Shown here piece by piece: positions 1-64,000 of a stretch of 64,000 nt of DNA. The stretch's first letter is position 1; each line of letters begins with the position of its first letter. The notes under the pieces are model-generated. The model saw only the letters and a list, made by a program, of their open reading frames with translations, searched no databases and was not told the origin of the DNA. Made by a program: the position numbers and the translations under genes. Origin of the DNA: a bacterium (lineage in GTDB: Bacteria; Vulcanimicrobiota; Vulcanimicrobiia; Vulcanimicrobiales; Vulcanimicrobiaceae); assembly GCA_021832345.1 (NCBI GenBank), contig JAKBKY010000005.1, forward strand, positions 62,001 through 126,000, given 5' to 3'.

Positions 1-79
1 CGGGCTGGACGATCGCTCCCTAAGCCTGCGTCATTAGCAGAAGTCCTCGGGCGCCGCGGCGTCGTACACTTAGACTTCT

Positions 80-1576
80 ATGGCGCATTCCTACGAGTCG
101 CGTCCTCTCGCGGCACTCGCTCGACTTCCCGCATACCCCTGGTTCGTGGTTGGGACCGTCTGCATCGGTGCCTTCATGGGTCAACTCGACGCGAGCATTG
201 CGCAACTCGTCCTGCCGACTTTGCAATCGACGTTTCATGCGACGCTTGCCGATGTCAGTTGGGTCGCCTTGGTCTACCTGCTCGTGCTGGCAATCACGCT
301 GCCGATCTTCGGGCGGTTGGCCGATACCTTTGGCCGCAAGACGATGTATACCGGAGGGTTTCTCCTCTTCATCCTGGGTTCGGGGCTCTGCGGCTTCGCT
401 CCGTCGCTGGCCATCCTTATCGGATCGCGCGCGTTGCAGGCTATCGGGGCCGGCATGCTGCAGGCCAATAGTATCGCCATCATCACCGCGGCCGCCGGGC
501 CGACGCGCCGCGGTAAAGCGATCGGCATTCAAGGCGCCGCGCAGGCTGTGGGTCTCTCGCTGGGGCCGGCTCTCGGCGGCTTCCTGATTCAAGCGCTGGG
601 CTGGCAATGGGTGTTCTGGATCAACGTGCCGGCGGGTCTGCTGGGCACGGTCCTGGGTTGGTTCGTGCTCCCGAAAACCGAGGGCATACGGCACGACGAC
701 CGCGGCTTCGATTGGTGGGGCGCGATCCTTTTGGCGCCGGCTCTGACGCTGGTCTTGCTTTCGCTCAGTGAAGTTACGCGATGGGGGATCGCCTCGGTGC
801 TCTTCCTCTCGGCCTTCGGCGCGGGCATCGCCCTGATCATCGCCTTTGTCGTGCGTCAGCTCCACGCGTCCTTTCCGCTGGTCGATATGACGCTCTTTCG
901 GTCGCATGCGTTTTCGGCGGGCAATGTCGCCGGCTTAATCTCCTATGCGTTGCTCTTCGGGGTGTTCTTGCTGTTGCCGTTTGCCCTCGAGCGAGGGTAC
1001 CACGACGCTCCGGCTGCCGCTGGATTGCGGCTGACGGCGATCCCGATCGCGCTTGGCATCGCCGCTCCGTTCAGCGGCGCGCTCTCGGATCGGCTGGGTG
1101 CGCGCCCCCTCACCTTTGCAGGCATGCTGATCGCCGCCGCCGCGCTCGTTCTCATGGCGTTTACGCTAGACGGGGCAGCCGGCACCCTCCTCATCGTCAC
1201 GTTCGCACTCATCGCCTTTGGGATCGGCCAAGGGCTCTTTACGGCGCCCAACAACAGCGCCATCATGGGCGCCGCGCCGTTGCATCGTCTGGGTGCCGCC
1301 GGCGGCGTGCTCAACGTCACGCGAACCATCGGGACGAGCCTGGGCGTGGCCTTCGCATCGGCGCTGCTCGACTGGCGCATCTCGGCGTTTGTCGGCAATA
1401 GTTCAACCCTGGGTGCTCCGCCGGCGGTCCTGCTAGCGGGGATCCGGGACGTGCTTTGGATCTTTGCTGCCTGTGCTGTGATCGCCGCCATCGTTTCGTT
1501 GCTGCGCGGTAAGGTTGATATCGATGCCGAGCGCCGTGCCGAGATCGCCGCATCCGAACCGCTCGGCGGCGTGTAG
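80..1576 (+). CDS. MFS drug-type exporter, DHA2 family (14-TM EmrB-like)
   Basis: A 498-residue integral membrane protein that should exchange protons for a small hydrophobic or toxic compound at the inner membrane. It opens with the DHA2-type pattern around residues 25-60 (GQLDASIAQLVLPTL), followed by loop motif A (GRLADTFGRKTMY, about 93-105) and motif C-like GPALGGFL (about 159). The length and spacing of hydrophobic segments fit 14 helices rather than 12. The start is the ATG at 80; no strong Shine-Dalgarno is visible. A LysR regulator starts 10 bases downstream and probably controls this gene or shares its transcript. The substrate cannot be told from sequence. Confidence 0.88.
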   Translation: MAHSYESRPLAALARLPAYPWFVVGTVCIGAFMGQLDASIAQLVLPTLQSTFHATLADVSWVALVYLLVLAITLPIFGRLADTFGRKTMYTGGFLLFILGSGLCGFAPSLAILIGSRALQAIGAGMLQANSIAIITAAAGPTRRGKAIGIQGAAQAVGLSLGPALGGFLIQALGWQWVFWINVPAGLLGTVLGWFVLPKTEGIRHDDRGFDWWGAILLAPALTLVLLSLSEVTRWGIASVLFLSAFGAGIALIIAFVVRQLHASFPLVDMTLFRSHAFSAGNVAGLISYALLFGVFLLLPFALERGYHDAPAAAGLRLTAIPIALGIAAPFSGALSDRLGARPLTFAGMLIAAAALVLMAFTLDGAAGTLLIVTFALIAFGIGQGLFTAPNNSAIMGAAPLHRLGAAGGVLNVTRTIGTSLGVAFASALLDWRISAFVGNSSTLGAPPAVLLAGIRDVLWIFAACAVIAAIVSLLRGKVDIDAERRAEIAASEPLGGV

Positions 1577-1586
1577 GAGCCGCGGC

Positions 1587-2501
1587 ATGGGCACAGATGT
1601 CGCGGCGCTCGATCCGCGCGAACTCAACGTCGGCCATCTGATGACGCTTTCGCTCGTTGCCCGGTACGGCAGCTTCACGCGCGCCGCGGATGCCCTTGGT
1701 ATCAGCCAACCGTCGGTGTCGCAACAGATTCGAGAGCTCGAGCGCGTCTGCGACGTCCCGCTGGTGCTCTTGCGGGGACGAACGCTGGTGGTGACGCCCC
1801 TAGGTGAGCGACTTGCCCAAGCCGGCCACCGGATCATCCTCGAACGCGAGCGCGCCTGGCGTGCCGTCGGCGAGCACCGTAGCGGCCGCGCTGGGCGCAT
1901 TCTCGTGGGCGCGAGCATGACGACCGGAGCATATGTGCTGCCGGCGAGAATCGCCGAGTTTCTGCGGCGCTATCCCGATGTTGCGGTTGATGTGCGCATT
2001 GGCAATACCGCCGACATCGCACAGATGGTCGTCGACGACCTCGTGGACTTCGGCGTTGTGGAAGGAGTGTTGGATCGCGCGGAGCTTCGGGTGGAGGCGT
2101 TTGCGATCGACCGGATGTGCTGTATCACGCGGCCGGGGCGCAGGCATGCTTCTTCACAAGCCTTGACTCCGCTCGACGTTGCGCAGGAAGCGCTGCTGGT
2201 CCGCGAAGATGGCTCGGCCACGCGAGAGGTGGTCTTGAAGGCGTTGGCTGATCGAGGCTTTGCTTTCGAACGGGTGATGATGTTCGGTACGATCGAAGCG
2301 ATTAAGGCTGCGGTGCGGGAGGGCCTCGGCATCGCGTGGCTTTCTTGCGAAGCCGTCAAGATGGAACTCGATGCCGGCGTCCTCGAGCGCCTTGACTTTG
2401 TCGACGGCTTTACGATCGAACGCCCTTTGAGTACCATTCGGCGCCGTGATACGGCTCCCACGCCGGCAGCCGACGCGTTGATGAGGATGATCGGCGCGTA
2501 A
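1587..2501 (+). CDS. LysR-family transcriptional regulator
   Basis: A 304-residue LysR-type regulator. The winged helix-turn-helix is at residues about 14-75, with the typical FTRAADALGISQPSVSQQIR core. An effector-binding domain (type 2 periplasmic-binding fold) follows from about residue 95. The ATG at 1587 is chosen because AGGAG (1576-1580) lies 6 bases upstream; an open frame continues upstream inside the transporter gene but has no better start. LysR proteins bind DNA as tetramers and respond to a small ligand. Its place directly behind the MFS exporter suggests that it regulates efflux, which is an inference. Confidence 0.9.
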   Translation: MGTDVAALDPRELNVGHLMTLSLVARYGSFTRAADALGISQPSVSQQIRELERVCDVPLVLLRGRTLVVTPLGERLAQAGHRIILERERAWRAVGEHRSGRAGRILVGASMTTGAYVLPARIAEFLRRYPDVAVDVRIGNTADIAQMVVDDLVDFGVVEGVLDRAELRVEAFAIDRMCCITRPGRRHASSQALTPLDVAQEALLVREDGSATREVVLKALADRGFAFERVMMFGTIEAIKAAVREGLGIAWLSCEAVKMELDAGVLERLDFVDGFTIERPLSTIRRRDTAPTPAADALMRMIGA

Positions 2502-2510
2502 CGCGCCGAT
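2490..2510. terminator. Perfect 9-bp hairpin around the lysR stop codon
   Basis: Arms ATCGGCGCG (2490-2498) and CGCGCCGAT (2502-2510) are exact inverted repeats, and the loop is the TAA stop codon of the LysR gene. No U-tract follows, so it may be a factor-dependent terminator or an RNA-stabilising hairpin rather than an intrinsic terminator. Confidence 0.45.
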
Positions 2511-2655
2511 GTGGCGATAGGCGCACTATGCAGCGCCGTTTCATTGGCCCGGGCGTGGGCGTAGGCTCTACCTATCGACGAATAGGCGGGACTTTGAAGC
2601 GTTCCGATGGTTGGATGTGGTTAGATCCCTCAGAAGCTGTAGGAGTGTGCTTAGC

Positions 2656-3669
2656 ATGAATGTTGCGCAGAAGGCATCAAACCGAGTTGCGGCGGTCGCG
2701 CTGGCCGTGGCGGTCTTCCTGGTGGGCCAGGCCGCCGTCGCGGGCCAAACGTCGGCGCCGCAGTATCGTGGGCGTCTCTTTCCGCCATGGAGTCACGGCA
2801 CCAATGCTCCGGCGACCTATAAGGGCTTGGAGTTCACCGTTCCCGAGGTTGACGACATGCCCGATTTTCACGGCAGTCTCAACGATCCCAAACTCGTGCT
2901 CTTTGTAGGCGGCAACTACTTCTTTGCGATGGCCCCACTGGTTGCGGCGTTTGAACGGCTGCACCCTCAGTACAAAGGGCGGCTCTTCTATGTGACGATT
3001 CCACCAGGGCTCTTAGTGAGGGCGATGCGCCTAAACGACACGTTTACATCGGGGAACATGACGTTTACGGTACACCCCGATGTCTTTGCCGCAGGCGCAA
3101 AGAAGGTGCAGTCGCTCGTTCGTACCGGACTGCTGCAAGCGCCGGTGGTTACGTACGCCACCAACGACCTCACGATTATGGTTCCCAAAGGTAATCCCGG
3201 GCGCATTCGCTCACTGGCGGACTTGGGCAAACCAGGCGTTCGGTTGGCGATGCCCAATCCTGCGTTCGAAGGCGTCGCACGGCAGATTAAGATCACGCTG
3301 GCGAAAGCCGGCGGCCCGGCGCTGGTGAAAGCCGTCTACGGCACCAAGGTGGCGAATGGGCAAACCATCCTCACGCACATCCACCATCGGCAGACGCCGC
3401 TCTTCTTGATGCAGGGCCTTGCGGTCGCCGGCATCACGTGGAAGTCCGAAGCGATCTTCCAAGAACAGAGCGGTCATCCGATCTCGCTCGTCGACATTCC
3501 CGCTGCAGAGAACACTCGTGCTCTCTACGGCGCAGCGCTTGTGCGAGGTGCTGCGCATCCTACCGCCGGCAGGGCTTGGTTAACGTTTCTGCAGAGCCCA
3601 ACGGCCTTGCATATCTTCGAGCGCTACGGATTCAAGGCGCCGGCCCACGCGCGCGCTGCGGTTCGCTAG
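2656..3669 (+). CDS. Periplasmic solute-binding protein (ModA/PBP type 2 like), orphan
   Basis: A 337-residue exported protein. The N-terminus has a basic start (MNVAQKASNR), a hydrophobic run and a likely signal peptidase I site after about residue 33 (AAVAGQ). The mature part resembles type 2 extracellular binding proteins of the molybdate/tungstate or anion group, with segments such as VPKGNPGRIRSLADLGKPGVRLAMPNP (about 177-205) typical of that fold. The ATG at 2656 has AGGAG ten bases upstream. No ABC permease or ATPase gene lies beside it, so it either works with components encoded elsewhere or serves as a receptor. The ligand is unknown. Confidence 0.75.
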   Translation: MNVAQKASNRVAAVALAVAVFLVGQAAVAGQTSAPQYRGRLFPPWSHGTNAPATYKGLEFTVPEVDDMPDFHGSLNDPKLVLFVGGNYFFAMAPLVAAFERLHPQYKGRLFYVTIPPGLLVRAMRLNDTFTSGNMTFTVHPDVFAAGAKKVQSLVRTGLLQAPVVTYATNDLTIMVPKGNPGRIRSLADLGKPGVRLAMPNPAFEGVARQIKITLAKAGGPALVKAVYGTKVANGQTILTHIHHRQTPLFLMQGLAVAGITWKSEAIFQEQSGHPISLVDIPAAENTRALYGAALVRGAAHPTAGRAWLTFLQSPTALHIFERYGFKAPAHARAAVR

Positions 3670-3750
3670 ACGACGTCACGGAGATAGACGGCCCGAGAGC
3701 GAACCCGGCGTAGTCGCGAGCGGCGCTAGCGCTTTGCGCAGATGGCCTAG

Positions 3751-4578
3751 TTAGAACGTACGCTGCCAGGGTCTGAGGCTAAAAGGACATCCCGCCGTCA
3801 CCAATGGATCCCTCGCGATCAATGCCTGTGCTTCCTCAGATGTGGCAGCTTTCAGGACGATCAAACCGTCATCGCCATCCAGAAAGGGGCCGGCCATGAC
3901 CAATCGTCCCTCGGCGCGGAGTGTCGCCAGATAGTGGGCATGCCGTTCCAGCAGATCCTCTGCGACGGCGAAGGGCCCTAGCTTGACGAGGAACATGTTC
4001 CTACGCAACGGCGGGATGCTCCCAACCTGACGCGCTGCATCCAGACTTCCGTACGTCTTTTCTTCTAAGAAAAAGATGGGATCGAGATGAGCGTAACGTT
4101 CAGACGCTGCGCCCGTAAGGCAAGCAGAGCTTACCGCTACGTGTTCGATCTTGCCGAAGATAAAGACCTCATTTCCCATATACTTGATGTCGATCCGTCG
4201 GCATTCGATGTGACCCACGCACTCCTCGATCCAGGGCGCAGAGACACGCATCGCAGGCACGAGCGTAAGGCCGCCGGCGGCAATCCGGTCTGCTCCGTGG
4301 CGCTCCGCCATGCCCCAGATGATTTCGGCCAGCCGTGCCGGAGGTACGTTGATCACGAAATTCCCGGTAGCTCTGACATTGTGGTACGTGTGATGGGTCA
4401 CGTTGCAGCCGAAGCCCAGGATCGGGCCTTCAAAGGCCGCCATTGACACCCAGCTCTTGGGAGCGATACCAGGCGTTCCATCGGCATCGACCGACGAAAC
4501 GATGACGATCTGTTGAGGCAGCAACGATGTGACCCAAGCCCGTTTATCGAGGGGTATCGCTATCTTAGGATCAATCAC
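3751..4578 (-). CDS. Flavin reductase-like protein fused to a C-terminal YCII domain
   Basis: A 275-residue soluble protein with a GTG start. Residues about 10-180 match the flavin reductase-like FMN-binding split beta-barrel (flavoredoxin/RutF type): PQQIVIVSSVDADGTPGIAPKSW near the N-terminus, then FEGPILGFGC and GNFVINVPP. Residues about 185-275 match a YCII-related domain (NMFLVKLGPF, HAHYLATLRAEGRLVMAGPF and SEEAQALIARDPL), a ferredoxin-like fold often joined to other enzymes. The frame is open across the join, so this is one polypeptide. It stands alone between an orphan binding protein and a gap. The reaction is not known; an FMN-dependent reductase role is an inference from the first domain. 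Confidence 0.75.
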   Translation of the reverse strand: MIDPKIAIPLDKRAWVTSLLPQQIVIVSSVDADGTPGIAPKSWVSMAAFEGPILGFGCNVTHHTYHNVRATGNFVINVPPARLAEIIWGMAERHGADRIAAGGLTLVPAMRVSAPWIEECVGHIECRRIDIKYMGNEVFIFGKIEHVAVSSACLTGAASERYAHLDPIFFLEEKTYGSLDAARQVGSIPPLRRNMFLVKLGPFAVAEDLLERHAHYLATLRAEGRLVMAGPFLDGDDGLIVLKAATSEEAQALIARDPLVTAGCPFSLRPWQRTF

Positions 4579-4907
4579 TCGGTTCCTCCGCTATCGCGTA
4601 TCGCGGCCCGAATCCCCATCCCGCCAGAGGTTCTGTCGCGTTAGGGGATCGCCTCCAGTCGTGAAGCGAATGGGCATCAAGCTGGTGACGGTACTGGAAA
4701 CGACGTTCGGCGCGAGGGTTTCTCGCTCGGGCCATCGGGAATAACGGTCTTCCTGAGAGCATTGCGATGGACAAAAGCGGTACCAACACCGCGCGCAGCG
4801 AAGGCTTATAGCATCGAGCATGACACGGCGACAGCCATTCGGCCATGCAAGCATCTCGACAACATCGTCGAGCAACTGAAGACAATCATACGACAGCCTT
4901 CTCTCCC
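4579..4907. other. Gene-free stretch between two divergent genes
   Basis: About 330 bases lie between the divergent starts of the flavin reductase-YCII gene and the HEAT-repeat gene. I see no convincing coding frame, RNA gene or strong palindrome. It presumably holds both promoters. Open frames here are short and show no protein-like composition. Confidence 0.5.
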
Positions 4908-5462
4908 ATGATATCTCAACAAAGCCAGCGTCTTCTGAGAAAACTTACCGGTGGAGACCGACGTTCCGTCGGGCGCGCCAACGAGGTCGTTGCCGAAGTT
5001 CTTCACACCCCATCCCTCTTCGACGTTCTATTCGACGGGCTAAAAAACGACGATCGCTTGGTAAAGATGCGTGCAGCCGATGCCTTGGAGAAAGTCACGG
5101 CCAAGCAACCGGAGTGGCTGAAGCCTTACAAGAAGAGACTCTTGCGGCTTTCCGCGGCCGCAGACCAGCAGGAAGTCCGCTGGCACATGGCCCAGATGCT
5201 GCCGAGGCTGGCACTGACACCGGTTGAACGGGGTGAAGCGGCGCGTGTGCTCAAGGGTTATCTAAACGACGCGAGCAGCATTGTGAGGACATGCGCTTTG
5301 CAGGCACTGGCGGAGCTTTCCGATGACGATGGGAACCTTCGAGAAGAGGTTGTTCGTCTACTGCGGAGTGCAACACGGACAGGTTCACCGGCCATGAAAA
5401 GTCGTGCACGTAGACTTCTCGAACGGCTCGGTGCGAACCCGCGCCTAACACGGCTCGCCTAA
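4908..5462 (+). CDS. HEAT-repeat-like protein
   Basis: A 184-residue, mostly helical, charged protein without signal peptide or membrane segments. It contains helix pairs typical of HEAT/PBS-lyase-type repeats: VKMRAADALEKV (about 52-63), an RWHMAQMLPRLAL segment (about 94-106) and SIVRTCALQALAEL (about 126-139). Such repeats act as protein-binding scaffolds. The ATG at 4908 is preferred over one at 4845 because repeat-like sequence begins soon after it, but no clear Shine-Dalgarno separates the two. The 3' end overlaps the convergent Mrp gene by 4 bases. The partner and function are unknown. Confidence 0.6.
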   Translation: MISQQSQRLLRKLTGGDRRSVGRANEVVAEVLHTPSLFDVLFDGLKNDDRLVKMRAADALEKVTAKQPEWLKPYKKRLLRLSAAADQQEVRWHMAQMLPRLALTPVERGEAARVLKGYLNDASSIVRTCALQALAELSDDDGNLREEVVRLLRSATRTGSPAMKSRARRLLERLGANPRLTRLA

Positions 5463-6550
5463 ATCAGCGAGACTACTTCCTTGGGCTTGGGGTGTGCCGC
5501 TAAAGAGCGCAGCAGAGCGTCGGCCAGTTCATCGCAGATCGGGTCGTCGATCTCTTCGACGAGCCCTTCGTCGGCCAACTGCGCTTTGCGCGGGTCGATC
5601 GGCAGACGAGCGAAGAGCGGCGCTTGCGCAAGCTCCGCAACCCGCTGCGCATACGATGGGCCGAAGATGTCGTAACGTGTCCCCGTATCGGGGGCCACAA
5701 AATACGACATATTTTCGATGACCCCGAGGATCGGTTTCTTGAGCTGATGGACCAGATTGGCCGCTTTGCGAACGATCATCGTCGCCAGCGCTTGGGGCAT
5801 GGTGACCAGCACCACGCCGTCCACCGAAAGAGACTGCAAGACCGTGAGCGGCGCGTCGGAGGTGCCGGGCGGCAGATCGATCAGCAGCACGTCGAGATCG
5901 CTCCAGCGCACCTGTTCGTAGAACTGGCGAATGACGCCGGAGAGAATCGGCCCGCGCCAGATCATGGCGGTGTCTTCTTTATCGGTCAGCAAGTTTGCGC
6001 TGACGACCTCGATCGCGCTACGCGTTACCGCGGGGGTCATCAACGGCTGCGGCTGCCCTTGCGCGTTCTTTGCATTCGGGTCCGCTTCGATCAGCATGGG
6101 CTCGCGCAGCCCGAAGAGCTTCGGAATCGATGGGCCCGTGATATCGGCGTCCAGGATGCCGACGCGCAGATGCTTGCGTCGTAGGCCAAGCGCCAGCAGC
6201 GCGGTCACGAAGGATTTGCCCACGCCGCCTTTGCCGGACATGACCGGAACCACATGCGCGATGGAGGCTCGCCCGCTAAACGGGCCCGGCGCGCGGCGCT
6301 GCGGGGCTCGATCTTCGGTTGCAATGAGCGGAACGAAGCCGGAGAGGCGCGCCTGTACGAGTGCGGCGACGATCGGCTCCGGCCGCAGGCCATGGGCGAC
6401 GGCGCCCTGTGCGATGGTTTCGTACTTGGAGACGCTACAGCCGCTGCAGCCGAGCCCAAACTGCGCCAACACTTCGGCTGCGATCGGCAGCGCGGCCACA
6501 AGTTCGCGAAGGTTGCTCTGAGGCGTGATCTCGATTTCGATGTGCGGCAT
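5459..6550 (-). CDS. Mrp/NBP35-type P-loop ATPase with an N-terminal DUF1858-like domain
   Basis: A 363-residue member of the Mrp/ApbC family, which carries and delivers iron-sulfur clusters. The deviant Walker A motif SGKGGVGKS is at about 104-112, the switch region DADITGPSIPKLFG at about 138-151 and the Walker B segment VLLIDLPPGTSDAPLT at about 223-238. The N-terminal 70 residues do not look like the usual MIP18/DUF59 domain. They carry LGCSGCSVSKYETIAQ (about 33-48), reminiscent of DUF1858/ScdA-type domains. The family's usual CxxC after ENMSYF is replaced by VAPDTG, so the bridging cysteines are absent there and the CSGC pair is the only obvious alternative. It is divergent from the aminotransferase gene. 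Confidence 0.85.
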   Translation of the reverse strand: MPHIEIEITPQSNLRELVAALPIAAEVLAQFGLGCSGCSVSKYETIAQGAVAHGLRPEPIVAALVQARLSGFVPLIATEDRAPQRRAPGPFSGRASIAHVVPVMSGKGGVGKSFVTALLALGLRRKHLRVGILDADITGPSIPKLFGLREPMLIEADPNAKNAQGQPQPLMTPAVTRSAIEVVSANLLTDKEDTAMIWRGPILSGVIRQFYEQVRWSDLDVLLIDLPPGTSDAPLTVLQSLSVDGVVLVTMPQALATMIVRKAANLVHQLKKPILGVIENMSYFVAPDTGTRYDIFGPSYAQRVAELAQAPLFARLPIDPRKAQLADEGLVEEIDDPICDELADALLRSLAAHPKPKEVVSLI

Positions 6551-6585
6551 GACTCCTTATCCTACCCTGCGAACCCGGCGGTGAT

Positions 6586-7911
6586 ATGCAACTGAACCGG
6601 CATCCGTCACCTTTTTTACGCACGGATTGGGAGCAGCGCGCTCGGGGCGTCTTGGCGGGCGGCTGCGATTCACCGGTCCGGTCCGGCTGGGCGGTGGCAG
6701 GCGCGCCGTTCTACCAGAGCCGCGGCGACGGTGCCCATGCGTATGACGAGCGCGGCGAACGCTACATCGACTATATCATGGCCTACGGTCCGTTGCTCTT
6801 CGGGCACAACCACCCGGCGCTCGTCCGTGACCTCGATGCATTAGCGGCAGGCGGCATGGTCTGGGGCGCCACCCATCCGCAGGAGATCCGTCTGGCCGAA
6901 CGCGTCCGCTCGTATCTGCCTTCGATGGAGCGCATGCGCTTTGTGACCAGCGGTACCGAGGCGGTGATGAGCGCTATTCGCGTCGCGCGCGCCCATACGC
7001 AGCGCACCCTGGTGCTCAAGTTTGCCGGAAACTATCACGGGCATTCGGATTTTGCGTTGCTGGAGGCCGGTGCTTCCGCACATACCGCCGACGCGCAGCG
7101 CTCGGGCATCCCCGAGGGAACAACGCGCGACGTGGTGGTGGCTCGCTACAACGACTTGGCCTCGGTGGATACCCTGCTGCGCGATCGCCAGGCGCAGTTG
7201 GCGGCGATCATCGTCGAGCCGATCGTCGGCAACATGGGCTACGTGACGCCCGTGGCCGGCTTTCTAGAGGGGCTGCGCGAGCGAGCCGATCGCTACGGCG
7301 CGCTGCTGATCTTCGATGAAGTGATCACCTGGCTGCGCCTTGGATTGGGGGGTGCCCAGGCGCGTGTGCGGATCATCCCCGATCTGACGACGATCGGCAA
7401 GATCATGGGCGGCGGAGCGCCGATTGCAGCCTTCGGCGGGCGCGCCGACGTGATGGCGGTGCTGGCCCCGGATGGTGCGACATTTACCGGAGGAACCCAT
7501 GCCGGCAACCCCTTCTCGGTCGGCATGGCGCACCGCGTGCTCGATCTGCTCGAAGCCCATCCGGAATACTACCTCCAGATGAACGCGCTCGCGCAGCGCT
7601 TAAGTGAGGGCATTCGCGCGATCTTCGCTGTGTGCGGGTTACCCTACGCCGTGGTGCAGCACGAGTCGATTGTGGACTTCAAGTTTCGTGCCGGGCCGCC
7701 CACGCGCAACTACGACGATGCACGAGCAGCGGACAGCGAGGCCTATGCGCGCTACTATCACGCGATGCGCGAACGCGGCGTTCTGCTGCCGCCATCGCAG
7801 AATGAAGTGATGTTCGTCTCTACGGCGCACACGCAGGCCGACATCGAGCAGACGCTAGCTGCCCTTGAGGGAGTCTTCGCTGCGATCGGCGTTGCGAAAG
7901 CCGAACGGTAG
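6586..7911 (+). CDS. Glutamate-1-semialdehyde 2,1-aminomutase-like class III aminotransferase
   Basis: A 441-residue PLP enzyme close to glutamate-1-semialdehyde aminomutase (HemL), which converts glutamate-1-semialdehyde to 5-aminolevulinate in the C5 haem/cobalamin pathway. Visible landmarks are SGTEAVMSAIRVARA (about 124-138, phosphate binding), NYHGHSD (about 148), LLIFDEVITWLR (PLP-binding Asp, about 242-253) and the catalytic Lys272 in TTIGKIMGGG. FDEVITWLRLGLGG differs from the classical FDEVMTGFR, so it may be a paralogue acting on another beta-amino or keto substrate. No other tetrapyrrole gene is adjacent. The start ATG at 6586 lies 35 bases from the divergent Mrp start. Confidence 0.82.
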   Translation: MQLNRHPSPFLRTDWEQRARGVLAGGCDSPVRSGWAVAGAPFYQSRGDGAHAYDERGERYIDYIMAYGPLLFGHNHPALVRDLDALAAGGMVWGATHPQEIRLAERVRSYLPSMERMRFVTSGTEAVMSAIRVARAHTQRTLVLKFAGNYHGHSDFALLEAGASAHTADAQRSGIPEGTTRDVVVARYNDLASVDTLLRDRQAQLAAIIVEPIVGNMGYVTPVAGFLEGLRERADRYGALLIFDEVITWLRLGLGGAQARVRIIPDLTTIGKIMGGGAPIAAFGGRADVMAVLAPDGATFTGGTHAGNPFSVGMAHRVLDLLEAHPEYYLQMNALAQRLSEGIRAIFAVCGLPYAVVQHESIVDFKFRAGPPTRNYDDARAADSEAYARYYHAMRERGVLLPPSQNEVMFVSTAHTQADIEQTLAALEGVFAAIGVAKAER

Positions 7912-8004
7912 CTTCGGCATCGGATAGGTCCCTGCGGCGCGGACCGGCAGGGCCGAGGAACACAGGGCCAGCAATGCGGCCACCGAGCAGATCTGACCGG
8001 GCAT
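7855..8004 (-). CDS. Possible small exported protein or gene remnant (49 aa)
   Basis: Short frame starting MPGQICSVAALLALCSSA. It has a hydrophobic core and a plausible signal-peptidase site (VRAAG at about 22-26), then a polar tail ending in a TAG. It overlaps the 3' end of the aminomutase-like gene on the other strand by 57 bases and begins just outside the left end of the tnpB element. It could be a small secreted peptide, the leftover 5' end of a gene cut by the transposon, or chance. No homologue is recognised. Confidence 0.25.
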   Translation of the reverse strand: MPGQICSVAALLALCSSALPVRAAGTYPMPKLPFGFRNADRSEDSLKGS

Positions 8005-8070
8005 GGTGCGAGCGCAAGCGGCTGTTCAGGGCGGGGTTAGCGAGCGCAGTGCCAGGCGTATGGCATAGTC

Positions 8071-8416
8071 GTGCGAAAAAATGGAGTCGTGTACTACGTT
8101 CGGCGGCGAAAGCTAGGCGCCAGCTCGCAGATCGACGAGTTGGCAAAGGTCGCGGGATCGCTCTATTCTCAGACTGTCGTCTCGTTTTGGCGGACGGTTC
8201 GCAAAGGCGTCTGGCTGCGACCATCGAGCCTTATGCGTTGGCATACCGACGCCGGACTCCACGCGCACACTGCCGATGCCGTGGTTCAACAGTTCTTCGG
8301 CGCGCTGAAATCCTGGCGTAAACGGCGCAAAGACGATCCGAACGCCCATCCGCCACGCCGTCGCGCGCGCTTCGCTCGGCTGCAATGGAAGAACTCGGCT
8401 ATCCGGCTCAGGAACG
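8071..8416 (+). pseudogene. tnpB: 5' fragment of an interrupted tnpB (outer element)
   Basis: Reads from GTG at 8071 as a TnpB N-terminus. LYSQTVVSFWRTVRKGVWL and LHAHTADAVVQQFFGALKSWRKRRK are typical of the TnpB N-terminal helix-turn-helix/WED region, up to the segment WKNSAIRLRNG. After about 8416 the frame enters unrelated DNA of the inner transposon. Its continuation (TLVLSNGR onward) is found at about 10568 on the far side. The rejoined reading AIRLRNG + TLVLSNGR restores the spacing expected for this family. It cannot make an active nuclease in this state. Confidence 0.85.
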
Positions 8417-8441
8417 GCACCGTTCCTAAATCCATAGACAT

Positions 8442-9926
8442 CTATTCCACAGGGGAAAGAGCCATAGACGCCGGCCGAACGCGTGTTGCCGACGATTCGC
8501 GTATGGGGATTCCACCCACTGCCCACGGTGTGATCCCTCTCCCCTTCCGGGAATCAGGATCGAGAGATGCTCTCGACCGCGAGCCAGGTTCGACCTTCGC
8601 TCTTTCAAGACCATTCGTTTCTTTCGCGTTGATCGACACATGTCCGCATCCATCTTTACAAGTGGATGCGGAGTGACCTCGATCGCTGGAAACGTACCTG
8701 TCTCGAAACTTCTGTGCACGGCGCGCCAGCACCAGCGCCGCCGCGAGATGCACACTCAAGCCGTACCGGCGAGCGTACTTCTGACGGCCGATCTTTGAGC
8801 TATAGGCCGGATTGACGTGGAGCACCTCGACCCCGGCGTCGTGCGCGCGAGCGACGAGCGTCCGCTCGAACGCGCGATAGGCAAACGAGGAGAGCATCCG
8901 CTGCGTTCGCGGGCTCGCGTACGAGAGCTGCGCTTTCTTCTTCGCGAAATCCAACCGCTCGATCGAAATCGGTTTGCCGGCATGCACGGCATAGCCGACG
9001 ATCTCCTTGACGCAACAGGCAATCGCCGTCTCGGCCTGGTGCGACGAGGCATGTTGGAGCAGTAACGGGAGATTGAAGGAGTGCGCGAGATTACCGCAGC
9101 GGTCGGTCTCCGATACGGAGACGAAGCCGACGTTGAGGTCAACGCCGACGCACCCCGTTGCCGGGCGCGATGTCACCGGCGTGTCAAGCACCTTCGTGCT
9201 CGCGAACATGCGCCAGCCCTTCGCATCGCGCACGAAGCGGTAGGAGACGGCTTGATCCAACCGGAGCGCTGTGGCCAGGTGCTCCGCACCGTAGGCAAAC
9301 CGAACCTCGAAAGAGACGTACCGCCGAGCGGGACCGTTCAGACGAAGCCGCACCGCGAATCGGTCATCGCCAAGATGCGTCAGTACGCAACCTTGGCACC
9401 CGGCCGTCTCGTCCTTCGAGCCCAACACGAAGAACTGCGAAGTACGCTTGGTTTTCCAGGTATCCCGCCACTGCGCATGCGAAGCAAAATCGTTCTCAGC
9501 CAAGTGGTGCTGCGCATTGAACAGCTTGCGGGAACCAAAGCACAGGCGCGGCTCGGAGGCTTCTTGAAGCGCATCGAGCCGCGTCCGCAACGAGGCCATC
9601 CGGCGCTTCAGATGATGAATCGTCGCGGGCTTCGATTCCTTCGCGATGCTCTTTGCAACCGCGTTGGTGCGATGCTTCAAATCATCTATCCGAACCGGGC
9701 GCAACTCGCGAAGTGACGATTCCATCCCATCCAACGTAAACCTCACCGCATTGTATTGCCGTGCCGTGAGGTTCAACCTGCGCATGAACTCCGGCTTGGG
9801 GATCGTTCTCCCCGCACGTCGCTGGGCATGGAGCATCCGCAGCGCACGGCCGAAAAGGTCGCCGTACGCGTCGAGCGCGCAAGCAGACTCGTCATCGAGG
9901 GCGATCCGCGATTGATAGGTTCTCAT
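8442..9926 (-). CDS. tnpB: TnpB-family RNA-guided nuclease of the IS607-type element
   Basis: A 494-residue TnpB-like protein. The RuvC-I motif is GVDLNVGF (about 243-250) and the RuvC-II motif is SIERLDF (about 319-325), followed by the arginine-rich region AHDAGVEVLHVNPAYSSKIGRQKYARRYGLSVHLAAALVLARR. At the place where RuvC-III aspartate is expected the sequence has SVHLAAA, with no obvious Asp, and no paired CxxC zinc finger is seen. The last about 60 residues (including GRGITPWAVGGIPIRES) look like read-through of the 3' guide-RNA region, as is common for TnpB. It starts at ATG 9926, overlapping the tnpA stop. Known TnpB proteins are RNA-guided DNA endonucleases that favour element retention; activity here is uncertain because of the missing residue. 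Confidence 0.85.
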   Translation of the reverse strand: MRTYQSRIALDDESACALDAYGDLFGRALRMLHAQRRAGRTIPKPEFMRRLNLTARQYNAVRFTLDGMESSLRELRPVRIDDLKHRTNAVAKSIAKESKPATIHHLKRRMASLRTRLDALQEASEPRLCFGSRKLFNAQHHLAENDFASHAQWRDTWKTKRTSQFFVLGSKDETAGCQGCVLTHLGDDRFAVRLRLNGPARRYVSFEVRFAYGAEHLATALRLDQAVSYRFVRDAKGWRMFASTKVLDTPVTSRPATGCVGVDLNVGFVSVSETDRCGNLAHSFNLPLLLQHASSHQAETAIACCVKEIVGYAVHAGKPISIERLDFAKKKAQLSYASPRTQRMLSSFAYRAFERTLVARAHDAGVEVLHVNPAYSSKIGRQKYARRYGLSVHLAAALVLARRAQKFRDRYVSSDRGHSASTCKDGCGHVSINAKETNGLERAKVEPGSRSRASLDPDSRKGRGITPWAVGGIPIRESSATRVRPASMALSPVE

Positions 9927-10501
9927 TCGTTTCCCGCCTGACGCGCTATGGCACGCTCGATACTTATCGCCCGGTTGCGCGCCGAACGCCGCCCGTACAA
10001 CCGCGCGCAGAAACCGGTGAGCACGGCAATCATATCCTGGAGGAGATCGTCATTCATTTCGGATGAATCGACGACGATAAGCCGCCTTCTCGATGCCGCG
10101 AGCGCGGCTTCGAGATACTCCGAACCAAACCGCGCAAAGCGGTCGCGATGTTCGACAACGATGGCGGTGATTGCTGCATCCGAAAGCAGCCGCAGAAGTT
10201 TGCGACGTTTACCGTTGAGCCCCGAACCGACTTCCGCAACGGCTTCGACGACGTGAAGATCGTTCTCGGCAGCGTATTGCGATAGCCGAGCCAACTGACG
10301 ATCAAGATCACTGCGCCGATCGTGGCTGCTCACGCGAGCGTAGAGCGCGACGGCCGAAGGCTTCTCGTCCATTGCCGCATCGACCAAGATCGTTCCACCG
10401 GGCATCTGTTGCCAGGGAACCGGCATGGCATCGTCCTTGACCCAACGCCAGGCGGTCTTGTACGAAATGCCTTGGCGCCGCGCCCACTCGACGAGTTTCA
10501 C
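9923..10501 (-). CDS. tnpA: IS607-type serine recombinase transposase
   Basis: A 192-residue small serine recombinase. An N-terminal MerR-like helix-turn-helix (MKLVEWARRQGISYKTAWRW, residues 1-20) precedes the resolvase-type catalytic domain. The nucleophile serine is in LYARVSSHDRRSDLDRQ (about 53-69), followed by EHRDRFARFGSEYLEAAL. This domain order (DNA-binding first) marks IS607 TnpA. It catalyses excision and integration through a circular intermediate with little target specificity. Translation is probably coupled to tnpB by the 4-base overlap. Its 5' end lies about 60 bases from the resumption of the interrupted outer tnpB. Confidence 0.93.
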   Translation of the reverse strand: MKLVEWARRQGISYKTAWRWVKDDAMPVPWQQMPGGTILVDAAMDEKPSAVALYARVSSHDRRSDLDRQLARLSQYAAENDLHVVEAVAEVGSGLNGKRRKLLRLLSDAAITAIVVEHRDRFARFGSEYLEAALAASRRRLIVVDSSEMNDDLLQDMIAVLTGFCARLYGRRSARNRAISIERAIARQAGNE

Positions 10502-10555
10502 GACTTCAGACTATCATACGAACGCGTGTTTGTCCATACGCGGCTACTACGGCGG

Positions 10556-11428
10556 CAGCAGTTGCGAACCCTCGTCCTGTCGAACGGGCGACTCTCATCG
10601 CCGCTCCGTCTACCGTGGGCCTTCGATCTGCCGACCATGGTCGAGATCGGCTGGGATGGTGCACAGCACGAACTGCGCGCCGTCTACACCGTGCCGGCAC
10701 TCGCCCAGCCATGCGGCGTGAAGGTTGCGGGAGTCGACCTGGGTGAGATTCACCTTGCGGTGGCCCACGACGGCACCAAGACGATCATCGCGAATGGCCG
10801 TTATCTGCGCTCGAAGCGACGGTATCAGAACAAGCTCAAGGCGCGACTCTGCGCCTTGCTCGACGTGAAAGAGCGCGGCTCGCAACGGCGCAGGCGACTT
10901 GCTCGCTCGAAGGCCCGCCAACTTCGCAAACTGCAGCACCAAGTCAACGACGTGTTGCACAAGCAGACCACGAATCTCGTCTCAGCGCTCCAGGCAAGCG
11001 GCGTTCAGACGGTTGCCATCGGCGACGTTCGTTCGATTCGGCAACGCACAAATCTCGGCAAGAAAACCAACCAGAAGATTCACCAATGGCTCGCAGGCCT
11101 CACGCGAGCGCAGATCACGTATAAGGCCGAACGACTCGGCATGGACGTGGCGTTGGTGGACGAACGGTACACCTCGCAAACGTGTCCCCAATGCGGGCGG
11201 TGCAAGAAGCCCGCAGGGCGCGTGTATCACTGCGCCTTTTGCGACGGGACCTTCCATCGCGATCAGGTTGGCGCTTCGAATATCCGAGCAAAGTATCAGG
11301 GACTCTGGAGTTTCCCTGTAGTTGGGATTCACCCCGCGCAAGCGGGTATGGCGTTCCCCACCGGAGTACGGTTCGCTCCGCACCTCCGGCGTAGTTCGTT
11401 TCACGCCGCCCTCTCGGCGGTCGCATGA
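10556..11428 (+). pseudogene. tnpB: 3' fragment of the interrupted tnpB (outer element)
   Basis: Continues the outer TnpB: TLVLSNGR..PWAFDLPTMVEIGWD, RuvC-I VDLGEIHLAV, a RuvC-II region AIGDVRSIRQRTNLGKKTNQ, the zinc finger CPQCG..CAFC and RuvC-III HRDQVGASNI. The expected RuvC-II Glu is Gly (IGDVRS). A Glu instead appears in VDERYTSQTCP just before the zinc finger, which fits a rearranged catalytic site. The open frame upstream to 10322 is only the antisense of tnpA and not part of this gene. The tail from about 11300 is likely read-through of the guide-RNA region. Confidence 0.85.
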
Positions 11429-11436
11429 AACGAGAA

Positions 11437-11472
11437 AGAATCTCTGCCCTTCAGGGCGTAGATTACGTCAAG
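11437..11472 (+). repeat. Right-end hairpin of the outer tnpB element
   Basis: The segment TCTCTGCCCTTCAGGGCGTAGA (shown here by its arms TCTCTGCCC and GGGCGTAGA, 11441-11462) forms the imperfect hairpin seen at IS200/IS605 right ends. It is followed by TTACGTCAA, where cleavage would be expected. It would also be the 3' part of the omega (guide) RNA. Confidence 0.6.
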
Positions 11473-11491
11473 GACGTTCATCCGAGGCACT

Positions 11492-11968
11492 TCACCCTGC
11501 GGCGGCCGATCCCTCACTAGCCAGCGGGGCGAGATAGCATCCAAGTTCGATGACCGTGCCGCGACCCGCCACCGTATAGACGGCAAAGATGTCCGTACAG
11601 CGCTGCATGATCGGGATGCCGCGTCCCCGCTCGGCCAAGCCTTCGGGGAACGGTGCGCGTCGGGGAATCTGTTCGCGCAGGCCGCGCCCCGCGTCCACGA
11701 TGGTGGCCACGATCTTGCCGGCGTCCACGCGGACGCCGATCTCGATGGCGTTGTCGCAGCCGGAGTGTTCGATAGCGTTGGCCAAGGCCTCGCCGATGGC
11801 AAAGAGGAGGCCCGAGAGTGCATCGGCACCGACGCCTTGCCCCGCCGCATACGTCACGACCCGTTCGCGGACGAGATGTCCGTAGCGCGGGTCGGGTGGA
11901 ACGCGAAGGCTGAGGAGACTCTCGTCTCCGCAGTCGCGGTTAGGGCGCAGGTCGAAGATACTTGCCAT
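11492..11968 (-). CDS. RsbW-type anti-sigma factor / HATPase serine kinase
   Basis: A 158-residue GHKL-fold ATPase of the anti-sigma regulatory factor type. The N-box is in FAIGEALANAIEHSG (about 55-70), the G1 box in IVDAGRG (about 93-99) and the G2-like segment in GRGIPIMQRC (about 117-126). Such proteins sequester an alternative sigma factor or phosphorylate an STAS-domain antagonist, often with a SpoIIE-type phosphatase; one such phosphatase sits at 41.7 kb. No STAS antagonist or sigma gene is adjacent. The start at 11968 shares the CATG of the divergent gene; a longer frame reaches 12013. The right end of the tnpB element lies about 20 bases beyond its stop. Confidence 0.8.
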   Translation of the reverse strand: MASIFDLRPNRDCGDESLLSLRVPPDPRYGHLVRERVVTYAAGQGVGADALSGLLFAIGEALANAIEHSGCDNAIEIGVRVDAGKIVATIVDAGRGLREQIPRRAPFPEGLAERGRGIPIMQRCTDIFAVYTVAGRGTVIELGCYLAPLASEGSAAAG

Positions 11969-12824
11969 GTTAGCCGGTGCCTCGACTATTCTTCCGCAAT
12001 CGGGCCCTGCCAAACCGCCGCCGGCCTTCGTCTATGTCTTGGAGTGCGTGGACGGTTCACTCTACGCCGGCTATACGACAAATCTCGCACGGCGAGTGCA
12101 TATGCATGCCCGGGGACGCGGCGCTAAGTATACGCGCTCGCGCTTGCCCGTGCGGCTCCTTGCGTGGTGGGAGCCGGGCTCGGGGCGCGATGCGCGCTCG
12201 CAGGAGGCGCGCTTCAAGCAGCTTCCCCGCGCGGGGAAGCTCGCGTTCCTGGCCGGGGACGAGGCCTTGGGCATGCCCTTGCACAAACCACCCGGCTCCA
12301 CCACCTCACCGCTCCAGGAGCCCAACGTGTCCGATCACACCCCGCCGCAGCAAGACGAACTCGAGGGACTCGTCGAAACCGCACGCGTCTCCACCGCTCG
12401 CATCGCGACGGATCGGGGCGACATCGTCTTTGCCTTCTATCCCGACGAAGCGCCGATCCATTGCGCGGCCTTCGTTAAACTTGCGCGGGCCGGCTTCTAC
12501 GACCGCTTGGCGTTCCACCGCGTTGAGCCGGGCTTCGTCGTGCAGGGTGGCGACCCGCAGGGCAACGGCACCGGTGGTCCCGGATACCGTCTCAAGGCCG
12601 AGTTCAACGCGAAGCCTCACGTGCGCGGCACCGTTGCGATGGCGCGCGCATCCAGCCCGGATTCAGCCGGTTCGCAGTTTTATATTTGCCTGGGCGACGC
12701 CCGGTTTCTCGATCACCAATACACCGTCTTTGGGCAGATGATCGAGGGTTTCGAAGCGCTCGACGCGATCCGCAAAGGCGATACGATGACCTCCGTGACC
12801 ATCGAGGCTGTCCCGACGTCTTAG
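11967..12824 (+). CDS. Fusion of a GIY-YIG nuclease-like domain and a cyclophilin-type peptidyl-prolyl isomerase
   Basis: A 285-residue open frame with two unrelated domains. Residues about 21-98 match the UPF0213/YhbQ GIY-YIG domain: FVYVLECVDGSLYAGYTTNL, ARGRGAKYTRSRLPV, then the EARFKQL Glu region. Residues about 133-285 match cyclophilin: FHRVEPGFVVQGGDPQG, SAGSQFYICLGD, LDHQYTVFGQ, covering the isomerase active site. About 30 low-complexity residues join them. A GTG at 12327 (residue 121) has AGGAG six bases upstream, so a free 165-residue cyclophilin may also be made. No signal peptide is visible, so both parts should be cytoplasmic. The first domain may nick or bind nucleic acid; the second catalyses proline isomerisation. 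Confidence 0.85.
   Translation: MLAGASTILPQSGPAKPPPAFVYVLECVDGSLYAGYTTNLARRVHMHARGRGAKYTRSRLPVRLLAWWEPGSGRDARSQEARFKQLPRAGKLAFLAGDEALGMPLHKPPGSTTSPLQEPNVSDHTPPQQDELEGLVETARVSTARIATDRGDIVFAFYPDEAPIHCAAFVKLARAGFYDRLAFHRVEPGFVVQGGDPQGNGTGGPGYRLKAEFNAKPHVRGTVAMARASSPDSAGSQFYICLGDARFLDHQYTVFGQMIEGFEALDAIRKGDTMTSVTIEAVPTS
12316..12329 (+). promoter_or_regulatory. Internal Shine-Dalgarno and GTG start inside the fusion gene
   Basis: AGGAG at 12316-12320 stands 6 bases before an in-frame GTG at 12327-12329, exactly at the boundary before the cyclophilin domain. This is a good ribosome binding site in a GC-rich genome and suggests that the cyclophilin can be translated separately. Confidence 0.5.
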
Positions 12825-12835
12825 CGCAACCGCGG

Positions 12836-13618
12836 TCAGCCTCGTTCCGGTTTGCCGCCGCGCCGCTGGCGACGAATAGCCTCTTCGCGGCGTCGTTCCA
12901 TCTCTTCGAGTTCGAGCATCATCACATCGACCACTTTGCCGACGTCGGCTTGCTGTTGCGGGGGTGGTTCCTCGCCGGCGGGGCGCCGCGCCACGGGCTT
13001 AGTGGTACGCAGGGTGCCTTCGATGGCGGCATCTTGGGCGTGGGCTTTACGCAGAAACGCGGCATAGATTCCGGCTGCGCGTGCTCGTACGTCGCTGCTT
13101 GCTTCGAGATTGAAGACGGTTTCGAAAAAGTGCAGTCGTGCGTGAACCTCCCCGGCGCGTTCCGGTGGAAGAATGTCGGCGGGGTCGCCGAAGGCGATGT
13201 GCTGCATGGGGACGTGCGTGCCGCTCGGGAGGCGACTGCCGACATGCAAGATGGCGCCCAGGGCTAGGCTTGAGCCCTCCTCCATGGTTGCGCCGTTGAA
13301 CACTTTGGCTCCCGACGCGATGAAGCACCCTCGTCCGATGGTCGCGCCGACCACGTAGGCCTGCGGCCCGACGATGCAGCGGGCTCCGAGGTGCAGCGCA
13401 AAGGTGGTAGCGCTCCCACCACTGCTGCGCAGAACGGCGTTCTCCATGACGACGCTCTCCTGGTCGATGCGTAGCGGCGCACCCTCGGCGACGAGAATGG
13501 CACCGTGCAGGATCGCACATCCTGCGGCGATGGTGACGTCACCGCAGATGGTTGCGCTGGGCGCGACATAGGCGTCTGCATGGATGTTCGGTCGCTGCGT
13601 TCGACTAGAGTAGATCAT
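12836..13618 (-). CDS. Gamma-carbonic-anhydrase-like hexapeptide-repeat protein
   Basis: A 260-residue protein whose first about 170 residues form a left-handed beta-helix of hexapeptide repeats (IHADAYVAPSATICGDVTIAAGCAILHGAILVAEG..), as in the gamma-carbonic anhydrase/CaiE/PaaY group. Of the three zinc-binding histidines only the first (FALHLGARC, about 98-106) is seen. The region that normally holds the others reads VVGATIGRGCFI, so it is probably not a carbonic anhydrase. From about 170 on comes a charged helical extension ending in a Glu/Arg-rich coil (VVDVMMLELEEMERRREEAIRRQ). The start ATG at 13618 is preferred because the repeats begin a few residues later. Role unknown; trimeric scaffold or acyltransferase-like. 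Confidence 0.7.
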   Translation of the reverse strand: MIYSSRTQRPNIHADAYVAPSATICGDVTIAAGCAILHGAILVAEGAPLRIDQESVVMENAVLRSSGGSATTFALHLGARCIVGPQAYVVGATIGRGCFIASGAKVFNGATMEEGSSLALGAILHVGSRLPSGTHVPMQHIAFGDPADILPPERAGEVHARLHFFETVFNLEASSDVRARAAGIYAAFLRKAHAQDAAIEGTLRTTKPVARRPAGEEPPPQQQADVGKVVDVMMLELEEMERRREEAIRRQRRGGKPERG

Positions 13619-13688
13619 GAGCCGGCCTCCCTGCGGGTTTCGCTTCAACGCGGGAGAGCTCAACTCCGCGCGGAAGCAACCTGGCGCC

Positions 13689-14294
13689 ATGATCGTCACG
13701 ATTTCGAACTCTTATGGCAGCGGGGCGGTCGCAATCGCCCACGAGCTCGCCGTGCGCACGGGCTACGAGGTCGTCGACCGGCAGCTCCCGGTCGTCGTGG
13801 CCAAGCGCCTGCACGTGCTGCCTGAGGAGGTCGAAGCGGCGGAGGCCGGCAAGACCGTCGGCGAACGAGTTCTGGCTGGACTCGAACTTGCCACGCCGGA
13901 GCTGACGCTCAGTGAGCCTGAGGTGCGCTTCGACGAAGCGTGTCTGCGTGAGGTGCAAGAGGCCGTTCGCGCGTATGCTGCCAAGGGCGACGTCATCTTT
14001 CTGGGTCGTGCGGCCTTTGCGATCTTGGGTCGCCGCCGTGACGTTCTGCGCACCTTTCTCCATGCGCCTCGCGATTGGCGCATTCATCACGTTGCCGAGG
14101 ATCTTCGCGTCGACGAGCGCGTGGCCGCAGCCGAGGTCGATCGCATCGACACGGCGCGACGAGCGCATGTACGGGATTGGTACGGTCTCGACTGGGGCGA
14201 TCCGAAGCAGTACGATCTCTGCATCGACACCGCCGGCTTCGGTATGGATGCTACGGTAGAGCTCCTCGTGCAAGCCGTGCGCTCGCGCCGGTGA
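13689..14294 (+). CDS. Cytidylate kinase-like P-loop protein
   Basis: A 201-residue protein of the cytidylate kinase-like family. It opens MIVTISNSYGSGAVAIAHELA, a P-loop variant of the family's ISRxYGSGG, followed by the region around GYEVVDRQLP. The lid-like stretch is HVAEDLRVDERVAAAEVDRIDTARRAHVRDWYG and the nucleotide-binding C-terminal element is YDLCIDTAGF. The canonical lysine of the P-loop is not present. Such proteins are annotated as kinases by fold but their substrate is mostly unproved. An upstream ATG (13617) would overlap the divergent gene and adds non-family sequence, so 13689 is preferred. It overlaps the next gene by GTGA. Confidence 0.75.
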   Translation: MIVTISNSYGSGAVAIAHELAVRTGYEVVDRQLPVVVAKRLHVLPEEVEAAEAGKTVGERVLAGLELATPELTLSEPEVRFDEACLREVQEAVRAYAAKGDVIFLGRAAFAILGRRRDVLRTFLHAPRDWRIHHVAEDLRVDERVAAAEVDRIDTARRAHVRDWYGLDWGDPKQYDLCIDTAGFGMDATVELLVQAVRSRR

Positions 14295-15532
14295 ACGAAC
14301 GAACGCTGCCTCCTCGCGGCTTCGGGCTCTTTGCGTCGCTGCGCTTTCGGGATTTTCGCCTGCTCTGGGTCGGCTTGCTGATCTCTAATCTCGGCACCTG
14401 GATGCAGTTTACGGCGATGGGCTACTTCGTTGCAAAGCTTGCATCTACGCCGGCCGCCGCTGCATTGGACTTAGGGATATTGGGTGCTTGTCGTGCCGTC
14501 CCGGTCTTGCTCTGCTCGCCCATCGCCGGCGTCGTCGCCGATACGTTGCCTCGACGCGCAACGCTCTTCCTCGCCAATCTCGCGATGGCACTGGTGGCCT
14601 TGGCGCTTGCCGTCCTCGTGCAGTTTGGAATGCTCAATCTCTGGTGGCTGGTATGGCTCTCCGTCATCAACTCGGCGGCCGCTTCGTTCGACTCTCCTGC
14701 CCGGCAGAGCTGGGTGCCGTTGCTCGTCGAACCGCCCTATGTCGGCAACGCCATTGGGCTCAACTCGATCGCCTTCAATGCTCCGGCCGTGATCGGTCCG
14801 GCGCTGGCCGGCGTGTTGATTGCGGGTGCCGGCATCGCTTGGTCATTCTATGTCAACGCGGTGGCGACGCTAGCGGTCGTCGTGGCCGTGGTGCTGATGC
14901 TGCCGGCAGCGCCAAGCATACGGCGGCGTGACTCGCTCTTTCGCTCGATGCGAGAGGGCCTGTCGTTCTTAGCTGGGCACGGGCTCCTTCGGTACATTAT
15001 GCTTGCCTTCGTCGTGACGGCGGTCCTCGTACGTCCCTACAGCACCTTGCTTCCGGCCTACATTGTGAATACGCTCCATGGGAACGCTGCGGCGTTAGGC
15101 GTTGCCGTGGCGGCCATCGGAACGGGAGGGTTTGGCGGTGCGATCATCACCGCCATCGTTGGACAGCGCGAGCGCCGGGGTACGCTGTGGCTGGCCTCGG
15201 GCTTGGCGCTCTCGCTCGGTGTTGCATTGCTCGGAGCCGTCCATAGCTGGATCTTCTCGCTGCCCGTTCTCTTCGTCATCGGCGTTGCCACGATCACGTT
15301 TCTCGGGATGTCCAACATCCTCATCCAGACGCTCTCGCCGAGCGACGTGCGCGGGCGCGCGATCTCGGTCTATTCGATGGTGGCGCTCGGCGTAGTGCCC
15401 GGTGGGGCTTTGGCGGTAGGTGCGTTCTCTGCATCGGTGGGTCTGCTCGCGGGCTTTGCCGTGGCCGGCACCGTGTGCGCGGCGTTGATGCTTTGGCTTT
15501 GGATCGCCGTACCAATTCTGCGGACGGTATGA
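14291..15532 (+). CDS. MFS transporter, EntS/MFS_3-like
   Basis: A 413-residue permease with 12 predicted helices. The N-terminus RFRDFRLLWVGLLISNLGTWMQ (about 14-35) is characteristic of the enterobactin-exporter-like MFS_3 group, with GVVADTLPRRATLFLAN as loop 2-3 and SFDSPARQSWVPLLV (about 133-147). It probably exports a siderophore-like or other small molecule across the inner membrane. The start is the GTG at 14291, overlapping the kinase-like gene's TGA, which indicates co-translation. The long open frame upstream (from 14075) is antisense-like extension without family match. Confidence 0.88.
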   Translation: MNERTLPPRGFGLFASLRFRDFRLLWVGLLISNLGTWMQFTAMGYFVAKLASTPAAAALDLGILGACRAVPVLLCSPIAGVVADTLPRRATLFLANLAMALVALALAVLVQFGMLNLWWLVWLSVINSAAASFDSPARQSWVPLLVEPPYVGNAIGLNSIAFNAPAVIGPALAGVLIAGAGIAWSFYVNAVATLAVVVAVVLMLPAAPSIRRRDSLFRSMREGLSFLAGHGLLRYIMLAFVVTAVLVRPYSTLLPAYIVNTLHGNAAALGVAVAAIGTGGFGGAIITAIVGQRERRGTLWLASGLALSLGVALLGAVHSWIFSLPVLFVIGVATITFLGMSNILIQTLSPSDVRGRAISVYSMVALGVVPGGALAVGAFSASVGLLAGFAVAGTVCAALMLWLWIAVPILRTV

Positions 15533-15561
15533 TCGAAGCGTCACGTATGCCGGAAAGGAAC

Positions 15562-15588
15562 GCGAGCCGCACCAACGGTGCGGCTCGC
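15562..15588. terminator. 12-bp perfect hairpin between convergent genes
   Basis: Arms GCGAGCCGCACC (15562-15573) and GGTGCGGCTCGC (15577-15588) enclose a 3-base loop, midway between the ends of the MFS gene and the histone-like gene. A run of A follows on the plus strand at 15594-15600, and only a weak T-rich stretch on the minus side. It is a likely bidirectional terminator. Confidence 0.7.
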
Positions 15589-15609
15589 AGGCAGAAAAAA
15601 CGCCGGAGT

Positions 15610-15963
15610 CTAGGCGGCGGCCTTCTTCCGGCGGGAGGTGGTTCTGCGCGTCGCCTTCCGGCGAGTGACTTTACGAACGGTCTTCCGTGCAGCGGTGCGA
15701 CGGGTGGCTTTCCTGCGAGTCGCTTTCTTGCGGGTGGCTTTCTTGCGGGTGGCTTTCTTTCGCGTCGTCTTGCGAGCTGCGGTTTTGCGAGTCGCTTTGC
15801 GTGCCGTCCGTTTTTTCGGAGCCGCTTTCTTGCGGGTGGCTTTCTTTCGCGTCGTCTTGCGAGCTGCGGTTTTGCGAGTCGCTTTGCGTGCCGTCCGTTT
15901 TTTCGGAGCCGCTTTCTTGGCAGCGCGCTTGGGCGCCGCCTTCTTTGTTCGTGTGACTGCCAT
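15610..15963 (-). CDS. Histone H1-like Lys/Arg/Ala-rich DNA-binding protein
   Basis: A 117-residue protein made almost only of K, R, A, T and a few P, with repeats of the type KKATRKKA, RKTAARKT and APKKRTARK. This composition matches the C-terminal tail of eukaryotic H1 and bacterial H1-like proteins such as HctA/HctB, AlgP or HupS tails. These bind and condense DNA without a folded domain. No globular part is present. An 87-base segment is tandemly duplicated inside the gene. AAAGGA lies about 10 bases before the ATG on the minus strand. It is divergent from the hydrolase gene. Nucleoid compaction is the likely role. Confidence 0.8.
   Translation of the reverse strand: MAVTRTKKAAPKRAAKKAAPKKRTARKATRKTAARKTTRKKATRKKAAPKKRTARKATRKTAARKTTRKKATRKKATRKKATRRKATRRTAARKTVRKVTRRKATRRTTSRRKKAAA
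15745..15918. repeat. Two tandem 87-bp repeats in the histone-like gene
   Basis: The segment beginning at 15745 recurs at 15832 essentially unchanged, giving a 29-residue protein repeat. Shorter 15-base units of the GCGGGTGGCTTTCTT type flank it. Such in-frame repeats can expand or shrink by slippage and change the protein length. Confidence 0.85.
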
Positions 15964-16038
15964 CGTTTGGAGTCATCCTTTCTCCGACCGCGACGCGGCC
16001 GGGGTTATTGCTTACGTTATACAGGAAGATGAGCATCG

Positions 16039-16842
16039 ATGCAAGTTTTGGTGGATGAGGTCAAGCTCGCGGTTCACTCGCGCGGCACCGGAGAGAGCGT
16101 GATTCTGCTTCATGGTTTCCCTCTGACTCACGCGATTTGGGATGCGCAGTGCGCCGCGCTCGCAACGAATTTCCGCGTCGTCACGATGGATCTACGCGGC
16201 TCCGGCGGCTCCGGCGCGCCTCCGGGGCCCTATCTGGTGGAGTCGCTCGCAAGCGATGTAGCCGGCGTCCTCGATGCGCTTGGGATCGAGTGCGCGAATC
16301 TCATTGGTCATTCATTAGGGGGCTATGTGGCGCTTGCGTTTGCCCGCATGTTCACCGAACGCGTCGTGCGCTTAGCATTGGTCTGCAGCCGGTTGGCTGC
16401 CGATACGCCGGCGCAGGCGGCAGCGCGTCGGCAGTTAGCGACGCAACTTGAATGTGAAGGTTCGGTGGAACCGGTGGTAGATGCGTACCTGAGCCGACTC
16501 TTCGCGCCGGCGCGTTTCGATGCGGATCGGAGGCTCGTCGACGATGTTGCAGGGCTGATACGAAGCAACTCGTCGCGAGGTCTGGCAGCGCTCCTGCACG
16601 CCATGGCGCAACGTCCCTCAAGCGAGGATATCGCAGCAGACTTAGCGATGCCGGCGCTGGTGCTGGCGGGAGAAGACGACCTGGTGGTATCGATTGAGGA
16701 ATCGCGGGCCATCGCAGCGGCCTTTCCGGCCGGTCGTGTCCAGGTATGCTCGAACAGCGGGCATCTGCCGATGCTCGAAGCGCCGCAGGCGACGAGTGCG
16801 GCGCTGGCAGCCTTCTTGGCGCTACCGGTAGGTGCGAAGTGA
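16039..16842 (+). CDS. Alpha/beta-hydrolase
   Basis: A 267-residue soluble alpha/beta-hydrolase fold enzyme. The oxyanion strand is VILLHGFPLTHAIWD (about 21-35), then MDLRGSGGSGAPPGPY, the nucleophile elbow GHSLGGYVAL (Ser at about residue 93), the acid in LAGEDDLVVS and the histidine in SGHLPMLEAPQ. The overall pattern resembles 3-oxoadipate enol-lactonase/BioH-type hydrolases, but the substrate cannot be fixed from sequence. The ATG at 16039 is the only reasonable start. The 3' end overlaps the convergent small membrane gene by 21 bases. Confidence 0.85.
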   Translation: MQVLVDEVKLAVHSRGTGESVILLHGFPLTHAIWDAQCAALATNFRVVTMDLRGSGGSGAPPGPYLVESLASDVAGVLDALGIECANLIGHSLGGYVALAFARMFTERVVRLALVCSRLAADTPAQAAARRQLATQLECEGSVEPVVDAYLSRLFAPARFDADRRLVDDVAGLIRSNSSRGLAALLHAMAQRPSSEDIAADLAMPALVLAGEDDLVVSIEESRAIAAAFPAGRVQVCSNSGHLPMLEAPQATSAALAAFLALPVGAK

Positions 16843-17013
16843 ACCGGACGAGCGGCGTATGAGGCGGTAGCCGAAGAGCCCGGCGACGACGAGCGCCGCA
16901 ACGATTGCCGCGACCAGTACCACCTTAAAGACGAGCGCCAGGAGCATCAGGCCGAGGATGGCCAGGGCGATCACGGCCGTTATGCGCAGGAACATGGCAA
17001 GCATGGGGTTCAT
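16822..17013 (-). CDS. Small membrane protein
   Basis: A 63-residue protein with two closely spaced hydrophobic stretches (about residues 3-27 and 29-49) and a basic C-terminal tail RLIRRSSGSLRTYR. It probably spans the inner membrane twice with a cytoplasmic tail. It is supported by a strong Shine-Dalgarno (GGAGG, 5 bases before the ATG on the minus strand). The function is unknown. Confidence 0.6.
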   Translation of the reverse strand: MNPMLAMFLRITAVIALAILGLMLLALVFKVVLVAAIVAALVVAGLFGYRLIRRSSGSLRTYR

Positions 17014-17089
17014 CGTTTCCTCCAGGATGGACTTTCACCCGATCCTACCGATATAGTATGGGCAAGGTTTCGCAATAGGAGTGGTTGGT

Positions 17090-17248
17090 ATGGACGTTCA
17101 GGGTATTGCAACGCAACTAGCCTCGTCCTCGGTGACGGGGCAGGTGAACTCCAGCGTCTTGGCTGCGGTCCAGAACCTCAGTAAGAACCTCGCTGCGGAG
17201 CTCTTTGCCTCCATCGGCTTGGGGAGTTCGATCGACCGCTACGCTTGA
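17090..17248 (+). CDS. YjfB-like putative motility protein (52 aa)
   Basis: A 52-residue frame starting MDVQGIATQLASSSVTGQV, with the amphipathic helix pattern VLAAVQNLSKNLAAELFASI. It resembles the YjfB family of short putative motility proteins, which start MDI and have a similar length and helix. AGGAG at 17077-17081 lies 8 bases before the ATG, a good ribosome site. A GC-rich hairpin (GGCCCC/GGGGCC) occurs about 30 bases beyond the stop. The match is by eye and the family's function is not established; no flagellar gene is nearby. Confidence 0.55.
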   Translation: MDVQGIATQLASSSVTGQVNSSVLAAVQNLSKNLAAELFASIGLGSSIDRYA

Positions 17249-17404
17249 GCGATGGTCACCGTTCTCGTTCCCCAGGCCCCGCCCTACGGGGCCTTCCCCG
17301 TTCCGCCGCCCTCACGGCAGGTTCAATGCCTCCGAGTGTCGCAGTCTATCGCCTCCGCTTTACGCGATCTTTGCATAATCCTCAATTCACGGGAGATCTT
17401 TCGT

Positions 17405-18205
17405 ATGACCGTTTTGCTTCGCCGTGCCATGCTTACCATGGGCTGCGCACTCATCTGCGGTAGCGTGGCGCTGGCTGCGCCGGCACCGTCTGCCACTCCC
17501 GTCCCGCTCTCGGCGGCCAAACCCATTCGTCGTCTGCTCTATTCGTTCACCTATGGATCGAGCAGCGATCTCTCGGTCCACGGGTCGGGAATCGGGGCGA
17601 GTTCCGGTGGCAAGGGCCCCAGCAGCGGAGGGAATGCGTCGGGCATTTCGCGCTTTCGGGCCGGCTTGTCGGATCGCGGCACGATCGGCGTCGACGTGCT
17701 CCGCGTCCAACCCGACACCGGACTCATCGTTCGTGTGTGGGAGCATGCGTGGAAGACGCGCTCGGCGGCGCCGGCGACCTGCGTGGTCTACGGGAACACG
17801 AACGTCATCTGCGATCCGGCGAAGAAGGTCAACGTCGAGGAGTTCACGCTCCTGCGCTTCCTCGGGAAGAACTTCATCAATCCCGTGGAGATCGGGCCGA
17901 AGGGCGGTTGGAAAATCGACAATACCGGGCCGGTCATGAGCATGAAGAACCACTTCCGCATCTTGAAGAACGTTAAGGGGGTCATGCAGATCCACGAAAC
18001 GGCCGTCTTGACCCGCAAAGGTGCGCGCCCGATGACGGCCACGACCGACGGCAAGATCAGCTACGATGCCCCGCGCTCCGTGCCGCTCTCCATCTTTGAA
18101 GACACCATCACGCGCGAGCGCAAGAGCATCAGGCAGTACGAAAAACTCACGACGCAGATTCAGCTCAATCTCGTCCACGACTCGATGGCGGCGGTCAAGA
18201 GCTAA
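17405..18205 (+). CDS. Exported protein of unknown function
   Basis: A 266-residue protein with a clear signal peptide (basic start MTVLLRRA, hydrophobic core, cleavage near VALAAPAP at about residue 25). After a Pro/Ala spacer and a Gly/Ser-rich loop (about 53-80), the body has beta-rich sequence with two cysteines in ATCVVYGNTNVICDPAK (about 123-139) that may form a disulfide. No family is recognised. GGGAG lies about 9 bases before the ATG at 17405. It ends convergently with an 11-base overlap with the Nudix gene. Periplasmic or outer-membrane-associated location is inferred. Confidence 0.6.
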   Translation: MTVLLRRAMLTMGCALICGSVALAAPAPSATPVPLSAAKPIRRLLYSFTYGSSSDLSVHGSGIGASSGGKGPSSGGNASGISRFRAGLSDRGTIGVDVLRVQPDTGLIVRVWEHAWKTRSAAPATCVVYGNTNVICDPAKKVNVEEFTLLRFLGKNFINPVEIGPKGGWKIDNTGPVMSMKNHFRILKNVKGVMQIHETAVLTRKGARPMTATTDGKISYDAPRSVPLSIFEDTITRERKSIRQYEKLTTQIQLNLVHDSMAAVKS

Positions 18206-18740
18206 TCGCTTCGAGGCCGAGATAGGCGGCAGCGATCGACGCGCCCGTGTCGATCGCTCCTTGCCGTAGCAGTATCTGGAGGGAGCCGAGGGCAACCAGT
18301 TCGACTTCGATCTGTTCGGTTGGATCGAGACGCTGGTTGCTTTCCAACCGTGCGTTTTCGGCCAGATAGACATAGGCGTAGGCGTCCGAGTGCACGGGTT
18401 CGGCGCGATAGCGTCCGATCAGACGTAGCGATGGGGCGGCGTATCCCGTCTCTTCGGCAAGCTCGCGATGCGCGCAGGCCAGCGGATCTTCCCCCGGTTC
18501 GAGCGATCCCGCCGGGAGTTCGAGCCCGATGGAGTCCGCACCGTAGCGATACTGCCGCACGAGGACGACCTGGCGGTCCGCCGTCAACGCGAAGATGACC
18601 ACGAACCCGGCCGATTCGCGGACATAGTAGTCCGCAATGACGGTGCCGTCCGGTAACTCGATGTCGTCCTTGCGCAAGCGCAAGTATTTGGAGTCCACAA
18701 CATAGACGGAGGCACGGCGGCGCCAGAGCGGTTTTTCCAT
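18195..18740 (-). CDS. Nudix hydrolase, ADP-ribose pyrophosphatase type
   Basis: A 181-residue Nudix protein. The Nudix box is complete: Gly in GSLEPGEDP, then REL, then AEETGY (about 78-100), giving the GX5EX7REUXEEXGU pattern with all metal-binding glutamates. The preceding VVLVRQYRYGADSIGLELPAG stretch is typical of ADP-ribose pyrophosphatases (NudF type). It probably hydrolyses ADP-ribose or another nucleoside diphosphate sugar, recycling or sanitising metabolites. It is divergent from the 3-hydroxyacyl-CoA dehydrogenase gene, with about 55 bases between the chosen starts. Confidence 0.88.
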   Translation of the reverse strand: MEKPLWRRRASVYVVDSKYLRLRKDDIELPDGTVIADYYVRESAGFVVIFALTADRQVVLVRQYRYGADSIGLELPAGSLEPGEDPLACAHRELAEETGYAAPSLRLIGRYRAEPVHSDAYAYVYLAENARLESNQRLDPTEQIEVELVALGSLQILLRQGAIDTGASIAAAYLGLEAISS

Positions 18741-18796
18741 GATGGGTGAGGTACGCGACGGGGCTTCCAGGGGCCTCGCCGCGAACCGTCACCTGC

Positions 18797-20392
18797 GTGG
18801 ATGAACGGATAATCATCGTCGGTGGGGGTACGATGGGGGCGGGTATCGCCGCCGTCGCAGCGCGCGCCGGTTTCTCAGTCGACCTGGTGGAACCCGACGC
18901 GGCCGCTGCCGAGCGCGCGAAGCAACGACTGGCTCGCGAGGCTGCCCGTGATGCGGGCGCGTGGGCCGGCACAGTCGTGCTCCATGACGCGGTGCCCGAG
19001 AGCAGCGATGCCATCCTCGGGCTCGAAGCCGTCGTCGAAAGCGCGCAGGTCAAAGCCGAGGTCCTGGGGGCGTTGGCGAAGGCACTGCCGGCGGATGCAG
19101 TACTCGCCACCAACACCTCCTCGTTGAGTGTCGATGAGCTGGCGCAGTTCGTCGACCGCCCGGAGCGTTTCCTCGGGCTACACTTTTTCAATCCGCCAAC
19201 CGTCATGGAACTCGTCGAGATCGTGCCTGCGTCCGGGACGAGTGATGCTGCGCTCGCGCGAGCGCGTGAGTTGATCGCGCGTTTAGGGAAGACGAGTGTG
19301 CAGGCATCCGACACCCCGGGGTTTATCGTCAATCGTGTTGCGCGCCCCTACTATCTACAGAGCATGCACGCTCTCGATGAGGGAGTGGGCGCCGTCGAGG
19401 AACTCGATGCGCTTGCGCGAGGCGCCGGCTTTCGCATGGGCCCCTTCGAGCTCATGGATTTGATCGGACTCGATGTGAGTCTGGCAACCAGCGAATCGAT
19501 CTATGAACGAACTGGAGCTGCACGGCTTGAGCCGGTCGCACTGCAACGCACCATGGTTGCCGATGGTCGATTGGGGCGTAAGACCGGGCATGGATTCTAC
19601 GATTACGCCGACGGATCTGCGCCGCGCGTTGATGACGGTTTGCTTGCGGAACCCCAGACACGCAACGAGGATGAAAGCGTGGTCATCATCGGTGCCGGCG
19701 GATTGGCCGACGATCTCGCGGAGCGATTGGCGGAACCGTTTGCTAACGTCACGCGACTGGAGAGCGAGGAGTTCCTCAACGAACTCAGCGCCGCGGCGAC
19801 GATCGTGATCGACGTGGGCGACGGCACCATGGATCGCAGCAGGGTGCTGCGGGAACTCGATGGACTGCTTGCGCCCGAGTGCGTAATCTTTGCCGACGCC
19901 TATGCTACGGATTTGGATGTGACGGCCTCCGCTCTCAAACATCCGGAGCGGCTCGTCGGCTATGGTATTCTCGGATCGCTGGAGCGTCAGCGCGTTGTTG
20001 AAGTCGTCGATCTTGAGCGCGTCTCCGATGATGCCCTCGCACTGGCTCAGGAGGTCTTTGAATCCCTGCTCCGCCGGGTGGTCCTGGTGGAGAATGCGCC
20101 GGGCCTCTTTCTTGGGCGCACCGTCGCATCGATTGTGAACGAAGCCGTCATCGCGGTGCACGAAGATGTTGCCTCGACCGACGATATCGATGTTGCCATG
20201 CGCTTAGGAACGAACTATCCTATTGGGCCGATTGCCTGGGGCCGCGAGATCGGCGGTGCGCGCATCGCTCGCATCTTGCATCGCCTGGCCGATGCGCGCG
20301 GCCCGGCCTTTGCGCCGCATCGTGCGCTGTGGGTTCTGGACATCGACGAAGACGGCGAGGACGCTCTTGAGCTGGATCGGCCGGTACTCTAG
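18797..20392 (+). CDS. 3-hydroxyacyl-CoA dehydrogenase (PaaH-like, duplicated domains)
   Basis: A 531-residue NAD-dependent 3-hydroxyacyl-CoA dehydrogenase. The Rossmann motif VGGGTMGAGIA is at about residue 7-17 and HFFNPPTVMELVEIV (about 130) marks the active site. FIVNRVARPYYLQSMHALDEGV and the DLIGLDV segment complete the first unit. A second, weaker Rossmann region (VVIIGAGGLADDLAE) follows from about residue 295 and a second C-terminal helical domain from about 400 (GLFLGRTVASIVNEAV), as in PaaH/PaaC enzymes. It oxidises a 3-hydroxyacyl-CoA to the 3-keto form for the adjacent thiolase. GTG 18797 is preferred; the frame is open to 18746, which would nearly touch the divergent gene. Confidence 0.87.
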   Translation: MDERIIIVGGGTMGAGIAAVAARAGFSVDLVEPDAAAAERAKQRLAREAARDAGAWAGTVVLHDAVPESSDAILGLEAVVESAQVKAEVLGALAKALPADAVLATNTSSLSVDELAQFVDRPERFLGLHFFNPPTVMELVEIVPASGTSDAALARARELIARLGKTSVQASDTPGFIVNRVARPYYLQSMHALDEGVGAVEELDALARGAGFRMGPFELMDLIGLDVSLATSESIYERTGAARLEPVALQRTMVADGRLGRKTGHGFYDYADGSAPRVDDGLLAEPQTRNEDESVVIIGAGGLADDLAERLAEPFANVTRLESEEFLNELSAAATIVIDVGDGTMDRSRVLRELDGLLAPECVIFADAYATDLDVTASALKHPERLVGYGILGSLERQRVVEVVDLERVSDDALALAQEVFESLLRRVVLVENAPGLFLGRTVASIVNEAVIAVHEDVASTDDIDVAMRLGTNYPIGPIAWGREIGGARIARILHRLADARGPAFAPHRALWVLDIDEDGEDALELDRPVL

Positions 20393-20398
20393 TGCAGG

Positions 20399-20546
20399 CC
20401 GTCAAGCAGATCATATCTTGTCTCGCGGGTCTTTTCGGCCGCTTCGTCGTTGCTCTTCGGTCACGAAGCTACGGCTTCGCTCCCTCATCGCGCCTAGAAT
20501 CGACTCGAAAATTCTTCGCGATCTTAAGATACGCTCTGCTTGACGG
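20399..20546. repeat. Palindromic MITE-like element, copy 1
   Basis: A 148-bp element with 11-bp perfect terminal inverted repeats (CCGTCAAGCAG at 20399-20409 and its complement at 20536-20546). The interior holds the hairpin CGAAGCTACGGCTTCG, part of a 23-bp exact match (20461-20483) to the copy at 43.5 kb. It lies just after the dehydrogenase stop and 10 bases before the thiolase start. Confidence 0.75.
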
Positions 20547-20555
20547 ACTACACTG

Positions 20556-21734
20556 ATGAACGGACGCGATGTGTGGGTGGTCGATGCGGTGCGTACGCCG
20601 ATTGGCCGGCATGGCGGGGCGCTCGCGGATGTGCGCCCGGACGAGCTGGCCGCTTGCGTGTTGCGCGCATTAGCCGAGCGCAACAACCTGGACCCGTCGA
20701 TCGTCGACGACGTACACCTGGGTGCTGCCAATCAGAGCGGCGAGGACAATCGCAATGTTGCACGCATGGCGGCGCTCCTTGCCGGTTTCCCCGTCGACGT
20801 TCCCGGTGCGACGATGAATCGGCTCTGTGGCTCAAGTCTGCAGGCGATCATCGGAGCTGCGCACGCGATCGCCTGTGGTGAGGGCGATGTCATCGTTGCC
20901 GGTGGGGTCGAATCGATGAGCCGCGCTCCCTACGTTATTCCCAAGCCTTCTCGACCGTTTGCGCGTACGCCGGAGATCTTCGATACGACGCTGGGTTGGC
21001 GGATGATCAACGCAGCAATGCCGGCCGAATGGAGGATTCCGCTTGGAGAGACCGCAGAGCGCGTCGCGCGTCTCTATGGAATCAGCCGCGATGAGCAAGA
21101 TCGCTTCGCATACGACTCGCAGTGCAAGTGTGCGGCGGCCCTTGAAGCAGAGGCATTCGACGGTGAACTCATCGCGGTCGGCGCCGTGGCGCGCGACGAA
21201 CATCCGCGACCGGAGACCACGCTCGAAGGATTGGCCCGGCTCAAACCCGCTTTTTCCGCGGACGGAACCGTGACGGCCGGTAACTCTTCCGGCATCAATG
21301 ACGGCGCTTCGGCGCTTCTTCTGGCTTCCGCTGACGCCGCGCGTCGTCAGGGTTGGTCGCCGTTGGCTCGAGTGGTCGCAAGCGGCGTTGCCGGCGTCTC
21401 GCCTGACGTGATGGGCCTTGGCCCCATCCCGGCGACGCGCGTGGCGCTGGTGCGAGCGGGCCTGCAGATCGCCGATCTCGACCTCATCGAGATCAACGAG
21501 GCATTCGCAGCGCAGTCGATCGCCTGCATGCGTGACCTGGAGTTGGATGCGCAAAGAACGAACGTCAACGGTGGTGCGATTGCGTTGGGACATCCACTGG
21601 GGGCCAGCGGCGCGCGCATAGCGACAACCCTGTTGCATGAGCTGGCTCGGCGTAGAGGTCGCTACGGCCTTGCCACCATGTGCATCGGCGTCGGGCAAGG
21701 CATAGCTGCTATCTTTGAGGCAATTTCGCCGTGA
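20556..21734 (+). CDS. Acetyl-CoA acyltransferase (thiolase, PcaF/PaaJ/FadA type)
   Basis: A 392-residue thiolase II-fold enzyme that cleaves 3-ketoacyl-CoA with CoA to acetyl-CoA and a shortened acyl-CoA. The nucleophile is Cys91 in MNRLCGSSLQA. The catalytic histidine is in ALGHPLGASGAR (about 346-357) and the second cysteine in MCIGVGQGIA (about 377). Length and motifs match degradative beta-ketoadipyl-CoA thiolases as well as general acetyl-CoA acetyltransferases. It follows the dehydrogenase and overlaps the aldehyde dehydrogenase by GTGA, so these genes probably form one operon, although MITE copy 1 lies between the dehydrogenase and thiolase genes. Confidence 0.92.
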   Translation: MNGRDVWVVDAVRTPIGRHGGALADVRPDELAACVLRALAERNNLDPSIVDDVHLGAANQSGEDNRNVARMAALLAGFPVDVPGATMNRLCGSSLQAIIGAAHAIACGEGDVIVAGGVESMSRAPYVIPKPSRPFARTPEIFDTTLGWRMINAAMPAEWRIPLGETAERVARLYGISRDEQDRFAYDSQCKCAAALEAEAFDGELIAVGAVARDEHPRPETTLEGLARLKPAFSADGTVTAGNSSGINDGASALLLASADAARRQGWSPLARVVASGVAGVSPDVMGLGPIPATRVALVRAGLQIADLDLIEINEAFAAQSIACMRDLELDAQRTNVNGGAIALGHPLGASGARIATTLLHELARRRGRYGLATMCIGVGQGIAAIFEAISP

Positions 21735-23215
21735 CCGGGAACATCCCCAAAATGCAACTCTTGATCGGAGGGAGATGGCGCGACGCAGAGGGCGGCGGCT
21801 CATACGCCGATGTGAACCCGGCGACGGGGGCCGTGCTCGCGCAGGTTGCCGAGGCGAGCGCGACGGATGTCGATGCTGCGGTGAGCGCTGCCAGGGCTGC
21901 TTTTGAGCGCGGCAAGTGGGCAACGATGCCTGCGGTTCGGCGCGGCAAGGCTCTCTATAAGCTCGCGCAGCTTGTCGGCGAACGGGCAGGCGATCTCGCG
22001 CTGCTGGAGGTGCGTGATAACGGCAAAGCGCTGGCCACGGCCAAGGGCGAGATCGGTGCGCTCGTCGACTGCCTGGAGTTCTACGCGGGCGCTGCCACGA
22101 AAAACTATGGGCAGACGTTGGCGGGCCCAACCGCGTCCTACCTGGCCTACACGTTACGCGAGCCGGTCGGCGTTGTCGGGGCGATCGTCCCGTGGAACTT
22201 CCCCATGCTGCTGGCATCCTGGAAGGTTGCTCCTGCGCTTGCGGCCGGTTGCACGGTTGTCCTCAAGCCCGCGCCCAGCACGCCGCTCTCGGCGCTCGAG
22301 CTTGGCAGGCTCGCGCTTGAAGCCGGTATTCCCGAGGGTGTGCTCAACGTGATCACGGGATCGAGCCGTCAACTTGGCCAGTGGCTCGTCGAACATCCCG
22401 GTGTCGATAAGATCGCCTTTACCGGGAGCACGGCGACCGGCAGAGTCGTCGCCGCCACCGCTGCGCGGAGTCTCAAGCGCGTGACCCTGGAGCTTGGCGG
22501 GAAATCTCCGTCGATTGTTTTCGATGATGCGCAACTCGATGCGGCCGTCAACGGTGCGTTGTACGGGATCTTCTATAACGCCGGGCAGACATGTGAAGCT
22601 CGCTCGCGCGTGCTGGTGCAGGCGGCAATCTTCGATGCGTTTGTTGCCGCGTTCCTCGAGAAGAGCGCGCGAGTGCGCGTCGGCGACCCCGAGAACCCGC
22701 AGACCCACATGGGGGCGATTACGTCGCCGGAGCAGTATGAGAAGATCCGCAGCTACTGTGATATGGGCAGGGTTGAAGGCGCCACCCTCCTTCTCGGCGG
22801 CTCTCCGGCGCCGGTCGCCGGGTTTGAGGCAGGTCTGTTCTGGAGCCCGACCGTCTTCGCGGCGGCGGCGCATCATCGCATTGCGCGAGAGGAGATCTTC
22901 GGCCCGGTCGTCACCGTTGCGCCGTTTGGCACCGAGAGCGAGGCGATTGCGCTGGCGAACGATTCGGAGTACGGTCTTTCGGCCAGCGTGTGGACGCGAG
23001 ACCTAGGACGCGCGGGCCGCACAGCGGCGGCTCTTCGTAGCGGAACGGTGGCGGTCAACACGCCCTATGCGGTCTTTCCCGGCATCCCGTTCGGCGGATA
23101 CAAGCAGTCGGGCTACGGGCGCGAACTCGGCATGGAAACGATGGCGCTCTACAGCGAGACCAAGAGCGTCATCACCTATCTCGGCACCAAGCCGATCGAT
23201 CCATTTGGAGTGTAG
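21731..23215 (+). CDS. NAD(P)-dependent aldehyde dehydrogenase
   Basis: A 494-residue aldehyde dehydrogenase. Cofactor and active-site elements are present: VVGAIVPWNFPML (about 145-157), the glycine motif FTGSTATGR, the general base Glu in LELGGKSP (about 254) and nucleophile Cys288 in NAGQTCEAR. It oxidises an aldehyde to the acid or CoA-pathway intermediate. Similarity by eye is to betaine/phenylacetaldehyde/aminobutyraldehyde dehydrogenases, so the exact aldehyde is not determined. The GTG start overlaps the thiolase stop. In this cluster it could handle an aromatic or ring-opened semialdehyde. Confidence 0.9.
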   Translation: MTGNIPKMQLLIGGRWRDAEGGGSYADVNPATGAVLAQVAEASATDVDAAVSAARAAFERGKWATMPAVRRGKALYKLAQLVGERAGDLALLEVRDNGKALATAKGEIGALVDCLEFYAGAATKNYGQTLAGPTASYLAYTLREPVGVVGAIVPWNFPMLLASWKVAPALAAGCTVVLKPAPSTPLSALELGRLALEAGIPEGVLNVITGSSRQLGQWLVEHPGVDKIAFTGSTATGRVVAATAARSLKRVTLELGGKSPSIVFDDAQLDAAVNGALYGIFYNAGQTCEARSRVLVQAAIFDAFVAAFLEKSARVRVGDPENPQTHMGAITSPEQYEKIRSYCDMGRVEGATLLLGGSPAPVAGFEAGLFWSPTVFAAAAHHRIAREEIFGPVVTVAPFGTESEAIALANDSEYGLSASVWTRDLGRAGRTAAALRSGTVAVNTPYAVFPGIPFGGYKQSGYGRELGMETMALYSETKSVITYLGTKPIDPFGV

Positions 23216-23230
23216 CATCCCATCGAAAGC

Positions 23231-23539
23231 TTGAAGATCGGCAGCTTCTATGCTACGACATCCGGGACGCTGTGGAAGGACGGCACGTACTTTCCGGCAG
23301 GAACGCGCGTGATGGTCAGTGGGTTGCATCTCGACCAGGGGTTCTGCGTGCGTTTCCCAACCGCTGTTGACGGCCAGCCGCTGGAAACATGGGAGGAGTG
23401 GACGGAGGCGGCGTTCCTTGCCGAAGAGGGCAGCGTCGAACTCGGCCGGTTACCGGCCGCCGACGTGCTCGCCGAAGCGCGCAAGGTTCTTTGTGATGCC
23501 GATGACGGCTGCCATCTGCACCTGCACGACGAAGATTAG
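23231..23539 (+). CDS. Hypothetical protein (102 aa)
   Basis: A small acidic soluble protein from a TTG start, reading MKIGSFYATTSGTLWKDG and ending in a His/Asp-rich tail (CHLHLHDED). The opening has an SH3-like beta pattern (GTYFPAGTRVMVSG). No family is recognised. It lies 15 bases after the aldehyde dehydrogenase stop on the same strand and may be co-transcribed. The terminal C-x-LHLHDED could bind a metal, which is speculative. Confidence 0.5.
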   Translation: MKIGSFYATTSGTLWKDGTYFPAGTRVMVSGLHLDQGFCVRFPTAVDGQPLETWEEWTEAAFLAEEGSVELGRLPAADVLAEARKVLCDADDGCHLHLHDED

Positions 23540-23540
23540 C

Positions 23541-23930
23541 TTAGCCTGCCAGCTTGACGCCGTTGTACCACGCGCTGGTGCAGACGGTCGGCGTGACGGT
23601 CTGCGTCGGCGAGGCTTGGTAGACGTACCGCCAACAGTAGATGGTTCCAGGCGTGAGATTCGAGAACGTCGTCTGTCCGCTGGAGTTGGTGTTCTGTTGC
23701 GCGATCGCGGGCAGGACGAGGTTACCGTTCGCAGAGTTGTACTCGCTGATCTGCTGGTTGGGCAGAGGGTTCCCTTGATAGGTCGCCGTGACCGTCGCGG
23801 TTGTCACGTTCGGAGGCGGCGACGGAGAGGGCGTCGGGCCATTCGCGAGATAGTTGAAGTTTGGCTTGCTACTGCATGCCGCGAGCGCGACAAGGCTGAG
23901 CAGGGCAAGGAATCGGAGAGACTTTTTCAC
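23541..23930 (-). CDS. Small lipoprotein with Ig-like/carboxypeptidase-regulatory-type fold
   Basis: A 129-residue lipoprotein from GTG 23930: MKKSLRFLALLSLVALAACSS has a lipobox with the cysteine at residue 19. A Pro/Ser linker (PTPSPSPPP) leads to a beta-sandwich-type domain (ATVTATYQGNPLPNQQISEY..SSGQTTFSNLTPGTIYCWRYVY) resembling bacterial Ig-like or carboxypeptidase regulatory domains. It should be anchored in a membrane facing the periplasm. The function is unknown. It is convergent with the preceding hypothetical gene and lies downstream of the antiporter on the same strand. Confidence 0.6.
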   Translation of the reverse strand: MKKSLRFLALLSLVALAACSSKPNFNYLANGPTPSPSPPPNVTTATVTATYQGNPLPNQQISEYNSANGNLVLPAIAQQNTNSSGQTTFSNLTPGTIYCWRYVYQASPTQTVTPTVCTSAWYNGVKLAG

Positions 23931-23977
23931 GTGCGTGGTCGTACTCGCTCTTACAGATTTTGGAGGTCTGCCTCGCA

Positions 23978-25549
23978 TTAGACGCTTGACGCGCCGGCTC
24001 CTGGACCGCGTTGTTGCGGCCTAGAGGCAATCGCTTCGATGCGGTCGCTGATCGAGCGCAGCTCCTCGTCGCGTGGGTACGCCAGGATTGCGCTGTGGTC
24101 GGAGAGCGCTTGGCTGCTTAACTCCTGCCAACGATCGCCCGCTTCCAGCGCGATCACGCGGCAGTGGTGCTCGCGCGCGGTCCGCAGGAGCTGCCGGGCA
24201 TCGGCCACATAGGCGGCGTCGAAGTCGTGCGCCAAGGCGAGATCGACCCGCTCGGAGCTGTCGTCGAGCATGAGGACGCCGAGTTCGCGGAGGCGGCAGG
24301 CGCCGGCGACCGCAAGGCTGCGTTCATCGATGCCTGCAAGCGCTACTCCGGGAGCTTGCAGGTCGAAGGCGGCGGCTACGCCCAGTGCCATGATCGTCGA
24401 CAGGATCACGGTCGCCACGATCACGAGGAAGAGCGTTCCGGCAAGGTGTTCTCCGCCGCGTATCCCCCACGCCGGGAGCTGCGTTGCGTAGTACGTGGCT
24501 AAGGAGACGGCGACGATCCCGCGTGGGAACATCGTAAACGTCGCCAGGCGCTCGCGCCAGTCCATTCCGGAGCCTAGCGTCGCAAGCAGCACCGTCACCG
24601 CCCGCAGGATCAGCAGCGTGGCGACCAGAGCGGCTCCCACCCCGAGCAACGGGCCCATCGCGTGAATGTCGATCTGTGAGGAGAGCAGGACGAAGACCGT
24701 CGAGAGGGCCAGCATCGAGAGGTCCTCTTTAAAGACCTGCAGCGGGCGGGCGTTGGTCAGCGACTTGATATCGAGTACGAGTCCGCAGGCGATGACTGCG
24801 GTCAGGCCGCTTTCGTGAGCGACGAGTTCGGCCAGAGCATAGGCGCCAAAGCCGATGGCGAGCGCCGCGAGCTTGCCGACGTCGCTTGGCAGTCGCATGA
24901 GCCGCGGGAGCAGCCAGCGTCCGAAGATGCCGACCGCGAGGCCGACGAGTACGCCCAGGCCCAGCCGCCAGACTCCCTCGATCGTGGTACTCCACCGGCC
25001 GTCTGCCTCCGTCGTGAAGGCGGCGAAGACCGCCGCGGTGACGACGACTCCGGTCGCGTCCAGAACTAAGCCTTCGGTTTCGAGCAGATGTGAGAGCTTC
25101 GGCCGAAAGCGTAAGCGCGCCAGCAGCGGTCCGGTGACGGTTGGTCCGGTAACGACGCAGACGGCCGCCACCAGATCCGCTACGATCTGGGTCAAACCAA
25201 AGGCCCGGCCGACGCGCGGCAGGACGAGCAACGCCAATGCCGGGCCGATCAGGACGAGTTTGATGAAGGTCGCCTTGGGGATGTTGTCGAGGTTCATGCG
25301 CAGGGTCGCTTCGAAGAGCACGATGACGACTGCGAGGGAGAGCAAGGCGCGGGTGCTTGGGTTGGTCAGATCGATGTGAAACCAGCCCAAGCCGCTTGGG
25401 CCGGCCAGCAGACCGAAGGCGAGCAGCGTAATGAGCGACGGGATGCCGAAGCGCCGCAAGGCGTAGCGCGCCGAAAGCGCCGCCAGCAGGACGAAGACCG
25501 CACCCAGTTCGACCGCGAGCGAAGGGTAATGAGCGAGCGTCTGTCCCAT
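23978..25549 (-). CDS. Cation:proton antiporter (CPA1/NhaP-like)
   Basis: A 523-residue membrane protein with about 12 hydrophobic segments across residues 1-400, of the sodium/hydrogen exchanger family. Markers are VVIVLFEATLRMNLDN (about 73-88), CVVTGPTVTGPLLARLRF (about 131-148) and the LLETEGLVLDATGVVV stretch (about 154-169). The cytoplasmic tail from about 405 resembles a degenerate TrkA-N-type nucleotide-binding domain (LRELGVLMLDDSSERVDLALAHDFDAAYVAD). It exchanges Na+ or K+ for H+ at the inner membrane. Its ATG overlaps the PaaX-family gene's stop, so both share a transcript; a link with aromatic acid metabolism is possible but unproved. Confidence 0.85.
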   Translation of the reverse strand: MGQTLAHYPSLAVELGAVFVLLAALSARYALRRFGIPSLITLLAFGLLAGPSGLGWFHIDLTNPSTRALLSLAVVIVLFEATLRMNLDNIPKATFIKLVLIGPALALLVLPRVGRAFGLTQIVADLVAAVCVVTGPTVTGPLLARLRFRPKLSHLLETEGLVLDATGVVVTAAVFAAFTTEADGRWSTTIEGVWRLGLGVLVGLAVGIFGRWLLPRLMRLPSDVGKLAALAIGFGAYALAELVAHESGLTAVIACGLVLDIKSLTNARPLQVFKEDLSMLALSTVFVLLSSQIDIHAMGPLLGVGAALVATLLILRAVTVLLATLGSGMDWRERLATFTMFPRGIVAVSLATYYATQLPAWGIRGGEHLAGTLFLVIVATVILSTIMALGVAAAFDLQAPGVALAGIDERSLAVAGACRLRELGVLMLDDSSERVDLALAHDFDAAYVADARQLLRTAREHHCRVIALEAGDRWQELSSQALSDHSAILAYPRDEELRSISDRIEAIASRPQQRGPGAGASSV

Positions 25550-26424
25550 TATTCGTTCAGTCTCTCTCCACGAAGCGCCTCATTCCCGCCGTTCGGCCGA
25601 GCTGCCGCTTGGTAGAACCGCTCTGCCCTGCGACTGAGCAGGGCGTAGTAGCTGCGAAAGAGTCCGGCCGCCTCGCTGCCGGGCCAGGGCGCAGGCAAGA
25701 GGGCGCTCGGCAGGCCTGGGTCAACGTAGGCAAACTTGCGGTAATCGTGGACCAGCCACATCCGGGCAAGGAAGGCGTGGGCGTCGTCGAGTGCCGGCGC
25801 GATGCGCTCTGCAGCCAGGCGTGGCGCGTAGGTGGCGATGAAGGCAGCGTAGCGACCGGCGATCGCATCGAGGTCCCAGCACCGGGTCACCAGGTCGCGG
25901 TCGCTGCTGGGGCCTTGGTACTCTCCAACGAACAGGTCGATTCGGTCGATGAGGTTCAGGGCCTGCGCGGCCGAACGGGCGGTCTCGATGTTGCCTGAAG
26001 GCGTCACCCAGGTCGAGGCCGAGAGCGGAGCCCAGCCGAGGACGGCAAGGTCCTTGCGCAGCCGATCGCGCCCGTCCCGCCGCGACTCCGGCACACTGTA
26101 GGTCAGCATACGCCAGCGCCCGTCCCACTCTGCGAGCGGGCCGTAGATCCGGGGGCTGATCGCGTCGATTCGCGCCCGGCCGCGTTCGGTTACCGCGTAG
26201 GCAGAACGGTTCCCGAGCCGGCGGGCCGCCAGCCATCCCTGGTGTGACATCCGGGAGACCGCCTGGCGAACTGCGGCCTCCGAGAGGCCAAACTCGCCCA
26301 TGAGGTGTACGAGGGCTCCGATCCAGAGTTCGTCTCGTGAGGCCGGATCGCGATGGACGAAGTCGCCGTAGAGGGTATAGATGAGCGACATCGGGCGGGT
26401 GACCCGACGCGGCTCGCTTGACAC
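25549..26424 (-). CDS. PaaX-family transcriptional repressor
   Basis: A repressor of the PaaX type, which in the phenylacetate pathway binds phenylacetyl-CoA and leaves its operator. The N-terminal winged helix includes SLIYTLYGDFVH (about 13-24), GLSEAAVRQAVSRMSHQGWL (about 46-65) and GNRSAYAVTERGRARI. The middle contains WRMLTYSVPESRRDGRDRLRKDL and the C-terminal PaaX domain ends near FRSYYALLSRRAERFYQ. Start GTG 26424 is preferred because it leaves a palindrome at 26445-26483 outside the gene; the frame is open to ATG 26466. It is divergent from the BoxB-like oxygenase, the most likely target. Confidence 0.88.
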   Translation of the reverse strand: MSSEPRRVTRPMSLIYTLYGDFVHRDPASRDELWIGALVHLMGEFGLSEAAVRQAVSRMSHQGWLAARRLGNRSAYAVTERGRARIDAISPRIYGPLAEWDGRWRMLTYSVPESRRDGRDRLRKDLAVLGWAPLSASTWVTPSGNIETARSAAQALNLIDRIDLFVGEYQGPSSDRDLVTRCWDLDAIAGRYAAFIATYAPRLAAERIAPALDDAHAFLARMWLVHDYRKFAYVDPGLPSALLPAPWPGSEAAGLFRSYYALLSRRAERFYQAAARPNGGNEALRGERLNE

Positions 26425-26444
26425 GCCTCCGAGGGGAGGGCTAG

Positions 26445-26483
26445 TATAACGGTATTCTCGCGGCATAAATAAAAATCGTTATA
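26445..26483. promoter_or_regulatory. Putative PaaX operator: spaced inverted repeat
   Basis: TATAACG (26445-26451) and its complement CGTTATA (26477-26483) are separated by about three helical turns (32 bp centre to centre), in the AT-rich gap between the divergent PaaX and BoxB-like genes. The AT-rich tract AAATAAAAAT between them could hold the promoter. Site assignment to PaaX is an inference from position. Confidence 0.5.
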
Positions 26484-26532
26484 TACCCAAACAGGCTGCC
26501 GCGACGACGGCGCGGTAGATGGGAAGTAGCAC

Positions 26533-27660
26533 ATGGCGCGCATCGCGACCTTCGATGACTGGATGGACCTGCTGGGGCAGTGGCAGACGGAGATCGGGCT
26601 CGATCGAGACCTGATCGAGCGCTACGTCCCCGGGTATCGGTTCGAGGCGAAGTACGGGCAGTTGCCGGTCTCTCAGATTACCTTCGGCGACTTCAAAGGT
26701 GAGCAGCGCTGGGAGAAGGTCCTCCAGATTCCCGATCAACGGATGCGCGATGCGGTCATGAATATGATCGTCTATCAAGGGGATACGGAGTTCGCGAGCA
26801 ACGAGCAACAACGCTTCCTCGTTAACAATGCACCGTCTGAATACGACCTAGCGTCGCTCATTCGCATCATGGTCGAGGAGACCCGCCACGGCTTTCAGAT
26901 GTGCCATCTCCTCGTAAACCATTTCGGGAGCGAGGGCAGAATCGAAGCCCAGAAGATGCTCGAACGCCGCGCGTTCGGCAAGAAGAACCGGCTGCTCAAT
27001 GCCTTTAACGAAGATGTCACGCATTGGCTGGATTTCTTCGCCTACACGAACTTTATGGACCGAGACGGCAAGTTCCAGCTTACGATGCTCTCCCACTCCG
27101 CCTTCGCTCCGCTGGCCGCGTCGATGGACCCCATGTTGCGCGAGGAAGCGTTTCACATGGGGACGGGCTTAACCGGGCTACGCCGCATTGCGAAGGCGGG
27201 GGTCATCCCGGTATCGCTTCAACAAAAATTCTACAACAAGTGGATATCGGGATCGCTCGATCTCTTTGGGACGGATCACTCAGGTTCCGCGCAGTGGGCC
27301 TACGCTTGGGGCATCAAAGGGCGCGTCGATGAAGACACCGCCGCCGAACCCGCCGATCGCGAGCATCTCAACGAGCGTGCGCGCAGCCAGTTTCATGACG
27401 AGGTCGCCAAGACGGTCGAACGAGTCAACGAAGTCAATGCATCGCAAACCAAGTTTTACGTTCCGGATATGCGTTTCAACCGTAAGATCGGCTCGTATGC
27501 CGGCGAGTATTGGAGCGTTGACGGTCGCCGAATGAGCGCCGGCGAATGGGCAGCCTATGCGCCGACCGTGTTGCCGGCGCAGGCCGATGACATCGAGCTT
27601 GTGGCCTACTTCAAGAACCCGGATTGGATCGCGCCCAAAGGCAATCTGCGCGAAGCCTAG
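26533..27660 (+). CDS. BoxB-like di-iron CoA-ester epoxidase
   Basis: A 375-residue ferritin-like di-iron oxygenase that aligns by eye with BoxB, the benzoyl-CoA 2,3-epoxidase component: QGDTEFASNEQQRF, EYDLASLIRIMVEETRHGFQM, FNEDVTHWLDFFAYTNFMDRDGKFQL, EEAFHMG, SLDLFG and the C-terminal FNRKIGSYAG. Candidate iron ligands are Glu86, Glu116xxHis119 and Glu205xxHis208. BoxB is usually about 470 residues; this protein lacks about 100, mainly around residues 10-60 and 230-300. It would insert one oxygen atom into an aromatic CoA ester, using electrons from a reductase (BoxA or PaaE type) not found here. It is divergent from PaaX. Its TAG stop lies inside MITE copy 2. Confidence 0.85.
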   Translation: MARIATFDDWMDLLGQWQTEIGLDRDLIERYVPGYRFEAKYGQLPVSQITFGDFKGEQRWEKVLQIPDQRMRDAVMNMIVYQGDTEFASNEQQRFLVNNAPSEYDLASLIRIMVEETRHGFQMCHLLVNHFGSEGRIEAQKMLERRAFGKKNRLLNAFNEDVTHWLDFFAYTNFMDRDGKFQLTMLSHSAFAPLAASMDPMLREEAFHMGTGLTGLRRIAKAGVIPVSLQQKFYNKWISGSLDLFGTDHSGSAQWAYAWGIKGRVDEDTAAEPADREHLNERARSQFHDEVAKTVERVNEVNASQTKFYVPDMRFNRKIGSYAGEYWSVDGRRMSAGEWAAYAPTVLPAQADDIELVAYFKNPDWIAPKGNLREA

Positions 27661-27743
27661 GAGCCTGTCGGACCTGGGCCATTCTTGGATTCGGCAAAAA
27701 GCGATCCGAAGACGAAAATAAGCCTAAGTCCGGCAGGCTCCTA
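27658..27743. repeat. Palindromic MITE-like element, copy 2 (short form)
   Basis: An 86-bp element with 16-bp terminal inverted repeats: TAGGAGCCTGTCGGAC (27658-27673) and GTCCGGCAGGCTCCTA (27728-27743), one mismatch. Its right half matches the reverse complement of the left half of copy 3 (43515-43684) over about 55 bp. The first three bases are the TAG stop codon of the BoxB-like gene. Confidence 0.85.
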
Positions 27744-27780
27744 ACTCCATGGACACTGCATCTCTGCGGGAAGAACGATC

Positions 27781-28635
27781 ATGAGCACCACCAACGGCAC
27801 AACCACGGCGACCCCTTTTGGACGCGAGGCCCGTCGTTTTGAGGGCATACGCGTCGTCAACTATTGGAAGGAGGGGCACGTCGCATTTGTCGAGATGGAC
27901 GACCCTCCGGCCAACACCTACACGCATGAGATGATGCGTCAGCTCGACGAGGCATTTCTCGATGCGCGGTTCGATAACGACGTTGAGGTGATCGTGGTAA
28001 CGGGCAAGGGCGAGAAGTTTTTCTCGGCCGGCGCCAACATCGCCATGCTCAACGCCGTGACGCCGGAGTTTAAGTATATGTTTTGTCTGCATGCTAATGA
28101 GACGCTGAGCCGGCTTGAGCAGACACCCAAACTCGTGATCGCCGCTCTCAACGGACATTGCGTGGGCGGCGGGCTCGAGATTGCCATGGCCTGCGACGTT
28201 CGTATCGCGCGCAAGGAAGCCGGCAAGATCGGCCTTCCTGAAGTCTCCCTCGGCGTGTTGCCGGGAACCGGCGGCACGCAGCGCCTCACGCGTTTGGTTG
28301 GGAAGTCGCGCGCCATCGAACTGATGGTGACGGGCAAGACGTTTAGCTTCGAACAGGCGCAGGACTGGGGGATCATCAGCGAACTCTTTGAGGGCAATGC
28401 GGCATCGTTCCGCGAGCAGGTCAGTGCATACGCCAAGCAGTTCTGCTCGCCGAATAAGGCTCCCATGGCGGTCGGTCACATCAAGCGCTGCGTGCAGACC
28501 GGTGCCGAACTGCCGCTGCAGGATGCCCTCGCTCTCGAACGGGAGCTGCAATCGTTGCTCTTTAAGAGCGGGGATGCGAAGGAAGGAATCGCCGCCTATA
28601 ACGAAAAGCGCGTCGCGCGTTTTTCGAATCGATAG
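27781..28635 (+). CDS. Enoyl-CoA hydratase/isomerase family protein
   Basis: A 284-residue crotonase-fold enzyme. Oxyanion-hole segments are FFSAGANIAML (about 81-91) and NGHCVGGGLEIAMACD (about 123-138); the catalytic glutamate region PEVSLGVLPGTGGTQRL (about 153-169) has the second Glu in PEV. It hydrates an enoyl-CoA or cleaves a ring-derived CoA ester. It is an ordinary-length hydratase, not the about 550-residue BoxC. The position behind the BoxB-like gene suggests that it acts on the product of ring epoxidation. A Shine-Dalgarno-like GGGAAG is 7 bases upstream of ATG 27781. Confidence 0.9.
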   Translation: MSTTNGTTTATPFGREARRFEGIRVVNYWKEGHVAFVEMDDPPANTYTHEMMRQLDEAFLDARFDNDVEVIVVTGKGEKFFSAGANIAMLNAVTPEFKYMFCLHANETLSRLEQTPKLVIAALNGHCVGGGLEIAMACDVRIARKEAGKIGLPEVSLGVLPGTGGTQRLTRLVGKSRAIELMVTGKTFSFEQAQDWGIISELFEGNAASFREQVSAYAKQFCSPNKAPMAVGHIKRCVQTGAELPLQDALALERELQSLLFKSGDAKEGIAAYNEKRVARFSNR

Positions 28636-28649
28636 AAGAAGCGGCCGTC

Positions 28650-28877
28650 GTGCGGCGTTGGGAGACGTTGACGGCCCTGGCTGCAGTCATCTTTGCTAGC
28701 GCCGCAGCCCTGCCGTGGCGAGGACGGTTGCCGAGTGCCGTCATCGCGATCGTCCTGATTGCGGTCGTCGGGCTCTCTCGCCTGCGTTCGGTTCGCCGAT
28801 CGCGTAAGCCGATGTTTGATGCCTACGAGCGCGCTAGGCGTATTCATGAAGAGCGCGATCGGCGTCTCGGCCGCTAA
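28650..28877 (+). CDS. Small membrane protein
   Basis: A 75-residue frame from GTG 28650 with two hydrophobic segments (about residues 6-22 and 28-44) and a highly basic tail (RSVRRSRKPMFDAYERARRIHEERDRRLGR). It lies 14 bases behind the enoyl-CoA hydratase and is probably co-transcribed. No homologue is recognised. The composition is protein-like but the evidence is limited to the frame, its place and hydrophobicity. Confidence 0.45.
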   Translation: MRRWETLTALAAVIFASAAALPWRGRLPSAVIAIVLIAVVGLSRLRSVRRSRKPMFDAYERARRIHEERDRRLGR

Positions 28878-29029
28878 CAGTTTAGCGGCGTGGCCGCGAT
28901 GCCGGGATCGGTATCGTGAAGGATTTTGGCGTGTTCTGCAACGCGCCGCGGTTCTCGGCGGTTTGGAGCCGGTACCATGAAGCCGATTAACGAGAGCGTT
29001 TCCTCCTCACCGTGGCGCGGGCCCGACGC

Positions 29030-30058
29030 GTGAGTGAGTTGCAAGGAGAGCCGATCGTCGAGGTCGTGCGAGGCAAGCTCGTTGAGTCGGTTCATCGAGT
29101 CGCCGCGTGCGCTCTCGATGCCCATGGCACGGTGGAACTCGCGATCGGGAGCATCGATACCCCGGTCTTCTTGCGCTCGACCGCTAAGCCGTTCATCGCG
29201 GCCGCGGCTATCGCAGCGGGCGCCCGCGAGCGATTCGGCTTGGAGCCCGCTGAGATTGCCGTTATGGCGGCCTCGCACTCCGGGCAGCCTTTTCACGCTG
29301 CGGCCGTAGCCTCGATTCTGAGGAAGATCGGCATGGACGCCTCTGCATTGCAGTGCGGCGTGCACCCACCGTACAACGAAGAGGCGGCACGTGCGTTGCT
29401 GGGTGCCGGGCAGACACCAAGCCCGTTACATAACAACTGCTCGGGGAAACACGCCGGCATCCTCGCGCTGTGTGCAGTTATCGGTGCCGACCCGGCGACG
29501 TATTTGCAGGTAGATCATCCCGCGCAGGTGCAGATCCTCGCTCTCTGTGCGCGGATGACGGGCGACGATCCACAGGTGTGGCCGCTTGGCGTCGACGGTT
29601 GTGGAATTCCCGTCTTTGCGACATCGCTGCGGCGAGCGGCACTGGCCTTTGCGCGGTTGGCGTCCTTGGACGGCCTCACTGATACCGACGCGCGAGCGCT
29701 GCTGACGGTGCGCGATGCCATGGTCTCCTACCCCGACTATGTCGCCGGTACCGGTGAGTTCGACTCGGAGTTGATGCGCGTGGCCGGCGGTGGGATCGTC
29801 TCGAAGGCTGGGGCTGAGGGCGTGCATGGCGTCGCCGTCATGGCTGCGCGCCTCGGATACGCAAGCAAGGTCATCGACGGTGCCTCGCGTGGGCGGGCTC
29901 CTGCTAGCGTGGCGGCCTTGCATCGTTTGGGGGTTCTGAGCGGCGTGCAGGTCGAGGCCTTGGCGGGTTTCGCCCGACCGGTGCTGTATAATCGGGCTGG
30001 GCGTGCGGTCGGATCGATTCGACCGGTGCCGTCCTTCACCATCGAACTAAGCCCCTAA
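29030..30058 (+). CDS. L-asparaginase, Rhizobium etli AnsA type (asparaginase II family)
   Basis: A 342-residue protein of the PF06089 asparaginase family, unrelated in fold to E. coli AnsA/B. Markers are EVVRGKLVESVHRVAACAL (about 9-27), FLRSTAKPFIAAA (about 44-56), a HNNCSGKHAGILAL stretch with the conserved Ser/Lys and Cys, and DGCGIPVFA. These proteins hydrolyse L-asparagine to aspartate and ammonia, with a serine-lysine type active site and a zinc site. GTG 29030 is chosen; another GTG at 29012 is in frame. It ends 5 bases before metH and may be co-transcribed with it. Confidence 0.85.
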   Translation: MSELQGEPIVEVVRGKLVESVHRVAACALDAHGTVELAIGSIDTPVFLRSTAKPFIAAAAIAAGARERFGLEPAEIAVMAASHSGQPFHAAAVASILRKIGMDASALQCGVHPPYNEEAARALLGAGQTPSPLHNNCSGKHAGILALCAVIGADPATYLQVDHPAQVQILALCARMTGDDPQVWPLGVDGCGIPVFATSLRRAALAFARLASLDGLTDTDARALLTVRDAMVSYPDYVAGTGEFDSELMRVAGGGIVSKAGAEGVHGVAVMAARLGYASKVIDGASRGRAPASVAALHRLGVLSGVQVEALAGFARPVLYNRAGRAVGSIRPVPSFTIELSP

Positions 30059-30063
30059 AAGAA

Positions 30064-33000
30064 GTGTCCGATTACCTGCGCCGCCTTCGGGAGCGCGTCC
30101 TGGTCTTCGACGGTGCCATGGGTACGCAGCTCATGTCGCTCGAACTGACTGCCGACGACTTCGGCGGTCAGCGCTACCAGGGCTGTAACGAAGCCTTGGT
30201 GCTCTCCCGCCCCAAAATCGTTCAGGCGATTCACGAAAGCTATCTGGCAGCGGGCGCCGATGTCGTTGAGACCGATTCATTTACGGCCTCGCGGCTCAAA
30301 CTCGAGGAGTACGGTCTCGGCGAGCGGACGCTTGAGATCAATCACGCGGCAGCGCAGCTCGCGCGTCAGGCGTGTGATGCCTTCTCTACGCCGCAATGGC
30401 CGCGCTTCGTCGCGGGTTCCATGGGGCCGACCGGCATGCTGATCTCTTCGTCGGATCCGTCGCTTTCGGCCATCGATTTCGAGCAGTTGGCCGCGATCTA
30501 CGGCGAACAGGCGCGGGCCCTGGTCGAGGGTGGCGTCGATCTCCTGTTGCTTGAGACGATGCAGGATCTGCTCGAACTCAAGGCCGCCGTCGCCGGCATC
30601 CGTCGCGAGTTTGCGCGTGGGGTGCGTCGTGTTCCGATCCAAGCCCAACCCACCCTCATCACCGAGGGGCGTATGCTTTTGGGGACCGACATTCGTGCGA
30701 TCTGTGCGGTCCTCGGCGCTCTCGAGATTGAGGTGATCGGGCTAAACTGCTCGACGGGACCGGCGCAGATGCGTGACGCCGTGCGATACCTGGCCGAGAA
30801 TAGCCGAGCATACTTGGCGGTCATTCCCAACGCCGGCCTTCCGCTCATGGGTCCGAACGGCGAGACCATCTATCCGGAGACGGCGCAAGAGTTGGCGCAC
30901 GAATTGACGGAGTTCGTGCGCGACTTCGGCGTTGAGATCGTGGGCGGCTGCTGTGGTACGACGCCGGATCACATCGCTGAGCTGGTACGCGTACTCGGGC
31001 AGACCGAGCCGCGTCGCCGCCCACATCCGGTCGACTCGGAGATGCCCGATCCAGACCCGCAGAGAGTTGCCTCTGCGATGACCGCCATCGATCTTGCCCA
31101 AGTACCGCGGCCGCTACTGGTTGGTGAGCGCATCAACGCGCAAGGGTCGCGACGCCTCAAGCGCCTGCTTCTCGCAGAGGATTACGATGCAATCGCTTTG
31201 CTTGCGCGCGAGCAAGTTGAGAGCGGGGCGCATGTGCTGGACATCTGCTGCGCCGTGACCGAGCGCGTCGACGAAGATATCCAGATGCGTGAAATCGTAC
31301 GCAAGCTCACTCAATCGGTTGAAGCTCCGTTGATGATTGATTCAACCGAGCCGCGCGTCGTCGAAACGGCCCTGCAAAACTATCCCGGACGGGCAATCGT
31401 CAACTCCGTGCATCTCGAAGCGGGGCGCGCGAAAATCGATGTCGTGGTGCCGATCGCGCGCGAACATGGTGCCGCGGTCGTTGCCCTGACGATCGATGAA
31501 GCCGGTATGGCCAAGACCGCGCAACGCAAGCTTGAGGTGGCCAAGCGCATCTATAATATCGTGGTCGACGAGTATCGGCTGCCCGCCGGGGCCCTGATCT
31601 TTGACGATTTAACCTTTACGCTGGCCACCGGAGATCCGGAATTTGCCGATTCGGCGCTCGAGACGATCGAAGGCATCCGCGCGATCAAGGCGCAGCTCCC
31701 GGGGGTACTCACCTCGCTTGGCGTCTCCAACGTCTCCTTTGGGCTGAAGCCGACGGCGCGCGCCGCCCTCAACTCCGTGTTTCTCCACCATTGCGTGACG
31801 GCAGGCCTCGACTGCGCGCTGGTTCATCCAAAGGAAATTACGCCGTATGCCGAGCTCGATGCGCAGGCTCGCGAACACTGCGACGATCTCGTCTTCAATC
31901 GGCGCCCCGATGCACTTGCCCGGCTGATCGAGTTCTTTGAAGCATCCGGTGACGCCGGCAGCGCAGGAGCTTCGGAGAGCGTCGAAAGCGTCGACGCGCC
32001 GCCTGAGGTGCAGATCCATCAGGCAATTCTGCGGCGGCGTAAGGATGGAATCGAAGCGAAGATCGATGCCGCCTTACAGATGCGTACGGCGGTTCAAGTG
32101 CTGAACGAGATACTGCTGCCGGCCATGAAAGACGTGGGCGATAAGTTCGGCTCCGGCGAGTTGATTTTGCCCTTCGTGCTGCAGTCAGCCGAAGTGATGA
32201 AGCGCGCGGTCGCCCATCTCGAGCAGTTTCTGGATCGCAAAGAAGGCACGACGAAGGGTACGGTTGTGCTGGCTACCGTCTTTGGAGATGTCCACGATAT
32301 CGGCAAGAACCTGGTCGGCACGATTCTGACGAATAACGGCTACACCGTTCACGACCTCGGCAAACAGGTTCCGATGAACGCCATCCTCGAAAAGGCGGTG
32401 GAAGTCGGCGCCGATGCCATCGGCTTATCGGCGCTGCTCGTCTCCACGAGTAAACAGATGCCGATCTGCGTCCAGGAGCAAGACCTTCGCGGCTTGCAGT
32501 TCCCGGTCATCGTCGGAGGTGCGGCCATCAATCGTGACTTTGGACGACGCATATCGCTCTTGAGCGACGGCACGCGCTTCTTCGATCCGGGCCTCTTCTA
32601 CGCGAAAGACGCCTTTGAAGGCTTGGAGATCGTCGATACCCTGACCGGTGACGCGTCTAAGCGCGCGCAGTTGCTGGAGCGTGCGCGTCGTGAAGCGCTC
32701 GCGCAGCGCGCAAAAGACAGCGCGCTCAAGGCTCGGGCGAATGCCCCGATTCTCTACTCGCAGGTTCGTTCTCACCCCGTCGATCTGCCGAAGGCCCCAT
32801 TTCTTGGGGCTCGTACGCTCTCGTCCGTTGATATGCGGGAGCTGTGGCCTCACTTTGACTTACGGAGCCTGTATCGCTTGTCATGGGGTGCCGCGAGCCT
32901 CAAGGGTGAGGAGTTCGATAAGCTCGTCCGTGAAGAGTTCGAGCCTCGCTTGCATGCGTTCCAGCGCGATGCGTCGCGCGAGAGATGGCTCGAGCCGCGA

Positions 33001-33567
33001 CTCGTCTACGGCTACTATCCGGCAGCCGGAATCGAAAACGACATCGTCTTCTATGCGCCGGAGGATCCGTCCGTGGAGGTTGCGCGCTTTACCTTTGCGC
33101 GTCAAGTGGGAGGAGAGCACCTGTGCTTGGCGGATTACGTGGCCGCTCCTCAAGACGGACGCGGGGTCGATGTCGCGGCGTTGCAGGTTGTGACCGTTGG
33201 AGGCCCGGTCGGCCAACGCATCGGCGCTCTCCAGCATGAGGGCGACTATAGCGGCTCCTATTTTTTGCACGGCTTTACGGTGGCGGCGGCCGAGGCACTG
33301 GCCGAGTGGGCGCATCGGCGTATTCGTACCGAGCTTGGCTTGGATGCGGATCGAGGCAAGCGCTACTCTTGGGGTTACGGCGCTTGCCCGGACCTCTCGC
33401 AGCACGAACTGGTCTTTGCGTTGCTCGACGTGAGAAACGCGATCGGCGTGCATCTCACCGAGGCCTTTCAAATGGTGCCGGAGCAGTCGACCGCCGCCAT
33501 CGTCTTGCACCATCCGGCAGCCGCCTACTTCAATGCGGGCGCCGTGCGAGAAGTGGCCCCGGCGTAG
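30064..33567 (+). CDS. metH: Cobalamin-dependent methionine synthase
   Basis: A 1167-residue enzyme that moves a methyl group from methyltetrahydrofolate to homocysteine through cobalamin. All four modules are present. The homocysteine domain (about 1-320) has zinc cysteines in LNCSTGP and GGCCGTTPDH. The pterin domain (about 345-620) starts at LVGERINAQGSRR. The cobalamin unit (about 650-880) has DVHDIGKN with the lower ligand His744. The reactivation domain (about 900-1167) holds ELWPHFDLRSLYRLSW and RYSWGYGACPDLSQ. The start is GTG 30064. No riboswitch precedes it. The B12 uptake locus at 44-48 kb could supply its cofactor. Confidence 0.96.
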   Translation: MSDYLRRLRERVLVFDGAMGTQLMSLELTADDFGGQRYQGCNEALVLSRPKIVQAIHESYLAAGADVVETDSFTASRLKLEEYGLGERTLEINHAAAQLARQACDAFSTPQWPRFVAGSMGPTGMLISSSDPSLSAIDFEQLAAIYGEQARALVEGGVDLLLLETMQDLLELKAAVAGIRREFARGVRRVPIQAQPTLITEGRMLLGTDIRAICAVLGALEIEVIGLNCSTGPAQMRDAVRYLAENSRAYLAVIPNAGLPLMGPNGETIYPETAQELAHELTEFVRDFGVEIVGGCCGTTPDHIAELVRVLGQTEPRRRPHPVDSEMPDPDPQRVASAMTAIDLAQVPRPLLVGERINAQGSRRLKRLLLAEDYDAIALLAREQVESGAHVLDICCAVTERVDEDIQMREIVRKLTQSVEAPLMIDSTEPRVVETALQNYPGRAIVNSVHLEAGRAKIDVVVPIAREHGAAVVALTIDEAGMAKTAQRKLEVAKRIYNIVVDEYRLPAGALIFDDLTFTLATGDPEFADSALETIEGIRAIKAQLPGVLTSLGVSNVSFGLKPTARAALNSVFLHHCVTAGLDCALVHPKEITPYAELDAQAREHCDDLVFNRRPDALARLIEFFEASGDAGSAGASESVESVDAPPEVQIHQAILRRRKDGIEAKIDAALQMRTAVQVLNEILLPAMKDVGDKFGSGELILPFVLQSAEVMKRAVAHLEQFLDRKEGTTKGTVVLATVFGDVHDIGKNLVGTILTNNGYTVHDLGKQVPMNAILEKAVEVGADAIGLSALLVSTSKQMPICVQEQDLRGLQFPVIVGGAAINRDFGRRISLLSDGTRFFDPGLFYAKDAFEGLEIVDTLTGDASKRAQLLERARREALAQRAKDSALKARANAPILYSQVRSHPVDLPKAPFLGARTLSSVDMRELWPHFDLRSLYRLSWGAASLKGEEFDKLVREEFEPRLHAFQRDASRERWLEPRLVYGYYPAAGIENDIVFYAPEDPSVEVARFTFARQVGGEHLCLADYVAAPQDGRGVDVAALQVVTVGGPVGQRIGALQHEGDYSGSYFLHGFTVAAAEALAEWAHRRIRTELGLDADRGKRYSWGYGACPDLSQHELVFALLDVRNAIGVHLTEAFQMVPEQSTAAIVLHHPAAAYFNAGAVREVAPA

Positions 33568-33610
33568 ATGGGCGAAGGGAAGATCGGGACCGCGCACTAA
33601 CCCCGTCCCC

Positions 33611-34828
33611 ATGCGTTCGTTGCAATCTCTCGCGTGGCAGCTCGCTGTAGCCGCCGCCCTGCTCAGTGCCTGTTCCCAATCCGGGCATAGCGCTGCGAGC
33701 AAGACCATCCGCATAGGAATCGATCTTCCCCTCTCGGGAGCCGATGCGTCGGTTGGTCAAAGTACGCTCAACGGCATGGTGTTGGCAATCGAGCAAGCCG
33801 ACGCGAAGGGCCTGCCCGACGGGTTCGTCCTCAAAGCCTATCCACTGGACGATACCGTGCAGGGAATCCACAACCCGCAGCAAGGTGTTGCCAACATCCG
33901 CACCTTCGTCTCCAATACCGATGTCCTCGCCGTGTTGGGACCGTATAATTCCAACGTAGCCGCCGCTGAAATCCCCATCACCAATGCGGCAGGGCTGGCT
34001 CAGATTGCGCCCTCGGTGGTGGCCGACGAACTGACCCTTGGCCCGGCAGCCGCCGCGCTACGCCGTGTCCATCCCAAGACCAACGCCTTCTTTCGCGTCT
34101 GTACGACGGACTCGCGTCAGGGATCGGTCGCGGCACGCTTCGCTCGCTCCCTGGGCTTCAAGCGCGTCTACATTATCGATGACAACGAGACCTACGGCTT
34201 AGATATCGCGCGGGTCTTCGCGCACGACTTCACCGCTCTCGGAGGGAAGGTCATCGGCCACGATCATCTCGCAGCCGATACGCAAGACTTTCGTGCGTTG
34301 CTGCTCAAGGTTGCCGCCGCGAAGCCGGATCTGGTGTTCTTCGGCGGCGTCACCAGCACCGGCGGCGGGCTGCTTCGCAAACAGATGTTCGCGGTCGGCC
34401 TTGGGAGGGTGCCGTTTATGGGCGGAGACGGGATTGCGGATCTTGCGACCGTTGCCGGGAAGTACGCCGACGGCACCTATTTCACGGTTGCTGCTCCTGA
34501 TGTCACGAAGCTTCCCTCCGCGCGCAGCTTCGTTGCGGCATATCACAAGCGCTTTCATCAAGCACTGGGCGCCTATAGCGCCAATGGATACGCTGCAGCG
34601 CAGGTGGCCATCGCGGCGATCGCCTCCGCCCTCAAGCGCGACGGCGGGGCGTTTCCAACACGAGCGGCAGTCTTGCGCTATGTAGCGGCGACGAAGGATC
34701 TGGCGACTCCCATCGGCCCCATCACCTTCGATGCAGCCGGCGATATGAAAAACCCGGTACTGAGCCTCTATACGTTTAAGAACGCCAAGCCGGTATTTAT
34801 CAAGTTGTTCAAATTGAAGACGCAGTAG
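33611..34828 (+). CDS. livK: Branched-chain amino acid ABC transporter substrate-binding lipoprotein
   Basis: A 405-residue type 1 periplasmic binding protein of the Leu/Ile/Val family. The N-terminus MRSLQSLAWQLAVAAALLSACSQ has a lipobox with Cys at about residue 21, so it is membrane-anchored. The mature domain starts IRIGIDLPLSGADASVGQSTLNG and includes VLGPYNSNVAAAEIPITNAAG and DDNETYGLDIARVF. It captures a branched-chain amino acid or a related acid, possibly an aromatic compound, and hands it to LivHM. The start ATG at 33611 is set by the signal peptide; the frame is open upstream into metH. It is first in livKHMGF. Confidence 0.9.
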   Translation: MRSLQSLAWQLAVAAALLSACSQSGHSAASKTIRIGIDLPLSGADASVGQSTLNGMVLAIEQADAKGLPDGFVLKAYPLDDTVQGIHNPQQGVANIRTFVSNTDVLAVLGPYNSNVAAAEIPITNAAGLAQIAPSVVADELTLGPAAAALRRVHPKTNAFFRVCTTDSRQGSVAARFARSLGFKRVYIIDDNETYGLDIARVFAHDFTALGGKVIGHDHLAADTQDFRALLLKVAAAKPDLVFFGGVTSTGGGLLRKQMFAVGLGRVPFMGGDGIADLATVAGKYADGTYFTVAAPDVTKLPSARSFVAAYHKRFHQALGAYSANGYAAAQVAIAAIASALKRDGGAFPTRAAVLRYVAATKDLATPIGPITFDAAGDMKNPVLSLYTFKNAKPVFIKLFKLKTQ

Positions 34829-34832
34829 CGCC

Positions 34833-35744
34833 ATGCACGAGTTTTTTGCGCAACTCGTTAACGGCATCGCGCTTGGTGGGATCTATGCCCTGATCGCACT
34901 GGGCTATACGATGGTATACGGCATCATCGAACTTATTAACTTTGCCCATGGCGATGTCTATACGCTCGGCTCATTTTTTTCGTTGACCATCCTTGGCGCC
35001 CTTGGCGTGTCCGGTGAAGTTCGCGGGCCATTGCTAATCGTTGACGTCGGAGTTACGATTATCGGTGCCGCTATGCTCTGCGGAATCGTCGGCATTCTTA
35101 TCGAGCGTTTGGCTTACCGTCGCCTGCGTTTCGCCGGTCGTTTGGCACCGCTGATTACCGCAATCGGGGTCTCTTTCATCTTAGAGAACGTCATGCAGGT
35201 GTGGCGCGGCCCATCCCCGGTCGCCTTTCCCGCAGTATTTCCAACGCATATCTATAACGTCGGCGGCGTGGGCATCAGCCTCCTGCAACTTGCCGTGGTC
35301 ACCCTGGCCATCGGCACGATGCTGCTCTTAGAGTTCTTTGTGCATCACACGCGGTTTGGGCAAGCGATGCGGGCGACGGCGCAAGACCGTGAGGCGGCTA
35401 CGCTCATGGGGATCGACATCAATCGTACGATTGCTCTGACGTTCTTCGTCGGCAGTGCACTTGCCGGGCTGGCAGGCTTCGTCTCGGGAGCCTACTACCA
35501 ATCGACCTGGTTTTTCAATGGTTTCGGGGCCGGTCTCAAGGCGTTTACGGCTGCCGTCTTGGGGGGAATCGGGAACTTAGCGGGCGCGATGCTGGGCGGC
35601 TTTCTCATCGGGATCATCGAGTCGTTTGCAACGTGGAAACTGGGCGGCCAATGGAGCAATGTGACGGTCTTTACGATTCTCGTGCTCACTCTCGTCTTTC
35701 GACCAGCCGGATTGTTAGGTGAGGTGACGCCCGAGAAGGTATGA
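34833..35744 (+). CDS. livH: Branched-chain amino acid ABC transporter permease LivH
   Basis: A 303-residue inner-membrane permease with about 8 helices. It opens FFAQLVNGIALGGIYALIALGYTMVYGIIELINFAHGD, the LivH signature, and contains the EAA-like loop MRATAQDREAATLMGIDINR (about 182-201) that contacts the ATPases, then GNLAGAMLGGFLIGIIES. It forms the pore with LivM. It starts 4 bases after the livK stop and overlaps livM by ATGA, so the operon is translationally coupled. Confidence 0.93.
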   Translation: MHEFFAQLVNGIALGGIYALIALGYTMVYGIIELINFAHGDVYTLGSFFSLTILGALGVSGEVRGPLLIVDVGVTIIGAAMLCGIVGILIERLAYRRLRFAGRLAPLITAIGVSFILENVMQVWRGPSPVAFPAVFPTHIYNVGGVGISLLQLAVVTLAIGTMLLLEFFVHHTRFGQAMRATAQDREAATLMGIDINRTIALTFFVGSALAGLAGFVSGAYYQSTWFFNGFGAGLKAFTAAVLGGIGNLAGAMLGGFLIGIIESFATWKLGGQWSNVTVFTILVLTLVFRPAGLLGEVTPEKV

Positions 35745-36814
35745 TTTTCGTCTATATCGGGTCGACGATCCTCGTGGCGGCCTTCGGGCAGCGCATTCAC
35801 GTGCCCGTTGCCCGCATCGCGGTGTATGTGGGCCTTGCGCTGTTGTTGAGCGTTGGCCCTGTGCTCGGTTTGGGCAGCGATGCGACGCTGAATACGCTGG
35901 CCGATGCGGGCATCTTCGTTCTCTTAGCGCTTGGACTGAATATCGTGGTGGGCTTCGCCGGCCTCCTCGATCTTGGTTACGCGGCGTTCTTTGCTATCGG
36001 AGCGTATACGTACGCCATGTTGGCGAGCCCGCAGTTCGGGGTGCATCTTCCGTTCTGGGTGTTGCTCTTTGTCGGTGCCGCTTTGGCTGGAGCATTTGGG
36101 ATCATCTTGGGATCGCCGACGCTGCGCTTGCGCGGCGACTATCTGGCGATCGTGACCCTGGGATTTGGGGAGATCGTCCCGCAGGTGTTTCAAAATCTTA
36201 CGCGCTTTACCGGAGGCCCCAACGGCATCGCCGCGCTTGACTTCCCCTCGCTCTTTGGGCGCTCGTTTGGAACGGCCGCGTTCCCCTACTACGAGGTCAC
36301 GTTGGGGCTGATCGGCGTTGCCCTGGTGACCGCGCGTAATCTACGATCGAGCCGGATCGGTCGAGCGTGGATGGCTATTCGTGAAGACGAGTTGGCGGCG
36401 CGTCATCTGGGGATCAATACGACTCGCATGAAGCTGGCCGCCTTTGCGATCGGTGCGGCGTTTGCCGGCGTTGGAGGCGTGGTGTATGCGGCCAAGCTGA
36501 GCCTGGTATCACCGGATCTCTTCCAATTTCAAGTCAGCATCCTGGTTCTCTCGATGCTGGTGCTCGGCGGTATGGGGAACATCGCTGGGGTCGTTATCGG
36601 AAGCTTGGTCTTGACGCTCGTCAATCAGGTAATCTTACCGCAATCCAACGTTTTGGCCCAGGCTGCGCACCTCCCCGTCAATCTTTCCAATGCGCATTTC
36701 TTTATCTATGGCGGCATTTTGGTCGCGATCATGCTCTTTCGACCGGAGGGGCTGCTTCCAAGCGCTCAGCGGCAGGCCGAACTCCACGAGAGCGTACAGG
36801 CCGACGGTGTCTGA
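35741..36814 (+). CDS. livM: Branched-chain amino acid ABC transporter permease LivM
   Basis: A 357-residue permease. The LivM core NIVVGFAGLLDLGYAAFFAIGAYTYA (about 67-92) and GSPTLRLRGDYLAIVTLGFGEI (about 125-146) are clear, with the coupling loop MAIREDELAARHLGINTTRMKL (about 211-232). It is the partner of LivH. It overlaps livH by ATGA and runs 8 bases into livG. Confidence 0.93.
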   Translation: MIFVYIGSTILVAAFGQRIHVPVARIAVYVGLALLLSVGPVLGLGSDATLNTLADAGIFVLLALGLNIVVGFAGLLDLGYAAFFAIGAYTYAMLASPQFGVHLPFWVLLFVGAALAGAFGIILGSPTLRLRGDYLAIVTLGFGEIVPQVFQNLTRFTGGPNGIAALDFPSLFGRSFGTAAFPYYEVTLGLIGVALVTARNLRSSRIGRAWMAIREDELAARHLGINTTRMKLAAFAIGAAFAGVGGVVYAAKLSLVSPDLFQFQVSILVLSMLVLGGMGNIAGVVIGSLVLTLVNQVILPQSNVLAQAAHLPVNLSNAHFFIYGGILVAIMLFRPEGLLPSAQRQAELHESVQADGV

Positions 36815-37586
36815 GGGCAGCGCGGTGCTTCAGGTCGAGGGGGTGAGTCGCTCCTTCGGCAAGTTGGTGGCGTTGCATGACGTTTCCTTACGGGTCGATG
36901 CCGGGAGCATCGCCGGAGTTATTGGGCCCAACGGCGCCGGCAAGTCCACCCTGTTCAACCTGATCACCGGCCTTGGACGCCCGGAGAGCGGCACGATTCG
37001 ATTCTCCGGGAAGCGGATCGACGGACGGCCGACGTATTGGATCGCGTGCTTGGGGATCGCACGCACCTTTCAGAACCTGCGTCTCTTTCCTCATGCCACC
37101 GCGCTGGAGAACATCCTGACGGGCGAGCACGTGCGGCTTCGATCGAACCTGCTCGAGGATTTGGTGCGAACTCCCGGACAGCGAAGAGAAGAGGAGCAGG
37201 CGCGCGCGCGAGCGTTCGAGTTATTGCATCTGGTCGGCTTGCGCCGTGCTGCGAATGTTCGCGCAGCAGCGCTCTCGTACGGCGATCAACGTCGTCTGGA
37301 GATCGCGCGTGCGCTGGCAAGCCGGCCTCGTTTACTGTTGCTCGATGAGCCGGCTGCCGGTATGAATCCGGTGGAAAAGGACGGACTGGCCGAGCTGGTG
37401 CGGACGATTCATCGCACCGGTATGACCGTGCTCCTCATCGAGCACGATATGCGCTTCGTCATGGGCCTGTGCGAGCATCTCACGGTACTCGATTATGGGG
37501 AGCGCATTGCCGACGGAGTTCCGCAGGCGGTGCGGGAGAATCCTCGCGTCATCGAAGCCTATCTTGGAAGCGAGCTACCTGCGTGA
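36807..37586 (+). CDS. livG: Branched-chain amino acid ABC transporter ATP-binding protein LivG
   Basis: A 259-residue ABC ATPase from GTG 36807. Walker A GPNGAGKST, a Q-loop in ARTFQNLRLF, the signature variant LSYGDQRRLEIARAL, Walker B LLLLDEPAAGMNP and the H-loop in LIEHDMRFV are all present. The LivG type is shown by the extended region between Q-loop and signature (GEHVRLRSNLLEDLVRTPGQRREE) and by the YGDQRRLE signature. It powers import with LivF. Confidence 0.93.
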   Translation: MSEGSAVLQVEGVSRSFGKLVALHDVSLRVDAGSIAGVIGPNGAGKSTLFNLITGLGRPESGTIRFSGKRIDGRPTYWIACLGIARTFQNLRLFPHATALENILTGEHVRLRSNLLEDLVRTPGQRREEEQARARAFELLHLVGLRRAANVRAAALSYGDQRRLEIARALASRPRLLLLDEPAAGMNPVEKDGLAELVRTIHRTGMTVLLIEHDMRFVMGLCEHLTVLDYGERIADGVPQAVRENPRVIEAYLGSELPA

Positions 37587-38311
37587 GCACTTCTGCGGCC
37601 GGCTCGATGCTCGATGTACGCGATCTTGTGGTTCGCTACGGCGGTGTGACCGCGCTGCACGGCTGCTCGTTACATGTGGATACAGGAGAGATCGTCGCGC
37701 TGCTCGGCGGTAACGGTGCAGGCAAGACCACGATGCTACGGAGCATCAGTGGCTTAGTGCGACCGGCGAGCGGGAGCGTTGCATTTCTGGGGCGTTCGCT
37801 GTCGGGCACGGCGCCCTTCAACATCGCTCGCTCCGGGCTCGTGCATGCACCCGAAGGACGCCGGATCTTTACTCGCATGACGATCCGCGAGAACCTGGAC
37901 CTGGGTGCTTATGCCGTTCGTTCACGCCAAGAAGCCGATCGTCGCCGGCAAGAGGTGCTCTCCATCTTCCCCCGCTTGCAGGAGCGACTGGATCAGAGCG
38001 CAGGCACACTCTCGGGAGGTGAACAGCAGATGCTGGCAATCGGCCGAGCGTTGATGGCGGGGCCGCAGTTACTCCTGCTCGACGAGCCGTCTCTTGGGCT
38101 GGCCCCGCTCTTTGTCCAGACGATCTTCAAGGTTATACGCGAAATCAATGAACGAGGCACGGCGGTGTTATTAGTCGAGCAGAATGCGCGCGCGGCGCTT
38201 CACATCGCTGCGCGTGCCTATCTTCTGGAGAACGGATGCATCGTACGAGAAGCCTCGGCAGAGGCGATGCTCGATGACCCGTCGGTAGTCGCAGCGTATC
38301 TCGGCGCTTAG
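37583..38311 (+). CDS. livF: Branched-chain amino acid ABC transporter ATP-binding protein LivF
   Basis: A 242-residue ABC ATPase from GTG 37583, overlapping the livG stop (GTGA). Walker A GGNGAGKTT, the LivF-type stretch LVHAPEGRRIFTRMTIRENL, signature LSGGEQQMLAIGRALM, Walker B LLLLDEPSLGLAP and the H-loop in LLVEQNARAAL are present. It pairs with LivG. It converges with the nagA gene with a 4-base overlap, which ends the operon. Confidence 0.93.
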   Translation: MSTSAAGSMLDVRDLVVRYGGVTALHGCSLHVDTGEIVALLGGNGAGKTTMLRSISGLVRPASGSVAFLGRSLSGTAPFNIARSGLVHAPEGRRIFTRMTIRENLDLGAYAVRSRQEADRRRQEVLSIFPRLQERLDQSAGTLSGGEQQMLAIGRALMAGPQLLLLDEPSLGLAPLFVQTIFKVIREINERGTAVLLVEQNARAALHIAARAYLLENGCIVREASAEAMLDDPSVVAAYLGA

Positions 38312-39483
38312 GGCGCAGGCGCAGCCTCGCCGACGTCGATGCCGATGTTGCCGTACACGAGTATCCCGCCGACCATCGTCGCTACGACGTGGTGCGATTC
38401 ATTCCAGAACGAGAGATCCGCTCGTACGCCCGGGGCGATGCGCCCCATCTCCTTGGCAAGCCCGAGGAGCTGAGCCGGAGCGTAGGTGGCGGCGACGATT
38501 GCTTCTGCAAATGCAAGGTCAGCGAAGAGCATGAAGTTGCGTACGGCATCGTCGATGCGGAGCGCGCTCCCGGCAATCGTCCCATCGGCGGCGCGCATGA
38601 CGCCGCCCTCGATGTGATAGCCGGGATCGGCGGCGGGCATGTTGTCGGTCGCGAGAATCACGCGATTGCCGAGCGCTCGGTAGAGGATGTTGACCATGGG
38701 CGGCGCCACGTGGTGTCCGTCACAGATGACCTGAACAAAGGTCCGTTGATCTTGAATGAAGGCCGCAAGGATCGATGGATCGCGATGGTCGAGCGGCGTC
38801 ATCCCGTTAAAGGCGTGCGTGAGCGAGCGGAAGCCCATCCCAATGGCAAGGATCCCTTCGCTGTAGTGCGCCGAGGTATGGCCGGCCGAACAGACAACGC
38901 CGTTTTCGAGAAAGATGCGCGTCGCGTTAGCAACGCCTTCGACCTCGGGCGCCATCGTGATCATCAACGCGGCTCCGCGGCAGGCATCGAGCATCTCTCT
39001 GGCGCGATCGACCGACGCCGGTAGTAACCATTCAGTGCGATGGACGCGGCGGAACTTCGGGTTGAGGAAAGGCCCTTCAAAGTGGATGCCTAGACAACGC
39101 GCACCACGTGGTCCCAGCTCTTCGAGGTCGTGGGCCGCTTCGGCGATGGCGCTCGCGGCATGCAGAGTGGATTCCCAGGGGGCCGTCATGACGGCGGCGA
39201 CGAAGCCCGTCGCGCCCATCTCGGCATAGGCCTGCGCTGCGAGCGGTACCGCATACTCTTGGTCGCGGTTGAAGAGCATATCTCGCGCGCCGTTAGTGTG
39301 GATGTCGATCAACCCAGGAGCCACAGTCGTGCCCGGCGGCAATGGCAGATCGCTCGGCCCGTCTGCCGGAAGCACCGCGGAGATACGCCCGCCGTCAACC
39401 GCTAATCGACCGAAAGTCGAGGTTCCGTCGCCTACTGCAAGGAGCGCCGGGCCAAGAATGAAACACGCGGAAGAGAGATACAT
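38308..39483 (-). CDS. nagA: N-acetylglucosamine-6-phosphate deacetylase
   Basis: A 391-residue amidohydrolase-fold enzyme that removes acetate from N-acetylglucosamine-6-phosphate in amino sugar or cell-wall recycling. Metal and active-site segments are GLIDIHTNGARD (about 57-68), HFEGPFLNP with the metal-binding Glu, AGHTSAHYSEG, THAFNGM, CDGHHVAP and the catalytic Asp in ATDNMPAAD. ATG 39483 is chosen because family sequence starts there; the frame is open to 39567 through 28 residues that include a repeated motif found elsewhere in the window. No nagB or sugar transporter is adjacent. Confidence 0.85.
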   Translation of the reverse strand: MYLSSACFILGPALLAVGDGTSTFGRLAVDGGRISAVLPADGPSDLPLPPGTTVAPGLIDIHTNGARDMLFNRDQEYAVPLAAQAYAEMGATGFVAAVMTAPWESTLHAASAIAEAAHDLEELGPRGARCLGIHFEGPFLNPKFRRVHRTEWLLPASVDRAREMLDACRGAALMITMAPEVEGVANATRIFLENGVVCSAGHTSAHYSEGILAIGMGFRSLTHAFNGMTPLDHRDPSILAAFIQDQRTFVQVICDGHHVAPPMVNILYRALGNRVILATDNMPAADPGYHIEGGVMRAADGTIAGSALRIDDAVRNFMLFADLAFAEAIVAATYAPAQLLGLAKEMGRIAPGVRADLSFWNESHHVVATMVGGILVYGNIGIDVGEAAPAP

Positions 39484-39737
39484 ACGATACGTCCGGGGAG
39501 GCCCTTCGACGGCGGGCAGCTCAACGCCCTTCGGCCAAGAGAAGGGCACCTCGATAAATCCGGGCACTCGTCTTTGACCCCCGGGAAACGCATCTGCTTC
39601 GTCGGGTGCTCAGTCACAGATCACGCCGTATATGCGACGGCCAAAACCAAGCACGCGGATTTAGAGGTGCCCTTAACGAGGAAGCCGGGTCCCGGCCGGC
39701 GCGCTCGCGGGGGCCGAGGCCGGTGGCGTACCTGGCA

Positions 39738-40238
39738 TCAGCTTCGAAGGTGTGCTTCCAGCATCCACAGCGTCTTGTCCGCGGTACGAGAAATTTCAGT
39801 GTAGATGTCTGCGGTGGTCGGATCTCCCAGGGTATCGCTCGTGCGGATCGCTTGGCGTAGATGATTGGCGAAGGTCGCCATGCGTTCCGTCAGCGCTTCC
39901 ACATGTTGCTTGCCGGAGACGATCTGCTGCGGATACTCATCCAGCAAGGATCGCTCGGCTGCGATACGCGCCGTGCCTAGCGCCGTGCCGCCGAGTTGCA
40001 GCACACGCTCAGCAAGGAGGTCTACCGCCTCTCCGATCTCGCCGGCGGCTTTGTCGAAGAGCAGATGGAGTTGGTAGAACTCCATTCCCGCCACATTCCA
40101 ATGCGCTTGCTTGCACTGAGTCGCTAAGTCGAGTGCGGTTGCGAGCGAGCTATTGAGAAGCGTGACCAACTGTTCACGTGGTTTCTCGGGCATGTCGATG
40201 CGGCTACGATGCTTTGCCAAAGGATGTCCGTTCTTCAT
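39738..40238 (-). CDS. dps: Dps-family ferritin-like DNA-protection protein
   Basis: A 166-residue Dps/miniferritin. The ferroxidase centre residues lie in CKQAHWNVAGMEFYQLHLLFDKAAGEIGEAVDLLAERV (about 42-79), with the His, Asp and Glu in the family pattern. It forms dodecamers that oxidise and store iron with peroxide and may bind DNA. The upstream GAGGAGG stands 5-6 bases before the ATG, a strong ribosome site, which fits high expression in stress or stationary phase. It is followed by about 170 bases with no gene before nagA. Confidence 0.9.
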   Translation of the reverse strand: MKNGHPLAKHRSRIDMPEKPREQLVTLLNSSLATALDLATQCKQAHWNVAGMEFYQLHLLFDKAAGEIGEAVDLLAERVLQLGGTALGTARIAAERSLLDEYPQQIVSGKQHVEALTERMATFANHLRQAIRTSDTLGDPTTADIYTEISRTADKTLWMLEAHLRS

Positions 40239-40308
40239 GTCTGTCCTCCTCTAAATTTGGGCATAACCCCGTATGAACCCATGGGTTGCCGGCCGGGTTG
40301 CGCCGGGA

Positions 40309-40320
40309 ACAGCCTCCTAG
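40309..40320. repeat. Half-copy of the MITE terminal repeat at the manB stop codon
   Basis: The 12-base string ACAGCCTCCTAG is identical to the right terminus of copy 3. On the minus strand it begins with the TAG stop of the phosphomannomutase gene followed by GAGGCTGT. No partner inverted repeat is seen within the 78-base gap to dps, so it is a remnant or a chance match. Confidence 0.45.
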
Positions 40321-41666
40321 GCGCGAATCAGGGCTAACGCTTCGTCGCGGTGGCGCTCCATGAGTTGCCGGGTATCGCCCTCAACATTAAGGCGCAGCAG
40401 GGGCTCGGTATTGGACGGGCGGACGTTCATCCACCAATCCGGGTAGGAGATCGTCACGCCATCGAGTTTGTCGATCCGTGCGTCCCGATAATCCTGCTCG
40501 ATCGTTGCGAGTTTGGCGTCAACGTCGGCGACGTGGCTGTTGATTTCGCCTGACCGAAAGCGGGTGTCGATCGGCGCGATGACCTCACTGACCGGCCCAT
40601 CGGCCTCGCTGAACACCTCCAGGCATTGCAGAAATGCAATCATGCCGGAATCCGCGTACCAGTTATCTTTGAAGTAGAAGTGCCCGCTATGCTCACCGCC
40701 GAAGATCACATCTCGCTCGCGCATGATGCGCTTGATGATGGAATGGCCCACTTGGGAGCGGATCGGAATGCCTCCCGAGCGCTCGACGAGTTCGGGAACG
40801 CTGCGGCTGCAGATAAGATTATAGAGAATCCTGGCCCCGGGATGCTTCTTAATGGTCGCCAGAGCGACCAATGCCGTCACGGTGCTGCCGTCGATGAGAG
40901 CGCCGTGCTCGTCCACGATGAACATACGGTCGGCGTCGCCGTCAAACGCCACGCCCAGATCGCAGCCGTGGCGGCGAACGGCCGCTTGGAGATCGAGCAT
41001 ATTCTCAGGCTCGATGGGACTGGCGGGATGGTTGGGGAAGCGGCCGTCCAGCTCAAAATAGAGCGGAACGATATGGCAGGGCAGATGTCTAAAGACGTAA
41101 GGGACGGTCTCTCCGGCCATGCCGTTGCCGGCGTCGATGGCGATCTTTAGCGGCCGAATGCGCGCAACATCGATGAACGAGAGGCAGTGGGCTGCAAACT
41201 CATCGAGGATGTTGCGGCTCTCAACCTTACCGGCGCGGGCCGCTTTTGGGGGGAGTTCGCCTGCAATGAGCTGGTCCCGGATGGCGCCCAAGCCGTCGGA
41301 GAGCGAGATGGCTTGCGCCTGGGAGCGGGTAAACTTCATCCCGTTATACTGAGCGGGATTGTGGGATGCGGTGATCATCACGCCGCCGTCGTACCCGTAC
41401 TTGCCCACGGCAAAGTAGAGGGCATCGGTCGAGACCAGGCCGATGTCGGTGACGTCGGCTCCGGCCTCGGTGGCCCCTTGGGCAAAGGCTTGCATCAGCG
41501 CGACCCCGGAGGGGCGCATATCGCGCCCAATCACGATTCGTTTGGCCGCCAGAAATGTCGCAAAGCAGCGGCCGATCCGGTGGGCGACTTCGTCGTTGAA
41601 CTCGGACGGATATATCCCGCGGACGTCGTAAGACTTGAAGATGGTCGGGTCGAGTGGTGCCTGCAT
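40317..41666 (-). CDS. manB: Phosphomannomutase/phosphoglucomutase
   Basis: A 449-residue alpha-D-phosphohexomutase that interconverts mannose-6-phosphate and mannose-1-phosphate (and often the glucose pair) for nucleotide sugars and envelope polysaccharide. The phosphoserine loop is GVMITASHNPAQYNG (about 95-109), the Mg2+ loop DGDADRMFI (about 244-252), the sugar-binding loop GEHSGHFYF (about 326-334) and the phosphate-binding loop RPSNTEPLLRL near the end. All four are intact. The GEHSGH variant of GEMSGH leaves substrate preference open. The TAG stop is inside a MITE-like half repeat. Confidence 0.92.
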   Translation of the reverse strand: MQAPLDPTIFKSYDVRGIYPSEFNDEVAHRIGRCFATFLAAKRIVIGRDMRPSGVALMQAFAQGATEAGADVTDIGLVSTDALYFAVGKYGYDGGVMITASHNPAQYNGMKFTRSQAQAISLSDGLGAIRDQLIAGELPPKAARAGKVESRNILDEFAAHCLSFIDVARIRPLKIAIDAGNGMAGETVPYVFRHLPCHIVPLYFELDGRFPNHPASPIEPENMLDLQAAVRRHGCDLGVAFDGDADRMFIVDEHGALIDGSTVTALVALATIKKHPGARILYNLICSRSVPELVERSGGIPIRSQVGHSIIKRIMRERDVIFGGEHSGHFYFKDNWYADSGMIAFLQCLEVFSEADGPVSEVIAPIDTRFRSGEINSHVADVDAKLATIEQDYRDARIDKLDGVTISYPDWWMNVRPSNTEPLLRLNVEGDTRQLMERHRDEALALIRA

Positions 41667-41674
41667 GATACTTC

Positions 41675-43123
41675 ATGAGGTTCTCAGCTACACGTGGGGA
41701 AACCTCGGGCGCGCTTGCCGCAGGTGCCTGCGCACATGATCGCGATCCCCTCGTGAGGCAATCGTGGCGTTTGCCCGCGGTCGGTGGGACGCTGGTCTTT
41801 ACCGTGTTTCTCGTCGTGGTGCTCGGCTTGGCGGTGCAAGGCGCCTTCGTCACGCGAGTGCAGATCTCGCGAACATTCCATCGGCAGGCTCGCCTCGAGC
41901 AAGCACAAATTCAGCTTGAGGAGTTACGCCGGCTGCAGATCGACGAAGAGAATGCCGTACGCGGTTTCACCATTACGCGCGATCCGTTCTATCGCCAACA
42001 GTATCTGGTCGCGGTGGCGGACTTTGGCCGGCGCCTGGCCGAGATACGTACCGCCCTGCAGAGCGAACATTTAACCGGCGCGATCGAGCGCCTTCGCTGG
42101 TACCAATTGGCTCAACGGGCGTGGCGGGCGGAGGTCGCGGTGCCGCTGCTGGACTATCCGAATCTCCCGTTCCCCGAGACCGCCAAGCGCAGCAAGTTTT
42201 ACGCAGATTACGAGGCGCGGATCGCCGACGAGATTCGAACCATTTTGGCGACGCGCAGCGCCTATCTCGCCCGCAGCACACAGGAACAGATCAACAGGAC
42301 CCTCTACGTGCGAGCCTTCTGGCTCCTGCTTTTCGGCGTGCTGGCGATTCTCTTTAATGCGTACCGCTCTCGCACCAGCCGGGAGCTTGAAGAGGAGCGC
42401 TCGATCACGCAGGTGTTGCAACGCGCGTTTCGCAGCGAGCACGTTCCGTTGCCCAACAGTGATGTCGGCAGCGCCTATGCGGCGGCATCCAGCCATCTCG
42501 CCGTAGGTGGGGACGTCTTCGATGTCTATCGGTTATCCGAATCACTGGCGCTCATTTTGATCGCCGACGTTAGCGGCAAAGGGGTCGACGCGGCCGTCTT
42601 GACCGCGTTTATCAAGTTCACCATGCGGGGAATCGCGCTGCGCAGGCGTGATCCCGGCGCGATGCTCTCGGAGTTTAACGGGGCGTTTGCTTATACGGTC
42701 AGCAATCCGTACCTGTTCGTTTCGATGTTTGTGGGAATACTGGATACGGAGCGTCTGTCGTTGCGCTACGCCTCCGCCGGGCACGACTCGGCTTTTATCC
42801 GGCGCGCGGACGGGGTAGAGCAACTAGAGGTCACCGGACCGATCTTGGGGGTCATGGAAGAACAGTTCGAAAGCCGGGTTCTCCAGCTTGCCGACGGTGA
42901 TGTCATAGTGCTGGCAACCGACGGCTTGACTGAAGCGCGGGATCGCCACGGCGATATGTTGGAAGGAAAAGGAGCTATGGATCTCATCGCGCAGGCGAAT
43001 CCTCAACCGCAGCGGTTAGCCGACGAACTGGCCGCGCGTGTGCGGGCGGTGGCGGGCAACCGCATGCGGGACGATCTGGCCATTCTGGCCATTCGAGTTC
43101 ATGCGAAGGGAACTGCGCAATGA
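41675..43123 (+). CDS. CHASE3-like sensor with SpoIIE-type PP2C phosphatase domain
   Basis: A 482-residue membrane phosphatase. A first transmembrane helix (about 36-60), an extracytoplasmic four-helix CHASE3-type region (about 65-205; IDEENAVRGFTITRDPFYRQQY) and a second helix (about 208-228) precede the PP2C/SpoIIE domain (about 255-480). Metal-binding residues are seen in VGGDVFDVYRL, LILIADVSGKGVDAA and VIVLATDGLTEARD. Such enzymes dephosphorylate anti-sigma-factor antagonists. The RsbW-type protein at 11.5 kb is a possible functional partner, which is only inference. A GTG at 41753 is an alternative start, since the ATG used here lies only 8 bases from the divergent manB start. Confidence 0.8.
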   Translation: MRFSATRGETSGALAAGACAHDRDPLVRQSWRLPAVGGTLVFTVFLVVVLGLAVQGAFVTRVQISRTFHRQARLEQAQIQLEELRRLQIDEENAVRGFTITRDPFYRQQYLVAVADFGRRLAEIRTALQSEHLTGAIERLRWYQLAQRAWRAEVAVPLLDYPNLPFPETAKRSKFYADYEARIADEIRTILATRSAYLARSTQEQINRTLYVRAFWLLLFGVLAILFNAYRSRTSRELEEERSITQVLQRAFRSEHVPLPNSDVGSAYAAASSHLAVGGDVFDVYRLSESLALILIADVSGKGVDAAVLTAFIKFTMRGIALRRRDPGAMLSEFNGAFAYTVSNPYLFVSMFVGILDTERLSLRYASAGHDSAFIRRADGVEQLEVTGPILGVMEEQFESRVLQLADGDVIVLATDGLTEARDRHGDMLEGKGAMDLIAQANPQPQRLADELAARVRAVAGNRMRDDLAILAIRVHAKGTAQ

Positions 43124-43518
43124 GGCGCTTGCTTCGCCTAAGCGTTATCGTTCTGACGTCTCTTGCCTTGCTGGGTGCGATGCACGTTGGAAGGCAGGCT
43201 TCCGGCTGCCGCCTGCGACCCGGCAGCAATGTGATGCTCTACGGCGGACCGGACGACCCCGACGTCTTCTTGTGGGATTCGCCGATGGACCTGGCCGCCT
43301 ATCATACCGACTCTTACGATGCGGCTCGCTCGATGCTGGGTCATGCCATCGTGGTTACGGGAGGCACCCACGGCGTCGTGGTCATGTGCCTGCCGCATTT
43401 CGTGCATCGTGAAGCCGGTTTCGATGATGCCGTGCGCGTACTGCTTGGCGATGGCCCCTATCGGGGGCGCGTCGGCTGGGTCTTTGCGGGGGATCTCCGC
43501 GCTGTTTCACGCCCCTAG
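43120..43518 (+). CDS. Hypothetical exported protein
   Basis: A 132-residue protein overlapping the phosphatase gene by ATGA and thus translated with it. Residues 1-20 are a hydrophobic signal or anchor (MRRLLRLSVIVLTSLALLGA). The rest is a small beta-rich domain (VMLYGGPDDPDVFLWDSP, GTHGVVVMCLPHFVHREAG, YRGRVGWVFAGDL) with an SH3-like look. Together with the sensor phosphatase it may form a two-gene signalling unit. The final codon pair is followed by TAG supplied by MITE copy 3. Confidence 0.55.
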   Translation: MRRLLRLSVIVLTSLALLGAMHVGRQASGCRLRPGSNVMLYGGPDDPDVFLWDSPMDLAAYHTDSYDAARSMLGHAIVVTGGTHGVVVMCLPHFVHREAGFDDAVRVLLGDGPYRGRVGWVFAGDLRAVSRP

Positions 43519-43684
43519 GAGGCTGTCGGAGTTCAGCACGCTTCCGTCTTTGGGCCGCCTTTTGCCCGAATACTTCGTTATCTCATCAGTCACGAAGCTA
43601 CGGCTTCGCTCCTTCTTCGCGCTTCGTCTCCGAACAAAATTCGGCGCCAAATCCGAAAACAGCGTAACTCCGACAGCCTCCTAG
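43515..43684. repeat. Palindromic MITE-like element, copy 3 (full length)
   Basis: A 170-bp element with perfect 19-bp terminal inverted repeats, CTAGGAGGCTGTCGGAGTT at 43515-43533 and its complement at 43666-43684. The interior has the hairpin CGAAGCTACGGCTTCG in a 23-bp block (43590-43612) identical to copy 1. The TAG at 43516-43518 is the stop codon of the hypothetical gene. No coding frame is present; transcripts would fold into a long hairpin that could terminate transcription between the convergent genes. Confidence 0.9.
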
Positions 43685-43710
43685 CGCCGCGGTTATAAGG
43701 GTACCTGGAT

Positions 43711-44490
43711 TTATCGAGGCGCCCTTAAGCGGGGGAAGACGAATGTCTGGCCGCTTGGTGTGCGCACCGTCTCCATCCCTATCCCGTAGGCAGCCTCAAG
43801 CCACGATCCGGCGAGTACGTGCTCCGGTGTGTCGTCGGCCAGCAGGCGACCGCAGCCCAAGAGCAGCAGGCGGTCGGCATACGCCGCAGCGTCGTTGAGA
43901 TCGTGGAGCGCGCAGACGATCGTCTTGCCGGCACGGGCGAGGGACCGTAAGAGATCGAGGATTTGATGCGCGACGCGAACGTCGAGATGGCTTGTGGGCT
44001 CGTCGAGAAGCAGAATCGGGGCTTCTTGCGCTAAGGCGAGCGCCAACCACACGCGTTGCCGCTCGCCGCTGGAGAGCGTAGCGAATCGCCGATCTGCATA
44101 ACCATTCATCGCTACGATAGCGAGTGCGTCATCGATCGCCGTGCAATCCTCTTGCGTTTCGTACCACTCCCACCACCGATGGAACGCGTAACGAGCGGTG
44201 GCGACCACCTCGCGTACGGAGAGCCCGTCGCTGGGCTCCTCGTCGGCTGCCACAAAGGCGATTCGACGAGCGCGTAGGCGCGCATCGAGCTCTCGCAACG
44301 GCGCTTCGTCGACGAGGAGCGTTCCGTGATCCGCTACACGCAGTCCGGCGATCGTCCGTAAGAGCGTGGTCTTCCCAACGCCGTTTGGTCCGAGTACCGC
44401 CGTGAAGCTGGCGCGCTCGATCTGGAAGCTGACGTCCTCGAGCAGGCGCCGGGAACCGATGTCCAACGTGAGATTGCGCGCCCGGATCAT
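43711..44490 (-). CDS. btuD: Cobalamin (FecE/BtuD-type) ABC transporter ATP-binding protein
   Basis: A 259-residue ABC ATPase from ATG 44490: MIRARNLTLDIGSRRLLEDVSF. Walker A GPNGVGKTT, signature LSSGERQRVWLALALA, Walker B ILLLDEPTSHLDV and an H-loop in VCALHDLNDAA are intact. The FecE/BtuD/HmuV subfamily is shown by the two switch-like stretches FVAADEEPSDGLSVREVVATARY and EDCTAIDDALAIVAMNGYADR. It overlaps btuC by 4 bases. The frame upstream of 44490 lies inside btuC and is not part of it. With the cobalamin riboswitch upstream, a role in B12 import is well supported. Confidence 0.9.
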   Translation of the reverse strand: MIRARNLTLDIGSRRLLEDVSFQIERASFTAVLGPNGVGKTTLLRTIAGLRVADHGTLLVDEAPLRELDARLRARRIAFVAADEEPSDGLSVREVVATARYAFHRWWEWYETQEDCTAIDDALAIVAMNGYADRRFATLSSGERQRVWLALALAQEAPILLLDEPTSHLDVRVAHQILDLLRSLARAGKTIVCALHDLNDAAAYADRLLLLGCGRLLADDTPEHVLAGSWLEAAYGIGMETVRTPSGQTFVFPRLRAPR

Positions 44491-45419
44491 GTGCGGCGCT
44501 CCTTCGAGCGCAGGTAGAGCACGAGAAACGTGGGGACGCCGACGAATGCCAGCAGTACGCCGATCGGCAGCTCCGAGGGGGCGACGATCGTGCGGCTCAC
44601 GGCATCGGCAAGCGTACAGAGCGCAACGCCAAGCAGCGCCGAGGCAACGACAACGGTGCGAACGTCTGCCCCCACGACGCGGCGAGCCAGATGCGGGACG
44701 ATCAGTCCAAGGAAACCGATGATGCCGGCCAGTGCTACTGCGCTTGCCGTGAGGAGTGATGCGGCGGCGAGGACGACCCATTGCGTGCGTGCGACATTGA
44801 CGCCGACGGCGTGGGCGCGCAGCTCGCCGATGCGTAGCGCGTTCATCGCCGGCGCCGCAGCAAACGCCAGTGCGGTGCCGACGATCGTATACGGTAGGGC
44901 CATCGCCAGATCGTGCCAACCGCGGCCTGCCATGGAACCGGCCAACCAGGCGAGGATGGCCTCGGCTTCGTCCGCGGTATGGGTGCGCGCCAGCACGAGT
45001 GCGACGAGCGCCGAGAAGAGCGCGGAGATCGAGATGCCGGCCAAGATCAGTCGGTTGGCGTCGAGCCCGCTGCCGCGTCGCGCCAGTGCCGCTACCAGGA
45101 ACGCCGTTGCCAGCCCGGCGACGAAGCCGATGGCCGGATACAGCGGTGCCGCTAGGCCCAACGCCACTGCGAGCGCAATGGCCGCTGCCGCTCCGGCGCT
45201 CGTGCCGGTGAGGTAGGGATCGACCAGGGGGTTGCGCAGCAGGCCTTGGAGGAGAGCTCCGGCGATAGCCAGGGCCGCGCCGACAAGCGCAGCGACAGCA
45301 ACTCTAGGCAAGCGGAGTTGCCACAGGATGATCGCGACCACGCCGTGTGCGTGTGGATGCAGGAGCGCATACAGTAAGGCGCCAGGCGGCACCCAGGTGC
45401 CGCCGACCAGCAGGCCCAC
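44487..45419 (-). CDS. btuC: Cobalamin/iron-chelate ABC transporter permease (FecCD/BtuC type)
   Basis: A 310-residue permease from GTG 45419 with about 9 helices. FecCD family landmarks are VALVGAALAIAGALLQGLLRNPLVDPYLTGTSAGA (about 40-75), LILAGISISALFSALVAL, WLAGSMAGRGW and the near-C-terminal GIIGFLGLIVPHLARRVVGADVR. Family members are commonly about 330-350 residues. The same frame continues upstream through RLAALTLVALAAAS, likely part of the first helix, so the true start may be a non-ATG codon overlapping the btuB stop. It pairs with BtuD at the inner membrane. Confidence 0.9.
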   Translation of the reverse strand: MGLLVGGTWVPPGALLYALLHPHAHGVVAIILWQLRLPRVAVAALVGAALAIAGALLQGLLRNPLVDPYLTGTSAGAAAAIALAVALGLAAPLYPAIGFVAGLATAFLVAALARRGSGLDANRLILAGISISALFSALVALVLARTHTADEAEAILAWLAGSMAGRGWHDLAMALPYTIVGTALAFAAAPAMNALRIGELRAHAVGVNVARTQWVVLAAASLLTASAVALAGIIGFLGLIVPHLARRVVGADVRTVVVASALLGVALCTLADAVSRTIVAPSELPIGVLLAFVGVPTFLVLYLRSKERRT

Positions 45420-45463
45420 GCTCGCGGCGGCCAGCGCGACGAGCGTGAGTGCCGCTAGGCGAC

Positions 45464-47350
45464 CTAACGTATACCGAGCTCCAACGCGAAGCTGCGCCCC
45501 GGCATCGGGTAGCCGAGAATTTCGGCATAGCGATCGTTCCCGAGGTTATAGCCCCGTAGGCTCGCGATGAGATGCTTGGAGAGGCGCGCTCGTATGTAGG
45601 CATCGACGCGGCCATACTCCGAGGCTTGCTCGAAGTACGGGATTGTCGCATTGTAGGGGCTACGCGCGCCCTCCTCATGAAAGCGCACCCCAATCGCATC
45701 GATGCGCGCGTTTGGCGCTCCGAGGTAGACGACCGACAGATTGGTTTGCACGACCGGCCCTCTGTTAGGGATGCGCAGCCCGGTCGTTAGATTCTGGGCG
45801 CGATAGAGATCAGTCAGATTGAGCCGCGTGACGAAATGGTGAAACGGATGCGTGTGCGCGTCGAGCGTGAAGCCGGCGATGAGTGCGCGGCCGATATTCT
45901 GCGGCAAGAAGTTTTGATCCAAGACGATGAGGTTCTTGCCGCTCGTTTCAAACCAGCCGAGGGAGACGTCGGCCGACGGCGACTTGCCGGCAAGCGTGAG
46001 GTCTCCGACGGTCGTGCGCTCCGGGACCAGGTTCGGATTTGAGAAACCGGGATAGTAGAGGTCTTCGACCGTCGGGGCGCGGAAGGCCGTGGCCGCATTG
46101 GCTTTGAGTGCCAGGGCATTGGAGAGCCGGACGATACCGCCGATCGACGGTGAAAAGGCTCCTCCAACGGCGCCGTCACGCTCGCCGCGCAGACCGAGGT
46201 AAAGGCTGTTACCGCGGATCGAGCGCCAATCGCGTTCGACGTATGCGGCGCTCTGGGCGTATGGATAGGTGCTAATGTCGCCGAAACCGTCGTCGATCCG
46301 AGCCGTGCCGCGAGCCAAATCCACGCCGTAGATCATGCGTCCGCGGCCGTTCTTAACGACGTTACGGATATTGGTTTCCAGGCGACGGTCAAAGAGAAGC
46401 TGCGCGAAGGGTGTCGTCGAGGGAGCGTTGTAGCACGTCGAATCGACCGGCGTGTTACAGGTATACGCAAGATCGTAGGCCGCACCGGAGAGATCGAGCG
46501 TAGTGACGGCATTCTTGGAGCGATGGGCAAGGCTCAGGTGGGCGTTGCGCATCCGGTCGTTCTCTCGGCTCGTGAGCGAGAGCGGCCCGAAGAGGTCGCT
46601 GCCGGGAACGCCGAGCGTCTGCTGGATGTATCCGGCAGTCAGTCGGGCTTGCAGCGAGCCGATGCGCCGGCCGTATGAGAGCTGGGCGCTGGTGTTGGCT
46701 GCATCATCGTTCGGGCGTACCGTTCCGTCAGGGAGTCCATAGTTGTTGGCGGCGATGCTGCGTGCGAAGGAGAAGATCGGCGAGGAGATTTGCAGTGACC
46801 GGCTGCCGAACGAACCAACGCCGGCCTGTGCGCTCGCCGGTCCGTGGTCTGACGTAATGATGTTGATCACACCACCGATGGAGCCCGATCCATATAGCGT
46901 CGAACCGCCGCCCTCGACGACTTCGATGCGGCGAATCCCGTTGGTTGGAATCTCATTGAGATTAAGACTATCGATCTGTCCGCCCGGCAGCGGCACTCCA
47001 TTGAGCAGTACGAGGACTTGGGAGCTTGAACTGCCGCGAATGCCGATTTGCGCAAAGGAGCCGACCGGTCCATAACTTTCCACCGAGACGCCTGGAACGT
47101 CTTGCAGCGCTTGCGCAATCGTCTGATACCCGTTACGTACAAGTTGCGCGTGAGTGACGACAAAGGTCGTGCGAGCAGCATTGGGGAGTCGTTCCGCAAA
47201 CCGGTCGCTCGTCACCACACGAGCGATGGTGACAACGGGAGTCGCAGAAGGGCTGGGAGTGGGAGTGGGAGTGGCGGCGCTCGCAAGGCGAGTGACGGCA
47301 AAAAACGTAGCTGCGAGCCCAAGCGCGCGCAGCATCGAGGTGCGATGCAT
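45464..47350 (-). CDS. btuB: TonB-dependent outer-membrane vitamin B12 receptor
   Basis: A 628-residue TonB-dependent receptor from ATG 47350. A signal peptide (to about residue 24, TRLASAATP), a Thr/Pro/Ser spacer and a TonB-box-like region lead to a plug domain: NAARTTFVVTHAQLVRNGYQTIAQALQDVPGVSVESYGPVGS and IRGSSSSQVLVLLNGVPLPGGQID (about 70-135). The 22-strand beta-barrel follows and ends in the outer-membrane signature FALELGIR. It takes up cobalamin through the outer membrane with TonB energy. Assignment to B12 rather than iron rests on the riboswitch at 47.4-47.56 kb and the btuCDF neighbours. Confidence 0.92.
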   Translation of the reverse strand: MHRTSMLRALGLAATFFAVTRLASAATPTPTPSPSATPVVTIARVVTSDRFAERLPNAARTTFVVTHAQLVRNGYQTIAQALQDVPGVSVESYGPVGSFAQIGIRGSSSSQVLVLLNGVPLPGGQIDSLNLNEIPTNGIRRIEVVEGGGSTLYGSGSIGGVINIITSDHGPASAQAGVGSFGSRSLQISSPIFSFARSIAANNYGLPDGTVRPNDDAANTSAQLSYGRRIGSLQARLTAGYIQQTLGVPGSDLFGPLSLTSRENDRMRNAHLSLAHRSKNAVTTLDLSGAAYDLAYTCNTPVDSTCYNAPSTTPFAQLLFDRRLETNIRNVVKNGRGRMIYGVDLARGTARIDDGFGDISTYPYAQSAAYVERDWRSIRGNSLYLGLRGERDGAVGGAFSPSIGGIVRLSNALALKANAATAFRAPTVEDLYYPGFSNPNLVPERTTVGDLTLAGKSPSADVSLGWFETSGKNLIVLDQNFLPQNIGRALIAGFTLDAHTHPFHHFVTRLNLTDLYRAQNLTTGLRIPNRGPVVQTNLSVVYLGAPNARIDAIGVRFHEEGARSPYNATIPYFEQASEYGRVDAYIRARLSKHLIASLRGYNLGNDRYAEILGYPMPGRSFALELGIR

Positions 47351-47394
47351 GAGGTAAACCTTTCCCTTGACGCGAGGAGTGGTGCGTTGATCGG

Positions 47395-47560
47395 TTTGCA
47401 TCGGTATCCTGACTCGCGGATCGGTGCCTTCGTGCCCGTGCCTTCCCACCGCAGATGCGGCAGTGGCGTTCGGGCGGCTCCCCGCTTACAGTGGCGCGAC
47501 CGTGCCGGCGTCTCACCGGCTTCCCGCGCAAACCCGTCGGTATGGTACGCGCAAGCAGGC
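47395..47560 (-). ncRNA. Cobalamin riboswitch
   Basis: On the minus strand, in the leader of btuB, the RNA shows the conserved cobalamin-riboswitch core: GGGAAGCCGGTGAGACGCCGG, then CGCGCCACTGTA, a second GCCACTG, GGTGGGAAGGC and finally the B12-box-like GCGAGTCAGGATACC at about 47403-47418. The order and spacing match the class. The btuB start codon lies about 45 bases beyond the B12 box. Binding of adenosylcobalamin would lower btuB, btuC and btuD expression. Confidence 0.93.
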
Positions 47561-47732
47561 GACTCTTCCTGGTCGGTGAACGCTGGGCCGCCGTGAACAA
47601 TGCGCTTGGTGTCGTCGCACGCGCGACCGGCGAGGGGGAAACGCTCGTCGCCCTCGGTCTCGCGTGCCTGCGCGCCGGTGTTGTGCGCGTACAAGAGCGC
47701 GCCGGTGCCCTTCTCGTCGAGGCCTGCGCTTC

Positions 47733-48575
47733 GTGAGGCGGCTGCTTGGCCTTGCGTTGCTGCTCGCCACGTTTGTGGGATGCTCGATGCATGTGACGCG
47801 ACGCGCGGTGAGCCCGAGCCGAGCCCTGATCGTGACGCTCGTCCCGTCGCTTGCCGCGGACGTCTGTGTACTCGGAGCCGGCGCTCGACTCGTGGGTGTT
47901 TCAGCCTTTAGTAACCACATCGCGTGCGCTCGCGGTAAGCCGATCGTCGCCGATGCTTCCAGCATCGATGCGGAAAAAATCGTCGCCCTTCATCCCGACG
48001 TGGTGGTCGGCATCGCTTCGCAGGCTCGTTTGGTGCTCTCATTGCAACGCGTTGGCCTCCACGTCGTCTTGCTCAAGGATGACAGCTATGCCGACATCTT
48101 CGCAGATATTCGTACGCTCGGTGCGCTGCTGGGGCGTGGAGCGGCGGCGCAAGCCGTAATCGGCAAGCTCTTGGCCGAGACCGCGGCGCTGCACGCGCGC
48201 ACGCTGGCCTTTAAGCGGCATCCAAGCGTCTTTGTCGTGCTCGGCGCTGAGCCGATCTGGACCGTCGGCCCGTCGTCATACGTCTCAACGCTGATTCGTT
48301 TAGCCGGCGGGCGCAATGCCGTGACCTCTCTCGCGGGAGCCTATGCGCCGTACGCCGGAGAGGCGCTCTTGGCGCTGCAACCCGACGTGATCGTGAGCGA
48401 CTCCCTAACCCATCTTCGATCGGTGCTCGCGCGTCAACCGTGGCGTAGTCTGCGCGCCGTGCGCCTGCACCACGTCTATATCGTGCATCCGACCTCGATC
48501 CTGGAACGGCCGGGACCTACCTATGTGGAAGGACTGCGATGGTTGATCGATCGACTGACCCCGCTCGCCCGTTGA
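47733..48575 (+). CDS. btuF: Periplasmic cobalamin-binding lipoprotein
   Basis: A 280-residue type 3 (helical-backbone) binding protein of the BtuF/FhuD family. The N-terminus RRLLGLALLLATFVGCSMH has a lipobox with Cys at residue 17. The mature domain contains IVTLVPSLAADVCVLGAGARLVGVSAF, KIVALHPDVVVGIASQ and ALQPDVIVSDSL, the duplicated lobes of this fold. It hands B12 to BtuCD. The GTG start is adjacent to a short frame ending GTGA. The gene is divergent from the riboswitch-btuB operon and its own promoter lacks an evident riboswitch. It overlaps hflX by 37 bases. Confidence 0.87.
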   Translation: MRRLLGLALLLATFVGCSMHVTRRAVSPSRALIVTLVPSLAADVCVLGAGARLVGVSAFSNHIACARGKPIVADASSIDAEKIVALHPDVVVGIASQARLVLSLQRVGLHVVLLKDDSYADIFADIRTLGALLGRGAAAQAVIGKLLAETAALHARTLAFKRHPSVFVVLGAEPIWTVGPSSYVSTLIRLAGGRNAVTSLAGAYAPYAGEALLALQPDVIVSDSLTHLRSVLARQPWRSLRAVRLHHVYIVHPTSILERPGPTYVEGLRWLIDRLTPLAR

Positions 48576-49639
48576 TACCACGCGGCATCGTGGTGGCTGT
48601 GGACCTGCGCGATCCACGCCGAGCGCTGGAACCGGAACTGTTGGAGTTTGAAGCGCTGATCGAGGCTGCCGGAGCTCGCGTCGTCGATCGGATCGTGCAA
48701 CGGCGCGATGCGGTCGATCCGGCAACGCTCGTCGGCGAAGGGAAGGCCCGCGAGATCGCGTTACGGGCGGCAGAGCTTCCTGCCGATGCCCTGTTCTTCC
48801 TCAATGACCTGCGCCCACGGCAACGTAAGAATCTCGAAAAAATCATTGCGTTACCGATCGTCGATCGGACGATGCTCATTCTCGACGTGTTCGCCCGTCA
48901 CGCGCGCAGTCGGGAAGGCAAGCTGCAGGTAGAGCTGGCGCAACTGCGCTATCGGCAGTCACGTTTGATGGGCACGGGCGTGGATCTCTCGCGCCTGGGA
49001 GGCGGAATCGGTTCGCGGGGCCCGGGAGAGACTAAGCTTGAGACGGATCGGCGTCGCATCCAGGAGCGCGTCTCCGTGCTCACTCGGCAGATCGAGGATG
49101 TGCGCCGGCAGCGAGCGGTGCGCCGGCAGGCACCACACCGCGAACCTCTCGTCGCGCTGGTCGGCTACACCAACGTCGGCAAGTCTTCATTGCAGAATGC
49201 GCTTGCTCGTACGGATACATTCGTAGCAAATCAGCCCTTTGCTACGCTCGATCCCACCGTCCGGCGGGCCTACCTCGCGCCGGGTCGCTATATTCGCTTG
49301 GCCGATACGGTGGGCTTCATTACGGATCTTCCGGAAGACCTTATAACTGCTTTTCGCGCGACGCTGGAAGAGCTTCGAGACGCCGATATCCTGATCCACG
49401 TGCTCGATGCCGGTAACCCGGATTGGCCGCGTCAACGGCTGGCGGTCGAGCGGTTACTGCAGGAACTGGGCATCGAGAGTGCGCCGCGGTTGCTCGCTTT
49501 CAACAAATCCGATGCGATAGTCGGGGAGCCGCCGCACGAACCCGGTGCCATCGCCGTGAGTGCTCGTACCGGCGCGGGCCTGGATGCCTTACGCAGCGCT
49601 ATCTTAGAGAGGATACCGGAGCAAGGAATCGGAACGTAG
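48539..49639 (+). CDS. hflX: HflX-type GTPase
   Basis: A 366-residue ribosome-associated GTPase. The N-terminal HflX domain has VDRIVQRRDAVDPATLVGEGKAREI (about 38-62) and the family glycine-rich segment SRLGGGIGSRGPGETKLETDRRRI (about 147-170). The G domain has G1 GYTNVGKSSL (about 205-214), G3 LADTVGF and G4 NKSD. HflX splits stalled or stressed ribosomes. The start ATG at 48539 lies inside the btuF 3' end, an overlap of 37 bases that favours co-expression. No hfq gene precedes it, unlike in proteobacteria. Confidence 0.94.
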   Translation: MVDRSTDPARPLIPRGIVVAVDLRDPRRALEPELLEFEALIEAAGARVVDRIVQRRDAVDPATLVGEGKAREIALRAAELPADALFFLNDLRPRQRKNLEKIIALPIVDRTMLILDVFARHARSREGKLQVELAQLRYRQSRLMGTGVDLSRLGGGIGSRGPGETKLETDRRRIQERVSVLTRQIEDVRRQRAVRRQAPHREPLVALVGYTNVGKSSLQNALARTDTFVANQPFATLDPTVRRAYLAPGRYIRLADTVGFITDLPEDLITAFRATLEELRDADILIHVLDAGNPDWPRQRLAVERLLQELGIESAPRLLAFNKSDAIVGEPPHEPGAIAVSARTGAGLDALRSAILERIPEQGIGT

Positions 49640-49649
49640 GGAACATTCC

Positions 49650-50387
49650 ATGCGTTGTGTTCTCGCCTACCGTTGGTCCGGGCTTTGCCGTTGCACGCTC
49701 GTTGCAGCATCGCTCGTTCTTTGCACGCTGTTGTTCTCATGTGCCCCGAAGCCCGATCACGCTTTCGTTGCGGCAGTGCGAAACATCGAACCATCGGTTG
49801 TGCTCCTGACGATGCGGCTTCCCTCAAGCAATACACGCCAGGCCCCCTACGATAATGCGTATGCAACCGGAACGGTCGTGGCCAGCGGCCCGTGGGGCAG
49901 TGATATCCTCACGGTCGATCATGCGGTCCGCGACGGCTGGGATATGCACGCAACCATCGATAATCATCGCGTGGTCCCAGCCTATGTCGTTGCCCAAGAT
50001 GCGCATCAGGACATTGCGCTCGTGCGCACGCCGGTTCATCCGCTACCGGTCGCTCGTCTGGGTAGTTCTGCCAATCTCCAGCTCGATGTCGGACGTCAAC
50101 TCGGGTTGGTCGGGTATCCGATTCCCGACGAGTTCCATGCGTACGGCTTGAACTTAGCAACCTCGCTCAACTCCGGTCGCCTCTCGTCCGTGCGTAACGG
50201 GATGCTCGAAGTGACGCTTCCCATCGTTCCGGGGGAGAGCGGCTCGCCCATCTTCCTTGCGGATTCCGGAGAAATTATCGGGATCGCCGAGTCTCGCTTC
50301 GATACCGAGCACTCGATCGGTTTTGCGCTACCGAGCGACCTTGCCAAAGCATTCCTGCATCGCGTTGATGCAATCCACGGCTTTTAA
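49650..50387 (+). CDS. Trypsin-like serine protease lipoprotein (HtrA/DegP-related, no PDZ)
   Basis: A 245-residue chymotrypsin-fold protease. The lipobox is CTLLFSCAPK, with the cysteine at about residue 31, so it is membrane-anchored. The catalytic triad is visible: His in LTVDHAV (about 88), Asp in HQDIALVR (about 119) and Ser in GESGSPIF (about 194). The length leaves no room for a PDZ domain. It probably acts as a periplasmic quality-control or signalling protease. It starts 10 bases after hflX and overlaps the convergent channel gene by 4 bases. Confidence 0.8.
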   Translation: MRCVLAYRWSGLCRCTLVAASLVLCTLLFSCAPKPDHAFVAAVRNIEPSVVLLTMRLPSSNTRQAPYDNAYATGTVVASGPWGSDILTVDHAVRDGWDMHATIDNHRVVPAYVVAQDAHQDIALVRTPVHPLPVARLGSSANLQLDVGRQLGLVGYPIPDEFHAYGLNLATSLNSGRLSSVRNGMLEVTLPIVPGESGSPIFLADSGEIIGIAESRFDTEHSIGFALPSDLAKAFLHRVDAIHGF

Positions 50388-51442
50388 TGCACCGATCGGA
50401 ACGAACGATCCCCCACCCAGCGAACCGGGGGGATGTCCAGGTAGCGTGCAAGGCCGTTGAGCTCCATGGCATAGGTACTGCGCAACTCACCGAACGTTAG
50501 CCACGCCGCTTCGCGATCTTGTAGCCGGTAGCCCGCATCGCATAACTCGTCGCAGGCTGCGTCGAACTCGCATCGTTCGATGCCGACGCCCGTTGACGCA
50601 GCGAGGCGATAGTGGGCGGTGAGGTCACGGGTCGCACGCCGTGCTACATCAAACATAAAGCGCGCCTCGGCATCGCAGTCGTCGGCAACGCTTGCCACCA
50701 GGAGCGTCGCCGCATCGAGGAGCGTTCCGAGTGTGCCGATCCACGATTCATCGCTGCCCTTGGAGCGAAAGTAGCCGAGGATCGGATAGGCTAGGTGGGT
50801 TTGCACGACATCGGCCATCCAGAACTGGCCCGCTTGAAAGAAGTCGGGGAGACGCCCGATCGCGTGTGCGTAGCCGGATACGGCCAGTAATCCCGCGCCG
50901 CTCGGCGGTGTGCCCGCTCGAGCGCGCAGGACGACAACGAAGGCTTCGCGGCGCTGATAGGCGCCGAAGACAGCGAAGAGATAGGACGTTACGACCGCGA
51001 CCACGCCGAGGCCCGACGCGCCGTCGACGAGCGACACCAAGCGCGCTAGGCCCGTCTGCCCGACGATATCGCCGAATCCGATCGTTAGAAGGGACGTCCC
51101 GGCAAAGTAGAGGGCGGCCCAGAGGCTGATCGGCTGCGGGTGCAACTGCGTGCGCAAGGCGAAGAAGATCAATCCGTAGCCGACGATCAGGAGTGCGACC
51201 CAGAGCATCAGCACAAAGATCATCTGGAACGGCGCGTAGGTTCCCAGGAAGTATTCGCGTCGCCCTGGTTCGTGGATTAGGTCGGCGCGCCGCCGCCATA
51301 TCCACCAGAGGAAGGTGGATATCAATGCGCTGACGCGATGGTGGTCGACCTCTCGCGGCACGATGGCCGATTTGAAGACGTCACTGAGCGTCACCCAGAC
51401 GATTACGGCGCCGGCAATCGCAACGAGAATATTGAGGAGCAT
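50384..51442 (-). CDS. Two-TM-domain ion channel (potassium-channel-like)
   Basis: A 352-residue membrane protein from ATG 51442. Residues about 1-20 form a first helix, and about 83-105 (FQMIFVLMLWVALLIVGYGLIFFAL) a second. A pore helix and selectivity filter follow (YFAGTSLLTIGFGD, about 119-132), then an inner helix (ASGLGVVAVVTSYLFAVFG). TIGFGD is a GFG variant of the TVGYGD potassium filter. A cytoplasmic alpha-helical domain with no known match (about 165-350) ends with IPPVRWVGDRS. The neighbour upstream is a shortened copy. Ion choice and gating are not known. Confidence 0.75.
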   Translation of the reverse strand: MLLNILVAIAGAVIVWVTLSDVFKSAIVPREVDHHRVSALISTFLWWIWRRRADLIHEPGRREYFLGTYAPFQMIFVLMLWVALLIVGYGLIFFALRTQLHPQPISLWAALYFAGTSLLTIGFGDIVGQTGLARLVSLVDGASGLGVVAVVTSYLFAVFGAYQRREAFVVVLRARAGTPPSGAGLLAVSGYAHAIGRLPDFFQAGQFWMADVVQTHLAYPILGYFRSKGSDESWIGTLGTLLDAATLLVASVADDCDAEARFMFDVARRATRDLTAHYRLAASTGVGIERCEFDAACDELCDAGYRLQDREAAWLTFGELRSTYAMELNGLARYLDIPPVRWVGDRSFRSVH

Positions 51443-51444
51443 CG

Positions 51445-51963
51445 TTAGTTCGAACCTTGCATGAAGTCGGGAAGAGCTTGCGCGCGCATATGCGGAGCGC
51501 TGATGAGCGAGCGATCTCCAATCCATTGGAGCGGCGGAATATGAAACCACGCTTGAGCCGCGCGAAAGAGCGTCGGCAGTCCCTCGATGGTTTGGCCGCG
51601 GGCTGCGATTGCGAGTAACCCGACGCCGCTGGAGGGTGAACCCGCACGGGCACCTATCTGCACGACGAACGTCTCGCGACGTTGGAACGAACCGAACAGC
51701 GCGAAGAGGGAAGACGTAGTGATGGCAACTCCCGCCAGGCCCGTAGCTCCGGCCAGGACTGCGATGAACCTGGTCGGTCCGCTGCTGCCCACGATATCGC
51801 CAAATCCGATGGTCAAGAACGAAGAACCGGCGAAATAGAGCGCCGTCCAGATCAATCCGTAACCAAGTGTCAGGAAGAACACCCAGGTGGCCAGGAAGTC
51901 CTCACGCCGATCCACTGCCCGGGGCACGATGCCGGTGAGCGCTGCAACGACGTCGAGGATCAT
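51445..51963 (-). CDS. Shortened tandem paralogue of the ion-channel gene
   Basis: A 172-residue protein similar to the neighbouring channel over residues about 1-25 (DVVAALTGIVPRAVDRRE), the pore (YFAGSSFLTIGFGDIVGSSG), the inner helix and the first cytoplasmic stretch. It ends with the same IPPLQWIGDRS segment. Relative to its neighbour it lacks about 40 residues between the first and second helix and about 155 residues of the C-terminal domain, both in frame. It may be a minimal channel subunit, a regulator of the full channel, or a decaying copy. The genes lie 2 bases apart. Confidence 0.65.
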   Translation of the reverse strand: MILDVVAALTGIVPRAVDRREDFLATWVFFLTLGYGLIWTALYFAGSSFLTIGFGDIVGSSGPTRFIAVLAGATGLAGVAITTSSLFALFGSFQRRETFVVQIGARAGSPSSGVGLLAIAARGQTIEGLPTLFRAAQAWFHIPPLQWIGDRSLISAPHMRAQALPDFMQGSN

Positions 51964-52027
51964 GCCGCCCTCTTCGTCACCGAGCCGGCCCGTTCCGGGA
52001 ACCGCAACAATCGGGCGTTTGCGGATG

Positions 52028-52528
52028 TTAACGTGCTCGCGTCATGATCTCCGCAATTACGCCGCTCTTCGCCTGCGCGTACTCGTTCGAATCGCCCCAC
52101 GGCCGTTGGGCCAGTTCGCGCTTCACACGCTCGTAGAGCCGTCGATCCTCTTCATGCTCGCGAAGCCAGTCACGAAAGCGCAAGTGCCGTTCGATCTCGC
52201 CTCCTCCCGCCGACCAGACGTGGAGATGCACGTCCCTCGCGTGGGTATGGAACATGCGGTGACCTGGCTCACGCACACGCAGCATGTAGCCAGCGGCTAG
52301 CACGGCAGGCGCGTAGGCACCTTCGTCGTCGACATCGGCCACGGCGACGAGCATGTCGACAACCGGCTTGGCGGCCAGCCCCGGAACAGCGGTCGAACCG
52401 ATATGCGCGATGATCTGCGCGCGATCTCCGAGCGCCAGTGCGATGTGTGAGCGCTCCTGTTCGTAGCGTACCGTCCATTGCGCATCGTAGTCGGCGATGG
52501 TTATGGGACCGGGTCCGGGGGCACTCAT
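52028..52528 (-). CDS. GrpB/UPF0157 nucleotidyltransferase-fold protein
   Basis: A 166-residue GrpB-family protein: ITIADYDAQWTVRYEQERSHI (about 9-29), HIGSTAVPGLAAKPVVDMLVAV (about 42-63), HTHARDVHLHVW and the C-terminal YAQAKSGVIAEIM. The GS...D-x-(M)L pattern is that of a nucleotidyltransferase fold, and some members resemble dephospho-CoA kinase C-terminal domains. The reaction of stand-alone GrpB is not established. It is complete with a GTG/ATG start near 52528. Confidence 0.88.
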   Translation of the reverse strand: MSAPGPGPITIADYDAQWTVRYEQERSHIALALGDRAQIIAHIGSTAVPGLAAKPVVDMLVAVADVDDEGAYAPAVLAAGYMLRVREPGHRMFHTHARDVHLHVWSAGGGEIERHLRFRDWLREHEEDRRLYERVKRELAQRPWGDSNEYAQAKSGVIAEIMTRAR

Positions 52529-52809
52529 CCGGTATTCTCCTATTTATAACCGAGTTTTTCGCTCCCATGCTGCCCGTTTCCGGCCTTGCAGGCACGCTCC
52601 GCGCTTTGGGGACGGGGTGTGGACGCGATTTTGGACGCACAAGGTGAGCCCACGATCATATTGACGCGCCGCCGGAGCCGCACCAAATCGGACGTTTGGT
52701 GATAGACGAAACCGCCCGTGCGCCGCAACCCCGCATGAAAGTGGGCGCTCGACCAGCGATCCGTTCGTGTTGCGTTTTTTCGCTGACGGTTGCCGCCTAG
52801 CGGCGAAAC
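52529..52809. other. Gene-free stretch with no clear features
   Basis: About 280 bases between the GrpB start and the vapD remnant. Reading frames are short and show no known family. An imperfect hairpin (GGTTGCCGCC..GGCGAAACC) sits at about 52788-52810. It may hold the GrpB promoter; otherwise I see nothing defined. Confidence 0.4.
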
Positions 52810-53123
52810 CTAGGTTTGCGCACTGTCGATTGCCAACCGCAGGTCGTTGTTTTTCTCGATCCGCAGGATACGAATGTCGCACACAGGTCGCGAACCGTGG
52901 AAATGATCGGGTGAGATCTTGGATGGTAAGGACGCACGTAACGGCCGTCACGTTCTCGTCGCCGAAGTAGAACGAACCTTGCCGCCGGTCGAATCCGTAG
53001 CCTTCGAGCGCTCGTCGAATGCCGGCGTAGGCGTTGTTCCACGACGCGTTCGGTATAGATGGTCTCATCAAGATCGAGAGCGAGGGCGTACGTGCGTCGC
53101 GCGTGAGGTTCTCGTGCGCTCAT
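52810..53123 (-). pseudogene. vapD: vapD remnant with two frameshifts
   Basis: Three reading frames together spell a VapD-like protein: YALALDLDETI in the first (from about 53090), then NNAYAGIRRALEGYGFDRRQGSFYFGDENVTAVTCVLTIQDL in the second, then DIRILRIEKNNDLRLAID ending at a TAG (52810-52812) in the third. Intact VapD is about 90-100 residues and is an RNase of toxin type. The second break, between FATCV and DIRIL, fits loss of two bases. Either the gene is dead or the assembly has two indels here. Confidence 0.75.
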
Positions 53124-53135
53124 GCTACTGCGACA

Positions 53136-53684
53136 TTAGCCCGCTGAGGCCCGTTCGCTCGGTGGTGTACCGGTGGGGCTGCCCGGCGAGGCTGACGGCG
53201 CGCCGGCTGGTGGACTTGGAGTGGCAGAGGGTGCGCCGGCTGGTGGACTTGGAGTGGCAGAGGGTGCGCCGGCTGGTGGACTTGGAGTGGCAGAGGGCGC
53301 CGGCGACGGTGTCTGGGGCGGCAGGATGACGGTCGCCGAGCCGGTCGAGGGGCGCAGGCGGATATAGTTCACGGAGGCGGTCTGGTGCTTGGCGATGGTA
53401 ACGTTGACCGAGCGGGTGACGTAGCCGGGTGCGCGAGCCGTCACCTCCTGATCTCCCGTAGGAATGTGCGCGAGCATGAACGCCCCTTGGTTATCCGCCA
53501 TGGCGGTGAAGAGCGACCCGACCGATACGAGGGCGTTAGGGATGGGTTGGTTGGTCGTTGCGTCGAGAACTCGCCCCGTAACGGCGCCATAGGTCTGGAC
53601 GCCGACGATCGAGGGATTGCTGCAGCCCGTCCCGTTCACGCCGAGGACGAAGAAGAAGAGCAACGCCAGAGTCCCAACTCGCAT
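53136..53684 (-). CDS. Lipoprotein with carboxypeptidase-regulatory-like domain and Pro-rich tandem tail
   Basis: A 182-residue exported lipoprotein: [23 protein letters not shown] has the lipobox cysteine at residue 21. A carboxypeptidase-regulatory/CarboxypepD_reg-like beta-sandwich ([54 protein letters not shown], about 35-88) is followed by a tail of three 11-residue repeats ([11 protein letters not shown]), a probable spacer in the cell envelope. It is divergent from nuoA. The frame upstream of 53684 is open but holds no signal sequence. Confidence 0.7.
53200..53298. repeat. Three 33-bp tandem repeats
   Basis: A unit beginning GCGCCGGCTGGTGGACTTGG occurs at 53200, 53233 and 53266 with almost no change, inside the lipoprotein gene. 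It encodes the 11-residue [11 protein letters not shown] repeat on the minus strand. Copy number may vary between strains. Confidence 0.9.
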
Positions 53685-53768
53685 GGTCCCTTCTACGCCT
53701 AGCCTCTGCCTCGGGCCTTCGGCCTTCTCGCAAAGAAAAACATGCGGCCGAGGGTTTTCATGGGACTT

Positions 53769-53784
53769 TGTGAAAACTTTCACA
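53769..53784. promoter_or_regulatory. Perfect CRP/FNR-type palindrome before nuoA
   Basis: TGTGA-AAACTT-TCACA matches the CRP consensus TGTGA-N6-TCACA exactly and is extended to 8-bp arms (TTGTGAAA/TTTCACAA, 53768-53785). It ends 4 bases before the nuoA ATG, where a Shine-Dalgarno would normally be, and none is seen. This position suits a repressor or a transcript hairpin better than an activator. Confidence 0.6.
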
Positions 53785-53788
53785 AGCA

Positions 53789-54142
53789 ATGAACCCATAC
53801 GGTCCTGTGGCGATCTACCTCGCCGTTGCGCTGGCGGCTGCGCTCTTGTTCACGGTGCTCCCCGGCCTGCTTGGCCGCGCGAAGCCGAACGCGCAGAAAC
53901 TCGAGGCCTACGAGTGCGGCGTCGAGCCGACCTCGGCGGTCGCGGGCCGTTTCCCCGTACGCTTCTACCTCGTCGCCATGCTCTTCGTCATCTTCGATGT
54001 CGAGGCGGCCTCGTTCTTCCCGTGGGCCGTCGAGATGCATGCCTTACGCTTCTTTGGCTTGGCCGAGATGGTCGCCTTCGTCATCGTACTCGCCATCGGC
54101 TACGCGTATGTCTGGAAGCGCGGTGGACTCGAGTGGAAGTAG
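53789..54142 (+). CDS. nuoA: NADH:quinone oxidoreductase subunit A
   Basis: A 117-residue subunit of complex I with three transmembrane helices. [45 protein letters not shown] (about 37-81) is the family signature, including the conserved Cys loop and acidic residues. It belongs to the membrane arm near the quinone site. It opens the nuo operon directly after a CRP-type palindrome and overlaps nuoB by 10 bases. Confidence 0.96.
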
Positions 54143-54612
54143 GTCCGGGTCAGTTTCTCCTGGCGAAGCTCGACGACGTCGCGCGCTGGGCGCAGAGTTC
54201 GAGCGTCTGGCCGTTGACGATGGGCCTCGCGTGTTGTGCGATCGAGATGATGACCGCGACGGCGCCGGAGTACGATATCGCGCGATTCGGCTCCGAGGTC
54301 TTCCGCAGTTCGCCTCGCCAAGCTGATCTGATGATCGTCTCCGGTCGCGTCTCGCAGAAGATGGCGCCGGTCGTGAAGCGGCTCTACGACCAGATGGCCG
54401 ATCCCAAGTGGGTGATCTCCATGGGCGCGTGTGCGTCGTCGGGCGGCGTCTTCGATAACTACGCGATCGTTCAGGGTGTCGACACGATTATCCCCATCGA
54501 CGTCTACGTTCCCGGCTGTCCGCCGACGCCCGACGGCCTGCTGTATGCGGTGAACTTGATTCAACAGCAGATTCGCGAAGGTGGTCGCGGCGGCTTGTTG
54601 GCTCGCTCGTGA
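54133..54612 (+). CDS. nuoB: NADH:quinone oxidoreductase subunit B
   Basis: A 159-residue iron-sulfur subunit holding cluster N2. Cluster ligands are in LACCAIEM (adjacent cysteines, about 31-38), [11 protein letters not shown] and VPGCPPTPD. Start GTG 54133 is inside the nuoA 3' end and in frame with the family N-terminus ([19 protein letters not shown]). Upstream open frame from 53617 is unrelated. It passes electrons to quinone at the arm junction. Confidence 0.95.
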
Positions 54613-54642
54613 ACGAACCTGTTAAAGCGAAGGAAATCGACG

Positions 54643-55248
54643 ATGCCTAGTACGCAGAGGCCGCCGCTTGGTGGCCGTTCAATCGATCCGGTTGCCGCGC
54701 GCTTGCCCATGGACGATGCACTCGTCGAGCGGGTCGACGTGGCCGGCCTGCGAGCGCGCCTTGAGGGCATTCACGCGCAAGGATACACCATGTTGCTCGA
54801 TCTGGGCGCAGTCGACTACCCCGAACGCACTCCGCGATTTGACGTCGTCTATCATTTCTTGCAGCTGCCGGCAGCGGCAGCCGGAGCAGAACGGATCGGT
54901 CGTCCAACTCGCTTACGATTGCTCTGCGGCGTTGCGGTGCACGATGCGCGCGTGCCGACCGCAGTGGACCTTTGGAAGTCTGCCGATTGGGCCGAGCGCG
55001 AAGTGTTCGACCTCTTTGGGATTGTCTTTGAGGGACACCCCGATCTGCGGCGCATTCAGATGCCGCACGATTGGGAGGGGTATCCGCTGCGCAAGGACTA
55101 TCCGGTACGCGGGCCGGCAAGAGAACGATCGCCGCGTCCGGCATTCGCCCTCAAGAGCAACGTCGTGGCTGGAACGCCGCCATCGGGGCGTACGCTGGAA
55201 GCGATGACGGCCGTGCGGCGAGAGGCAGACCCGGAGCCGATCGCATGA
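54643..55248 (+). CDS. nuoC: NADH:quinone oxidoreductase subunit C
   Basis: A 201-residue subunit of the peripheral arm (30-kDa type). [25 protein letters not shown] (about 46-70) and the signature [43 protein letters not shown] (about 113-155) identify it. It scaffolds NuoB and NuoD. It is about 30 bases after nuoB with the site GCGAAGGAAATCGACG before ATG 54643 (AAGGA, about 8 bases), and overlaps nuoD by ATGA. Confidence 0.95.
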
Positions 55249-56465
55249 GCTTTTCCAAGATCCCGCTGACGCCGGAGATCGTCTCGCAAGACGGCAATAG
55301 CATGGTCCTCTCCATGGGGCCGCAGCATCCCTCAACGCACGGCGTTCTTCAGCTCATGCTCGAGATCGACGGTGAGACCGTCGTGACCTGCGACCCGGAG
55401 ATCGGTTACCTCCATACCGGGATCGAAAAAACGGCGGAGAACCTCTTCTGGTCGCAAGCGCAGACCGTCATCGAGCGTATGGACTACCTCGCTCCCGAGA
55501 GCAATGCGCTCTGTTACGTGTTAGCGGTAGAGAAGTTACTCGGCGTGGAGGCCCAGATTCCGGAGCGTGCGCAAGCCATCCGAGTGCTGCTGGCAGAGCT
55601 GACAAGGATCGCCTCACACTGCGTCTGGCTCGGAACGCACGGCATCGACGTCGGTGCGATCTCGGTGTTCTTTTACTGCTTTGATCTGCGGGAGAACATC
55701 CTCGATCTTCAGGAGGCGGCCGGCGGCGCTCGCATGCACCCGAACTATATGCGCGTGGGCGGCGTCAGCGGCGACCTGCCGACCGGATTCTTGGACAAGC
55801 TCGATGCCTTGATCGCGAAGCTCCCGGGGCGGATGCGCGAGTTGCGTGGGCTGCTGCAGGCCAATCCTATCTTCCAGGACCGCACGATCGGCATTGGAAC
55901 GCTCACGCCGCAAGAGGCCCTCCAATGGGGCGTCACGGGGCCGGCGCTGCGCGCCTGTGGCGTCGCCTACGACGTGCGCAAGGCCTTCCCGTACTGCGGT
56001 TACGATCGGTTGGAGTTTGATCTGCCGACGCGTACGGAGGGCGATGCCTACGCTCGATTCCTCGTGCGTCTCGACGAAATGGAGGAGTCTCTGCGGATCC
56101 TGTGCCAGGTGCGCAAACTCCTCGATGTTCCCGGCGCCGTCATGACCAATGATACGAAGATTGCTGCCCCGCCGAAAGAGACGATCGCGCTGTCGATGGA
56201 AGCCCTGATCCACCACTTTAAGATCGTCAGCGAGGGTTTTCGTGTGCCGCCCGGGGATGTCTACGCGGCGGTCGAAGGGCCGCGAGGGGAGCTTGGCTAC
56301 TACGTCGTCAGCGACGGCGGCAACAAGCCGTACCGCGTGCGGACCCGCCCACCCTCGCTCTATAACCTGCAGGCCCTCAAGGGGCTGGCGCCGGGGAACC
56401 TGATCGCCGATGTCGTGGTGATGATCGGCTCGCTCGATCCGGTCTTCGGTGAGGTGGACCGATGA
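55245..56465 (+). CDS. nuoD: NADH:quinone oxidoreductase subunit D
   Basis: A 406-residue 49-kDa-type subunit, related to [NiFe] hydrogenase large subunits but without their metal cysteines. Family segments are [21 protein letters not shown] (about 24-44), [51 protein letters not shown] and [14 protein letters not shown] near the end, which line the quinone-binding cavity with NuoB. ATG 55245 overlaps nuoC by ATGA, and nuoE starts in the same way. Confidence 0.96.
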
Positions 56466-57220
56466 GCGATCACGCGACGGGCAACGATCTCCTGCGGCCC
56501 GAATGCGAGCGGATCATTGCGCAGTATGAAGAGAAGCGCTCGGCGCTCCTCCCGCTAGCTCACCTTTTCCAGGAACACGAAGGCTATGTGAGCCGGGAGG
56601 CGCTGCGCGTGATTGCGCAGATGCTGGAGCTGACGCCCGCCGTCGTCGAATCGACGGTTTCGTTCTATTCGTTGTTCTTTCGCAAGCCGGTCGGCAAGTA
56701 CGTCTTGCAGGTCTGCCGCGGCCTGTCGTGCAGCATCAACGGCGCGCCCGAGATCATGGCGTACTTGCGGCGCAAGCTTGGGATCGGTTCGCTTGAGACG
56801 ACCGAGGATGGTCTCTTCTCCTATGAGGAAGTCGAGTGCCTAGCGGCCTGCGACCGCGCAACCTGCATGCAGGTCAACTTGGAGTTTGTGTACTCATTGA
56901 CGCCGCAGATGATCGACGAGATGCTCGCGGCGATGCGTGCGGGCACCTATCCCGTGGCGCCGATGGCACGTACGGACTCGCCACCGCGCACCTGGAAGAT
57001 TGAGCCGCAGGCACAGGTGGCAACCGGCCGTAGGACGGCCGGTGCGACCGATGTGCCGAGCGCCGACGATCCGGGCGGTGTGGGCGATCGCAGCGGTGTC
57101 ATCATGCTCGATCGATTCGTCGACAAAACGGCGGCCTTCCGCGATCGCACGAGCGAGCGTTTGGCACGTGATCCGGCTGCGGTGCTGCACGTATTGGAGG
57201 AAGAAGATGCCGGTCACTAA
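56462..57220 (+). CDS. nuoE: NADH:quinone oxidoreductase subunit E with long C-terminal extension
   Basis: A 252-residue 24-kDa-type subunit. The thioredoxin-like domain binds a 2Fe-2S cluster with cysteines in VCRGLSC (about 84-90) and CLAACDRATC (about 124-133). The normal family length is about 160; residues about 165-252 are an extra Pro/Ala/Asp-rich stretch ending in a helical piece (MLDRFVDKTAAFRDRTSERLARDPAAVLHVLEEED). It passes electrons from FMN to the chain. It overlaps nuoD by ATGA and nuoF by 14 bases. Confidence 0.93.
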   Translation: MSDHATGNDLLRPECERIIAQYEEKRSALLPLAHLFQEHEGYVSREALRVIAQMLELTPAVVESTVSFYSLFFRKPVGKYVLQVCRGLSCSINGAPEIMAYLRRKLGIGSLETTEDGLFSYEEVECLAACDRATCMQVNLEFVYSLTPQMIDEMLAAMRAGTYPVAPMARTDSPPRTWKIEPQAQVATGRRTAGATDVPSADDPGGVGDRSGVIMLDRFVDKTAAFRDRTSERLARDPAAVLHVLEEEDAGH

Positions 57221-58466
57221 GGTGTTGACTGCTGGAATCGGAGAGGTCGATCTGCGCAACATCGAGGTCTATCGATCGCGCGGTGGGTATGCGCAGTGGG
57301 AGCGAGCCGTGAAGACGCTCTCGCCGGCCGACGTGCTCAAGACGGCGCAGGACTCCGGCTTGCGCGGCCGTGGCGGTGCCGGCTTTCCGACAGGCCGCAA
57401 ATGGCAGTTCCTCCCGGCCAACGGCAAGCCGCGTTATCTTGTCTGCAACTGTGACGAAGCCGAGCCCGGGACGTTCAAGGATCACATGCTGCTCGAAGAA
57501 GCACCGCACTTGGTGCTTGAGGGCATTCTGCTCGGCGCCTACGGCATCGGCGCGCATCATGCGTTCATCTACATCCGCGGCGAGTTTAAGCGCGGATACC
57601 AGATTTTCTGCGAGGCGCTGCAGGCAGCGCGGCAAGCCGGGTACCTCGGCGCAAACGTCTTTGGGAGCGGATACGATTTGGAAGTCACGGTGCATCGCGG
57701 TGCAGGAGCGTATATCTGCGGTGAAGAGACGGGATTGCTCAACTCGCTGGAGGGCAAGCGGGGCGAACCGCGGCTCAAGCCGCCGTTTCCCGCCGTCGAG
57801 GGGCTCTATGGATGTCCGACGGTCGTCAATAATGTCGAGACGCTGGCCTACCTCGTGCCGATTATGGAGAAGGGAGCCGCGTGGTTTGCCGCAGTCGGCA
57901 GCGAGCAGAGCAAAGGGTATAAGATCGTCTCGATCTCCGGACACGTCCGCAATCCCGGCAACTACGAAGTGGCGATGGGGACGCCGGTGGCTGAGTTGAT
58001 CGAGATCGCCGGTGGTCTACGCCCTGGGCGTAAGCTCGCAGCGGTGCAGCCCGGCGGCGGCTCGTCGGCATGTATCTTCGATGAGCATCTTGATTGGGGG
58101 TACGACTACGAGTCGATGACCAAGGCCGGATCGATGCTTGGCTCCGGCGCCGTCGTGGTCTTCGACGACACGACGGATTTTGTCGCCGCAGCCTATAACC
58201 TCGTCCGCTTCTATTCCCATGAGTCCTGTGGACAGTGTACTCCCTGTCGAGAAGGCGGGCATTGGTTGGAGCGGGTTCTCGAACGTTTTGTGGCCGGTCG
58301 CGGTGTGCGCGGGGATTTGGAGATGATGCATCGGATCAGCAGCAACATTACCGGTTTAAACCTCTGCCCGCTTGGGGACTCGATCGAGCCGTTTTTAAAG
58401 TCGGTGTTGGATCGTTTTCCTGCGCAGTTCGAGGCGCGCATTGCCCGTGAGACGGTGCCTGCGTGA
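57207..58466 (+). CDS. nuoF: NADH:quinone oxidoreductase subunit F
   Basis: A 419-residue 51-kDa-type subunit, the NADH and FMN site with cluster N3. The NADH-binding segment SGLRGRGGAGFPTGRKW (about 50-66), the FMN loop CNCDEAEPGTFKDH (about 82-95), GAGAYICGEETGLLNSLEG (about 167-185) and the 4Fe-4S cysteines in SHESCGQCTPCREG (about 337-350) with a further Cys in NLCPLGDS are all present. ATG 57207 lies within nuoE; GAGGAAGA precedes it. Confidence 0.96.
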   Translation: MPVTKVLTAGIGEVDLRNIEVYRSRGGYAQWERAVKTLSPADVLKTAQDSGLRGRGGAGFPTGRKWQFLPANGKPRYLVCNCDEAEPGTFKDHMLLEEAPHLVLEGILLGAYGIGAHHAFIYIRGEFKRGYQIFCEALQAARQAGYLGANVFGSGYDLEVTVHRGAGAYICGEETGLLNSLEGKRGEPRLKPPFPAVEGLYGCPTVVNNVETLAYLVPIMEKGAAWFAAVGSEQSKGYKIVSISGHVRNPGNYEVAMGTPVAELIEIAGGLRPGRKLAAVQPGGGSSACIFDEHLDWGYDYESMTKAGSMLGSGAVVVFDDTTDFVAAAYNLVRFYSHESCGQCTPCREGGHWLERVLERFVAGRGVRGDLEMMHRISSNITGLNLCPLGDSIEPFLKSVLDRFPAQFEARIARETVPA

Positions 58467-58480
58467 CGCAAGGAGCGAAG

Positions 58481-60718
58481 ATGCCAAGTCAAGCCGTCGA
58501 CGATGTCGCCTTAACCGTCGACGGCGTCGCGCTGCGGGTTCCCAAAGGCACTCTGCTGGTTGAAGCGGTCAAGCGGGTGGGCCAAGAGATCCCGGTCTAC
58601 TGCTATCATACGAAGCTCGGTCCGGCCGGGCTCTGTCGCGTATGTTTGGTCGAGATCGAAGGTATGCCCAAGCTGCAGATCGGCTGCAACACCGTGGTGG
58701 CCGACGGCATGGTCGTCCACACCAACAGCGAGCGAGCCGACACCGGGCGTTCGACGATCTTGGAACTCTTGCTGGTGAACCACCCGCTGGATTGTCCCAT
58801 CTGCGATAAGGGCGGCGAATGCGACCTGCAAGACTTTTCGATGGCGTATGGCCGCCGTAGCTCCAGTCTCATCGACCCCAAGACCTGCAAGCCCAAGGGG
58901 GTCGATCTCGGTCCGACGATCGTCCTGGATGAAGAGCGTTGCATCGTTTGTCAACGCTGTGTCCGCTTTGACGAGATCATCGCTCGTGAAAACCAATTGG
59001 TGCTCAAGGATCGCGGGCATAAGGATATTGTCGCAACCGCGACGGGAGATCCGTATCAGCACCACTTCACCGGCAACGTGACCGAAATCTGTCCGGTGGG
59101 TGCCCTAACCTCGAAGACGTATCGTTTTAAGTCGCGTCCATGGGATCTGATGCGTACCGAAACGAGCTGCACGCAGTGCAGTGTCGGATGTCGCCAGTTT
59201 GCCGACGTGCGCTATGGAACGCTCTTACGCACGATGCTCGTGGAAGGCGATGATGCGGTATCGGACGGCTGGCTCTGCGATCGTGGCCGCTACAATATCG
59301 GCTATGTGAACTCCGAGCAGCGGCTCACGCAGCCCTTACTCAAACGCGATGGAACGTTCGTGCAGATCGGCTGGGACGATGCCTTCCTGATCTGGGCAAG
59401 AGAGCTGCGCAAGGCGCTTGCCGAGCGTGGTCCCCAGAGTATCGGCGCTATCGGCGGCGGCCGTCTTACGAGCGAAGAGGCATACCTCTTGCAGCATGTC
59501 TTCCGCGCGCTTGGGGTGCGCAACGTCGATTGGCGGGCTGGGCGGCAACGACAAGCTTCGCCCGGTAAACGGACCGCCGGCATCGCGCAGATCGAGGGCG
59601 CGGAGGCAATCGTCGTCCTCGGCGACGCGCCGGCGGAACTGGCGCCGGTCTTCGATCTTCGCCTTCGCAAAGTGCTTGCACATCAGGCACGCGCGATCCG
59701 CGGAGAGGATCCCGATCAAACTCTGCGCGCCCTCGGGCCGAACGTTCGCCGCGTCGCCGTCGTCTGGGACGGCGTGGACGTAGGGGCTGCCGCCGCGCTG
59801 ATGGCGGCGCTTGGGGATCGTTACGAGTGCAGCGCCTACGTTCTCGGCGAACAGAGCAACGCGCGCGGTGCCGAGGCGATGGGCGTGCTGCCGATGTTCG
59901 GTCCCGGATACACCGCTCTTGAGGCGGTCGGCCGCTCGACCGATGAGATGATCGCCACGGCCTGTGAGGGTCATATGGCCGTCCTCTCCTTCTTCGGCGT
60001 CAATCCGTGGCTGCATCATCCCGCCGGCGCGGCCGTTGCGCAGGCGTTGGAGCGCACGCCGTTCGTGGTGACGAGCGAACTCTTCATGACCGAGACTGCC
60101 GCGCACTCGACGCTGGTCCTCCCGGCGAAGGCGGCCTTCGAGAGGTCGGGCACGATGCTCAATCTCGGAGGGGAGATGCTCTCAGTGGAAGCGTCCTTGC
60201 GCGCACCCGAGGGTGTGCTTTGCGAGATGGAGATGTTGATTGCCCTCGCGCAGCAGTGCGATGTAGCGCTCCTAAGCGAGCAGGAACTGCAGGCGCGGGT
60301 TGCGGCCGCAGCTACGGCCGTCCCGGCGTTTACGCTCGGCGACGTCAGATTCGCATCGCAAGCGGCACCGGCTGCGCCGCCGTCCAAGGGCCTACGCGTC
60401 AGCGTTGCTTCGCATATCTTTGCCGGCGGAGGGACGATCGGCCATGACGAGCGATTGCAGGCGTTGCGCCCTACGCCGCAGGTGAGACTCTCGCCGGCCG
60501 ACGCGCAGGCGTTGGACCTCGTGGCGGGAGATATCGTCGACCTGCAATCCGAGGGTGCGCAGCTTGCAGGTCTCGCAGTGCGGGTGCTTGCCGAGATCGC
60601 GCCCGGAACGGCAGTGGTTTTGGACGGCTTGCCCGAGGCTCCAGCCAATGCTTTGACGCCGGACGCAACCATACAGGTGATGAACGTGCGTCGTCATCGC
60701 TCTACGGTGGAGGCATAG
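58481..60718 (+). CDS. nuoG: NADH:quinone oxidoreductase subunit G
   Basis: A 745-residue 75-kDa-type subunit. A ferredoxin-like N-terminus binds 2Fe-2S and 4Fe-4S clusters (IPVYCYHTKLGPAGLCRVCLVEIEG; LDCPICDKGGECDLQD; CIVCQRCVRF; CPVGAL). The molybdopterin-oxidoreductase-type fold follows (CTQCSVGCRQFADVRYG, about 230) and ends in a short aspartate-decarboxylase-like barrel. ATG 58481 is preferred because AAGGAG stands 6-7 bases before it; GTG 58463 overlaps the nuoF stop and is also in frame. It carries electrons from NuoF toward NuoI. Confidence 0.95.
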   Translation: MPSQAVDDVALTVDGVALRVPKGTLLVEAVKRVGQEIPVYCYHTKLGPAGLCRVCLVEIEGMPKLQIGCNTVVADGMVVHTNSERADTGRSTILELLLVNHPLDCPICDKGGECDLQDFSMAYGRRSSSLIDPKTCKPKGVDLGPTIVLDEERCIVCQRCVRFDEIIARENQLVLKDRGHKDIVATATGDPYQHHFTGNVTEICPVGALTSKTYRFKSRPWDLMRTETSCTQCSVGCRQFADVRYGTLLRTMLVEGDDAVSDGWLCDRGRYNIGYVNSEQRLTQPLLKRDGTFVQIGWDDAFLIWARELRKALAERGPQSIGAIGGGRLTSEEAYLLQHVFRALGVRNVDWRAGRQRQASPGKRTAGIAQIEGAEAIVVLGDAPAELAPVFDLRLRKVLAHQARAIRGEDPDQTLRALGPNVRRVAVVWDGVDVGAAAALMAALGDRYECSAYVLGEQSNARGAEAMGVLPMFGPGYTALEAVGRSTDEMIATACEGHMAVLSFFGVNPWLHHPAGAAVAQALERTPFVVTSELFMTETAAHSTLVLPAKAAFERSGTMLNLGGEMLSVEASLRAPEGVLCEMEMLIALAQQCDVALLSEQELQARVAAAATAVPAFTLGDVRFASQAAPAAPPSKGLRVSVASHIFAGGGTIGHDERLQALRPTPQVRLSPADAQALDLVAGDIVDLQSEGAQLAGLAVRVLAEIAPGTAVVLDGLPEAPANALTPDATIQVMNVRRHRSTVEA

Positions 60719-60722
60719 ATCG

Positions 60723-61730
60723 GTGCAAGCATTCGTCGCAACCTTGAATGCCGCCCCGATCTGGCTGATCGTGCTCATCAAGTCGGCCGTGCTCTTGCTC
60801 GTCGTCGTGACGACGTTCGCCTACGCGATGCTCTTCGAGCGCAAGATTCTCGGTTGGATGCAACTTCGTCCAGGACCCAATCGCGTCGGGCCCTGGGGCT
60901 TGCTGCAACCCGCCGCCGATGCCGCCAAGCTGATCCTCAAAGAGGACCTTACGCCGAAGACCGCCGATCCGCTGATCTACCGTCTCGCCCCGTTCATCTC
61001 GCTGCTCACCGCTTTTTCGGTTTACGCCGTGATTCCGTTCGGTCAATCATCTTCAGGTGTATGGGCCATCGGCAACGTCAATGCCGGCATCTTGCTCATC
61101 TTGGCGATCACGTCGATGGGCGTCTACGGCATCTCTTTGGGCGGCTGGGCCTCCGGCTCGAAGTACCCGCTGCTCGGCAGCCTACGCTCGACGGCACAGA
61201 TGATCTCCTATGAACTGGCGATGTCGCTCTCGTTTGTCGGCGTGCTGATGCTGGCCGGGACGACCTCACTTGGCGGCATCGTCCATGCCCAGGAGCGTCT
61301 GTGGTTTATCGTGCCGCAGTTCTTGGGGTTCATCATCTACGTGATTACGGCGGTGGCGGAGACCAACCGGGCGCCGTTCGATCTCGTGGAGGCGGAGACG
61401 GAACTGGTGGCCGGCTTCCATACCGAGTACTCAGGTCTGCGTTTCGGTCTCTTTTTCATCGCGGAATACGTGAACATGCTGACCGTTGCATGCGTCGCGA
61501 CGCTGCTCTTCTTCGGGGGGTGGAATGCGCTCTTTGGTTTGGTCATGGTTCCGGGGGTGATCTGGTTTCTGCTGAAGGTGGGCGCGTTTCTCTTCTTCTA
61601 CATGTGGCTGCGTGCCACGCTTCCGCGCTTTCGCTACGATCGGCTCATGGCGTTCGGTTGGAAGATCCTGCTGCCGTTTGCCACGGCTAATCTCATCGTG
61701 ACGGCCATTATCGTCGCGTTCCGAGGATGA
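60723..61730 (+). CDS. nuoH: NADH:quinone oxidoreductase subunit H
   Basis: A 335-residue membrane subunit with about 8 helices that forms the quinone entry with NuoB and NuoD. Signature parts are ERKILGWMQLRPGPNRVGPWGLLQPAADAAKL (about 39-70), AETNRAPFDLVEAETELVAGFHTEYSG (about 213-239) and FAEYVNM-like FIAEYVNMLTVA. The start is GTG 60723. It overlaps nuoI by ATGA. Confidence 0.96.
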   Translation: MQAFVATLNAAPIWLIVLIKSAVLLLVVVTTFAYAMLFERKILGWMQLRPGPNRVGPWGLLQPAADAAKLILKEDLTPKTADPLIYRLAPFISLLTAFSVYAVIPFGQSSSGVWAIGNVNAGILLILAITSMGVYGISLGGWASGSKYPLLGSLRSTAQMISYELAMSLSFVGVLMLAGTTSLGGIVHAQERLWFIVPQFLGFIIYVITAVAETNRAPFDLVEAETELVAGFHTEYSGLRFGLFFIAEYVNMLTVACVATLLFFGGWNALFGLVMVPGVIWFLLKVGAFLFFYMWLRATLPRFRYDRLMAFGWKILLPFATANLIVTAIIVAFRG

Positions 61731-62329
61731 CGATGCGCAAGAATCTCTATAATGTCGGCGCGATCTTCAAAGGGCTCTCCATCACCTTCGGGTTCATGTT
61801 CCGTCACAAGCCGACGATCGAGTATCCTTCGGTCAGGAAGCAGCATGCGCCGCGATTCCATGGGCTCCACGAACTGCGGCGCTACGCGGACGGCAAAGAG
61901 CGTTGCATCGGCTGCGAGCTGTGCTCCAGCGCCTGCCCCGCCAACGCCATCACCGTCATCGGCGCAGAGAACGCACCGGGAGATCGAAGGTCGCCCGGTG
62001 AACGCCACGCTGCGCGGTATGAGATCGACGAGCTGCGCTGCATCTTCTGCGGGCTCTGTGAGGAAGCGTGCCCGACGGATGCGATCGTGTTGACGCCGCA
62101 CTTTGAGATGGCCGATTATCGGCGCGGCGCTTTCGTCTACGCGAAGGATCGGCTTCTCGTGCCGCCGGAGGCCGGAGTGGGCGTGGCTCCCGACGAACGG
62201 CCCGGCGGGATCCCCGGAGATCTCGGGCGTGTCGAAGAGCTGAAGTCGACCATGGACATCGAACGCGGATACGCGGCGACCTGGCGCGGCGAGGCTCTCA
62301 AGACCAATCGGAAGGGACTAGCCGGATGA
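61727..62329 (+). CDS. nuoI: NADH:quinone oxidoreductase subunit I
   Basis: A 200-residue ferredoxin-type subunit with two 4Fe-4S motifs: CIGCELCSSACPANAI (about 60-75) and CIFCGLCEEACPTDAI (about 105-120). These carry electrons to cluster N2. An N-terminal amphipathic part (GLSITFGFMFRHKPTIEYP) contacts the membrane arm. ATG 61727 overlaps nuoH; a second ATG lies two codons later. Confidence 0.95.
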   Translation: MTMRKNLYNVGAIFKGLSITFGFMFRHKPTIEYPSVRKQHAPRFHGLHELRRYADGKERCIGCELCSSACPANAITVIGAENAPGDRRSPGERHAARYEIDELRCIFCGLCEEACPTDAIVLTPHFEMADYRRGAFVYAKDRLLVPPEAGVGVAPDERPGGIPGDLGRVEELKSTMDIERGYAATWRGEALKTNRKGLAG

Positions 62330-62919
62330 TCCTATTTTGGATTCTTTCGATTCTCTTGATCGCCACTGCCGTGTGGACGATCACGGCGAGCAAACCCGTG
62401 TACAGCGTGGTCGGCCTGCTGGCGCACTTCGTGGCATTGGCGGTGCTGTACTTGAGTTTGTCGGCGGAGTTCTTGGCCGTGATGCAGATCATCGTCTATT
62501 CAGGCGCGATTCTCGTACTCTTCGTCTTCGTGATCGCGCTTTTGAGCAGCGGCGTGGCTCCGTTCTCCGTCGGTCCCAATCGCTTGCCCAAGGCGCTGGT
62601 GCCGGTCATGGGCATCGTCATCATTGCCTTCGGCATGCTGATCTATGCGGTTTCGCGGACGTCGATGCCGGCCCCAACCGGGCAGACGCTCGGGCCGGTC
62701 GGCTCGGCCGGCGTCTTCGGCAGCGTGGCGGATTTCGGACGGGCGCTCTTTACCACCCAACTGCTGCCCTTTGAAGTAACGGCGTTCATCTTGATGGTTG
62801 CGGTCATCGGCGTGGTTCTGCTCGCAGGCGATGCGATGGAGTCTTCGGGATCTGCGGCACAGGCAAAGCAGGTGCACCGGGAGATGCGGGAAGCGATCCT
62901 GCGGGAGGGCGATCGATGA
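62326..62919 (+). CDS. nuoJ: NADH:quinone oxidoreductase subunit J
   Basis: A 197-residue membrane subunit with about five helices. KPVYSVVGLLAHFVALAVLYLSLSAEFLAVMQIIVYSGAILVLFVFVIALLS (about 24-75) is the family signature, with the pi-bulge glycine in YSGA. It belongs to the proton-translocating membrane arm. Both ends overlap neighbours by ATGA. The C-terminal tail after the last helix is longer and charged. Confidence 0.95.
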   Translation: MILFWILSILLIATAVWTITASKPVYSVVGLLAHFVALAVLYLSLSAEFLAVMQIIVYSGAILVLFVFVIALLSSGVAPFSVGPNRLPKALVPVMGIVIIAFGMLIYAVSRTSMPAPTGQTLGPVGSAGVFGSVADFGRALFTTQLLPFEVTAFILMVAVIGVVLLAGDAMESSGSAAQAKQVHREMREAILREGDR

Positions 62920-63233
62920 GCGGTGCGTTGTCGGCCCCGATCGCCAACTACGTTGCCCTCTCCGGCATCTTGTTCTTCCTGGGGGTTACGGGCGTGTTGT
63001 TGCGCCGTAATCCGTTGATCATGCTGATGAGCATCGAGCTGATGTTCAACGCCGCTAACCTGCTCCTCGTCGCGTTTGCGCGCTTGTGGACGCAGAATGT
63101 CGGACAGATCTTTGCGTTTCTGTCGATTACCGTGGCGGCTGCTGAAGCGGCCATCGGTTTGGCAATCGTGGTCGTCGTCTTCCGTTCGGCGCGCCACGTC
63201 GACGTGGACGAAACCAACCTGATGAAAGGATGA
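62916..63233 (+). CDS. nuoK: NADH:quinone oxidoreductase subunit K
   Basis: A 105-residue three-helix subunit related to MrpC. GVLLRRNPLIMLMSIELMFNAANLLLVAFAR (about 26-56) contains the key membrane glutamate in SIELM, and the second glutamate lies in VAAAEAAIGLAIVVVVFR. Both take part in proton transfer. It overlaps nuoJ and nuoL by ATGA. Confidence 0.96.
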   Translation: MSGALSAPIANYVALSGILFFLGVTGVLLRRNPLIMLMSIELMFNAANLLLVAFARLWTQNVGQIFAFLSITVAAAEAAIGLAIVVVVFRSARHVDVDETNLMKG

Positions 63234-64000
63234 CCGCAGCGATGGTGCACCACGTCATGGGCGTTCCCGGCTTCTATCCGTGGCTACTGGCGCTATGGCT
63301 GCTCCCACTGCTTGGGGCGATCGTCTGCTTTGCCTTTGGCCCGCAGTTGCGTCGCGTTGCCGGAGCCTTTGCTTCCGCGATCGTCGGCGCATCGTTCCTC
63401 TTCGCAGTGATCTGTTGGGGGGTCGGGACGCAGACGGTCGGCGGAGCGCTCGGGGCACATCAGGTCCTTTTTTCGTGGCTCCCGGGATTTGATTTCGGCC
63501 TCCTCTTGGATCCGCTCTCGCTCGTATGGGCGCTGGTCATCACCGGCGTCGGCTGCCTGATTCATATCTACTCGATCGGCTATCTTGAAGGCGACCGCGC
63601 CTTTGCGCGCTTCTTCGCTTACATGAACTTCTTCATCTTTGCGATGCTGACGCTGGTGCTCTCCGATAACTTCGTCGGCTTGCTGGTGGGTTGGGCGCTG
63701 GTCGGCCTCGCGTCGTACTTCTTGATCGGGTACTGGTTCGATCGCCCCTCGGCCGTGGCAGCCGCACGCAAGGCCTTTGTCATCAACGTCGTCGGCGACG
63801 TTGGGATCATGTTTGCGATCATTCTGATCTACTCGCGCATCGGGTCGCTGAGCTTTGGCGATGTCTTTGCCAATGTGGATAAACTCGGCACGGCGACGCT
63901 CTTGGCCGTGCTCGTCTGCCTCTTCCTCGGCGCCGCTGCGAAATCGGCTCAGGTCCCGCTGCACACCTGGTTGCCCGATGCGATGGAAGGCCCGACGCCT
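63230..64000 (+). CDS. nuoL: NADH:quinone oxidoreductase subunit L (5' part, runs off the window)
   Basis: The first 257 codons of an antiporter-like (ND5/MrpA-type) proton-pumping subunit; the gene continues past the window end. It starts at ATG 63230 inside the nuoK stop, with the reading MTAAMVHHVMGVPGF. Characteristic segments are LLLDPLSLVWALVITGVGCLIHIYSIGYL (about 92-120), FVGLLVGWALVGLASYFLIGYWF with the lysine/arginine-glutamate region, and KSAQVPLHTWLPDAMEGPTP at the truncated end. NuoM and NuoN are expected downstream. Confidence 0.95.
   Translation, partial: MTAAMVHHVMGVPGFYPWLLALWLLPLLGAIVCFAFGPQLRRVAGAFASAIVGASFLFAVICWGVGTQTVGGALGAHQVLFSWLPGFDFGLLLDPLSLVWALVITGVGCLIHIYSIGYLEGDRAFARFFAYMNFFIFAMLTLVLSDNFVGLLVGWALVGLASYFLIGYWFDRPSAVAAARKAFVINVVGDVGIMFAIILIYSRIGSLSFGDVFANVDKLGTATLLAVLVCLFLGAAAKSAQVPLHTWLPDAMEGPTP

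Follow-up and report, generated by a model that had tools for sequence, protein, structure and literature searches.

The window, a 64,000-nucleotide stretch of a bacterial genome (2.34 Mb, 98% complete), carries at 26533..27660 (+) an ATG-initiated open reading frame of 375 amino acids, which profile, PDB and alignment matches identify as a predicted short BoxB-clade diiron aryl-CoA epoxidase. The BoxB model TIGR03225 matched it with an E value of 6.8e-68 and 229.6 bits, far below the equivalog cut-off of 499.1 bits, and the PaaA model TIGR02156 gave only 3e-8 and 33 bits (cut-off 280). The protein shares 39% identity with BoxB and about 20% with PaaA; its closest solved structure by sequence is BoxB 3PER (E 1.4e-55), followed by 4MUD and PaaA chains. 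A genome-wide search with TIGR03225, in which the best stretch reached 187.5 bits, returned a single BoxB-like gene. The nearest named contigs are Candidatus Eremiobacterota metagenome-assembled genomes, with 71–83% identity in the epoxidase protein, and a scan of viral contigs for diverse relatives found none.

An earlier note on this DNA had described the protein as matching BoxB motif by motif while being about 100 residues shorter, and both descriptions hold. QGDTE, EETRH, EEAFH and FNRKIG all fall at BoxB positions. Set against the approximately 475 residues of BoxB, the short form retains little of the N-terminal extension, is missing two internal inserts of about 16 and 21 residues, and has no C-terminal tail. 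A tree built with true BoxB, PaaA and PaaA-like proteins united BoxB with the short forms at 100/100, leaving PaaA outside. The true BoxB proteins of Eremiobacterota and Mycetohabitans formed a single 100/100 branch and the close short forms a branch of their own beside it (94/97); distant short forms (43–53% identity; genomes G010, G132, G133 and G140) were placed around the tree base. The phylogeny, proposed earlier as a check, puts the protein on a branch of its own next to BoxB and does not assign it to any family whose proven role is a different one. Although it would work like BoxB, the protein fails both the BoxB equivalog cut-off and the partner tests described below, and we therefore class it within a BoxB-related family, not as BoxB itself.

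Immediately downstream, at 27781..28635 (+), lies the ordinary-size enoyl-CoA hydratase gene recorded earlier, which encodes a single-domain crotonase (ECH) of 284 amino acids. We propose it as the ring-opening partner of the epoxidase, a counterpart of BoxC but not BoxC itself. Both catalytic glutamates are kept. No dihydrolase with two crotonase domains, as in a box cluster, adjoins the epoxidase, and the idea that the ECH is half of a BoxC is ruled out by its position outside the BoxC branches of the tree and by its 27–30% identity to BoxC N-domains. Its nearest PDB relative is 2PPY, which we take to be a Geobacillus kaustophilus protein; a relative of this genus has an aerobic benzoyl-CoA route. 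BoxC of the box pathway is a binding partner of BoxB and lifts the inhibition of BoxB by its product (PMC4498308); an obligatory ECH beside the epoxidase fits such a role here.

The nearby dehydrogenase, thiolase and aldehyde dehydrogenase genes are also real; the distance given earlier as 6 kb is 3.3–7.8 kb upstream, on the same strand (18746–23215). They encode a PaaH-like 3-hydroxyacyl-CoA dehydrogenase (HCDH) of 548 amino acids with the two-part PaaH architecture (18746..20392, +), a PaaJ/PcaF-like 3-oxoadipyl-CoA thiolase of 392 amino acids with 56% identity to E. coli PaaJ (20556..21734, +), and an aldehyde dehydrogenase (ALDH) of 494 amino acids (21731..23215, +). The ALDH is closer to the free-standing enzymes encoded in aryl-CoA clusters of Thermus, haloarchaea and G010 (43–49% identity) than to PaaZ (28%). 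Downstream of the module, the window encodes a branched-chain-type ABC importer (33533–38311; binding protein, two permeases and ATPases), for which aromatic-acid uptake is a possible function. An importer of this type also lies near short BoxB at locus L098, and a binding protein near that at L030.

Repressor, operator and gene linkage

Divergent from the epoxidase gene, as the earlier note had stated, is a gene for a PaaX-like repressor (25549..26466, −) whose N-terminal, Cas2-like and C-terminal PaaX Pfam domains all scored over cut-off. Its true start is uncertain, with a GTG at 26424, and its match to TIGR02277 (226 bits) falls just below the equivalog cut-off of 264.6. A predicted sigma-70-like promoter (TTGACA, 18 nt, TAGTAT; 26418..26447, +) is overlapped by the inverted repeat TATAACGGTATT-N15-AAAATCGTTATA at 26445..26483, the outer half-sites of which form the putative operator dyad TATAAC-N27-GTTATA. 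The E. coli PaaX site, TGATTC(N27)GAATCA (PMC9493321), has the same layout of two 6-bp half-sites and N27 spacing, but the half-site letters differ. The 33-nt offset of the half-sites was fixed in 17/17 sites examined in relatives, and the full dyad occurs once in the 2.34 Mb genome. A position weight matrix scan of 1.76 million positions rose above threshold solely at BoxB promoters and at the promoter of the fused operon at L035, before HCDH. A second operator, upstream of the HCDH–thiolase–ALDH genes in the window's own genome, was considered and rejected, as neither the dyad search nor the matrix scan placed a site there. Because a conserved operator with PaaX-type spacing sits on the promoter, the PaaX-type control of the epoxidase suggested earlier is, as a prediction from sequence, well supported.

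A PaaX gene with a PaaX-type N27 operator, together with PaaJ- and PaaH-like partners, is also compatible with an enzyme that, as a single subunit, epoxidizes phenylacetyl-CoA in place of PaaABC(D)E. In that case PaaX would sense phenylacetyl-CoA, and ECH, ALDH, HCDH and thiolase would act as PaaG/F, PaaZ, PaaH and PaaJ, respectively. However, the module lacks the MaoC domain of PaaZ, and further points bearing on this alternative emerged from the pocket residues and from other genomes.

Wherever the contig was long enough, ECH directly follows the short form (30/30 loci), a PaaX gene is near (28/32), and HCDH and thiolase genes (19/19) and an ALDH gene (18/19) lie upstream. Region order is also conserved for unrelated neighbours (MetH, asparaginase and NUDIX), so that synteny alone overstates functional linkage and is weak evidence. 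The case for linkage is strengthened by rearranged contexts that keep the genes together. At L032 and L035, a single operon unites HCDH, thiolase, ALDH, BoxB and ECH; ALDH, ECH and BoxB are direct neighbours in the distant genome G010; and a gene of the benzoate-CoA ligase family follows BoxB–ECH in G077 (L098; 569 bits) and lies just downstream of them at L030 (584 bits), both above the cut-off of 375.

Predicted active site and missing partners

In BoxB, the diiron centre is bound by Glu120, Glu150, His153, Asp211, Glu240 and His243, Gln116 holds the thioester and the Thr210–Asp211 peptide sets regioselectivity (residue roles after PMC5489048). The six ligands are kept in 33/33 relatives in our alignment and correspond to predicted E86, E116, H119, D176, E205 and H208 of the epoxidase. 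Of the seven residues of the benzoyl pocket, five (Gln116, Thr119, Ser123, Phe193 and Phe203, the first being the predicted substrate glutamine Q82) are likewise kept in 33/33, and two differ in all of them, with Tyr in place of Phe206 and Met in place of Thr210 (predicted Y171 and M175). PaaA has His, Ser and Gly at BoxB positions 116, 119 and 123. An AlphaFold2 prediction on 20 close relatives was too poor to use (pLDDT 51.7), and the pocket was therefore judged by alignment alone. Since the substrate-side residues of BoxB are kept and positions 206 and 210 altered, unlike PaaA, the pocket looks suited to a thioester of the benzoyl type but altered at its ring end, and a CoA ester of that type is the probable substrate.

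The same residues, BoxB-like and not PaaA-like, argue against a phenylacetyl-CoA substrate, as do the membership of the linked ligases in the benzoate-CoA ligase family and the absence of PaaK from this genome and from most short-form genomes. A slimmed benzoyl-CoA 2,3-epoxidase that does the job of BoxB on benzoyl-CoA itself is a further explanation, favoured by 39% identity, by retention of all ligands and five of the seven second-shell residues, and by the benzoate-CoA-ligase-family genes linked in two loci. It has to contend with a score far below the BoxB equivalog cut-off, with the lack of a BoxC-type partner and with the fixed Tyr and Met substitutions, one of which falls in the peptide that sets BoxB regioselectivity (PMC5489048).

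Genome searches revealed neither BoxA, PaaE and PaaK nor a PaaA besides the short-form gene, and no PaaB or PaaC was noted beside the epoxidase. In these searches for BoxB, BoxA, PaaA, PaaE and PaaK, part of the check proposed earlier, a full set of box or paa genes did not come to light at any other place in the genome. The sole NAD_binding_1 match is PyrK, beside PyrD, so that, with neither BoxA nor PaaE present, no reductase for the epoxidase was identified in this genome. One ligase of the benzoate-CoA ligase family is encoded (330 bits; cut-off 375), unlinked to the module; among those compared, it is closest to the ligase of a Haladaptatus PaaA-like cluster (40%).

The earlier description of the locus as lacking BoxA and BoxC is accurate in that this genome has no BoxA and the adjoining crotonase is a one-domain protein outside the BoxC branches. 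The weight placed on it is not. BoxA above cut-off was found in 0/149 Eremiobacterota genomes, including the 14 with above-cut-off BoxB, and its absence is therefore not special to the short form; it was rejected as a mark of the short form and as evidence of a distinct route. Given that BoxA is missing even where true BoxB is present, some other electron donor must serve both enzymes in this phylum.

Distribution across Eremiobacterota

Bacteria of the phylum Eremiobacterota (WPS-2) abound in acidic and cold soils; because most have never been cultured, their diet is largely a matter of guesswork. Among 149 genomes of the phylum, the BoxB model matched in 104, 14 of them above cut-off, and the short form, counted from the profile-match table, is present in 84. 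The shortness, first taken as an oddity of one gene, therefore defines a family. Weak BoxB-model matches were also seen in G134–G137, large genomes of about 8 Mb in family f14, and in G007 and G008 of family f6; one of these, at L068:10309-11619 (G137), is a more divergent BoxB relative with 31% identity that keeps all ligands but has a different pocket. The distant short forms of G132, G133 and G140 have transporter, FtsY and SecE genes as neighbours, which give no pathway clue.

Above-cut-off BoxB is missing from 81 of the 84 short-form genomes, as a BoxB substitute would predict. The remaining three, G029, G030 and G031, carry both forms, and in one of them the true box cluster (L064) has its own BoxC, ligase and HTH-shikimate-kinase (BoxR-type) regulator. 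This coexistence makes another aroyl-CoA substrate for the short form plausible, and together with the fixed pocket changes it leads us to regard turnover of plain benzoyl-CoA as unlikely, if the stronger of the single-substrate alternatives to be weighed. The short form and above-cut-off PaaA are near-exclusive (both in 2 genomes, short form only in 82, PaaA only in 12; Fisher p = 0.001, uncorrected for relatedness), in keeping with phenylacetyl-CoA as substrate. G029 and G031, however, keep the short form although PaaK, PaaZ and a PaaE-like reductase are encoded in a paa cluster apart from it. Taken with the pocket residues and the ligase type, this weakens a simple replacement of PaaA, which we consider improbable.

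The paa clusters of these two genomes hold a protein of 342–364 amino acids (L086:11253-12278, −, in G029; L087:16217-17308, −, in G031) with the ferritin-like diiron motifs DEQNH and DEGRH and no match in Pfam, NCBIfam or the PDB. It takes the place of PaaABC alongside PaaX, PaaZ, PaaJ, PaaK and a PaaE-like 2Fe-2S reductase. The protein is present in 20/149 Eremiobacterota genomes and, recorded as 'hypothetical protein', in Vitreoscilla, Variovorax and Nonomuraea; in the two annotated neighbourhoods inspected, a 2Fe-2S reductase follows it and aryl-CoA genes lie around it. We consider it a candidate for an unrecognised aryl-CoA oxygenase family.

The wide retention of the short form in small genomes (2–3 Mb) of diverse genera, the single operator in the window's genome and the fact that no linked ligase or uptake gene has been shown to belong to the epoxidase could also point away from external aromatics, towards an endogenous or detoxification substrate or another diiron oxidation. 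The co-conserved thiolase, HCDH, ALDH and ECH form the normal tail of aryl-CoA catabolism, and the pocket is BoxB-like; we therefore give such a non-catabolic role very little credence.

Proposed pathway and comparison with known systems

The reading towards which we lean, and which we hold to be slightly more likely than not, is a compact single-subunit BoxB-clade aroyl-CoA epoxidase that works with a ring-opening crotonase, is repressed by PaaX and feeds 3-oxoadipyl-CoA β-oxidation. The epoxidase would bind an aroyl-CoA thioester of the benzoyl type, the ring or binding mode probably being unlike that of plain benzoyl-CoA, and with O2 and two electrons form a ring epoxide that passes to the adjoining crotonase. 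The latter, standing in for the two-domain BoxC, would hydrate the ring and open it, giving a semialdehyde for the aldehyde dehydrogenase to oxidize. β-Oxidation via 3-oxoadipyl-CoA to succinyl-CoA and acetyl-CoA would then be completed by the PaaH-like dehydrogenase and the PaaJ/PcaF-like thiolase. The PaaX-type repressor, on its TATAAC-N27-GTTATA operator, would keep these genes silent as long as no aryl-CoA intermediate is present.

The hybrid of box and paa elements first suggested draws support from the separate branch, the synteny and the two pocket changes, but no longer from the missing BoxA or the shortness of the protein. Overall, the findings point to an undescribed variant of 'CoA plus oxygen' aromatic-ring breakdown that is widespread in Eremiobacterota. 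More tentatively, and less probably than not, it may join box and paa as a third way of cleaving rings aerobically through CoA esters, defined by a compact BoxB-clade epoxidase, a one-domain ring-opening crotonase, a reductase different from both BoxA and PaaE, and an aroyl-CoA other than benzoyl- or phenylacetyl-CoA. If the proposed pathway is correct, a minimal BoxB-type epoxidase needs about 375 residues, BoxA is replaceable and PaaX regulation through N27 operators extends beyond phenylacetate. For the 84 of 149 genomes with the short form, it offers one concrete, testable prediction: aerobic use of aromatic acids via a CoA ester.

Compared with BoxB (TIGR03225; PDB 3PER and 3PM5), the short form shares the clade, the six iron ligands, Gln116, Thr119, Ser123, Phe193 and Phe203, a single catalytic subunit and a crotonase gene next to it. 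It differs in being about 100 residues shorter, 39% identical and below the equivalog cut-off, with Tyr for Phe206 and Met for Thr210; in its surroundings, PaaX takes the place of a BoxR-type regulator and a one-domain ECH that of BoxC, and BoxA is absent. With PaaABC(D)E and the paa operon it has in common the diiron superfamily, the PaaX-type repressor, the N27 operator and the PaaH- and PaaJ-like lower pathway. By contrast, it is only about 20% identical to PaaA, its pocket residues are BoxB-like and its module is without PaaB, PaaC, PaaE, PaaK and PaaZ.

The nearest relatives found for the ECH (40–41%) lie in PaaA/B/C/D-like clusters on Thermus thermophilus plasmid pHB5018c (L102) and on a Haladaptatus salinisoli plasmid (L103), and these clusters, with G010, also hold the nearest ALDH relatives found (43%). 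The epoxidase there is a PaaA/B/C/D-like complex and not a short BoxB. In Haladaptatus, the cluster also includes a pair of CoA-transferases and a ligase of the benzoate-CoA ligase family, like the surroundings of short BoxB in G077. The ECH–ALDH–ligase cassette of the short form may be shared with the PaaA-like clusters of Thermus and haloarchaea.
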